The notes under the pieces: generated by a model
Told to the model about the DNA's origin: nothing
Seen by the model: the letters and a program-made list of their open reading frames with translations, nothing else
Databases searched by the model: none
Shown here: piece by piece, positions 1 through 37,858 of the stretch
Numbering within the stretch: the first letter of the stretch is position 1
Layout of the letters: each line of letters begins with the position of its first letter
Position numbers and translations under genes: made by a program
Assembly (NCBI GenBank): GCA_038746835.1
Contig: JBCDKH010000011.1
Location: 1-37,858 of the forward strand
From: Planctomycetota bacterium
Lineage (GTDB): Bacteria; Planctomycetota; Phycisphaerae; Tepidisphaerales; Tepidisphaeraceae
DNA length: 37,858 bases
Direction of reading: 5' to 3'

Positions 1-90
1 CAGCGTCAGGCCGAACGCCGCGATGACGCCGACGGCCAGAATCGTCTGGACGAGCGCTCGGCGGCCGAGTTTCGACGTCTCTTTGGGCAT
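1..90 (-). CDS. N-terminal 30 codons of an unknown exported or membrane protein (partial)
   Basis: Reading the minus strand from an ATG at 90 gives an open frame to the window edge. It starts MPKETSKLGRRALVQTILAV and continues with a hydrophobic run (GVIAAFGLTL). A basic N-terminus followed by a hydrophobic helix suggests a signal peptide or first membrane helix. The gene is divergent from the metal permease at 199, with about 108 nt between them. Function cannot be told from 30 residues; a link to metal transport is only positional. Confidence 0.55.
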   Translation of the reverse strand, partial: MPKETSKLGRRALVQTILAVGVIAAFGLTL

Positions 91-198
91 CGTTCGTTAG
101 ATCGACCCGCCAGCCACGCCGCCCGCGCGACGCCATCTCGGCCCCGCACTACCGGACGTTACGTCCAACGCTCTGATCGCGAGGTCGTACGGTGAGCT

Positions 199-1086
199 GT
201 GGCAGCAGGTGTGGCCGTCGAAACGCTCAGCTCCAGCGACTGGGCGCAGTGGATGGGCGCGTTGGCGGCGGGCGTGGCGTGCGGGGCCGTCTCGCCCTTG
301 GTCGTCCAGCGACGCTGGGCCTTTCTGGGCGAGGCAATCGGGCACAGCGGCTACGGCGGGGCGGGCGTGGTCTGGCTCTTGGCGGCATTGCTGCCGGGCG
401 TGGCGATCCTGCAGTCGGTCGAGGCGGCCATGGCCGGCGTGTTGCTGGCGGCGCTGGCGGTCGCCGTCGGCATCGGACTCGTCGGCGGCGGCGACAACGA
501 GCCCGACCGACACCATCGACAGCGACGCACCGACTTCGACGTCGTCGTCGGGCTCTTCCTCGTCGGCACACTCGCGCTCGGACTCCTCGCCAGTCGGCTG
601 TACGAGGTCCGGCTCGGCGCACGACCCGCGCGGGCCGACTCGCTGCTCTTCGGCGGCGGCGTCTCGACCGTCGGCATCACCGAGGCCGCACTCACACTCG
701 CCGTCGCGTTGGCCGTGGCAGTCGGGCTGCGGCTCTACCGACGCGAGGTGCTGGCGTGGTCGATCGACCCGACCAACGCTCGGCTCTCCGGACTGGCCGG
801 AAGCGGCACACGCCTGGCCGTCCTCGTCGCCGTCGCCGCCTCGGCCGCGCTGGCCGCAAGGCTGACCGGGGCGATCCTCGTAACCGCATTGCTCGTCCTC
901 CCCGGCGCGACAGCGACGCGCTGCGGCCGAACGCTGCGATCCGTATGGCTCATCAGCCTTGCCACATCCGCGGGTGCAGTTGCGTCGTCGGTCCTGCTCA
1001 AGGCATGGCTGCCACCGGGCCCGACGGTGGTCGTGGTCCTGATCGCTGCGTTTGGTGCGGGCGTGCTGGCAGGTCGTCGCTCGTGA
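199..1086 (+). CDS. ABC-3 family metal (Zn/Mn/Fe) transporter permease
   Basis: A 295-residue, almost entirely hydrophobic protein with about eight predicted membrane helices. This is the usual size and topology of ZnuB/MntB/TroC-type permeases that carry divalent metals across the inner membrane with an ATPase and a binding protein. Family-like features are an early segment around LGEAIGHSGYGGAG and a late run AILVTALLVLPGATA, which resembles the conserved 'llvaLLviPaatA' helix of ABC-3 permeases. The chosen start is GTG 199, because a TGA in the same frame lies at 193-195; GTG 211 is an alternative. A hydrophilic Asp/Arg-rich loop near residues 98-112 is unremarkable. No ATPase or binding protein is visible here; they may lie left of the window. 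Confidence 0.72.
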   Translation: MAAGVAVETLSSSDWAQWMGALAAGVACGAVSPLVVQRRWAFLGEAIGHSGYGGAGVVWLLAALLPGVAILQSVEAAMAGVLLAALAVAVGIGLVGGGDNEPDRHHRQRRTDFDVVVGLFLVGTLALGLLASRLYEVRLGARPARADSLLFGGGVSTVGITEAALTLAVALAVAVGLRLYRREVLAWSIDPTNARLSGLAGSGTRLAVLVAVAASAALAARLTGAILVTALLVLPGATATRCGRTLRSVWLISLATSAGAVASSVLLKAWLPPGPTVVVVLIAAFGAGVLAGRRS

Positions 1087-1144
1087 CGGTGCTCGTCGCA
1101 CTGCGCACAGCGACAACTGACGCCAATCTTGTCCCGTTCAGAGT

Positions 1145-1205
1145 GAGCCGCCCGCGTCAGCGGGCGCTTGCCGTGGGACCGATCGCTCGCTGACACGAGC
1201 GGCTT
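1145..1205. repeat. Two-hairpin (REPIN-like) inverted repeat
   Basis: Two hairpins face each other. The first is CGCCCGC-GTCA-GCGGGCG (1150-1167 region). The second, read on the minus strand, is CGCTCGT-GTCA-GCGAGCG. Both have a 7-bp stem and the same 4-nt loop. The differences between the copies are one compensated pair (C-G to T-A) and one change to a G-T wobble, inside otherwise shared flanks (AGCCGC...). The element lies downstream of the permease, in a gap with no gene. This is the layout of REP pairs; no RAYT transposase is in the window. Confidence 0.7.
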
Positions 1206-1329
1206 CCTTGATGCGTCGAGGTGTCGGTTTGAGCAGCGACCGTTGCTCGATAGAACGTGAAAACGCTTCGTTTTCCCGAGGAAAACGTCGTGCTGAAGCA
1301 CGACCTACGCGAAGGTGGCTTCGGACGGC

Positions 1330-1626
1330 TCAGTCATCGTCGTCGTAGTCATCATCCTCGTCGTCGTACTCATCGTCGTAGTCGTCGTCCTCTTCTTCGT
1401 CCTCGTCGTCGAAGTCATCCTCGTCTTCTTCGTCGTCGTAGTCGTCGTCTTCGTCATCGAGGTCGTCGTCATCCTCTTCCTCATCGAGCGTGAGGGCACT
1501 GGGCACCGGGCCTTCGACGATTTCCGGATAGATCGCGACGGGTTTGAGCTCGACGAGAATCGGACAGGCCGCCTCGTCGGCTTCGGGCGTGAGGTCGGCG
1601 GGCTCTCGGACGACAAGGTCGGACAC
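1330..1626 (-). CDS. Small protein with a long Asp/Glu-rich C-terminal tail
   Basis: A 98-residue protein. The first half (VSDLVVREPADLTPEADEAA onward) looks like an ordinary soluble segment with a short hydrophobic stretch (CPILVELKPVAIYPEIVEGP). From about residue 49 to the end it is almost only Asp and Glu, with single Tyr, Phe or Leu roughly every 5-8 residues. The start is GTG 1626, because AAGGAG sits 6 nt upstream; the longer reading frame to 1782 has no such site and runs towards the repeat at 1783. Net charge must be strongly negative. No family recognised. The tail could bind basic proteins or cations, or act as a nucleic-acid mimic; none of this is shown. The GAC/GAG-rich DNA is a low-complexity trinucleotide tract. 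Confidence 0.7.
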   Translation of the reverse strand: MSDLVVREPADLTPEADEAACPILVELKPVAIYPEIVEGPVPSALTLDEEEDDDDLDDEDDDYDDEEDEDDFDDEDEEEDDDYDDEYDDEDDDYDDDD

Positions 1627-1632
1627 GGGCGA

Positions 1633-1638
1633 CTCCTT
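1633..1638 (-). promoter_or_regulatory. Ribosome binding site AAGGAG of the acidic protein gene
   Basis: On the minus strand AAGGAG lies 6 nt before GTG 1626. It fixes the start well inside the longest open frame. Few genes in this window have such a clear site. Confidence 0.75.
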
Positions 1639-1782
1639 CGACTGGCAGAAGATCGGGAGAACGAACACCTTCCGCCTCGAACGGAAGACGTGCCGCGCGC
1701 GATTAGAACCACGCACGCGCAGAGGGTCAAGGGGCATCAAGTCGCACGACGATTTCGTTCCTGCAGAAGGAACGGATCGCAC

Positions 1783-1877
1783 CCGTCATCCTGAGCGAGC
1801 GCAGCGAGTCGAAGGACCTTGCTTGGTCCTCGACGCAGACACACTGCGAGGTCCCTCGGCTGCGCTCGGGATGACGG
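1783..1877. repeat. Imperfect palindromic intergenic repeat, about 95 bp
   Basis: The left arm begins CCGTCATCCTGAGCGAGCGC and ends GTCGAAGGACCT. The right arm begins AGGTCCCTCGG and ends GCTCGGGATGACGG. The arms are inverted copies, the left one with two small extra segments. The element fills most of the gap between the end of hrpB and the acidic protein gene. From general knowledge, similar GTCATCC-TGAGCGAGCG palindromes occur between genes in many unrelated bacteria and often give spurious ORFs. Function unknown. Confidence 0.75.
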
Positions 1878-1900
1878 AAGTGCGCTCGTTCGACTCGCTG

Positions 1901-4471
1901 CTACTTGCGTCGTTTGGCCCCACGCCGTGGGGTCGCCGTCATCGGGTCCTCGGGCCAATCGTGTTTGGGATACCGCGCGCGGAGGTCTTTGCGGACCTGC
2001 GGGTAGGTGTTTCTCCAAAAGCTGGCGAGGTCATCGGTCACCTGCTGAGTCCGCATGTTGGGGGCGAGCAGATGCAGCGTCACCGGCACCGCGCCGCCGC
2101 AAACCCGCGGCGTGGCGGCAAGGCCGAAGAGCTCCTGGATGCGGACAGCGAGAATTGGGCCGCGCACGTAGCCCGGCTCGGCTGACGTGTGGCCCCAGTC
2201 CAGCTTGATACGACTGCCCGACGGGACCACGAGCGCGTCGGGCACGTGCTTTTCGAAGACCTCCCGCCACGCGGACGAGGCGATTTCAGCACGTACCCAC
2301 TCGCGCACCAGATCACGCACCTTCGCCTCCGTCGGCTCGCCGAGCGACGCAGCAAGGCGACAGGCGTTCTCCACGTGCTCGTACTCCGGGAGGCCGCCAG
2401 GCAGCTGGTCTTCGGGCCAGAGGTGATGGGGCAGGTGGTTCTCAAGGAAACCCAGCCTGATGAAGACGTCGTCCGGCGACGTGTCGCCGTAGGCAAAGTT
2501 GAGCCCAGCATTATCATCGGGTGAGCACTTTTCGAGGAGCAACTTTGCCGCGTCCCACGGATCTTCGAACCTGCCTGTTTGCTGCTCATGCAGCACCAGG
2601 TCGCCAAAACGTGTGCGGCGAATGGCTTCGACTGCACGCTTTTGATCATTCCAATGGGCGATCGTTTCAACGACGACGTGCCGCGGCAGAAGCTCGTCGA
2701 GCCACTCGACCTCGATCGGCGAGACCAGCCGGGCCTCGGCCTGCTGGGCTTTGGCAAAGCTGCCACGGCGGGCGTCGAGCGCGAGGAACCAGTCGCCGCG
2801 CACGGCCGATGAGTCAGCCAGCGTCACGCCGCCACCGTTGACCAGCGTCGCGGTTTCAGGAGAGCGCCGTCGACAGACGCGGTCGGGGAAGGCGAGAAGG
2901 AGCAGTTTTTCGAGGGAACTGGTGGGGGCGACGGAATCCGGGCCTGGCGGCCCGGCGTCGTCATGAGCACCCCGACGCCGAAGCGCCAGCTTCGGATCCG
3001 GTCGTGCAGCACCTTTCGTCTGCCACAGCAGCACGTCCCGCGCGCGACGGACCATCTGCGTGACGACCGGGTTGAGCTTGCGAGCGTCAAACGCCGCGAT
3101 GAGATCAGCCATCGTCGCGGTCCTGCTGCCGGGCAGATCAGCGCCTTCTCCCAGAAGCGCCGCCGCCAGCGCCGCGTCGCTCGCCAGCTCCGGCGGGGCC
3201 AGAGCCAGCAAGGCGGCCGGGCGGGGTGGCAGGGGGATCGACTGCATCGCCTTACCGAGCCTGGTCAGCCGGCCGTCCTCGACTGCGCTGAGCCAGTCGA
3301 GCAGGGTCATCGCCGCGTCCAGGCGTTCGGGCTCGGGCGGCTCGAACCAGTCGAGCGTCTGCGGGTCGCCGCCCCATGCCAGCACCGACAGGGCCGCCCG
3401 CGACACGTCGGCCCGCCGAATCTCCGGCACGTCGAACGCCGGCAGCCGCTTGTGCGTCATCGCCGACCAGAGCCTGATGCACCGGCCCTCGGCCACGCGT
3501 CCGGCGCGACCCGCACGCTGCTCGGCCGAGGCCTGGCTGATCCGCTCGGTCGTCAGCGTCTCAACGCCGCGCGACGTGTCGAATCCGGCCCGGCGGACCT
3601 GCCCCGAGTCGACGACCACCCGCACGCGCGGCAGCGTCAGCGACGTCTCGGCGATGTTCGTCGCGCAGATCACCCGCGGCCGATCGCCGTCGCCGCGGAC
3701 CGCCTCGTCCTGCTCCTCCTTCGTCAGCGACCCGTGCAGCGGGAGGCAGTCGTAGCCGAACCGCCGACCGATCGGACGGATGGCCTCTAGTGTTGCTTCG
3801 ATTTCGCGAACGCCCGGAAGGAAGACGAGTACGTCGCCGGTATCGTTTTGTAGTAGAGGCTCAATTTTATTTGATATGCGATGCTGGATTGGTCGCGGAC
3901 TGTCGCCGGCATAATTGATGTTCACGGGGAACGTCCGACCCGGCACGTGGAGCACCTCCGGCTCGCCGAGATAGCCGGCGACCTGGTCGGCGTCGAGGGT
4001 CGCGCTCATCACGACGATCCGAAGATCATCACGAAGTTGCTGTGCCTCCTTCAGCATCGCCAGCGTGAGATCCGCGTCGAGGCTGCGCTCGTGGAACTCG
4101 TCGAGCACGACCACGGCGATCCCTTCCAGCAGCGGATCGGCCACTACGGTCCGGGCCAGAACGCCTTCGGTCACAATGCGGATCGGCGTGGTGGCCGTGA
4201 GGTGTTTCTCGAATCTCACCGCGTACCCAACAGTGTCGCCCAGACGCCAGCCGTTCTCGTCGGCGATGCGACTCGCAGCGAGCCTGGCGGCGACCCGGCG
4301 GGGCTGGAGCATGACACAATGACCGTGCGTCAAAAGGTCCGCCCGAAGCAGCGCCGGCGGGACGCGCGTCGTCTTGCCCGCGCCCGGCTCGGCGACCAGC
4401 ACGACGTCCCGCCCCGCGGCAAGCGCGGCTGTCAGCCGCGGCAGGTGCTCGTCGATCGGCAGCGGGGTCAC
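1901..4471 (-). CDS. hrpB: ATP-dependent RNA helicase HrpB (DEAH box)
   Basis: An 856-residue DEAH-family helicase, the normal HrpB length. Motif I is AEPGAGKTTRVPPALL (GAGKT at residues 30-34), motif II DEFHERSLDADL, motif III MSATLD, and motif VI QRAGRAGRVAEGRCIRL. The C-terminal half carries the HrpB-specific region. GTG 4471 is chosen because the family begins with LPIDEHLPRL just before motif I; the frame stays open to 4699, but the extra 76 residues are Arg-rich and unlike HrpB. HrpB proteins are cytoplasmic NTPases of poorly known role. A linker near residues 490-512 is longer than usual and is encoded by a two-hairpin repeat (2936-2997). The C-terminus is very basic (RRGAKRRK). Confidence 0.93.
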   Translation of the reverse strand: MTPLPIDEHLPRLTAALAAGRDVVLVAEPGAGKTTRVPPALLRADLLTHGHCVMLQPRRVAARLAASRIADENGWRLGDTVGYAVRFEKHLTATTPIRIVTEGVLARTVVADPLLEGIAVVVLDEFHERSLDADLTLAMLKEAQQLRDDLRIVVMSATLDADQVAGYLGEPEVLHVPGRTFPVNINYAGDSPRPIQHRISNKIEPLLQNDTGDVLVFLPGVREIEATLEAIRPIGRRFGYDCLPLHGSLTKEEQDEAVRGDGDRPRVICATNIAETSLTLPRVRVVVDSGQVRRAGFDTSRGVETLTTERISQASAEQRAGRAGRVAEGRCIRLWSAMTHKRLPAFDVPEIRRADVSRAALSVLAWGGDPQTLDWFEPPEPERLDAAMTLLDWLSAVEDGRLTRLGKAMQSIPLPPRPAALLALAPPELASDAALAAALLGEGADLPGSRTATMADLIAAFDARKLNPVVTQMVRRARDVLLWQTKGAARPDPKLALRRRGAHDDAGPPGPDSVAPTSSLEKLLLLAFPDRVCRRRSPETATLVNGGGVTLADSSAVRGDWFLALDARRGSFAKAQQAEARLVSPIEVEWLDELLPRHVVVETIAHWNDQKRAVEAIRRTRFGDLVLHEQQTGRFEDPWDAAKLLLEKCSPDDNAGLNFAYGDTSPDDVFIRLGFLENHLPHHLWPEDQLPGGLPEYEHVENACRLAASLGEPTEAKVRDLVREWVRAEIASSAWREVFEKHVPDALVVPSGSRIKLDWGHTSAEPGYVRGPILAVRIQELFGLAATPRVCGGAVPVTLHLLAPNMRTQQVTDDLASFWRNTYPQVRKDLRARYPKHDWPEDPMTATPRRGAKRRK
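2936..2997. repeat. Two-hairpin repeat inside the hrpB coding region
   Basis: Two 25-nt arms in inverted orientation are separated by 12 nt (2961-2972). Left hairpin: CCGGGCC-TGGC-GGCCCGG. Right hairpin, read on the minus strand: CCGAAGC-TGGC-GCTTCGG. Of 25 aligned positions 19 are identical, and all six differences form three compensated stem pairs. The flanks (ATCCG... and ...CGGCGTCG) are shared. The element stays in frame and encodes an Arg/Gly/Pro-rich linker (LALRRRGAHDDAGPPGPD). Related single hairpins lie at 13934 and 37017. Confidence 0.75.
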
Positions 4472-4950
4472 GGGTCCGAGGCTACGGATCGTGCACAAGC
4501 TGTCGCGCCGGCAGAACGTGCGGATTTTCCAGAGGCCGGTGCAAAACGTGTCGCGCCGCGCGCGTGGGGCGCTCGCGGCCTGAGTCGGATGTGGCCTTTG
4601 GACGATGTGAGATCTTGCTGACACGAGGGGGCGACGACCTTCGTCGGACCATCGCGACACCCGGCGCGCCCGCTCGCGCCAGGCCATCCACACGTGCACA
4701 AGCTGACAGGATGAGTTGAGAGCGTTTGACCAACAACGGCTTGCGGTGTCAAGATGAGATTCGATTCACCGTTATCGACAGACTCACTTCTGGGGACTGC
4801 CCTTTCCACTTCGTCAACCAGAGGTGATCCGGAATGGCCCACGTGGAGCGCGCGGTCGCCTGGCGGATCGGCGTGGGCACGGGGTGAGCGTTTCGCATAG
4901 AGTGCCGCTTCGATTCGTCCAGGCCGGCTAAGGCCGCTTAACTATCTGCC
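4472..4950. other. Divergent intergenic region between hrpB and dnaN
   Basis: A 479-nt region without a convincing gene. It holds a perfect 13-nt direct repeat CGTGCACAAGCTG (4490-4502 and 4693-4705) and a 10-nt repeat TGTCGCGCCG (4501-4510 and 4549-4558). Two weak matches to the DnaA box TTATCCACA are present: TTATCGACA at 4772-4780 (one mismatch) and CCATCCACA at 4684-4692 (two mismatches). It should contain the promoters of both flanking genes, but no clear -35/-10 pair was found. There is no AT-rich unwinding stretch, so an origin is not claimed. Confidence 0.45.
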
Positions 4951-6063
4951 ATGAAGGTCATCTGCAATCGCGGCGCGCTGCTCGAAGCCCTCGGAGTCGT
5001 CGGCCAGGCCGTGCCCGCTCGTACGCCCAAGCCGGTCCTCACGTGTGTCCGCCTCCAAGCCACCGACGATGCTTTGGTGTTGTCGGCTACGGACTTGGAG
5101 ATCGCCGTGCGTTTTACCAACACGCAGGTCCAGGTCGAGCAGACGGGGGAAGCCCTGCTTCCTGCGGACAAGCTGCGGGACATCGTTCGCGAGAGCGTCG
5201 ACGACACGCTCTCTGTCGAGCTCAAGGGCGAACAGGCGATCATCAAGGGTGGCGACAGCCGCTTTACCGTTTATACGCAAGCAGTTGCGGACTTCCCGCC
5301 CGTCGCCGAGTTCGAGGGCGAGCCGGACGTGATCGTCACGGGCTCGGTGCTGAAGGGCTTGATCCATCGCACCAGCTTCGCGGCAGCGCGGGAGGGCACG
5401 CGCTACGCCTTCAACGGCGTGCTCACCACGGTGCGTGACGGCCGGCTGGTCATGGTCGCCACCGACGGCCGCCGACTCGCTCAGGCGGTTGGCGATGCCG
5501 AGGTGAAGATGGCGGTCGAGGACCCGAAGAAGGCGCCCAAGTCGATCATCCCGACCAAGGCCCTGAACCTCGTGGACAAGCTGGTGGGCGATCCGGAAGA
5601 GCCGGTCAAGCTGCAAATCAAGGCCAATCAAGTGCTTGTTGGCACGAAGCACGCGACGCTCTCGACCACGCTCGTCGAGGGCCAGTTCCCGCCGTTCGAG
5701 GACGTCATCCCCAAGGACAACGACAAGGCGATGACGGCCGCGTGCGGCGACTTCATGTCGGCCGTCCGCCGTGCGAGCCTGCTCACCACCGAGGAGAGCA
5801 AGGGCGTTCGCATGCACTTCACCAGCGAGGGCCTCAAGCTCACCAGTCGCAGCCCGGAGGCGGGCGAGGCTGAGGTGAACTTCGCGTGCAAGTTCGACGG
5901 CGACGACGTGGAGATCGGCTTCAACCCGCAGTTCCTGGTCGACGGCCTGAAGGTCGTCCAGACCGACGAGGTTCGGTTCGAGCTCTCCGGCAGCAACCGG
6001 CCGGGCCTGCTGCTGGGTGGCGACGACTTCCTGTACGTGGTGATGCCGGTCAATTTGCAGTGA
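4951..6063 (+). CDS. dnaN: DNA polymerase III beta subunit (sliding clamp)
   Basis: A 370-residue protein of standard clamp length. It begins MKVICNRGALLEALGVVGQA and ends YVVMPVNLQ, which matches the conserved 'yvlMPm' C-terminus of the family. Family segments include TPKPVLTCVRLQ, LSATDLEIAV and RLVMVATDGRRLAQA. It forms the ring that tethers replicative polymerase to DNA. It is followed after 17 nt by a DUF721/DciA gene on the same strand, probably co-transcribed. In many bacteria dnaN lies beside dnaA, recF and gyrB. Here hrpB lies upstream and a membrane protein gene lies beyond dciA, so the usual cluster is reduced to the pair. Confidence 0.97.
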   Translation: MKVICNRGALLEALGVVGQAVPARTPKPVLTCVRLQATDDALVLSATDLEIAVRFTNTQVQVEQTGEALLPADKLRDIVRESVDDTLSVELKGEQAIIKGGDSRFTVYTQAVADFPPVAEFEGEPDVIVTGSVLKGLIHRTSFAAAREGTRYAFNGVLTTVRDGRLVMVATDGRRLAQAVGDAEVKMAVEDPKKAPKSIIPTKALNLVDKLVGDPEEPVKLQIKANQVLVGTKHATLSTTLVEGQFPPFEDVIPKDNDKAMTAACGDFMSAVRRASLLTTEESKGVRMHFTSEGLKLTSRSPEAGEAEVNFACKFDGDDVEIGFNPQFLVDGLKVVQTDEVRFELSGSNRPGLLLGGDDFLYVVMPVNLQ

Positions 6064-6080
6064 TTTTCCCGTAGAAACGC

Positions 6081-6461
6081 ATGGATCGCGACCTCGCCGA
6101 GCTTCGCCGACTCGACGCCGCCAAGCGCAACACCCGTGTCGAGGGCGAATCGCTTGGCATGGAAGCTGTGCAGCTGTTCCATCAGCAGGTCGAGAAGCGG
6201 CACACCAAGCTGGGCAAGGCCACCGAGGCGTGGGCGCGTGTCGTGCCCGAGTCGCTGCAGGAGCACGCGTGCATCGAGTCCTTGGTCCGAGGCCGGCTGA
6301 CGGTGCTGGTCGACACGGCCCCGCACCTGTTCCAGCTGCGGCAGCTGATGCTGGCTGGCCTGGAGGATCAGCTGCTGTTGGCGTGTCGCGGCGCGGGTGT
6401 GCGGAAGATCAGCCTGAAGCGCGGCCGGTGGTACGACGACGCGGGAAATGACTGTTTCTAA
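6081..6461 (+). CDS. dciA: DUF721 (DciA-like) replication protein
   Basis: A 126-residue protein with the DUF721 pattern. The central part is KATEAWARVVPESLQEHACI, followed by LVRGRLTVLVDTAPHLFQLR and a second half ending in GVRKISLKRG. These match the family's 'W..vvG..l..ht.p..l..g.L.v.v.s..w...l' signature. DciA proteins load or operate the replicative helicase DnaB in bacteria that lack DnaC/DnaI; assignment of that role here is by family. The N-terminal 45 residues are charged and helical. The gene starts 17 nt after dnaN, and replicative function fits that neighbour. It converges with the gene at 6480, 18 nt away, with no hairpin between. Confidence 0.8.
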   Translation: MDRDLAELRRLDAAKRNTRVEGESLGMEAVQLFHQQVEKRHTKLGKATEAWARVVPESLQEHACIESLVRGRLTVLVDTAPHLFQLRQLMLAGLEDQLLLACRGAGVRKISLKRGRWYDDAGNDCF

Positions 6462-6479
6462 GGGATATTTGAAGGGCTG

Positions 6480-7514
6480 CTATCGTGCCACGCGGAAGGC
6501 CGCGGCGTCGAGGTCACGCGCCTGCTCCGCGGCGGTGCGAAGGTTGCCGGTCGGCAAGTCTTCGGCCAGCTGCCTGACTGCTCGTTCCGCTGCATTGCGA
6601 TCGGGCGTGCGCGGTGCTCCGAAGCGCGACTTGCCCAGACGCAGGATCGCCTCGGTTCGCCACATCGGGTCGGCCTGGTCGCTGCGGGCGATGGCCAGGA
6701 CGTCGCCGAAGTGGGTCTCGGCCCGTGTGTCGGTCGCGACGTCGTTGTTGGCTGAACCGATCGCATCCCACAGCGGCAGGGTGGTTTCGGTGAGGTACGC
6801 CGACAACGCTGACGAGGCCGCGCGGAAGTCAGCGGCATTCGCATCACCGGCAGCCTGAGCCAGCGCCCCAAGTCCACTCAACCCGTCGGCCATGAGCTGC
6901 GTGCCAAAACGCCACTGCCGGTAGATCACCCGCTCCTCCGCGAGGTGGTGCCCGAGCGACAGCACGGCCTGGTAGATCGCGCGTGCACGCTCCGCGTCGT
7001 CGCCGTCGAAGTCCCTGGCCCGTGCTGCCCGGGTGGCAAAGACGGACGCCTGCTGCACCGCCGATCGGCCGAGGTTGTGCAGGTCGTCTAGCGGCTCGAT
7101 CGATCGGTCGTAGTTGATCGCCAGCTCCGGCTCGTCGGCCAGCACGGCATCGTCTGCACCGGTCGTCTCGATCAGCGCGTCGATGACGTCGGTCAGCCGC
7201 GTCTCCTCTTCGACGGCTGTGCTCGTCGCTCGGGCCAACCGCTCCGCTGTGCGTCGCGCATCGACGTCGCTGCGATACAGCTCCAACAGCCGGCGGTACG
7301 ACATGGCGGAGCCAGCGTCGTCCGGCACGACCTTGGTCACCGCCGGCGGAACCGACACGCTCGACCAGCGCGATGCGATTTGCCCCAGCGACGTGGGCGG
7401 CGTCACCGATCCACTGCCGGCCAGCGTCCAGGCGAGCGCGATCATCACGACGACGATGACGCCCGCCGTGATCCAGCCGTTGCGATTTCCCCAGGCCTCA
7501 GGAGGCATTGCCAT
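6480..7514 (-). CDS. Membrane-anchored protein of unknown function with helical repeats
   Basis: 344 residues, family not recognised. After a short N-terminus (MAMPPEAWGNRNGW) comes one membrane helix (ITAGVIVVVMIALAWTLAG, about residues 16-34). The rest looks soluble, rich in Ala, Arg, Asp and Glu. It is probably all-helical and could be a TPR-like solenoid, with segments such as RARAIYQAVLSLGHHLAEER and HFGDVLAIARSDQADPMWRT. The topology predicts an N-terminal anchor with a large periplasmic domain. ATG 7508 (third residue) is an equally possible start. It is divergent from pdxJ with about 50 nt between, and converges on dciA. Confidence 0.8.
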   Translation of the reverse strand: MAMPPEAWGNRNGWITAGVIVVVMIALAWTLAGSGSVTPPTSLGQIASRWSSVSVPPAVTKVVPDDAGSAMSYRRLLELYRSDVDARRTAERLARATSTAVEEETRLTDVIDALIETTGADDAVLADEPELAINYDRSIEPLDDLHNLGRSAVQQASVFATRAARARDFDGDDAERARAIYQAVLSLGHHLAEERVIYRQWRFGTQLMADGLSGLGALAQAAGDANAADFRAASSALSAYLTETTLPLWDAIGSANNDVATDTRAETHFGDVLAIARSDQADPMWRTEAILRLGKSRFGAPRTPDRNAAERAVRQLAEDLPTGNLRTAAEQARDLDAAAFRVAR

Positions 7515-7564
7515 GCCGGCACTCTACCGCGGGGCCATCGGTGTGACCGGCTAGCGTGCGGGTC

Positions 7565-8395
7565 ATGCCGCGTCTCTCGGTCAACGTCAACAAGATCGCC
7601 CTGCTCCGCAACAGCCGACAGGGCAAGGGGCCCGACCTCGTCCGGCTGTCGCGGGTCGCACTCGACAGTGGGGCGGGCGGCATCACGGTCCACCCACGGC
7701 CAGACGAGCGACACATCCGCTACGACGACGTCGCTGCGCTGAAGGCGCTGGTCGACGAGTATCAGCAGGCCGAGTTCAACATCGAGGGCAATCCCTTTGA
7801 AGGCCAATGGCTGGAGCTGGTGCTGAAGACGAAGCCGGACCAGGCGACGCTCGTCCCCGACACGCCGGGCCAGTCGACGAGCGACCACGGCTTTGCGATG
7901 CCTGCCGACATCGAGCGACTGGTGCCGGTGGTCGACAAGCTGAAGCAGGCCGGCATTCGCATCAGCATCTTCATGGATCCCAACGCCGAGCAGATCGCGC
8001 AGGTCCGGCAGACGGGGGCCGATCGGATCGAGCTGTACACGGAGACGTTTGCCGTCGTCCACGGCACCGATGATCAGGAGCGCATCACGCGCGACTTCGC
8101 CCTGGCCGCCGGCGTCGCGCTGGAGCAAGGCCTGGGCGTCAACGCCGGTCACGACCTGAACCTGGCGAATCTCAAGGATTTTGCCGACGCGATGCCGCAG
8201 CTCGACGAGGTCAGCATCGGCCACGCACTCGTCGGCGACGCGATCGAGCTGGGCCTCCGCGAGACGGTTCGCCGCTACAACGAGCAACTCAACGGCGTGG
8301 CCGGTCGGTCGATGTGGGAAGCCGTCTCCGCCCAACGCGCCGCGGTTATCGAGCCGGCGGGCTACACGAATGACGTCAGGCGCCAGTCGCGCTAA
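7565..8395 (+). CDS. pdxJ: Pyridoxine 5'-phosphate synthase
   Basis: PdxJ condenses 1-deoxyxylulose 5-phosphate with 3-amino-2-oxopropyl phosphate in the DXP-dependent vitamin B6 route. Starting at ATG 7565 the protein has 276 residues and begins MPRLSVNVNKIALLRNSR, matching the family N-terminus; GTG 7556 would add three residues. Conserved segments: GITVHPRPDERHIR, FNIEGNPFEG, DRIELYTETFA, LGVNAGHDLNLANL and SIGHALVGDAIELGL. These are closer to the form known from Bacteroidota (FNIEG, ELYTE, NAGHDL) than to the E. coli form (FNLEM, LHTG, HAGHGL); that comparison is from memory. The gene stands alone, with no other B6 gene nearby. A two-hairpin repeat follows its stop codon. Confidence 0.95.
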   Translation: MPRLSVNVNKIALLRNSRQGKGPDLVRLSRVALDSGAGGITVHPRPDERHIRYDDVAALKALVDEYQQAEFNIEGNPFEGQWLELVLKTKPDQATLVPDTPGQSTSDHGFAMPADIERLVPVVDKLKQAGIRISIFMDPNAEQIAQVRQTGADRIELYTETFAVVHGTDDQERITRDFALAAGVALEQGLGVNAGHDLNLANLKDFADAMPQLDEVSIGHALVGDAIELGLRETVRRYNEQLNGVAGRSMWEAVSAQRAAVIEPAGYTNDVRRQSR

Positions 8396-8403
8396 CTCGA
8401 GTG

Positions 8404-8491
8404 GTAGCCGCGAGCTTACAGCTCGCGGTTCAACTGCACCCGACGAACGATCACGCTGCTCTGCAACCGCGGGCTGTAAGCCCGCGGCTAC
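8404..8491. repeat. Two-hairpin (REPIN-like) inverted repeat
   Basis: The left hairpin is CCGCGAGCT-TAC-AGCTCGCGG. The right one, read on the minus strand, is CCGCGGGCT-TAC-AGCCCGCGG. Both sit inside the shared frame GTAGC...GTT. The only difference within the stems is a compensated pair (A-T to G-C). The right arm overlaps the 3' end of the membrane protein gene at 8451-9050 and supplies its last codons. Confidence 0.78.
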
Positions 8492-9050
8492 TTTGCGACG
8501 ACTCGTGTCCGTCTTCCATAACGGAGGATGACGCCTGCACCCGCGACCGTGGCGGAAGCTGGTCTTCCTCCGGGTTGAGCAGCGTCACCGCCAGCGCGCC
8601 GCCGTAAAGGATGAGGCCGACCAGCAAGATGATCACGCCGACGCGATAGTGGGCGGTTTTCTTGTCGCGATACGCGAGCGACGTGACGAGCCACTGGGCC
8701 GTGTCTTGGCCGCCCTGCATCGTGAGCCAGCGGAGATGGAGCACGCCGCGCACAACGACGCCTGCCGCAAGGATGATGAGCGACAGGCCGCTGATGATGA
8801 GCCACTGCGACAGCGCGTTCGTCCCGGCGACGAGCCGCCCGCTAAAGCCGGTCGTCGAGATCACGACGCCGCAAAGGACCAGCGCGACCTGCGCCCGGTT
8901 GTGCAGCACCGCGAACTGCCGCTCCAGCATCGCCATGATGCCCGGCAGGTCGTCGCCGTACACGTCGAGAATCCGCCGCGCCTCGGCCTCACGGGCGAGG
9001 TGGTCCTTCGACGGCTTCGGCAGTTCGAGTCGCGTGTCAGCGTCGCTCAC
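8451..9050 (-). CDS. Three-helix membrane protein of unknown function
   Basis: 199 residues from GTG 9050; the frame extends to 9221, but the upstream part is charged and runs into the divergent gene. The N-terminal 50 residues are charged and helical (AREAEARRILDVYGDDLPGI). Then come ERQFAVLHNRAQVALVLCGV (first membrane helix), WLIISGLSLIILAAGVVVRG (second) and VGVIILLVGLILYGGALAVT (third, about residues 140-160). The topology, a cytoplasmic helix leading into membrane helices with an 'RAQ' entry, recalls SLATT/PycTM-type proteins, but no nucleotide cyclase or other partner is nearby, so this is only a loose resemblance. The final residues (SRGLTARGCRAA) are encoded by the hairpin repeat, so the natural stop may have been lost or moved. 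Confidence 0.65.
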   Translation of the reverse strand: MSDADTRLELPKPSKDHLAREAEARRILDVYGDDLPGIMAMLERQFAVLHNRAQVALVLCGVVISTTGFSGRLVAGTNALSQWLIISGLSLIILAAGVVVRGVLHLRWLTMQGGQDTAQWLVTSLAYRDKKTAHYRVGVIILLVGLILYGGALAVTLLNPEEDQLPPRSRVQASSSVMEDGHESSQSSRGLTARGCRAA

Positions 9051-9110
9051 GCAGAAGGTGTAGCCGGCGTGATGCGAGACGTCACGTCCGGTGGTAGGTT
9101 GCACGCCCTG

Positions 9111-9668
9111 ATGCCGCGGCTTGTCTCGCTGACGCTTCTCTCGTTCCTCGCGCTTCCCGCGGCGGCGTTGGTCTACACGCTCGTGCTCATCATCTGGGTC
9201 GATGCGGTGAGCTGGCGACACAGGGATCTGGGTTGGATCATCGGCTCGGCGGCCGCGCTGCTCTGTGTCATGGGCTGGTGGCTGCTCGTCTGGTTCAAGG
9301 AGGTGACTTGGAACACGCGGCGGGTCACGTTTTCCGTGCTTGCCATACCTGGCACGGCGGTCCTCGGTAGTGCCGTCGGATACGTCGCGTATCTGTTGAC
9401 GGACCTCGACACGTTCGGCATGTTCCTCGGCGGGTCGAGCACGGTCATCGCGTGGCTCGTCACCGCGTGCATCCTCTGGCGTGCGACGCCGATGGAGATG
9501 ATCGATGCGGTATCCGGCGAGGCGCTCGATGCGGCTGTCACCTGCCCGCGATGTTCCTACGCCATGACCGGCCTGCGCGACGCGCGGTGCCCGGAGTGCG
9601 GCGAGCAGTACACGCTCGATCAGCTTTTCGCCGCCCAGCGACCTGACGCTCGGATGAGCGACGCGTGA
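9111..9668 (+). CDS. Membrane protein with C-terminal zinc ribbon
   Basis: 185 residues. Four membrane helices are visible: SLTLLSFLALPAAALVYTLV, IIGSAAALLCVMGWWLLVWF, FSVLAIPGTAVLGSAVGYVA and GSSTVIAWLVTACILW. They are followed by a soluble tail with CPRCSYAMTGL and ARCPECGEQY, two CxxC knuckles about 17 residues apart that should bind one zinc. Small membrane proteins with this 'CPxCgYdltGl..CPECG' tail are common in Phycisphaerae (general knowledge); their function is unknown. ATG 9111 is preferred; ATG 9072 is in the same frame. The stop lies 4 nt from the converging dinG end. Confidence 0.75.
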   Translation: MPRLVSLTLLSFLALPAAALVYTLVLIIWVDAVSWRHRDLGWIIGSAAALLCVMGWWLLVWFKEVTWNTRRVTFSVLAIPGTAVLGSAVGYVAYLLTDLDTFGMFLGGSSTVIAWLVTACILWRATPMEMIDAVSGEALDAAVTCPRCSYAMTGLRDARCPECGEQYTLDQLFAAQRPDARMSDA

Positions 9669-9672
9669 TGGG

Positions 9673-11727
9673 TCACACGTCCGCGACGCGATGGTCGACC
9701 TGCGTCACCTCCACGTCCGGCAAACCCGCGAGGAAGTGTCGGCCGTAGCGACGCGTGAGGATCCGGCCGTCGAGGAGGACGATGATGCCTTTGTCCGTCC
9801 CGCTGCGGATGAGCCGGCCGAAGCCTTGGCGCAGCTTGATGACGGCTTCGGGCACGCTGTAGTCCATGAAGCCGTTGCCGCCGGCGGATTCGATGCGCTC
9901 GATTCGTGCCTGCTGCACCGGCTCGTCGGGCACCGCGAATGGCAGCTTGTGCAGGATGACGTTGCGCAGCGCCCGGCCCTGCACGTCGACGCCTTGCCAG
10001 AAGCTGGCTGTGCCGAAGAGGACGTTGTTCTCGGCCGAGCGGAACTTGTCGAGGAGTCCGCGGCGCTGCCCGTCGCGGCCTTGCAGCAAGAGGCGTAGCC
10101 CGGCGTCTTCGAGCTCGTCCTGGACGAGGTGGGCCGTCGCGTTGAGCGCGCGGTGGCTGGTGAAGAGGACGAAGGCGCCGCCTTCGGTGTGCCGGCACCA
10201 GTGGACGATGCGATCGGCGGCGTGTTCGGTGAAGCGGTGGTCGTTCGGCTCGGGCAGGCCGGTCTCGACGATCAGCTTGCACTGCTCGCGATAGTTGAAC
10301 GGCGAGCCGAAGCGGGCGGCGGTCGTGTCGGCGTCGAGGCCGAGCCGCTGCTTGACGTGGCCGAAGCCGTCGTCGTCCGAGGCCTCGCCGGTGGTGGCGA
10401 GCGTGGCGCTGGTCAGGACGCAGCCGGGCGTCTTGTCCCACAGCGCCATCTTCAGGCCCTGGCCGACGTCGACGGGCGACGCGTGCAGACTCGCGCGGCG
10501 TGGCGTTCGGCCGGTCTCGTCGATCCAGTAGACCGCGTCGGGCATCGTCTGACCGACAAACGCGGCGATCGTGTCCCCCAGCACGCGGACCTTATCCGCC
10601 TGGTGTTTGGTTTCGAGTCGCGTCTCGAGCCGCTCGTCTTCGGGGTTGTCTTCCTCGGCCTCGACGTCGCCGGCGAGGTCGACGAGGCGCTTGGCGATCT
10701 CGCCGAGCGCGGGCGAGAGGTCGTCCTCGACGAAGCCTTCCTGCCGGACCCGGCCGTTGCTCTTGCCGAAGCGATCGCGCCAGGAGAGCACGCGATCGAA
10801 AAAGCCCTCGCACACCGCCTGCGCGTCGGCGACGAGGCCGACGAGTTCGTTGACCTTCTCCGCGTCACCGCCGGCACGGGCGAGGGTGGTCAGGAAGCCC
10901 TTGGTTCGTTTGACGTCGAAGAGCTGGCGGAGCGATCGGTTGACGCCACCCTCGCCGACACGCAGGCCGAAGTGCGTGGCGGCGGCGTCTTCAAGGGTGT
11001 GGGCTTCGTCGAAGACGACGTGGTCGTACTTCGGCAGATACGTCACGCCGGCGAGGCGAAGCGCGAGGTCGCTGAAGAAGAGGGCGTGGTTGACGACGAG
11101 CACGTTGGCCGTCTGCATGCGTCGCTTGGCCGCCTGCCAGTGACAGGCTTTGAAGAAGCGGCAGCGCTTGCCCATGCAGTTGCCGGCCTCGGCCCGGGCG
11201 TGCTCCCAGACGCGCATGTCCGGCAGGATCGGCAGGCTCCCGACGTCGCCGTCGTTCGTCTCGCTGGCCCAGGCTTCGAGGTCGGCGAGCGACGAACGTT
11301 CCTGCTCACTGGCAAACAGCGACGACTGCCTTCGCGAGGCCGAGTCAAGCCGACGCAGGCAAAGGTAGTTGCCGCGACCTTTGACGAGGACGGCCGTGAA
11401 CTCCTCGCCCGTCGCAGCACGCAGCAGCGGCACGTCCTTGTCGACGATCTGCTCCTGCAGGGCGATCGTGTGCGTCGAGACGACGACACGCTTCTTGCGC
11501 TTCGCGGCAGCTTCGATCGCCGGGAGCAGGTAGGCGAACGACTTGCCCACGCCCGTCCCCGCCTCAGCCAGCAGCGTCTGCCCGTTCCGCAGCGCCCCGT
11601 CGACCGCACTGGCCATCGCGACCTGCTGCGGGCGAGCCTCGTAGTTGTCGCCCAGACGGCGCGCCACCGCCCCGCCCGGCGCAAGCCGCTCGGCAAGATC
11701 AGGCGTGGTCGCGGCGTCGTCCGACAC
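9673..11727 (-). CDS. dinG: DinG/YoaA-type ATP-dependent DNA helicase with iron-sulfur cluster
   Basis: 684 residues, an XPD-like superfamily 2 helicase. Walker A is EAGTGVGKS (GTGVGKS at residues 57-63). Four cysteines, C123 (YLCLRR), C184, C189 and C195 (NCMGKRC..FKACHW), fit the 4Fe-4S cluster between the Walker motifs. The DEAH box is at residues 240-243 (FDEAHTLED). Later motifs are LTSATLA, VLFTSHRALN, FGTASFWQGVDVQG and QGFGRLIRSGTDKG. The family unwinds 5'-overhang, R-loop or G4 structures during repair. It is the last gene of a minus-strand run after copA and the DUF433/DUF5615 pair, 22 nt after the latter. No LexA-type box was seen in front of it. Confidence 0.9.
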   Translation of the reverse strand: MSDDAATTPDLAERLAPGGAVARRLGDNYEARPQQVAMASAVDGALRNGQTLLAEAGTGVGKSFAYLLPAIEAAAKRKKRVVVSTHTIALQEQIVDKDVPLLRAATGEEFTAVLVKGRGNYLCLRRLDSASRRQSSLFASEQERSSLADLEAWASETNDGDVGSLPILPDMRVWEHARAEAGNCMGKRCRFFKACHWQAAKRRMQTANVLVVNHALFFSDLALRLAGVTYLPKYDHVVFDEAHTLEDAAATHFGLRVGEGGVNRSLRQLFDVKRTKGFLTTLARAGGDAEKVNELVGLVADAQAVCEGFFDRVLSWRDRFGKSNGRVRQEGFVEDDLSPALGEIAKRLVDLAGDVEAEEDNPEDERLETRLETKHQADKVRVLGDTIAAFVGQTMPDAVYWIDETGRTPRRASLHASPVDVGQGLKMALWDKTPGCVLTSATLATTGEASDDDGFGHVKQRLGLDADTTAARFGSPFNYREQCKLIVETGLPEPNDHRFTEHAADRIVHWCRHTEGGAFVLFTSHRALNATAHLVQDELEDAGLRLLLQGRDGQRRGLLDKFRSAENNVLFGTASFWQGVDVQGRALRNVILHKLPFAVPDEPVQQARIERIESAGGNGFMDYSVPEAVIKLRQGFGRLIRSGTDKGIIVLLDGRILTRRYGRHFLAGLPDVEVTQVDHRVADV

Positions 11728-11749
11728 GGCAGCGAGTGTACGGGTGGCG

Positions 11750-12118
11750 TCAGGGTTGCGCTCTGCTCAGGCGTCGAATGATGATCAGGTCGTCTCGAAC
11801 GGTCGCGAACAAGCCATGCCATTCGTCACGTGTCTCAACGGCGGCAAGGACTCGATCTCGCACGTAGCTCGGCGACTTCGGCTTCAACCGGAAGAGAATC
11901 AACCCGGCGGGGTTCGAGCGGCCGTCGCGAAAGGTCATCGCCGCAAAGTCGGTGTCGAATGTCAGTAGAAGACGCTCGTCGCGTTGCGCGATGGCGAGCA
12001 CGTCCAAGTCTGAGATGCCGGGCGAGTCTGTTCTGATCCACTTGACGTCGTGACCGTTTTGGATCAACGCCTCCACGGCGGGTCGTGGGACATTTTCGTC
12101 AGCGAGCATCCGCATCAT
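11750..12118 (-). CDS. DUF5615 PIN-like protein, probable toxin
   Basis: 122 residues of the DUF5615 (Mut7-C-like PIN) type. It opens MRMLADENVPRPAVEALIQN and has ISDLDVLAIAQRDERLLLTF followed by DTDFA. The spaced acidic residues D7, E8, D37 and D55 or so are the pattern expected of a metal-dependent PIN RNase site. The C-terminal part (RDRVLAAVETRDEWHGLFAT) ends in a short strand IIIRRL. In many genomes this family is paired with a DUF433 partner, which lies 55 nt upstream here. A toxic RNase role is inferred from that pairing. ATG 12118, 12115 or 12109 could start the protein. Confidence 0.82.
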   Translation of the reverse strand: MMRMLADENVPRPAVEALIQNGHDVKWIRTDSPGISDLDVLAIAQRDERLLLTFDTDFAAMTFRDGRSNPAGLILFRLKPKSPSYVRDRVLAAVETRDEWHGLFATVRDDLIIIRRLSRAQP

Positions 12119-12173
12119 GTCCGTAGGTAGTCACGTGCCTGTCGTCCCTCGGTCTGCTTGAGAAAATGAGCAA

Positions 12174-12401
12174 CTATCGGATGCTTTGGAGGGGAAGGAC
12201 ACGCTCCTCCTCTAACCGCTCACGAGCGAAAACGAGGCACGCTCGGACATCGTCGGGTTCGACGCCGGGATAGCTGTCAACGACATCATCCGTCGACCAG
12301 CCGTTGGCGAGCAGATCCAGGATGAATTCCACTGTCAGCCGGGTCCCTCGGATGACCGGCTTCCCGGCTTGAATGTCCTCTCGTGCTTCGATGCGATCCA
12401 C
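12174..12401 (-). CDS. DUF433 protein, probable antitoxin
   Basis: 75 residues matching DUF433. Key segments are IQAGKPVIRGTRLTVEFILD, LLANGWSTDDVVDSYPGVEP and DDVRACLVFARERL. This is the usual 'GkPvIrGTRi.v..il.lla.G.s.eeil..yP.l...di.aal.ya' signature of a winged-helix-like domain. DUF433 genes commonly precede DUF5615 genes and are proposed antitoxins that repress their own operon. It begins only 9 nt after the copA stop, so it may be co-transcribed with the copper pump. Confidence 0.88.
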   Translation of the reverse strand: MDRIEAREDIQAGKPVIRGTRLTVEFILDLLANGWSTDDVVDSYPGVEPDDVRACLVFARERLEEERVLPLQSIR

Positions 12402-12410
12402 GCGTCCACT

Positions 12411-14687
12411 CTACCCTATCTTCGCCCGACGCAGCCGCAGGGCGTTGCCGAGGACGCTGATGTCGGAGAGGGCCATCGCGCCGGCGGCGATTTCGGGTTC
12501 GAGGAAGCCCGCGGCTGCGATGGGGATGGCGGTGACGTTGTAAATGAAGGCCAGGAACAGGTTCTGCTTGATCACGCGCATTGTCCGGCGGCTCAGCAGC
12601 AAGGCGGCCGGGACGTCGGTGAGGCGGTCGCTCATGAGCACGACGTGACCGGCCTGTTTGGCGGCGTCGGTGCCGGCGGCGAGGGCGATGCCGACGTGGG
12701 CGGCGGCGAGGGCAGGGGCGTCGTTCACGCCGTCGCCGACCATCGCGACCCGGCGGCCATCGGCCTTGAGCTTTTCAATGACGGCCTGCTTTCCGTCAGG
12801 GCGGACGTCGGCGTGGATGGTTTCGATACCGAGTTGCCGGGCGATGGCTTCGGCGGCTTCGTGGCGATCGCCGGTGAGGAGTTGGACGTTGAGGCCGCGA
12901 TCGCGGAGGTGGCGGACGACGTCGGCGGCATCGTTGCGTGGGGCGTCGCGAAGTTCGACATAGCCGACGGGTTGCCCGTCGAGGGCGATGTGGGCGATCG
13001 TGCCTGAGGCATCCGCGACTGGCGTCGCGGCGTCGATCAGCGAGGCGTGTCCGACAGTGATGCGTCGGTGTTCGACGATTGCCTCGACGCCGAGGCCTGG
13101 GTGGTTGGTGAAGTCGGTGGCTTCCGACAGCTCGATCTGCTGATCGCGTGCATTCGCGACGACCGCGGCGGCCAACGGGTGCTCGCTGGACTGCTCGGCC
13201 GATGCGGCGAGACGCAGTAGCTCTCGTTCGTCGACGTCGCTGGTTGCAACTACGCGTGCAACCGTCGGCGAGCCCGTCGTGAGTGTGCCGGTCTTGTCGA
13301 AGACGACTGTGTCGACGGCCGCGGCGTTCTGGATGGCGTCGATGTCGCGAAGCAGGATGCCGCGTCGCGCACCGCGGCCTGTGCCGACCATGATCGCCGC
13401 CGGCACCGCCAATCCGAGGGCACACGGGCAAGCGATGATGAGCACGCTGCACGTTGCCCGGGCCGCATCGCCCCAGACGCCGGGCGTCGCTTTGTCGCTG
13501 GCGAACCCGAGCACGAGCCACGCGGTGGCTGTCAGTGCGGCAATCACGAGGACGACCGGCACGAAGATCGCCGAGATCTGATCCGCCAGCTTCTGCACGG
13601 GCGGGCGAGAGGCTTGGGCCGTCTCGACGAGCTTGACGATCGACGCGAGCGTCGTCTCCGACCCTGCGGCCGTGATGCGGACGACGAGCGAGCCTTCGCG
13701 ATTGACGCTGCCGCCGACCACGGTGTCACCCGCGGCCTTTGCGACGGGCATGGGTTCGCCGGTGAGCATCGATTCGTCCACCCCGCCGCGGCCCGACTCG
13801 ACGGTGCCGTCGGCGGGGACGGTCATCGCGGGCTTCACGAGGACGCGATCGCCCGGGCGGAGGGTGTCGGCGGGGACTTCCTCGGCCTCGGGGGCACGGA
13901 TGGTGAGTGAGAGGCGTTTGCGTGCGGGTCGGTCGGGACCCGAAGCTTCCGCTTCGGTGTCGGGTGGAAGGCGCAGGGCTGTTTGTGGCGCGAGGTCGAG
14001 CAGGGCGCGGATGGCGTCGCCGGTCTTGTCGCGGGCTCGGGCTTCGAGCCAGTGGCCCAGCGAGATGAGCGTGAACAGTGCTGCCGACTCGGCGAAGTAG
14101 AGCTCCGCCAGAGGCCAGCCGAGCAGCAGGTGGCCGACGAGCGCGACGGCGGAGTAGCCGTAGGCCGTCCCACCGCCTAGTGCGATGAGCGTGTCCATGT
14201 TGGTCGTGCGACGCTTCGCTGCGCGCCAAGCGCTGGCGAAGAACGCCCGGCCTGCGATGAGCATCACGGCGGTGCCTGCGACGACGCCGACCCACGTCAT
14301 CCACGTCGTGCCGGCGTGGTCGTGGCCGCCCGTCAGGAGCACGGTTCCCCAGTGCAGCGACTCGGCGGGCACCCAGAGGACCAGGCCGATGATGGCACGC
14401 CATTTCCACCGCTCGGCGGCGAGTCGGGCTCGTTCCTGCTGGGCGTGACGATCGCTCGCCTGCGAGACGAGTGTCGCCGCATCGTCCGCAGGCCTGGCCG
14501 GGAAGCCGGCGTCGCTGATGGCGTCGGCCACCGCATCGATGCGCCGCGCGTCGTCGAGGTCGACTTGTGCCCGGCCGTTGGCGAGGTCGATCGTGATCTC
14601 ACGGAGACCGTCGATGCGCTTCGCCGCCCGGCTGACGTTGGCGACGCAGCTGGCACAGTGCATGCCTTCGACGAGCAGTTCCGCCAT
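12411..14687 (-). CDS. copA: Copper-exporting P1B-type ATPase
   Basis: 758 residues from ATG 14687 (a GTG at 14723 is possible). An N-terminal heavy-metal domain has GMHCASC (C11, C14). The transmembrane CPC motif is at residues 420-422 (IIACPCALGLAVPAA). DKTGTLTTG holds the phosphorylated Asp, with TGEPMPV in the actuator domain, EHPLA for the HP motif and GDGVNDAP near the end. CPC plus YN (AFIYNVTAIP) fits a Cu(I) pump. In the last helix the family's 'MxxSS' reads MALSD, so one Ser position is Asp. The segment DTEAEASGPDRP, about residues 240-251, is an extra loop encoded by a palindromic hairpin. It exports copper from the cytoplasm. It leads the run DUF433, DUF5615, dinG. Confidence 0.94.
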   Translation of the reverse strand: MAELLVEGMHCASCVANVSRAAKRIDGLREITIDLANGRAQVDLDDARRIDAVADAISDAGFPARPADDAATLVSQASDRHAQQERARLAAERWKWRAIIGLVLWVPAESLHWGTVLLTGGHDHAGTTWMTWVGVVAGTAVMLIAGRAFFASAWRAAKRRTTNMDTLIALGGGTAYGYSAVALVGHLLLGWPLAELYFAESAALFTLISLGHWLEARARDKTGDAIRALLDLAPQTALRLPPDTEAEASGPDRPARKRLSLTIRAPEAEEVPADTLRPGDRVLVKPAMTVPADGTVESGRGGVDESMLTGEPMPVAKAAGDTVVGGSVNREGSLVVRITAAGSETTLASIVKLVETAQASRPPVQKLADQISAIFVPVVLVIAALTATAWLVLGFASDKATPGVWGDAARATCSVLIIACPCALGLAVPAAIMVGTGRGARRGILLRDIDAIQNAAAVDTVVFDKTGTLTTGSPTVARVVATSDVDERELLRLAASAEQSSEHPLAAAVVANARDQQIELSEATDFTNHPGLGVEAIVEHRRITVGHASLIDAATPVADASGTIAHIALDGQPVGYVELRDAPRNDAADVVRHLRDRGLNVQLLTGDRHEAAEAIARQLGIETIHADVRPDGKQAVIEKLKADGRRVAMVGDGVNDAPALAAAHVGIALAAGTDAAKQAGHVVLMSDRLTDVPAALLLSRRTMRVIKQNLFLAFIYNVTAIPIAAAGFLEPEIAAGAMALSDISVLGNALRLRRAKIG
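13934..13964. repeat. Single hairpin repeat inside copA
   Basis: Stem CCGAAGC-TTCC-GCTTCGG at 13940-13957, flanked on the minus-strand side by CCCGACA. On the minus strand it closely matches the right arm of the hrpB element (CCCGAC-A/G-CCGAAGCG...AGCTTCGG) and the copy at 37017. It is in frame and encodes an extra loop at the start of the actuator domain of CopA. Confidence 0.65.
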
Positions 14688-14726
14688 GCCGATTTCTACG
14701 TCGGACAAACGCGTTACGCTCACCGC

Positions 14727-15194
14727 ATGCACGGACCGCCACGGCGAGGAGTGATTCGGTGGATCATGACGATCGTGCTGCTCGTCACGCCGCTGTTCGC
14801 CGTGGTCGACTTCGGCTTCGGCAACAACCTCCGTGCGCCGGGGCTGGAGACGCTCGGCGTGAGCGTCAGTTGGAAGGTCGTCTACTACGTCGGCATCACC
14901 GGTCTGGGCGTGCTCGCACTGTGGCTCCCGGCCGCTGCTGCACCGCTGAGCGTCCTGGAGGCGGGAGCGAACGTGATCGTTGCCGTGTTGATGGTCGTTC
15001 TGCCGTACGACCAGTTGCTCGACAACGCTCACAGCGGCGGCCCGCTGGTCGTTCCGGACCTGCCTCTGACAGCGATGTTCATCTCTGCGGGTGTGGGAAC
15101 GCTTTCCCTGATGTCGTTCCGGTCCAAAGGCTTCCTCGGACATGATCGAGGCAGCGCGCTAACCGACATCCGTCAGGCGATCGGTGACCGATGA
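14727..15194 (+). CDS. Small multi-helix membrane protein of unknown function
   Basis: 155 residues, no family recognised. Hydrophobic helices: WIMTIVLLVTPLFAVVDFGF, VVYYVGITGLGVLALWLPAA, VIVAVLMVVLPYDQLL and LPLTAMFISAGVGTLSLMSF. The short C-terminal tail (KGFLGHDRGSALTDIRQAIG) is hydrophilic. It is divergent from copA with only about 40 nt between the start codons, so the two share one short promoter region; whether it has a role in metal handling is unknown. It contains no obvious metal-binding Cys or His cluster. The start ATG 14727 could be replaced by a later ATG at 14766. Confidence 0.6.
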   Translation: MHGPPRRGVIRWIMTIVLLVTPLFAVVDFGFGNNLRAPGLETLGVSVSWKVVYYVGITGLGVLALWLPAAAAPLSVLEAGANVIVAVLMVVLPYDQLLDNAHSGGPLVVPDLPLTAMFISAGVGTLSLMSFRSKGFLGHDRGSALTDIRQAIGDR

Positions 15195-15203
15195 ACAGAT
15201 GAT

Positions 15204-15282
15204 GCTTAGCGGTGAGCGCCAGCGAGCCCTTCGCACGGGGCACGTTGGCACTCACCCCTAAGCAAGCTCGACCGAAGTCGAG
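15204..15282. repeat. Inverted repeat with 21-nt arms plus adjacent small hairpin
   Basis: Left arm 15204-15224 (GCTTAGCGGTGAGCGCCAGC...) and right arm 15243-15263, whose reverse complement is GCTTAGGGGTGAGTGCCAAC...; 18 of 21 positions match. Directly after comes CTCGAC-CGAA-GTCGAG (15267-15282), a perfect 6-bp stem. The element lies downstream of the membrane protein gene and the converging ferredoxin gene. It could act as a terminator region, but has no T tract. Confidence 0.6.
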
Positions 15283-15304
15283 TGAACGCGATGACTGCGA
15301 CCAC

Positions 15305-15571
15305 CTACTCCTTGTCTTTGAAGTAGTCCCCGTTCTTCTCGATGAACGAAGACCACTCCGCCGGCAGGTCTTCCTGCGGGAAGATGGCCTGCACCGGGCA
15401 TTCGTCGACGCACAGGCCGCAGTCGATGCAGACGTCGGGGTCGATGTAGAGCTGTTCGGCCGAGTCGAAGTCATCGGCGTCGCCGATGGGGTGGATGCAG
15501 TCGACGGGGCAGACCTCCACGCAGCTGGTGTCTTTGGTACCGATGCAGGGCTGGGCGATGACGTGGGGCAT
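15305..15571 (-). CDS. 7Fe-type ferredoxin (3Fe-4S plus 4Fe-4S)
   Basis: 88 residues. The cysteine spacing is C9-x7-C17-x3-C21-x3-C25 (CIGTKDTSCVEVCPVDC) and C48-x2-C51-x2-C54-x3-C58 (CIDCGLCVDECP). This is the pattern of Azotobacter FdI-type seven-iron ferredoxins: C9, C17 and C58 would bind the 3Fe-4S cluster and C21, C48, C51 and C54 the 4Fe-4S cluster, leaving C25 free. The C-terminus is acidic. It acts as a soluble low-potential electron carrier. Its partner is not evident; the radical SAM enzyme MqnC 3 kb away needs electrons, but no link is shown. It is divergent from rpoN across about 200 nt. Confidence 0.92.
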   Translation of the reverse strand: MPHVIAQPCIGTKDTSCVEVCPVDCIHPIGDADDFDSAEQLYIDPDVCIDCGLCVDECPVQAIFPQEDLPAEWSSFIEKNGDYFKDKE

Positions 15572-15775
15572 GAATGTCGCTCGTGTCTGTTCTGGCGGAT
15601 GCTAAGAGCTAGCGGCGAGCCTGCGACGGTGCCGCAGACCATTTGAATCGTTGCGGATTATTGATGCGGCGCCGCTCCCGTTGTCGGACCTGATATCGGC
15701 CCCGATTTATCCGTTCGCACGCGGCGAAGAGGTGGTAGACTCCCCGCTGCAAACGCCGTACCCGACCGCGGAATC

Positions 15776-17464
15776 GTGTCGACGTTGCGACGTGGTTCGG
15801 TTACCAAATCCATGGGCTCCATGCAGTTAACACAATCGGCAGGCATGCGGATGGAGCAGCGGCAGCTGCTCACGCCCCGCATGATCCAGTCGATGGAGAT
15901 CCTGCAGATGCCGCTGACGGCGCTGGAGGAGCGCATCGATCAGGAGCTCGAAAAGAACCCCGTCCTCGAAGTCGCAGAAGCCCGAGTCGACCGCGACGAA
16001 CTGCCGCGGGACGACAGCGTTCGCGAGGAGAACCAAGCTCTCGACCTCGACACACGCGACGAAGCCAGCGCCGAAGACTTCGCCCGCCTTGATCGCATCA
16101 GCGACTACCTCGAGAACGAGGAGTTCAGCCCCAGCTACGAACGCACCGGCGGCTATGACGTCCACGGTCCGAGCACCGGCAGCTACGCAGGCGAACGCGA
16201 CGCCAAGCTCGACGCGATGAACAACACCGCCTCGCGTGGGGCGTCGCTGGACGAGCATCTGCTGGACCAGTGGAGCCTGATCGACCACTGTTCCGCCAAC
16301 GCCGGCAAGGCCGACAACGTCTGCCGGGCTGGTCGCATCCTCATCGGCTACCTCGACGATCGCGGTTACCTGCCGATGTCGGTGGCCGAGGTGCGCGACG
16401 ACGCGCTGTCGCGTGGCCGGACGAGCGACGTGCCGGAGATGGCCGACTTCGACGAGGCGTTCAAGCTCATCCGAAGGCAGCTCGAGCCGGCGGGCGTCGG
16501 AGCGACGTCGCTTTCAGATTGCCTGCTCCTCCAGCTCGACGCGCTTGCCAACGACGTGGAGACGGCCGAGGGGCACGATTTCGAGTTAGAGCGTCAACTC
16601 GTCACCACGTTCCTGAAGGACCTGGAGCAGAACCGCTACCCACAGATTGCCAAGAAGACCGGCCGAAGCATCGCGACCCTGCAAGCGGCAGTGAAGCGCC
16701 TCGGCCGACTCCATCCGCACCCGGGCAAGCTGATCGCGCCAGACGAAGCCCCGCCGATCACGCCCGACGCGACGATCCGTTGGGACGACGATCTGAAGGA
16801 CTACGACGTCACGATGGCACGGGACCCGGCGCCTGACCTGCAGATCCGCTCGCTTTACAAGAAGCTCCTTCGTCAAAGCCGCAACGGCACCGAGCTCAAC
16901 GGCCACGACGAGCCGGCCGACGACGACAACGAAGCCGTCGGTGAGCCTTTGAAGAACAAGGACGAACGCAAGCAGCTCCGGGACTTCCTCGGCAACAACG
17001 TCCGCAACGCCCGCTGGCTCATCGAGTCCATCGAGCAACGCCGCGGCACGATCGAGCGCGTCATCCGCAAGGTGCTCGAGCACCAGCGTGACTTCTTCGA
17101 CAAGGGGCCGGAACACCTCAAGCCGCTGCCGATGATCGGCGTGGCGGAAGAGCTGGGCATCCACGTCGCCACCGTCAGCCGAGCCGTCAGCGAGAAGTGG
17201 ATCGACACGCCTCGCGGCCTCTTCCCTCTCCGCCGCTTCTTCTCCGGCGGCACGACCACCGAAGACGGCCAGGACATGAGCTGGGACGCGGTGAAGGAGA
17301 AGCTCCGCGCGATCATCGAACGCGAAGACAAGGCCAAGCCGCTCAACGACGACGAGATCGTCGTCAAGCTCGACGAACAGGGCATCGAACTCGCCCGCCG
17401 CACTGTCGCCAAGTACCGCAAAATCCTCGGCATCCCAACGGCCCGCCAGCGACGCACGTTCTGA
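15776..17464 (+). CDS. rpoN: RNA polymerase sigma-54 factor
   Basis: A 562-residue sigma-54. Region I is the Gln/Leu-rich N-terminus (MRMEQRQLLTPRMIQSMEIL, then QMPLTALEERIDQEL) that contacts bacterial enhancer-binding ATPases. An acidic region II follows. The core-binding and HTH regions include GVAEELGIHVATVSRAVSEK. The RpoN box near the end is ARRTVAKYRK (consensus ARRTVAKYRE, last residue Lys here). The longest frame starts at GTG 15776; ATG 15812 or 15821 would give a more typical N-terminus and no clear ribosome site decides between them. Length is slightly above average because of an acidic linker (NGHDEPADDDNEAVG). No sigma-54 promoter was convincingly found in the window. Confidence 0.95.
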   Translation: MSTLRRGSVTKSMGSMQLTQSAGMRMEQRQLLTPRMIQSMEILQMPLTALEERIDQELEKNPVLEVAEARVDRDELPRDDSVREENQALDLDTRDEASAEDFARLDRISDYLENEEFSPSYERTGGYDVHGPSTGSYAGERDAKLDAMNNTASRGASLDEHLLDQWSLIDHCSANAGKADNVCRAGRILIGYLDDRGYLPMSVAEVRDDALSRGRTSDVPEMADFDEAFKLIRRQLEPAGVGATSLSDCLLLQLDALANDVETAEGHDFELERQLVTTFLKDLEQNRYPQIAKKTGRSIATLQAAVKRLGRLHPHPGKLIAPDEAPPITPDATIRWDDDLKDYDVTMARDPAPDLQIRSLYKKLLRQSRNGTELNGHDEPADDDNEAVGEPLKNKDERKQLRDFLGNNVRNARWLIESIEQRRGTIERVIRKVLEHQRDFFDKGPEHLKPLPMIGVAEELGIHVATVSRAVSEKWIDTPRGLFPLRRFFSGGTTTEDGQDMSWDAVKEKLRAIIEREDKAKPLNDDEIVVKLDEQGIELARRTVAKYRKILGIPTARQRRTF

Positions 17465-17477
17465 GGGGCATCGGGGC

Positions 17478-17843
17478 TCAAATTTGGGTCCAGCCCACTA
17501 TAATCACGAGGACGGGCAGCGTGAGCAGGTAGTAGAACGGGACCCAGGTCTGGACAATCGTCTTGGTGCGGTCGCCATACCGGCGACCAAGCGGCGCAGC
17601 GAGGAGGTAGCAGAGCAGCAACACCAGCGGGTAGAGCGTGCCAACCCAGAGAAACGCGAGGAAGACGTAATCACCGAAGCTCATCACGTGATCCTGCTCC
17701 CGGTGGCCGGCAAACGACATGATGTTGGCCAACAGGCATCCCGGGTACAGCAGCGGGGCCGCGTACATCGTTGCACCCTGAGCGAGTGTCTGCCCGGCGC
17801 TCTCCGGCGGATCGGGCAATTCGATCTGTAGACGCTCTTTCAT
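17478..17843 (-). CDS. Small membrane protein of unknown function
   Basis: 121 residues. After a hydrophilic start (MKERLQIELPDPPESAGQTL) there are about three membrane helices: MYAAPLLYPGCLLANIMSFA, YVFLAFLWVGTLYPLVLLLC and VPFYYLLTLPVLVIIVGW. A short basic loop (GRRYGDRTKT) separates the last two. No family recognised. It lies 26 nt after the DUF2256-DUF3253 gene on the same strand and converges on rpoN with a 13-nt gap. Confidence 0.7.
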   Translation of the reverse strand: MKERLQIELPDPPESAGQTLAQGATMYAAPLLYPGCLLANIMSFAGHREQDHVMSFGDYVFLAFLWVGTLYPLVLLLCYLLAAPLGRRYGDRTKTIVQTWVPFYYLLTLPVLVIIVGWTQI

Positions 17844-17869
17844 CGTCTGAAGCCGGATTGGGTTTGTTG

Positions 17870-18253
17870 TTAGGCTCGTCGCAGTCGGATCGGCCCCTTC
17901 GCCGTCGACGGATCCACCACGCGGCCGCCCTGCGTGATGACGATCTCGCCGCGGACGACCAGTCGGCGAGCCGCCTGTCGGGCCGGTTCCATCAGTCCGC
18001 GCCAGTCGTCTGGCCGGACGACTTTCGCCGCCTCGCTCGGGCAGATCGTTGCGCCGCGCTGGCGCTGGTTGAGCAGGTCAAGGATGGCTCGCTCAAGTTC
18101 ATCGTTGACGGGATCGTGTCGCTTTGCCGCCCGTCGGCAGGCATCGGAGCAGTAGCGGACGTTCTCCCAGTCGCGTTCCCACTTCTTGCGCCACTCGATC
18201 GTCCGGCCGCACTGATGGCAGGGCTTGGTCGGCTTAGCGGGCGATCTAGGCAC
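17870..18253 (-). CDS. DUF2256-DUF3253 fusion protein
   Basis: 127 residues. The N-terminus (about residues 9-41) is a DUF2256-type zinc-binding module: [18 protein letters not shown] and [10 protein letters not shown], with four Cys. The remainder is DUF3253, a winged-helix-like domain: [40 protein letters not shown] and [10 protein letters not shown] ending in KGPIRLRRA. Such fusions occur in bacteria and are uncharacterised. GTG 18253 is chosen because it directly precedes the zinc module. It overlaps the end of the Uma2 gene by 8 nt, suggesting translational coupling. The frame extends further up to 18511, but that part is antisense-like and Arg-rich. Confidence 0.8.
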
Positions 18254-18890
18254 GGAGGAACTGCGTCCAGCGGCCAACGACCTCACTGAGCCGCAACTCG
18301 GACGCAAGCCGAAGGTGGTCGGCCAAAGCGGACATCGGAAGATCGGGAAGCACACTGCTCTGGGTGGCAACCGCATAGGTCTCGCTACCAGGGTCGAGAA
18401 GTCGGATTTCGATGGCGTTGCTCGACACCTTCCATCGCCATAACTCGCCGACGCCCATCGCGGCGAAGATGGGCTCACGCGGGATCGACGTTGACGTTTT
18501 GTCCACCTCAATTACGAGGTTGGGCGGCGAGTGAATCGCGAGATCGAGTTCCTCTGCCTCAGGCGGAGGGACCGTATCGTCGGGATTGATGTAGAAACCC
18601 TCGTCCGGCTCTGTGCCCTTCAGCAGGTCTTCCCGCATCAGTGTCGTCCCGCCGATGCGGTCATAGGGGACCTCCCGGACGATGAGATACTGCGTAAGCA
18701 AGTCAGCGAGCGTCGACTTGCGGCGGTCGTGTCCGATGCTGATCGGCGGCATGATTTCGAGCGTCCCGTTGTCGTAGGTCATGCGAGTTCCAGGACCCGC
18801 ATCCTCGCCGAGCTGCAGGTACGACTTCCACGACACGCCGTGAAGAACCGTCGACGTCGGCTGGTCGAGGGTCAGACCCATGACGAACAT
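18246..18890 (-). CDS. Uma2-family (DUF820) putative nuclease
   Basis: 214 residues of the Uma2 family, which has a PD-(D/E)XK-like fold. Characteristic segments are [43 protein letters not shown] and [13 protein letters not shown]. The acidic residues in EPD and the E in VIEVD are the likely metal site, with K in VDKTS. Nuclease activity is a fold-based prediction; the role of these proteins, which are abundant in cyanobacteria and planctomycetes, is unknown. The start is ATG 18890 or ATG 18881. It begins 6 nt after the mqnC stop and overlaps the DUF2256-DUF3253 start. Confidence 0.85.
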
Positions 18891-18896
18891 CCTACC

Positions 18897-20375
18897 TCAG
18901 TTTCCGTCGCCCAACACCGTCAGTTGCAACCGTCGGCTGACGTCGCGGCCGTCGGCTTCGCCGGTGATTTGCGGAACGCTGACGTCGTCGAGGCCCGGGG
19001 CAGCGCCGATCCAGGTCTTGTCGTCGAGCTTGCTGACTTTGCGCGTCGGCGGATCGGCGAGCGGGACGAGGTCTGGTGCGTCGTCACCGTCCCAGCGGTT
19101 GAGCACGTTGTAGTACTGATCGCGCTGGGCTGGCACGTAGCCGGCGTCGCGGATGAGGCGGCAGAGCTCGCGAACGCCCAGGTCATAAGTCGTGCCCGCG
19201 GCGCTGACGACGTTCTCTTCCATCATTGCGCCGCCCATGTCGTTGGCTCCGTAGTAGAGCGCGAGCTGGCCGACCTTCGGGCCCATGGTGACCCAGGAGC
19301 TCTGCAGGTTTTCGATGTTGTCGAAGTAGAGACGGCCCAGGCCGAGCATGCGGAGGTACTCGGTCGCGCCGGCGGATCGCACGACGCGGCCGCGGGCGAC
19401 GTCTGGGTGCTCCATCGTGTCGAAGTCGCCGTGGATGGTTGGGTCGTACTCCCTCGCCCGGCCGAGCGGGACGTTCTCGCGTTGGAATGGCCAGTGGATA
19501 AACGCGCCGTATCGGCCGGGGTTGTCGCTCCACGTCTTCGGCCGCGGCGACTTGGCGAAGACGCCCGGCATGTGCTCCTCAGCCGCGGCCTGGGCTTCGT
19601 CGAGGTCGACTTCGCCTGCCAGACCGCGGGCGTAGTCCTGCATCAGCCGCAGCCGGTTCATGTGCTCGATGCGGTCCGGCGTCGTCTCGATGTGCCCCAT
19701 CATCATGGTGCACGACGAGCCGAGACCTTCTTCGTGGGCGACCCGCATGACGCGAAGCCAGTCGTCGGCCGAGGCCTTGATGTGGCCGATCTTGTCTCGG
19801 ACGCGTTCCGGGAAAATCTCGCCGCCGCCGCCGGGAATGGTCATCAGGCCCGCATCGACGAACTGCTTGATGATCTCGCGGACGTCTCTGCTCCAGAACC
19901 GCTCGAACTCGATGAATTCCGGCGGGCTGAAGGCGTGGATGTGGATCGTCGGATACTCACGCCGGATGAACTGGAGTAGGTCGGTGTAGTACTCGATCGG
20001 CAGGCGATCGTTCATACCGCCCTGCATCAGGATCTGTGTCCCGCCGATGGCGAGGAGTTCCTCGATCTTCTTGCCGATCTGGGCGTGCGTGAGCGTGTAG
20101 CTGTCGCCGTCCTCGTGGTCGCGTCGGAAGCCGCAGAACGTGCACTTGCTTGTACAGACGTTCGTGTAGTTGATGTTCCGGTCGACGATGTACGTGCGAT
20201 AGTCGACCGGATGCCGACGGTCGACGATCTGCGTGGCCCAGTCGCCCAGATCGTGCATCGAGGCGTTCCGCACGAGCGCGTAGGCCTCCGCGTCGGTCAG
20301 GCGACGATGGCCCGCGACGACGCTGGAGACGTCGATGTCATCGAGCGGGATGGTCTGAAAGGGCAGGTCCGCCAT
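18897..20375 (-). CDS. mqnC: Cyclic dehypoxanthinyl futalosine synthase (radical SAM), enlarged
   Basis: 492 residues from ATG 20375 (GTG 20408 possible). The radical SAM cluster motif is C74-x3-C78-x2-C81 (NINYTNVCTSKCTFCGF). MqnC-like segments follow: HAFSPPEF, AGLMTIPGGGGEIF, MMMGHIETTPDRIEHMNRLR and GPKVGQLALYYGANDMGGAM followed by MEENVVSAAG. It makes cyclic DHFL in the futalosine menaquinone pathway. It is more than 100 residues longer than usual MqnC (about 360-380). Extra pieces lie between RLRLMQDYARG and GAFIHWPFQ, between NVPLGR and the RSAGATEYL segment, and at the C-terminus (about 70 residues). A -10-like TATACT ends 9 nt before the ATG, hinting at a very short leader. No other mqn gene is in the window. 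Confidence 0.9.
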   Translation of the reverse strand: MADLPFQTIPLDDIDVSSVVAGHRRLTDAEAYALVRNASMHDLGDWATQIVDRRHPVDYRTYIVDRNINYTNVCTSKCTFCGFRRDHEDGDSYTLTHAQIGKKIEELLAIGGTQILMQGGMNDRLPIEYYTDLLQFIRREYPTIHIHAFSPPEFIEFERFWSRDVREIIKQFVDAGLMTIPGGGGEIFPERVRDKIGHIKASADDWLRVMRVAHEEGLGSSCTMMMGHIETTPDRIEHMNRLRLMQDYARGLAGEVDLDEAQAAAEEHMPGVFAKSPRPKTWSDNPGRYGAFIHWPFQRENVPLGRAREYDPTIHGDFDTMEHPDVARGRVVRSAGATEYLRMLGLGRLYFDNIENLQSSWVTMGPKVGQLALYYGANDMGGAMMEENVVSAAGTTYDLGVRELCRLIRDAGYVPAQRDQYYNVLNRWDGDDAPDLVPLADPPTRKVSKLDDKTWIGAAPGLDDVSVPQITGEADGRDVSRRLQLTVLGDGN

Positions 20376-20438
20376 GCTGCTTTCAGTATACGATGAAACC
20401 TCTGACACGAGCCGTCTTTCAATCGAGTTGACAGTTGG

Positions 20439-21191
20439 TCACAGCGCGGCCTTCAGCTTCTCAAGGAGCGTGGCAAGGTCGTCGTGCAGCATGACGGGGG
20501 CATTGACGACCAGGACCGGACCAGCGAATCGCGCTGACGCCGTGGTCCCGCCGTTGGTCGTCCACCAAGCGGGCTGGACGGTGGAATGAACCAGATCGAG
20601 TAGTTCCCCGCGCGCAGCGAGCTGCGGCGTGCTAGTCGCAGCACGCATGTTTGGACCACCACCGCCTCCACCAAACCCGCCACCGCCAGACTGTGCCACA
20701 GCCGTCTGCTGCTCAGGCAGAGCCGTCCGCTGCTCAATGTCGCGACCGATCGCTTCCACGATGCCGGTCACGTCGTAGGTCCGTGTCGTTTGACTCTTAT
20801 GCGTTGCCGCTTCCGTCGTGGTGACGTGGAGGACGGGTCCATCGAGGTAGCTCGTCACGCTCGCGAAGCCCGCTCCAACATCCGCAAACAATGTGCGGAG
20901 GGCCTGACGGACGGTCGTCTCAGTTGGAAGGTCAAACTCGACTGTCGAATCGCGGGCGATGCCGGCAAGCTCTAACTCGGACCACGAAACCTGGACGTGC
21001 AGATCATCAATCTTTCGCAGGCGCTCGATTGCCTCCTCGAACGACAGCTCGCCTGACCAGGCTTCGCCGATGGTTCCCTCGTTCAATGCCTTCGTAATCG
21101 CCTCTGTCGGCGGGGCGATGTCGGCCTTGGTTGGAACCGACGAGACGACCAACACGAGGAAGGAAGCGATGATGAATTGACGCAGGCTCAT
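20439..21191 (-). CDS. Secreted protein with secretin-like terminal domain
   Basis: 250 residues. A signal peptide is clear (MSLRQFIIASFLVLVVSSVP, cut probably after TKA). A first region has SFEEAIERLRKIDDLHVQVS, resembling the STN/N0-like fold of secretins. A Gly-rich linker (GGGGFGGGGGG) follows. The last 70 residues (ELLDLVHSTVQPAWWTTNGG, then ARFAGPVLVVNAPVMLHDDL and LLEKLKAAL) match a module often seen in planctomycete secretin-like proteins, 'li...i.p..W...gg...i......lvv......h..i..lL..l'. There is no pore-forming secretin domain, so it is not a full secretin. It is divergent from the ldhA-like gene with 39 nt between. Confidence 0.72.
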   Translation of the reverse strand: MSLRQFIIASFLVLVVSSVPTKADIAPPTEAITKALNEGTIGEAWSGELSFEEAIERLRKIDDLHVQVSWSELELAGIARDSTVEFDLPTETTVRQALRTLFADVGAGFASVTSYLDGPVLHVTTTEAATHKSQTTRTYDVTGIVEAIGRDIEQRTALPEQQTAVAQSGGGGFGGGGGGPNMRAATSTPQLAARGELLDLVHSTVQPAWWTTNGGTTASARFAGPVLVVNAPVMLHDDLATLLEKLKAAL

Positions 21192-21230
21192 GCTGCACAG
21201 AGTAACAGAACGTTCTCATATCGTTCAGCC

Positions 21231-22223
<993 letters not shown>

Positions 22224-22229
22224 CGACGC

Positions 22230-25200
22230 TCAGTTCGCCGACACCGCGGCTGGCGGGGCGTCGCTGAGGATGAGCGGCAGGCCGGACAGGAAGTCGCCCG
22301 AGTCGCCGAGGTGGATTGTCTGCTTCGGACCCTCGACGCCATCGAACGTGCCGTCGTCGTCGGTGATCGTCGCGAAGAGTCGGAACCCGCCTGCGGGCAG
22401 ATCGCTGCGTGCGAGTTCCGCCAGCCACACCTGCCGGCCGTCGACATTGCCGGCACGCTGGAGATCGACTTCCATCGGCGCCGCACCGTCGTTCGACACG
22501 ATCGCGATCGACGCCGCATCGCCTTCGTGCTTGTGATCGTCCGTCACCGCAGCGAAGACGAGAACACGGCTGTCGAGCGGATCGTCGCGGACCCAGAGCG
22601 TCGCGGAGAGGTCGTCCGGCCCGCCGTACCAGCGGGTGGTGTCCGGGTGCTTCTCGTTCGGGTTGACGACCTGGTCGGCACCGAGGACGGCGGCAGGGGG
22701 CAGGTGCTCCCAGCTCTGCGAATCGCCGGGCTTTGCATCGCCGAGCCCGGGAATCGGGGCGATGAGCTGCATCGGCCAAGTGCCCTGGGTGATGGTCTGG
22801 CCGTCGCTGTCGACGAGGCGAAGGCTGAGTCGATTGACCGGCGGCTCACCGGCTGCAAGGGCGACCTCGTTCGGCCCGCCGAAGCGGAAGTCGAAGCCGC
22901 TCGATCCGCTCAACACGACGCCGCACAGAACGTTGACGCCTTTCTTCAGGTCGGCCGAGAACTGGTGATCAGCGAGCGTGCCGTGCCGGTTGCCGGTCTC
23001 CATCGTGTCGTAGACCGGCTCGCCGTTGACGTACCAGCTCATCCACCAGTCGGCAGCGGCGCCGAGGTTCACGCTCGTGTCGGTCGGGCTTTCGATGATC
23101 GCGTACACGACGGCCGGCCGTCGCTCGCGAGCGCCGGCCAAGGCGTTGAGATCGACCCGCTTCCCAGGCTCGGCCGAGACCGTGCGACCCTCGACGCGTT
23201 CGCTCTCGACACCCGGGAGCACGCTTGGAATCGACTGCCGCAGCAGCGGATTGTCCATCACGCGTTCGGCGTCCGCGTCGGTAAAGACGAGCCACTGGAC
23301 AGGCATCTGCAGCGGTACGAGCGTCTGGGCCGACTCGATCTCGAAGGTGACCTGCGAAGGCTCGTCGAGGCGAACCGGCTTGGACGACGCGTCGAGCGTC
23401 AGCTCCGTCTGGCTCCCCGTCTCGATTTCGAGACGCCCTGTGCCCTGGACACCGTCCAGCGCATCGACATCCACCCGCAGCGTCGTCTTGCCCCCGACGA
23501 AGACGGCTGGAGCCGAGGTTTCGAGCGCGAGCAGCGGCTCGACGAATCGGACCTCGGCAGCATCGCCCGCCTGGTCCCAACTGACATAGATCGGATTGGC
23601 AGACACCTCGAAGGTGACTTCCGTCGGCGAGATGCGTGAGACGTCGATGGCATTGCCGTACATGTCCAGTGCCGACACGTCACCAGCGACGGCTGCGTCC
23701 TGCAGGCGAAGCATCAGGCTCGCGACGCCCGGATTCGTCTTGAAGAGCACCATCGTCCGGCGTTCGCTGCTGCCGGATCGTCCGTCGAAGAGGTATGCCT
23801 CCACGCCTGCGTCCGGAGCTTCGACGATCCGAGAGAAGTCGGCGTTGCGGAGCTGTCGAACGAGGTTGCGGTACGTCAGCACGCTGGCGAGCGGCTGGTT
23901 GTGCTCTCCGCGGTCGATCTTCTGCGTCATGCCATAGCCGGCCGTCTTCAGTGTGCCCTCCATGAACAAGCGGAAGTAGTAGAGGCTCGGCATGCCTTCG
24001 CTCATTGCGTAGACCTGCTTCTCGACGGCCGTTCGTGCCTGCTCTTCGATGCCGGCGACGTTGGTCGCGTTGAAGCCGCTCTCGGTTTCGAGATATGGCT
24101 TGGCGAGTGCTTTCTCGACATCGCCTGAAGCGTGGTCACGCACGGCGTGGACCTGTCGCTCGTAGGCCTCGCGCTCCGCCTCGACGCCCGGTCCGTGACC
24201 GTGGTAGGCCCAGACGTCGAGCTTGTCGGTATTGATGAGGCTGACGATCTCGCGGGCACGCCGATCACCGATGTCGGTGTGGAAGCAGAGCCCGCCGTTC
24301 ATCACCAACGCGCCGCGTTCCGGATCTGCAGCGCGAATGGCGTCGAAGGCCATGTGGTAGCTCTCGACGTACTGCTCCGTCGAATCTCCGTAGAAGAACG
24401 GCAGGTCCGGCTCGTTGCCCAGCTCGAAGAAGGCGATCTGTCCCGGTCCGGTACCGGCGAACTCGGCGGCGAGGTTGGCAAAGCCGTCGATTCGCTTCTG
24501 GCGATCCTCTTCGAACGCAGCGCCGTCCAAGCGCCAGTTGTCCGGAAACGCGATGTAGGCCGAACGCATGCCACGCTCTTCCAGCATCGCAAGGCCGACT
24601 CTGGCCTTGTCCACCGGCATGATCTGTCTCTCCCGTGCGCCGGGAATGTTGCGGATGATGTCCACGCCCATCAGGTCGAAGTAAGCCATCGACAGCGGAT
24701 TGTCGAAGGGGATGATGTTCCCGTTCGCCGCATCGAGGCCGAACCAGTACTCGTCGTCGCTCTGTGCCCGAGGCAGCGATCGTGGCCCGTCGTCGATCAC
24801 GCCGAGGTGGATCGGAAGGCTCAGCAGTTCGCGCTCGCCGATGGTCACGTCGAGCGTCGCGTAGTACGGGCCAAGCGGCCAGTCGCTGGTTTCGAAGGGC
24901 GTTTGAACCGTGGTCGTCGCGCTGGCATCGACCGTGGCTGTCCCGGACGACTCGTGCCAGGACTGTTCCTCGTCGAGGGATGCGATGCGGAGACGCCAGT
25001 CGATCGGGCGATCGATCCTGGCGAGGTTTTCCAGCGAGAGCGACGCGCCGGCACCGCCCTGCGGGAAAGCGAAAATGCCATCGGCCGTCTCGGCGACGAG
25101 CTCGCGTGCTCGAACGAGGCGTGGCCAGTACAGGTCGTCGCCCGTGCCGCGATAGCCGATGACGCGGACGCGTTTGACGAACAGCGTTTCGTTGGCACCC

Positions 25201-25745
25201 ACGACGCGGACGTGCGGGCCGTCGCCGTCGAAGTCGACGCTGTCTGCTGCTGCCTGAAGCGTTCGCCAGTTCGAGGTGTTGCCCCAACCGCTTCGGGCGA
25301 CCTTCAGGCCGTCTTCCCTCATCACTTCGATCTGAACGCCGGCCCAGGTCGGAAGGTGGTATTCGACGAAGACGTCGACCGCGACGTGCGACTGATCGAG
25401 GAAGGCCTTGTCGGTGACGACCAGCGGGAAGTGCCGCATCCATTGCCGCTCGTCAGCACTGCGGGACGCCCCGAACGCGCGAACGTTGTCTGCCTTGGGA
25501 AACTTGGCGAGCCCGGGCTTGGGTATCTTGCCGAACGCCGCCAAGCCGTCTTCGTCCGCCCGGCCGCCGGTGAAGTCGACCTCGACCACGTCGATGCCCG
25601 GCACGGCGCGTAGCTCGTCGAGCGGCATCGTCGACCACGACCCGTCGGCTGCGAGCGCCTTCGGGGCGAATAGGAGGGCGGCAAGTGCACACAACGGCCA
25701 GAGCGCTTTGCGCACGCTGGCGAAGGAAGTCGGGGAGCTGGGCAT
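22230..25745 (-). CDS. Large secreted clan GH-A-like glycoside hydrolase
   Basis: 1171 residues. The signal peptide is MPSSPTSFASVRKALWPLCA through the PKALA cleavage region. The N-terminal 320 residues look like beta-sandwich carbohydrate-binding or spacer domains. A (beta/alpha)8 barrel spans roughly residues 330-640. FFELGNEPDL places the acid/base at E445, and PYLETESGF carries the likely nucleophile at E555 (E553 is close by). The Asn-Glu-Pro motif is the clan GH-A hallmark. After the barrel come a beta-sandwich (DMYGNAIDVSRISPTEVTFE) and two or more C-terminal beta domains. The exact GH family was not recognised; GH39-like or an unclassified family is possible. The start ATG 25745 lies just before the signal peptide; the longer frame would cover the promoter. 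An operator-like site lies 47 nt upstream. Confidence 0.85.
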   Translation of the reverse strand: MPSSPTSFASVRKALWPLCALAALLFAPKALAADGSWSTMPLDELRAVPGIDVVEVDFTGGRADEDGLAAFGKIPKPGLAKFPKADNVRAFGASRSADERQWMRHFPLVVTDKAFLDQSHVAVDVFVEYHLPTWAGVQIEVMREDGLKVARSGWGNTSNWRTLQAAADSVDFDGDGPHVRVVGANETLFVKRVRVIGYRGTGDDLYWPRLVRARELVAETADGIFAFPQGGAGASLSLENLARIDRPIDWRLRIASLDEEQSWHESSGTATVDASATTTVQTPFETSDWPLGPYYATLDVTIGERELLSLPIHLGVIDDGPRSLPRAQSDDEYWFGLDAANGNIIPFDNPLSMAYFDLMGVDIIRNIPGARERQIMPVDKARVGLAMLEERGMRSAYIAFPDNWRLDGAAFEEDRQKRIDGFANLAAEFAGTGPGQIAFFELGNEPDLPFFYGDSTEQYVESYHMAFDAIRAADPERGALVMNGGLCFHTDIGDRRAREIVSLINTDKLDVWAYHGHGPGVEAEREAYERQVHAVRDHASGDVEKALAKPYLETESGFNATNVAGIEEQARTAVEKQVYAMSEGMPSLYYFRLFMEGTLKTAGYGMTQKIDRGEHNQPLASVLTYRNLVRQLRNADFSRIVEAPDAGVEAYLFDGRSGSSERRTMVLFKTNPGVASLMLRLQDAAVAGDVSALDMYGNAIDVSRISPTEVTFEVSANPIYVSWDQAGDAAEVRFVEPLLALETSAPAVFVGGKTTLRVDVDALDGVQGTGRLEIETGSQTELTLDASSKPVRLDEPSQVTFEIESAQTLVPLQMPVQWLVFTDADAERVMDNPLLRQSIPSVLPGVESERVEGRTVSAEPGKRVDLNALAGARERRPAVVYAIIESPTDTSVNLGAAADWWMSWYVNGEPVYDTMETGNRHGTLADHQFSADLKKGVNVLCGVVLSGSSGFDFRFGGPNEVALAAGEPPVNRLSLRLVDSDGQTITQGTWPMQLIAPIPGLGDAKPGDSQSWEHLPPAAVLGADQVVNPNEKHPDTTRWYGGPDDLSATLWVRDDPLDSRVLVFAAVTDDHKHEGDAASIAIVSNDGAAPMEVDLQRAGNVDGRQVWLAELARSDLPAGGFRLFATITDDDGTFDGVEGPKQTIHLGDSGDFLSGLPLILSDAPPAAVSAN

Positions 25746-25792
25746 TGGTGCGGTGGTCTGAAGGGCGGAGGCCGACAGCGGTCCGACAATTG

Positions 25793-25806
25793 TGTGCCCA
25801 AATTGG
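25793..25806 (-). promoter_or_regulatory. Operator-like motif A, upstream of the GH gene
   Basis: Read on the gene's strand: CCAATTTGGGCACA, 47 nt before ATG 25745. It shares GGGCACA plus the CC..A positions with sites B and C. It sits inside a small dyad, CAATT...AATTG (25787-25805). Confidence 0.5.
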
Positions 25807-25949
25807 TCACTTTTCAAGTCGCATGGCGAGCGAATGCTGTGTTCATGGCCTGCCGACGATGCCGCTCGGGTTGGCGAGCGGCATCTCGACTGATCCGACG
25901 TCTGCCCTTGATGAACGGAAGAACTCGTGCCAGAATGAGCCATTCGGTT

Positions 25950-25963
25950 CCAAATCGGGCACA
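25950..25963 (+). promoter_or_regulatory. Operator-like motif B, upstream of the GH28-like gene
   Basis: CCAAATCGGGCACA, 62 nt before ATG 26026, in the same orientation relative to its gene as sites A and C. It is preceded by CATTCGGTT and followed by GATC, both partly shared with site C. Confidence 0.5.
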
Positions 25964-26025
25964 GATCAGGTCGCCGCTGCCCGTAGCGATGACCGACGCG
26001 GCCGAATCCACTTCGTTCCGACGCA

Positions 26026-27450
26026 ATGCACAACGTTCCGACTTCGATCCGTCCCGCTACCGATCCCGCAGTGCGATGGGTCGTTCCTCAGCCGGGCGAG
26101 TCAGCAGATGTGGCGATTGCGCACCTGCTCGAAGCGCTGTCGGATGCCCCGCACCGTGTCATCGGCCTGGGTCCGAAAGGTCCGGGACCCGATGGGACCT
26201 GGCTGCTGCAAGCGTCGATCGTGCTGCCGAGCAGGACGACGCTCGTACTGGCCGGTGCGTGTGTCGTGGCTGCGCCGGACATGCGGCGGCCGATGTTGAC
26301 CAACGCTGTCCGCCATCAACTCGAAGGCCATGACGAGCAGATCAGCGTCATCGGCGATGGCCGCAGCAGCTTCGACGGTCAGGCCGACCGTCCGCCGCGT
26401 GGGTCCAACGGCATTCACTTCTGCGGCGTGCACGGCCTGTCGGTCAGCGGCATCCGCATCGGCCGAACCTCTGGCTGGGGACTGCGCATCGAAGACGTCA
26501 CCGATGTCCACGTTCGGGACATCAACTTCTTCCAGGACGGCAATCACCCGTGGCAGGACGGCGTCCACATCAATGGGCCGGCCGAACGCGTCGCGATCAA
26601 CGGCGTGACGGGCGTGTTCGGCGACGACGTCATCGCCGTCGACTCGGCGCTGTGTCAGAACCGGACGGGCGGACCGATTCGCGGCGTTGCAGTGTCGAAC
26701 GTCGTCGCCCACAACATCCACGGAGCCGGTATCGTGCGGACGATCGCCGCGAAGGACAGGCCGTTGGAGTCGGTCCACTTCAGCAACCTGACGCTCGTCA
26801 ACACGCCCGGCAAGGGCTCCGACGCCGCCATAAAGCTCGGCTGGGACGGGGGCAAGCAGATCCGCGACGACTGGGAGTGGCCAACGGCTGACGAACACAA
26901 GGACATCGTCATCGAGAACGTCAACGTCTACGGCTGGGGTGGCCCGGTGATCTGCGCGTATCACCCAATGCGCAACGTCACGATTCGCAACCTCACTGCG
27001 GAGCACACCGGCCCGCTGTTTTTCAACCTGGAGCACGAGATCAAAGGGCTGACGCTCGAACGCGTCCGCTCCCGATTGCTTGCCGAGTCGCAGGCTCAGC
27101 TGAACACCGGCTTTCTCGAAAAACTCGTCAAGGGCGAGGTCTACACGCTGGGCGGCGAGTACACGGCACGCTTCCTCGAGAGCGATCTCGCGGCGATCAC
27201 GTTCAATCACGCCAAGTGCCACGACATCCGCTTGCGTGACATCGCGCTCGACTGCGTCGGGACCGGTGACGGCAATGCAAGCTGGGCGACGGCGCTTGCC
27301 GCGATCTGTGGTGCGACCGTCTCGAACTTGCGAACCGACGACGTGCGAATCCGCGGCTACGCCCACGACTGGCGGGTCGAATCCGACGCGACCGTCAGCT
27401 CGAGTGATGTGTCATCGGACGGCTGGTCGCCATCGTCGATTCCGGCGTAG
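26026..27450 (+). CDS. GH28-like right-handed beta-helix protein
   Basis: 474 residues. The middle is a parallel beta-helix with family-like turns: NGIHFCGVHGLSVSGIRIGR, SGWGLRIEDVTDVHVRDINF, DGVHINGPAERVAINGVTGV and GDDVIAVDS. The last, with DGVHI, corresponds to the catalytic Asp region of polygalacturonases ('DGid', 'GDDciai'). The usual GHG motif is not evident: the matching region reads HNIHGAGIVR. The likely role is cleavage of an acidic or rhamnose-type polysaccharide, or binding of one. No signal peptide is visible at ATG 26026, so it may act on imported oligosaccharide in the cytoplasm. It is divergent from the secreted hydrolase, with 280 nt carrying sites A and B between them. Confidence 0.82.
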   Translation: MHNVPTSIRPATDPAVRWVVPQPGESADVAIAHLLEALSDAPHRVIGLGPKGPGPDGTWLLQASIVLPSRTTLVLAGACVVAAPDMRRPMLTNAVRHQLEGHDEQISVIGDGRSSFDGQADRPPRGSNGIHFCGVHGLSVSGIRIGRTSGWGLRIEDVTDVHVRDINFFQDGNHPWQDGVHINGPAERVAINGVTGVFGDDVIAVDSALCQNRTGGPIRGVAVSNVVAHNIHGAGIVRTIAAKDRPLESVHFSNLTLVNTPGKGSDAAIKLGWDGGKQIRDDWEWPTADEHKDIVIENVNVYGWGGPVICAYHPMRNVTIRNLTAEHTGPLFFNLEHEIKGLTLERVRSRLLAESQAQLNTGFLEKLVKGEVYTLGGEYTARFLESDLAAITFNHAKCHDIRLRDIALDCVGTGDGNASWATALAAICGATVSNLRTDDVRIRGYAHDWRVESDATVSSSDVSSDGWSPSSIPA

Positions 27451-27495
27451 TCAACGTGCGAGCCGCCTCTGTCTTGTTTGGTGGCACGCAACAAC

Positions 27496-27534
27496 GGCGA
27501 AAAAGAAGCACGCCAGCCGATCGGGCTGACGTGC
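27496..27534 (-). terminator. Rho-independent terminator of the pseudopilin-like gene
   Basis: The stem GCACGCCAGCC (27508-27518) pairs with GGCTGACGTGC (27524-27534), with one mismatch and a 5-nt loop. On the minus strand it is followed by TTCTTTTTCG. It lies 36 nt after the stop of the gene at 27570. On the plus strand it is followed by CTCTTCT, so it may also slow transcripts from the GH28-like gene. Confidence 0.75.
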
Positions 27535-27569
27535 CTCTTCTGCGTTGGGTCAAAGCGGGACGCTAAGAA

Positions 27570-28493
27570 TCAGAGCGGGCCGCCCGGCTTCTGGGTCCAG
27601 AGGCGGTTGTCCCAGACGATCAACTCGACTGCGTTGCTGGGGTTCCTCTTGAAACGGATGTCGCCGACGCGGTGGTTGCTGGCGTGGCCGTCGAGGTAGA
27701 CGAAGTTGGACGAGGGGTTCTCGTCATCGCCGTGCTGGAACGACGTCTTGAGCAGACCCCAGTCGGTCGAGCCCTCGCCGAGCAGGAACAGCTCCGAAGC
27801 CCCCTTGCGACCGAAGCGACCGATCTTCTCGTCGCCCCACTGGAGTCCGTACGGCCAGACCATGTCCTGTAGGGCAAAGGCCGTTCGGCTGTGGAGGTTG
27901 TTGTGCGTGGTGTGCCAGCCCCACTGTCCGTTGATTGCGTACTGGGTGAAGATGCCACCGGCACCTGGTTCGGTGTCAAGGTACGTCTCTTGTGCCAGGC
28001 GTCGGTCACCGCCGGTCGAGCGGTAGATTCGGCCAGCCACCGTCGAGCCGTTGATCTCTGTCGCGATGGCGTCGAGCCGAGCGACGGGCACGTTCTGGTC
28101 GACATATGTCGGCGAGGCAGGGCAGGTCAGAATCTCAGCCGTGCGGACGTTGTTGAAGGGACCGCCACTGATCGACTCGACGGTTTCGGTCCGGTCGATA
28201 TCGATGTAGCCGTTGTCGACGATTCGCGGCCACGCGATGTTCTGATACTGACCGCCGAGCGTCGGGTGCGGCCGGTAGGACGGCGGGAGCCGGCTGTCGT
28301 TGTCCATCGTGTAAGCGATGAACGCCATGCCGACCTGCCGGAGGTTCGACAGACACTTCGTTGTTCGAGCCGACTCTCGAGCCTTGCCGAGCGTCGGCAG
28401 CAAAATCGACACGAGCAGTGCGATGATGCCGATGACGACGAGCAGCTCGACGAGCGTAAAGCCCTTCCTTGTCTTGTTGTAGCGATTTTTCAC
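27570..28493 (-). CDS. Pseudopilin-like protein with prepilin N-terminus (planctomycete type)
   Basis: 307 residues. A class III-type prepilin leader is present, [21 protein letters not shown], with E+5 after the cleavage site, followed by [20 protein letters not shown]. The rest is a globular domain that ends with the planctomycete 'H-x9-DG' signature region ([18 protein letters not shown]). Cleavage by a prepilin peptidase and assembly into a type II secretion-like pseudopilus, or surface display, is the family expectation; planctomycete genomes encode many copies of unknown role. Start GTG 28493 has a perfect AGGAGGT 5 nt upstream. It lies between the GH28-like gene and the regulator, downstream of the latter on the same strand. 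Confidence 0.88.
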
Positions 28494-28498
28494 TTGGG

Positions 28499-28505
28499 AC
28501 CTCCT
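28499..28505 (-). promoter_or_regulatory. Perfect Shine-Dalgarno AGGAGGT of the pseudopilin-like gene
   Basis: AGGAGGT on the minus strand, 5 nt before the GTG start at 28493. It is the strongest ribosome site in the window and compensates for the GTG start. Confidence 0.85.
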
Positions 28506-28558
28506 CAGTCGGTGGTGATGCAGTCAGTACTCGTGGCAGTGACGAAGCAACAAGACAT

Positions 28559-29713
28559 CTAACCCGCGGTCGGGCGGATCAATGTCGGTTTGACGAGACG
28601 AAGTTGCGGCTCGTCGGCGAGTGAGCCATCGACCCGGCCGTGCAGCAGATCGAGCATTTCTTTGCCGAGCAGGTCGTTGTGCTTGTCGACCGTGAGCGCC
28701 GGAACTGACGCCTCGAACAGCGATTCCTCGCAAAGTGAGTGGACGTTGTCGTAGCCGCAGACGATGACGTCTTCGTTGGGCGTTTTCCCGAAAAGCCGGA
28801 CGGCGGATGCGACGGCGTAGGTGTCGCGATCGCTAGCAACCATCAGGGCATCGACCTCAAGGCTCGCTCCGAACGCCGCCAGCAGACTTCCAGCGATGGC
28901 CTTCACGTGCGCGTCGAAAGCGTCGCGGTTGGTCATCGCAATCGAAGTCGGAATCGTCACCCGTTGAGGCCGATCGAGTCCTGCTGCCGCACACGCCTCG
29001 TCCGAGCCGGCGAGTCTGTTCCTCATCCAGTAGACGTCCGGCGAGGCACCCGACAGATGGGCTAGTCGGGTCTTCCCGTCATCGATCAGGGCCTGCGTGA
29101 TGATGTTCCCGCCGTGTGTGTGGTCGGAAGCGACGCGATCGAATGCGGCGAACGACGGATCGCCACCGCTGGCGACGAGTCGCAGGTCGTGACGCTGAAT
29201 CGCCTCGCACAGCTCGCACACCGCGGCAGTGTTCAGGCCGAAGACTTCCGGCACGAGCACGCCGAGCGGCTGCATCTGACTCAGTCGACGCAGTGAGTCG
29301 TCGGTGAGTTGGTCCGGATGGAGCGACAGCAGATTAAGGCCGGCCTCACTGATGGAACGACTCAGGTTGAGCGTGATGTACTGCGACCATCGCTGCCAGA
29401 TCGCCGGCTCGTGCGTCGACACCGGAGGCGGCAGGATGAGGGCGGCCGTGCCGGTAAGGAACCCACGCGAGGGCTTGGCAACCATGATCCGTCGGCCGTC
29501 GCGGCGCAAAACGCCTTCGTCGATCAGTTGCATCAACGCCCGCCGGACCGTCGTGCGGTGGCTTGAGAATCGCGTGCTCAACATCCGCTCAGACGGAAGC
29601 GGGAAGGCATCGGTGAACTCCCCGGAATTCACGTGTTCCCTCAGCGCCTCAACCATTTCTCGCCGGCTGAGGCTTCCGCTGTCGTCGGATCGGGTGAGCG
29701 TGCTGCTTGCCAT
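28559..29713 (-). CDS. GntR-type DNA-binding / LacI-type sensor transcription regulator
   Basis: 384 residues from ATG 29713. An N-terminal winged helix of the GntR type spans about residues 15-80 (VEALREHVNSGEFTDAFPLP, SERMLSTRFSSHRTTVRRAL, then IDEGVL). It is followed by a periplasmic-binding-like sensor as in LacI/GalR and AraR (PLGVLVPEVFG, RLAHLSGASPDVYWMRNRLA, DALMVASDRDTYAVASAVRL, EDVIVCGYDNV). Such hybrids sense sugars and usually repress sugar-utilisation genes. The longest frame to 29827 is rejected because its start would fall in the operator-like site C. It lies upstream of the pseudopilin-like gene on the same strand and probably controls the neighbouring hydrolases. Confidence 0.9.
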   Translation of the reverse strand: MASSTLTRSDDSGSLSRREMVEALREHVNSGEFTDAFPLPSERMLSTRFSSHRTTVRRALMQLIDEGVLRRDGRRIMVAKPSRGFLTGTAALILPPPVSTHEPAIWQRWSQYITLNLSRSISEAGLNLLSLHPDQLTDDSLRRLSQMQPLGVLVPEVFGLNTAAVCELCEAIQRHDLRLVASGGDPSFAAFDRVASDHTHGGNIITQALIDDGKTRLAHLSGASPDVYWMRNRLAGSDEACAAAGLDRPQRVTIPTSIAMTNRDAFDAHVKAIAGSLLAAFGASLEVDALMVASDRDTYAVASAVRLFGKTPNEDVIVCGYDNVHSLCEESLFEASVPALTVDKHNDLLGKEMLDLLHGRVDGSLADEPQLRLVKPTLIRPTAG

Positions 29714-29807
29714 GCGACCGTTGTAACAGGAACCGAGGCCCAATACAGGTGAGCCGTCGGGCATTGTGGCACCAAAAGCTTGTATCGTCAAGATGTCAAG
29801 ACGGATT

Positions 29808-29821
29808 TGTGCCCATTTCGG
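29808..29821 (-). promoter_or_regulatory. Operator-like motif C, upstream of the regulator gene
   Basis: Read on the gene's strand: CCGAAATGGGCACA, 94 nt before ATG 29713. It lies inside a dyad with GATTTG and CAAATC at its ends (29804-29830) and a second, overlapping dyad (CCCATTTCG/CGAATGGGG). This suggests autoregulation. Confidence 0.5.
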
Positions 29822-29887
29822 TTTCAAATCGAATGGGGCGTCGCATCGTTGCTTGCCGACCCGATCGATACCCTCGGCTTGGGCGAT

Positions 29888-30916
29888 TCAGTGGTCTGTC
29901 GGCATCGCAAGCTGACGCACGGCGGACGCAGGATCATCGGCCTTGGTCACCGCAGACGTGACCGCAATGGCGGTGACACCGCTTTGCCAGACGGCCGGAG
30001 CGTTGTCGGACGTGATGCCGCCGATGGCGACCGTCGGGAGTCGATCGAGTGCGGCGGCTTCGTGGGCGAACTCCAGGCCAGGAAGAAAATCGCGTGGCTT
30101 GGTCGGGCTCGGAAAGACCGGGCCGACGCCGACGTAGTCTGCGCCGTCGCGCCACGCTGCTTCGACCTGATCGATGTCGTGCGTGCTGACTCCGACGATT
30201 TTGCTCGCCCCGACCAGCTTGCGGACCTCGCGGCACGGGAGGTCGCTCTGGCCGACATGGACGCCGTCTGCGTCGGCAAGCAGCGCGACGTCAGGGCGGT
30301 CGTTGACGATCAGCAGACACTTTCTCTCACCGCAGAGCGTGCGAAGTCGACGTGCTCGGATCAGAAGCTCGCCCGACGGCAGGTCCGGCTCGCGCAGCTG
30401 CAGCACGTCCGCTCCGCCGTCGATGGCGAGTTTCGACGTTTCGAACCAGTCGCGCCGGCAGAAGCTCTCGGTGATGAGGACGTAGACGCGAACGCCTGCG
30501 AATCGATCGCGTGGCCGGAGGGCGAGCGTGAGCCGTCGCTCCAGCTCGTAGGCGGCATAGCGAACCTGCTCGACCTCCGCGGCGGCTGAGGCATCGAGTG
30601 TTTTGAGCGTCTCCTCGACCACCCGCAGGGCCTCCGTCGTCCGCTTGCCCGCGGCGAGGGCGACCGCAGCGAGGTCTGGTCGATCGGCTTCAGCAGGCGT
30701 CGAGATGCGTGTGCCGACGTCACCTGGCGTGTCGCGATGTGTGATGGCGGACGCCTGCAGGTCACTTGTCGCCAATGCGAGTCGATGGCGGGCGGTCTTG
30801 GCAAGTTCGGACAGCTCTGCGTCGTCCAACGCGAATCGAGCGACGTCCTCCATCGTCCGCAGACCCTCTCGGCAGCGGTTCAGGTTCGCGTCGAGCATGC
30901 GGAGGGCGGCAGCCTG
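29888..30916 (-). CDS. thiE: Thiamine-phosphate synthase with N-terminal ThiD2 domain
   Basis: 342 residues from GTG 30916 (ATG 30898 also possible; frame open to 30964). The first 130 residues form the ThiE-associated ThiD2 domain: MLDANLNRCREGLRTMEDVA, RFALDD, then AGKRTTEALRVVEETLKTL. The ThiE barrel follows: VYVLITESFC, GGADVLQLREPDLPSGEL, LLIVNDRPDVALLADADGVH, GQSDLP, GVGPVFPSPTKP and AIGGIT. It couples hydroxymethylpyrimidine diphosphate with thiazole phosphate to make thiamine phosphate. The C-terminal 'ITSAV' region reads AVTSAVTKADDP. It is divergent from the methyltransferase, with about 41 nt between starts. No TPP riboswitch was seen in front of it. Confidence 0.92.
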   Translation of the reverse strand, partial: QAAALRMLDANLNRCREGLRTMEDVARFALDDAELSELAKTARHRLALATSDLQASAITHRDTPGDVGTRISTPAEADRPDLAAVALAAGKRTTEALRVVEETLKTLDASAAAEVEQVRYAAYELERRLTLALRPRDRFAGVRVYVLITESFCRRDWFETSKLAIDGGADVLQLREPDLPSGELLIRARRLRTLCGERKCLLIVNDRPDVALLADADGVHVGQSDLPCREVRKLVGASKIVGVSTHDIDQVEAAWRDGADYVGVGPVFPSPTKPRDFLPGLEFAHEAAALDRLPTVAIGGITSDNAPAVWQSGVTAIAVTSAVTKADDPASAVRQLAMPTDH

Positions 30917-30957
30917 CACGCTGCAGGTTATGGGACGAAGCAGCCGATACGGCACCC

Positions 30958-32085
30958 ATGGCATCGGCTACGACGGTCAAGAAGCGCACCCGGACGGCTC
31001 CACGCAACCTCAAGGACCGCCAGAAGACGCATTCCAAGGGCCTCAAGGCCGTCAAAAAGCGGGCACGGTCGCAAAAGCCAGGTGTGGTGGGCCAGATCAA
31101 GCCACGCCTTTACGATCCTGCCGGCGTGCCGGTGACCAATCAGATCATCCAGGGCGACTCGCTCGAGCTGCTCCAGAACGGACCCGCCGGTTGGGTCGAC
31201 CTCGTCTTTGCCGATCCGCCGTTCAACATCGGCTACCTCTACGACGGCTACGAGGACCTTAAGCCGGCCGAGCAATACGTGAAGTGGTGCGGCGAATGGA
31301 TGAAGGCCGTCCAGCACGCGCTGAAAGACACCGGCAGCTTCTTCCTGGCCATCGGCGACGACTACGCGGCCGAGCTTTGCGTCGAGGCCAAGAAGCTCGG
31401 CTTCACGATGCGGAACTGGATCATCTGGCACTACACCTTCGGCCAGCAGCCCAAGCACAAGTTTGCCCGCAGCCATACGCACATCCTCTACTTCACCAAG
31501 GACGCCAAGAAGTTCACGTTCAACGGCGACGACATCCGCGTGAAGAGCGCTCGCCAGACGATCTACAACGACCCGCGGGCCAGCAAGAAGGGCAAGCTGC
31601 CCGACGACACGTGGTACCTCCGGCCGCAGGAAGCTCAGGGCGATCTCTTCGAGCCCGACCAGGACGTCTGGAACGAAAGCCGCGTCTGCGGCACGTTCAA
31701 GGAGCGTGAAGGCTGGCACGGCTGCCAGATGCCGATCGCCGTGCTCGATCGCATCATCAAGGCCGCCAGCCATCCGGGTGACGTCGTGCTCGACCCGTTC
31801 AACGGCAGCGGCACGACCTGCCTGTCCGCGGCTTTGCTCGGCCGGCAGTACGTCGGCATCGAGCTCAACGAGGACTACGTCGAGCTCGCCCGGAAGCGTG
31901 TCGAACACGCCCTTGAAGGTGTCGAAGACCTCAAGGCCGCCAACGGCCCCGGCGCGACCAGCGGCACGTTCGAACTGGCCAAGATTCTCGAGCACGTCAC
32001 CGACCCGAACCGCGCCAGCAAGGTGCAAACGGCAACCGACGCCCTCGGCCGCCCGCGCGTCGCCCGTCGGAAAAGGTCGGCGTAG
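30958..32085 (+). CDS. Solitary site-specific DNA methyltransferase (beta group, probable m6A)
   Basis: 375 residues. Motif IV, DLVFADPPFNIGYLY (about residues 80-94), precedes motif I, DVVLDPFNGSGTTCLSAALL, with GIELNEDYVELARKR after it; this order defines beta-group N6-adenine or N4-cytosine methyltransferases. The segment GTFKEREGWHGCQMPIAVLD is typical of the family's 'H..qkP..l' region. The first 45 residues are very rich in Lys and Arg (KKRTRTAPRNLKDRQKTHSK). The C-terminal 60 residues form a basic extension ending in ARRKRSA. No restriction endonuclease gene is near, so it looks like an orphan enzyme with a possible regulatory or mismatch role. Start ATG 30958; target sequence unknown. 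Confidence 0.9.
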   Translation: MASATTVKKRTRTAPRNLKDRQKTHSKGLKAVKKRARSQKPGVVGQIKPRLYDPAGVPVTNQIIQGDSLELLQNGPAGWVDLVFADPPFNIGYLYDGYEDLKPAEQYVKWCGEWMKAVQHALKDTGSFFLAIGDDYAAELCVEAKKLGFTMRNWIIWHYTFGQQPKHKFARSHTHILYFTKDAKKFTFNGDDIRVKSARQTIYNDPRASKKGKLPDDTWYLRPQEAQGDLFEPDQDVWNESRVCGTFKEREGWHGCQMPIAVLDRIIKAASHPGDVVLDPFNGSGTTCLSAALLGRQYVGIELNEDYVELARKRVEHALEGVEDLKAANGPGATSGTFELAKILEHVTDPNRASKVQTATDALGRPRVARRKRSA

Positions 32086-32223
32086 CAATAATGTGATATT
32101 CCTGCAGTTTACTAATTCTATGCGTAGCCAGATTGTCGCATGGCACGCCGTTGGAATGCGATAGTGATTCCGTTACGGTCACCGAGGACAATTTGCGGTG
32201 ATAAACATTCCGTGGGGAGTGTT

Positions 32224-32245
32224 TAGAATCACATTCTCGTAGGAG
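32224..32245 (+). promoter_or_regulatory. Candidate -10 box and ribosome site of the AT-rich PEP-CTERM gene
   Basis: TAGAAT (32224-32229) is one mismatch from TATAAT, and AGGAG (32241-32245) lies 5 nt before ATG 32251. A matching -35 box is not clear. The ribosome site shows that the 5' end of the gene is still intact. Confidence 0.5.
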
Positions 32246-32250
32246 TTGCG

Positions 32251-33627
32251 ATGAAACACAAGAAGAAATCTGTAGCAGCAGCGCTCGTCGCTGCTGTTGT
32301 ACCTGTCAGTGTGATTTCAGCGTTCGAGACACAAATCGATTTCTCTGCGACCTTTAACACACGAATTACCGAGGGAAGAGTCGGCGGAGCCTCGACATTG
32401 AATGGGAACATCACGGACTGGTCTTTCTTTGATGGAACTGTAGTTGACAGCAGTAGGACGGTAAGTGTGATGGATGCGCCGATAGGCCAAACGACTCAAG
32501 GGCCACCTGATATCGGTATTGCATTGAGTGCTGGTGGGACGTAGATAGTAGACACATCAGGTTGGCCGAGCGCGGGATTTGGAACTCGTGATACCGCTGG
32601 TTTTGGGACTTGGTCGAGTGCTGGCGTAGAAGACTTTTCAATCTCGACGTCGCTGAGAGGTGGGGCAATCGTTTACAAGCGAATTATCGACAGCGAGCCA
32701 GGATCGATCTTTACAGGTAAGCCTTGGAGCAAAGAGACTTACGAGGAAGTTCTCTTTGGAAGTGGATTTTCATCTGCAGAAGTTGTCTCTTTCGATCCAA
32801 CGATTAATCAACAGAATATTGTCATGACGTCGGCATCCTCATCTATCACGCTCGATTATACAATCAACTCGGTGTCGGCGTATACACCTTATTTCGCCGT
32901 TCCCGGTGACGGCGGTTTTACGAGCTACGAAGAAAGCGTCAACGACCCTGCAACAGTCTACGTTATTTCTCAAGGTCAGACTGTACTATCGAGAGGGATG
33001 ATCGGCGTCAATTTTGAGGGTGATGTCTTCAAGTCTGGCGACGTTCTCACATCAACGACAGCACCGTCCGGGTCGCTCGTGTATGATGTGGATCTCGACC
33101 TCTCGGGTGTAACGCTCTCGGGCACCAGCGGTGCTGCTTTCACTGTGGAAGCCAAGTCTCTGATTCCAGGTGATTTTAACGGAGATCAAATTGTCGATAG
33201 CGACGATATCGATTTACTTGCTAATCGTGTCGCTACTTCGCCGTTAGCGAATGATATGTTTGATGAATACGATCTTGAAACTGATATGACAATCACGTTC
33301 GATCATTTAGTCGCTTCCGATGCGAGTATCGTAATCCGTGATGTGTTGTCTACAGAATTTGGCGATGCAAACCTCGACGGAATGGTGGATCTCGCAGACT
33401 TTGGTCTGCTCAATGCAAACTTTGGCTCATCGGGTGGCTGGGCACAGGGTGACTTCGATGGTAACGGCACTGTCAATTTGGCGGATTTCGGCATTTTGAA
33501 CACTTACTTCGGCTTTGGAGGCTCTCGAAGCACGTCCGCAATGCTCCTTAGGTTGACGATTCCTGAACCGACTTTCGCTCTGAGCGTGATAGGTTTTGCA
33601 GTCTTTGGTATTGCGCGGCGTCGCTAG
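32251..33627 (+). pseudogene. PEP-CTERM protein with dockerin-like repeats, interrupted by an in-frame TAG
   Basis: One frame of 458 codons runs from ATG 32251 to TAG 33625-33627, broken only by TAG at 32542-32544 (codon 98). Residues 1-24 are a signal peptide (MKHKKKSVAAALVAAVVPVS). The middle is a beta-rich domain without a recognised family. Three dockerin-like segments follow: GDFNGDQIVDSDDIDLL, GDANLDGMVDLADFGLL and GDFDGNGTVNLADFGIL. The C-terminus is a PEP-CTERM sorting signal (IPEPTFALSVIGFAVFGIAR plus RR). Such proteins are exported and probably processed by an exosortase. Both halves remain coherent with no frameshift, so the break is either a recent nonsense mutation, a sequencing error or readthrough. 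The region is clearly AT-richer than its neighbours, suggesting transfer. Confidence 0.85.
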
Positions 33628-33639
33628 CCCTTCGCAATG

Positions 33640-33677
33640 AAAAAAGGCGGCGGCGTCAACGATCGTGACGCCGCCGC
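33640..33677 (-). terminator. Strong Rho-independent terminator of the second pseudopilin-like gene
   Basis: GCGGCGGCGTCA (33647-33658) pairs perfectly with TGACGCCGCCGC (33666-33677) around a 7-nt loop. On the minus strand it is followed by CTTTTTTCA. It lies 23 nt after the stop of the gene at 33701. Confidence 0.92.
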
Positions 33678-33700
33678 TCTGTTCCATTCATGCGGGTCGA

Positions 33701-34621
33701 TCAAGGCTCAAAGACGAACGTTCCGCCGGTGGCAAAGAGTTCAGCAACATCGGCGTAGCCGGGAGCACGAATTGCGTTGTACGCCTCCGCCACGCTGAGC
33801 TTCTCAACGTGCCCGTCAACGAAGAGCATGTTGAGCCCTTTCTGCGTCATTGCCTCCTCTTTCGTCGCTCCGCGGAGGTGGCGCGTGGCATCGACAGCAA
33901 ACAGCGGCGGGCCGACCCAAACGCTTTCACCGAAGTTGAAGGGATGCACCCGGTCTGTCTGGTAGTTGAAGGTCGACGGAGTGTTGAGGATGTGGAACAT
34001 GGAGTCGCCGATCAGCGCCCTGGACGATCCGTCACGCCCCCACGTCGCCATCTTAAAATAGTTGCCCTGGGTGTTCTGGCCGAGATAAGCCAACTGTTCT
34101 TCCCCACCGCGTGCCCAAAACTCAGCACCCGTTGGATAGTACTGCATTCCGTACCCGGTTCGGACTCGGTCGCCGAAGCCGAAGTTGGGATCGAACTGAC
34201 CAGAACCCTGCCACTCCGGGCAGCCCCAAATAACGCTCTTCTCGCGGATCGTGTCGATGTCGTCAGAATCCGTGACGTCGCTTTCTGTGATGTAAGGGGC
34301 GACGAGATCGCTCCAGCGTCGCTCGCCGGGGTCATCGGGATTGGTCGGAAAATCAAGTAGCCACGGGTCCGAGTTGGACGCGTCGCTGTTCGCTTCGTGC
34401 ACTGCTACAGGAAAGGCGTACCCGAACTCATTTGCGTAGAGCACGAACGCCTTGCCGACTTCGCGGAGCGACGAGGCGCAAGCGACGGCTCCGGCGCTTT
34501 GGCGCGCCTTACTGAGGGTCGGGAGCAGAATCCCGACGAGCAGGGCGATGATGCCGATGACGACGAGGAGCTCGACCAACGTGAAACCGTGGCGTCGTCC
34601 TGTGCGAGCGGTGTAAGGCAT
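33701..34621 (-). CDS. Second pseudopilin-like protein with prepilin N-terminus
   Basis: 306 residues from ATG 34621; the frame is open to 34720, but that part lacks a reason to be translated. The leader is [20 protein letters not shown], with E+5 and a hydrophobic helix ([20 protein letters not shown]). The globular part includes CPEWQGSGQF and ends with LNMLFVDGHVEKLSVAEAYN, which is the 'DG' C-terminal signature of planctomycete pseudopilin-like proteins. The role is probably as for the gene at 27570, and the N-terminal helices of the two proteins are nearly identical. It is terminated by a strong hairpin and stands alone between two PEP-CTERM genes. Confidence 0.85.
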   Translation of the reverse strand: MPYTARTGRRHGFTLVELLVVIGIIALLVGILLPTLSKARQSAGAVACASSLREVGKAFVLYANEFGYAFPVAVHEANSDASNSDPWLLDFPTNPDDPGERRWSDLVAPYITESDVTDSDDIDTIREKSVIWGCPEWQGSGQFDPNFGFGDRVRTGYGMQYYPTGAEFWARGGEEQLAYLGQNTQGNYFKMATWGRDGSSRALIGDSMFHILNTPSTFNYQTDRVHPFNFGESVWVGPPLFAVDATRHLRGATKEEAMTQKGLNMLFVDGHVEKLSVAEAYNAIRAPGYADVAELFATGGTFVFEP

Positions 34622-34796
34622 AGCTGGATGGGTTGAGGAAGGCGATGGTCGGCCGTGTCGGCCGCGTCCCCGTTGACTGGTAAGCCCGTTGATTCGTCGT
34701 TGCCGGATCGAGGGTTGCATCGGTCCGGCGACGCGGTCTTATAGAAGCTTACGCCGGATCATCGCAAAACCGGAACGGCAATTCAAGCGCGGAAAG

Positions 34797-34826
34797 CACC
34801 GAATCGGCGGTCGGGCCGATTCGGTG
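34797..34826 (-). terminator. Hairpin terminator after the PEP-CTERM gene
   Basis: CACCGAATCGGC (34797-34808) pairs perfectly with GCCGATTCGGTG (34815-34826); the loop is 6 nt. On the minus strand it follows the stop at 34837 by about 10 nt. The trailing sequence CTTTCCGC has only three T, so it may be an inefficient or mixed terminator. Confidence 0.7.
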
Positions 34827-34836
34827 GGAAAGGCGG

Positions 34837-35544
34837 TTAGCGGCGACGGCGAAGCAGGCCGAAGCTGGCCAAGCCGAGCAGCGACGCCGAGGCCGGCTCG
34901 GGGATCGGGCCGGCGTACTCCCACAGGACGCCGAAGCTACGCATCGACACGAAGCCGGGGGAGCCGTCGTGGTTCTGCGTGACGGTGTACGTGGCCGACG
35001 GATCCTCGATCGCGATGGTGCCGATCAGCTCCCAGAGGCCGATGCCTGCTCCGGTGTCAAGAGAGTTGATGTTCTGATTGACGACGTAGGTGGCGTCGCC
35101 TTGGTCGCCCGTGGCAACGAACGTCGTCGGCTGGCTGCTGGTGTTGGTCGTCTCCGGCCAGACGGTGTACACGTTGTAGAAGCCAGCGACTCCGCCCACG
35201 AGTCCCGTGGCAAACAGGCCGTCGTTCGGATCCGTTCCATCGGGATCCCAGAAGCTGTTGAGCGCGGTGCCGGGGGCGAAGACCGTGTTGTCGGCGTCCA
35301 CAGCCGGGGTGTAGCTGTAGGTGTACTCGTCGACGGTGCCGTTGCCACCGAAGATGGAGCCGGCAGAGGAAGTGCCAGGGGCACTGACACCCGTCGAAGG
35401 GCCACTTGCAGCCGTGCCGCCAGCGCCGGTGTAGGCGTAGTTACCACTGGCCGTGCCGAGTGCTTCAACGATGAAGGCGGCCTGAGCGGTGCCGGCCAGT
35501 CCACAAGCCGCAGCGGCGGCAGCACAAATCGCGATGTTTCGCAT
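34837..35544 (-). CDS. PEP-CTERM sorting-domain protein of unknown function
   Basis: 235 residues. The signal peptide is MRNIAICAAAAAACGLAGTA, cut near AQA. The body is rich in Gly, Ser, Thr and Ala (TASGNYAYTGAGGTAASGPS) and probably forms beta structure; segments such as GVAGFYNVYTVWPETTN and ATYTVTQNHDGSPGFVSMRS are seen. The C-terminus is a PEP-CTERM signal: PIPEPASASLLGLASFGLLR plus RRR. It is exported and likely anchored or released by an exosortase. Ribosome site GGGAGAT lies just upstream of ATG 35544. A possible -10 (TATAGA, 35641-35646 on the minus strand) was noted without a good -35 partner. Confidence 0.88.
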   Translation of the reverse strand: MRNIAICAAAAAACGLAGTAQAAFIVEALGTASGNYAYTGAGGTAASGPSTGVSAPGTSSAGSIFGGNGTVDEYTYSYTPAVDADNTVFAPGTALNSFWDPDGTDPNDGLFATGLVGGVAGFYNVYTVWPETTNTSSQPTTFVATGDQGDATYVVNQNINSLDTGAGIGLWELIGTIAIEDPSATYTVTQNHDGSPGFVSMRSFGVLWEYAGPIPEPASASLLGLASFGLLRRRR

Positions 35545-35722
35545 ATCTATCTCCCAGAATCAGAGTCCTGAACAAAACGGGCCGTTTGCGGACGCCAGAC
35601 GCCCGTGCGACAACTGGCCGCGACGGCTACCAGTCGGGATTCTATAACAATTCCACAGCGATACAAGGCAATGTGACCCCGTCAGGCCGGCCCAGCGTCC
35701 GGTAATCGGCCTCATCCCGCCT

Positions 35723-36937
35723 TCACTCGTACAGCAGGAACGGCTCCCGCACCGTCCGGAACGCCTCGGCCTGCTCACGCTCGTCTGCAAGTCGGGCCTC
35801 CAGATCGCCGCCGGTCATGAGCACTTCACGCATGGCCGTGCTGCCGGTGACCTTGTCGAACATGCCGTGCCGACTCTCCGCCGCGGACAAGACGGCCGCC
35901 GCATCGGCGAAGGCGAGGACCCGGAAGTTGATCTCGTAGAGGTTGGCCTGGGTCGTCGGGTCGACCACGAGCTGCACGCCGCGACACGTCTCACCCTTGT
36001 GCGTCGCGTAGTACGGCCGGAAGTGGACCGGCACGAAGACGAGGCCGTCGGTGCCGATCTGAGCGTTGAGCGTCTCGGCCATGGCTTCGGCGTCGAAGTC
36101 CGGGTCGCCGACGATTTCGAAGGGCAGCGTATAGCCGACGCCGTTGGAGATCTGCATGAGCTCGCCCAGGATGCCTGTGGCCGCGTAGCCCCAGCAGCTG
36201 CTGGCGTGCGGGATGTGCGGGCTGGTCGGCACCCACTTCAGGCCGGTGTCGCTCCACATGGTGTCGCGGGTCCAGCCCTCCATCGCGACGACGGTCAGGC
36301 CGTCCCAGTCGGGGGCGTTGCGTTGCTGGATCAGCAGGGCAAGCTCACCGGTGGTCATGCCGTGGACGTACGGGATGTCGATGGCACTGACGAAGCTCTC
36401 CAGCTCCGGATTCACGCCGCCGCCTTCGATTCGATTGCCGCCGAGCGGGTTGGGGCGATCGAGGACGACGAGCGGCTTGTCCGCCTCGGCCACCCCATCG
36501 ATGACGGCTTCGAGCGTGCTGATGTAGGTGTACGACCGGCTGCCGATGTCCTGGAGGTCGTAGACCATGACGTCGATGCCTGCGAGCATCTCGGGCGTGG
36601 GCTTTCGCGTCGCGCCGTAGAGCGAATAGATCGGCAGGCCGGTGCGTCGGTCGGTGAGATCGTCGACCTTGTCGCCGGCGTAAATGTCGCCGAAGACGCC
36701 GTGCTCGGGGCCGTAGAGCGCGACGAGATTGACGCCGCCTGCACGAAGGACGTCCGCCGTGTGGCGCAGATCGCCGGAACGGCTGGCGGCGTGCCCGACG
36801 AGTCCGACGCGTTGGCCATCGAGCATCGCGAAGTCGTCGGCTTCGAGGACATCGATGCCCAGCTTCGTCTGGCCCGAGGACGAGCTGACGAAAGCCGCGA
36901 GCGCGAGGAACAACATCGGGAGGACTGGGCGTCGCAT
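35723..36937 (-). CDS. DUF1343 / NamZ-like exo-beta-N-acetylmuramidase (GH171)
   Basis: 404 residues. The signal peptide is MRRPVLPMLFLALAAFVSSS. The DUF1343 domain covers nearly the whole mature protein: RVGLVGHAASRSGDLRHTAD, YGPEHGVFGDIYAGDKVDD, GLPIYSLYGATRKPTPEML, VYDLQDIGSRSYTYISTLE, VLDRPNPLGGNRIEGG and HGMTTGELALL. The EHG and NPLGG..EGG motifs are the conserved candidate active-site segments of the family. Characterised members remove terminal N-acetylmuramic acid from peptidoglycan fragments. A periplasmic or extracellular site is expected. No MurNAc uptake or MurQ gene is nearby, so whether it serves recycling or feeding is open. Confidence 0.9.
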   Translation of the reverse strand: MRRPVLPMLFLALAAFVSSSSGQTKLGIDVLEADDFAMLDGQRVGLVGHAASRSGDLRHTADVLRAGGVNLVALYGPEHGVFGDIYAGDKVDDLTDRRTGLPIYSLYGATRKPTPEMLAGIDVMVYDLQDIGSRSYTYISTLEAVIDGVAEADKPLVVLDRPNPLGGNRIEGGGVNPELESFVSAIDIPYVHGMTTGELALLIQQRNAPDWDGLTVVAMEGWTRDTMWSDTGLKWVPTSPHIPHASSCWGYAATGILGELMQISNGVGYTLPFEIVGDPDFDAEAMAETLNAQIGTDGLVFVPVHFRPYYATHKGETCRGVQLVVDPTTQANLYEINFRVLAFADAAAVLSAAESRHGMFDKVTGSTAMREVLMTGGDLEARLADEREQAEAFRTVREPFLLYE

Positions 36938-37016
36938 CCCGACATCTTCTAGAAGACTTGCCGGACCGCAACCTCTGGAGACCGAGTTCGTGGTCCTGTC
37001 AGATCAAGCGATCCGA

Positions 37017-37042
37017 CAACCCGAAGCTTCCGCCTCGGCGTC
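37017..37042. repeat. Single hairpin repeat related to the copA and hrpB copies
   Basis: CCGAAGC-TTCC-GCCTCGG (37021-37038). It has the same loop as the copA copy, and the minus-strand flank GACGCCGA matches the hrpB copy. One stem position is a wobble or mismatch. It lies in the short gap between the small unknown gene (stop 37082) and the NamZ-like gene. Confidence 0.6.
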
Positions 37043-37081
37043 TTTGGTAACGCAACAGGGGTCGGGTTCGCGAGGGGCTGG

Positions 37082-37420
37082 TCAGGCAGCGCGTGTGCGA
37101 CGCGACTCGTGGTCGTCGGTGACACGCAGCAGACCGGACGTCACGGCATGGTCGAGTCCGGTCGAGCCGCCATCGTCCTCGTCGTCGTCGCGTCGGGTGG
37201 CGTCGATGAAGACCTTGGCCGTCGGCTCGCGCGGGGCGACCTCGTCGGCCATCGATTCGTACCAGACGGCGTCGGTGAGATGGCGCTCGGCCTCGAAGCG
37301 GCTGACGTTGGCGAGCATCAACACGTCCTCGCGACTGCACTCCCGAACCGGCTTGCCGAGCGGCGTCATGCGATCCAGCGGATCGCGGCCGGCAGGTGTT
37401 GCAGTCTCGATGTCGTCCAT
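37082..37420 (-). CDS. Small hypothetical protein with acidic segment
   Basis: 112 residues from ATG 37420; the open frame to 37573 overlaps the sugar dehydrogenase gene. Codons end mostly in C or G, as in true genes of this window. The N-terminal part includes DRMTPLGKPVRECSREDVLM and LANVSRFEAERHLTDAVWYE. A charged tail (RRDDDEDDGG...DDHESRRTRAA) follows. No family recognised and no membrane segment or signal peptide. It follows the sugar dehydrogenase gene by 65 nt on the same strand. Confidence 0.6.
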   Translation of the reverse strand: MDDIETATPAGRDPLDRMTPLGKPVRECSREDVLMLANVSRFEAERHLTDAVWYESMADEVAPREPTAKVFIDATRRDDDEDDGGSTGLDHAVTSGLLRVTDDHESRRTRAA

Positions 37421-37485
37421 GAGCAGCGCGGGACACGAGGTGTCCCGGTCTGCGTCGGCTGTCGTCGAGGGCGACTTGAGGTCGA

Positions 37486-37858
37486 CTATCGATGACGTCG
37501 ACGCAGCAGGATCGCGCCGCCGATGGCGAGGAGTGATGCGGTCGTGGGTTCGGGAACGACGCTGGCGTACCACGCATCGAGCAGGGCAAGGTCGCCCGGG
37601 CTGGACGTGCCGAAGTTGGCCCGCAGGATGCCGAAGTCGGCCAGGTCGACGGCGTCGTCCTCGTTGAAGTCACCGTCCTGGAAGCGTGGGTTGTCTGTCC
37701 GGCCGAAGTTGGCCCGCAGGATGCCGAAGTCGGCCAGGTCGACATCGAGGTCGAAGTCGGCATCGCCGCCGGTCTTGTCGAAGTCGATGCGGGTGACGTT
37801 GCCGTTGAACGTGGCGACGTAGAGCTCGCCGTCGGCGTCTTCGCCGAAGCTGGCGAGC
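37486..37858 (-). CDS. C-terminal part of a PQQ-type sugar dehydrogenase with dockerin-like repeats and PEP-CTERM tail (partial)
   Basis: The minus-strand frame enters from the right edge and stops at TAG 37486-37488; 124 codons are visible. It opens LASFGEDADGELYVATFNGN, which matches the last blades of soluble aldose/glucose dehydrogenase-type beta-propellers ('SFGEDadGElYv'). Two dockerin-like modules follow (GDADFDLDVDLADFGILRAN and GDFNEDDAVDLADFGILRAN). The tail is a PEP-CTERM signal (VVPEPTTASLLAIGGAILLR plus RRHR). It would be an exported PQQ-dependent oxidoreductase held at the surface. The N-terminal catalytic part lies outside the window. Two perfect 42-nt repeats encode the core of the two modules. 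Confidence 0.85.
   Translation of the reverse strand, partial: LASFGEDADGELYVATFNGNVTRIDFDKTGGDADFDLDVDLADFGILRANFGRTDNPRFQDGDFNEDDAVDLADFGILRANFGTSSPGDLALLDAWYASVVPEPTTASLLAIGGAILLRRRHR
37609..37743 (-). repeat. Perfect 42-bp direct repeat in the dockerin-like modules
   Basis: Copies at 37609-37650 and 37702-37743 are identical and spaced 93 nt (31 codons) apart. They encode VDLADFGILRANFG twice. Identity at third codon positions implies a recent duplication or gene conversion. Confidence 0.85.

Follow-up and report, generated by a model that had tools for sequence, protein, structure and literature searches.

Introduction

The described elements closest to the present locus are the CGTC REPs, short stem-loops with stems of 8-9 bp, almost invariably A-T first pairs and tails that are mostly CCA, and with no associated transposase (Di Nocera et al., 2013, PMC3733652). 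That account also reports REPs inside genes, equates the Rickettsia conorii elements RPE-4 and RPE-6 with REPs and assigns both to the CGTC REPs; RPE-1 is described there as a longer palindromic insertion. Heterodimers of units with different stems are also described there, with the suggestion that enzymes destroying long palindromes leave them intact (PMC3733652).

The locus analyzed here is a pair of hairpins inside hrpB of a planctomycete (Tepidisphaeraceae, assembly GCA_038746835.1). The window is the whole stretch of DNA that was analyzed, 37,858 nucleotides of contig JBCDKH010000011.1 (C11 in our numbering), and belongs to a draft genome (3.85 Mb, 335 contigs) with a completeness of 96.6%.

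Results

Two opposed units in hrpB

The hrpB gene is a full-length match to TIGR01970 and carries the hairpin pair in frame. The features of the site are as follows.

1904..4477, minus strand: hrpB coding sequence, start codon uncertain (TIGR01970, E = 9e-196, residues 6-857)
2936..2959, plus strand: REP-like unit 1, GGC stem subtype, TGGC loop, 3' end CGTC; ATCCGGGCCTGGCGGCCCGGCGTC, exact to the family pattern
2960..2973, no strand: 14-nt spacer between the two inward-facing hrpB units
2974..2997, minus strand: REP-like unit 2, AAG stem subtype, TGGC loop, 3' end CGTC; ATCCGAAGCTGGCGCTTCGGCGTC, exact to the family pattern

Positions 2936-2997 hold two opposed 24-nt units of the form ATCCG-nnn-CTGGCG-n'n'n'-CGGCGTC, each folding into a hairpin of seven base pairs around a TGGC loop. 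Shuffled versions of the 62-nt stretch fold less well than the native one, which has z of about -3.2 on the plus strand and about -3.7 on the minus strand. The earlier note described inverted arms of 25 nt whose six differences form three compensated stem pairs. The arms are an inverted pair, with a conserved unit of 24 nt and a 25th position that is one flanking base. Compared on their own strands, the units differ at exactly six positions, all in the stem, giving the three compensated pairs claimed (GGC/GCC versus AAG/CTT).

A repeat family in the genome

The genome was searched with the family pattern ATCCGNNNCTNGCGNNNCGGCGTC, leaving the stem triplets free and allowing at most one mismatch; the reversed pattern served as control. 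The family pattern gave 39 matches and the reversed pattern 0. The stem triplets were fully Watson-Crick in 33 of the 39 matches and paired with G-T allowed in 37, against chance levels of ∼2% and ∼6%. Subtypes CGG, CGA, GGC, AAG and AGA each occurred with the matching partner triplet, and the 4-nt loops included TGGC, TTGC, TAGC, TTCC and others. Across 63 copies the unit had sharp ends, R-A[T/C]-CCG-nnn-CT-nn-CG-n'n'n'-CGG-CGTC, and random flanks. Another way of writing the unit, and a diverged copy in the window, are given below.

REP-like unit, further written form: ATCCGnnnCTnGCGnnnCGGCGTC
37019..37042, plus strand: sister-subfamily unit, diverged, one stem mismatch

Covariation was scored in 32 distinct units that had been pre-filtered for near-complete pairing, the unfiltered 37 of 39 being the safer evidence; two-sided change was found in 31 cells against 8.8 ± 2.1 in shuffles, and the score was 0.412 against at most 0.082 in slid controls. 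Shifting the partners abolished pairing in these 32 units. The three free stem pairs that vary by compensation across the genome are the same three as at hrpB. The 24-nt unit is a genuine genome-wide repeat family, and the earlier proposal of a dispersed palindromic repeat that entered hrpB in frame is borne out by the many other copies found when the genome was searched by pattern (39 at no more than one mismatch).

The hrpB pair joins a GGC unit to an AAG unit, and its three compensated pairs arise because two existing stem subtypes meet in one heterodimer. Local compensatory evolution of the two arms was discarded in favor of this pairing of pre-existing subtypes; the differences are inherited from the subtypes rather than evolved at the site.

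Stable hairpins with a covarying stem could also be expected of a structured RNA or attenuator, in which the pair would work at the level of the hrpB transcript and the covariation would be a trace of RNA function. An Rfam search at the hrpB hairpins returned no family over threshold, and copies lie in unrelated genes and contexts in both orientations relative to transcription. On these two grounds the RNA-element reading was rejected; we regard it as very improbable.

Orientation and spacing of pairs

Nineteen close pairs were found beside 25 single entries. Seventeen pairs face outward, with CGTC outside, and two inward, the hrpB pair being one of the latter. Spacers measured 9-40 nt and the flanks showed no conservation. 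With two different stem subtypes in one pair, both 7-bp hairpins would stay intact and the long 62-nt palindrome would be weaker, and this may give the pair more stability in the genome. By analogy with the published heterodimers, pairs of the present family may likewise be spared by palindrome-destroying enzymes.

The linker in HrpB

The repeat translates to DPKLALRRRGAHDDAGPPGPD, residues 494-514 as numbered from the uncertain start. The insert from GAT to GAT is 63 nt, or 21 codons, and preserves the hrpB frame; it adds ∼20 residues relative to HrpB of relatives, in a linker that varies in length and lies immediately ahead of the conserved LLLAFPDR motif. From the RARDVLL helix to LLLAFPDR this linker has 47 residues here and 20-46 in 17 relatives aligned there (mostly 26-35, the two longest 38 and 46). 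Removing the 21 codons leaves 26 residues, near the common length in relatives. Over a stretch of 71 residues in the present protein, E. coli HrpB has 36. Length alone proves nothing, because in one relative, L101, the linker reaches 46 residues with no such repeat. The suggestion that other HrpB proteins lack the linker agrees with the alignment, in which ∼20 residues are missing from the relatives and distant conservation was not found. The linker is most likely neutral, and no benefit to HrpB is proposed.

Coding DNA is GC-rich here (third-position GC 0.82), and a palindrome might arise in it by chance under protein selection. The reversed control gave 0 matches, synonymous-codon shuffles, which leave out local Ala-codon runs, predict at most 0.006 exact paired coding matches genome-wide, and the residues are missing in HrpB relatives. 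A chance palindrome, rejected because of the copy number, is the least probable of the explanations weighed and next to negligible.

Copies in other genes and reading-frame bias

Reading frames holding copies were assigned by protein-family searches, which replaced codon usage because the latter alone was unreliable. At least 16 sites besides hrpB are in frame inside conserved genes, among them sites in ligA, top6B, valS, nrdJ, cysS, dinB, astD, hrpA, the P-type ATPase and a glycosyltransferase. The assignments were as follows.

Genes with copies: ligA, two; top6B; nrdJ, two; valS, one pair plus a lone unit
Genes with copies: cysS, gltX, acs/pat, rhaI, dinB, dprA, hrpA, fabD
Genes with copies: aldehyde dehydrogenase (ALDH), astD, glycosyltransferase, amidohydrolase
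Genes with copies: P-type ATPase, two, both in the window
13011..13034, plus strand: single unit, CGA stem, antisense, in frame in the heavy-metal P-type ATPase, encoding DAATPVAD
13938..13961, plus strand: second unit of that P-type ATPase, sister subfamily, ACCCGAAGCTTCCGCTTCGGTGTC; it lies in a stretch of ∼22 residues missing from the LpCopA structure

By the protein-family test about half of roughly 45 sites are intragenic, and the coding share of a 438-kb genome sample is ∼87%; genes are therefore depleted of copies but far from avoided.

The 24-nt unit is a multiple of three and spans 8 codons. The main subtype is stop-free in all six frames; in the TAGC-loop subtype, two frames contain a stop. 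Twelve single copies were tested (ligA 1 and 2, top6B, P-ATPase 1 and 2, valS, hrpA, glycosyltransferase, cysS, dprA, nrdJ 2 and dinB), and 12 of 12 used only two of the six frames, both Ala/Ser/Asp-rich ((1/3)^12 = 2e-6), giving [D/H]AxxxxxD-like or (E)SxxGxxA-like octapeptides. None of the 12 used the Arg- and Trp-rich frames. When both pair arms and copies without length gain were counted, 24 of 26 fell in the two preferred frames (P = 5e-10); the PKLALRR frame was confined to one arm of the pair in hrpB and one arm of the pair in astD. A codon-pair model showed no background preference for the two favored frames. Selection after insertion is the simplest reading of the bias, and genic copies would survive only at tolerant sites and in frames that yield small, soluble residues.

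A single open frame with a thiL-like and a tsaE-like domain (L031:1475-2869, minus strand) has an outward REP pair between the two, where it possibly joins two genes.

Insertion and replacement

Length gains relative to relatives were measured at several copies: 8 to 9 residues at the second ligA copy, 31 residues around the top6B copy and ∼22 around the second P-ATPase copy. The first ligA copy lies within a much longer insert. At acs there was no gain: every relative that aligned at this place ran through the copy without a gap, and the flanks were conserved. No gain was found at gltX, whose protein is shorter than its relatives, or at the first nrdJ copy, and fabD was counted as no gain at +3 residues. 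The fumC (one mismatch) and ALDH (two mismatches) copies lie in gap-free alignments without gain; both were set aside as possible chance matches. In acs/pat and gltX (L222, L080) the REP-like units occupy native helices rich in Ala, without length gain.

Simple insertion does not account for all copies, because acs, gltX, fumC and ALDH show no net gain. A codon-pair model that leaves out local Ala-codon runs predicts ∼1e-4 exact paired matches per frame, and because this and the shuffles above predict so few, the exact copies in gltX and acs can hardly be put down to chance. These two may represent replacement, or insertion with a compensating deletion.

A broader alternative is that a REP-like single strand or hairpin overwrites partly similar coding DNA in a gene-conversion-like manner, with hrpB at the insertion-like end of the process. 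The ungapped acs alignment with its conserved flanks, the absence of gain at gltX, the gap-free fumC and ALDH alignments and the improbability of convergence (∼1e-4 exact paired matches per frame; two in 296 outside genomes) are in its favor. However, hrpB, ligA, top6B and the second P-ATPase copy have real length gains, the ALDH and fumC matches may be chance, and the native helices are Ala-rich already, a feature that codon nulls without local Ala-rich runs do not capture. We consider overwriting as the general process unlikely. The narrower version, in which gene-conversion-like copying replaces eight native codons in frame with length kept (acs, gltX, possibly fumC and fabD) and operates besides insertion (hrpB, ligA), is doubtful to the same degree.

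Occurrence in other genomes

A broader exact pattern gave 47 matches in the own genome and 4 in a genome of the same family (G002), where the loop is TTCC and one outward dimer occurs. The other genomes among 297 related at class level had at most 2 matches each. Exact paired matches in the 296 genomes excluding the own genome and G002 numbered only two, as counted by eye. Scattered exact-pattern matches in unrelated phyla across wider genome contigs were taken as chance without individual checks; one that was read (L129) had an unpaired stem. The family is apparently nearly confined to the present genome and expanded in a single sequenced genome.

Neighboring transposases

A scan for the unit covered the flanks of three Y1_Tnp (PF01797) loci in the own genome and of 29 loci in relatives. 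None of the Y1_Tnp genes was flanked by it (0 of 3 and none of 29). The nearest family units lie 1.3-2 kb from the valS transposase, itself flanked by another repeat. In a draft that is 96.6% complete a cognate transposase gene may have been missed. Because no Y1_Tnp gene is flanked by the unit, the mode of spread is put forward conditionally: units would spread as single-stranded DNA hairpins through an HUH-type nuclease or replication errors.

Inspection of the three Y1_Tnp genes showed other hairpin repeats at the flanks of each. The first is an in-frame Y1/IS200-like transposase domain within valS (L218:1157-5974, contig C157, insert ∼3310-3990), an insert of ∼250 residues against ∼13 in the valS model. 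This valS is the sole one of the genome above cut-off, its open frame is uninterrupted by a stop, and a different palindromic repeat, GCGAGCCCCGAGCGTGAGCGAGGGG and its inverse, flanks the transposase domain as two pairs. The second is a RAYT-like gene of 188 aa (L220, contig C87, ∼1000-1730; 1083-1649 in L083) with hairpins of ACGAACTGAAGTTCGTGCCACG and CACGATCTTCAGATCGTGTC type at both flanks; these hairpins are a separate repeat family, with the RAYT-like gene as its likely transposase. The third has an internal TGA and is flanked by GCCTGCGTGAGCGGGCGCTTC and GCCCGCGTGAGCGGGCGCTTC (L219, contig C63, 2340-3010). A hairpin close in form to these two, CGCCCGCGTCAGCGGGCG, lies at 1149-1166 of the window.

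Discussion

The hrpB feature is, with good probability, the insertion at a tolerant linker of an inward-facing heterodimer from a genome-specific REP-like palindrome family. This family joins the REP-like ones already described, and around half of its examined sites are in frame in conserved genes. A 24-nt unit of 8 codons, stop-free in its main subtype, together with a two-frame preference, points to selection filtering mobile palindromes in essential genes.

Like the CGTC REPs of Di Nocera et al. (2013, PMC3733652), the present unit is a short stem-loop, its 4-nt loop lying within the published 4-5 nt. Outward dimers predominate and inward ones are rare (17 versus 2 here), subfamilies carry alternative complementary stem residues, intragenic copies occur, and transposase association is lacking (0 of 3 PF01797 genes flanked by the present unit). 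CGTC stands at one end in most copies and lies 3' of the stem here, which may be the side opposite to that of the published tag. Unlike the published units, the 7-bp stem starts C-G, C-G, G-C, invariant in 32 sequences, and the tail beside the stem is AT or AC, not CCA. The family is set apart from the CGTC REPs because its stem is shorter and does not begin with A-T pairs, and because the CCA tail is absent.

With the GTAG REPs and REPINs of Pseudomonas and E. coli and their RAYT it shares dispersed short palindromes, often in inverted pairs. As in those systems the genome has Y1/RAYT-like genes, but these are flanked by other hairpin repeats, and no RAYT is flanked by the present unit. There is no GTAG motif, spacers are neither fixed nor conserved, and many copies are single. 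The REPIN-like pair layout proposed in the earlier note was accordingly given up: many copies are single, spacers of 9-40 nt are unconserved and no Y1/RAYT gene is flanked by the unit.

The resemblance to Rickettsia palindromic elements in genes held up, with in-frame copies in unrelated conserved genes and, in the published account, RPE-4 and RPE-6 equated with REPs (PMC3733652). As with RPE-1 and other RPE, palindromic DNA lies in frame at tolerant sites of housekeeping genes, and for hrpB, the second ligA copy and top6B the element-encoded peptide is missing from orthologues. Unlike that pattern, the acs, gltX, fumC and ALDH copies come without extra peptide, and unlike RPE-1 the single unit is only 24 nt, or 8 residues. 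The present repeats are a separate REP-like family, outside the published CGTC-REP and REPIN definitions, that works like those elements and in the manner of the palindromes within genes of Rickettsia (RPE) and Opitutus.
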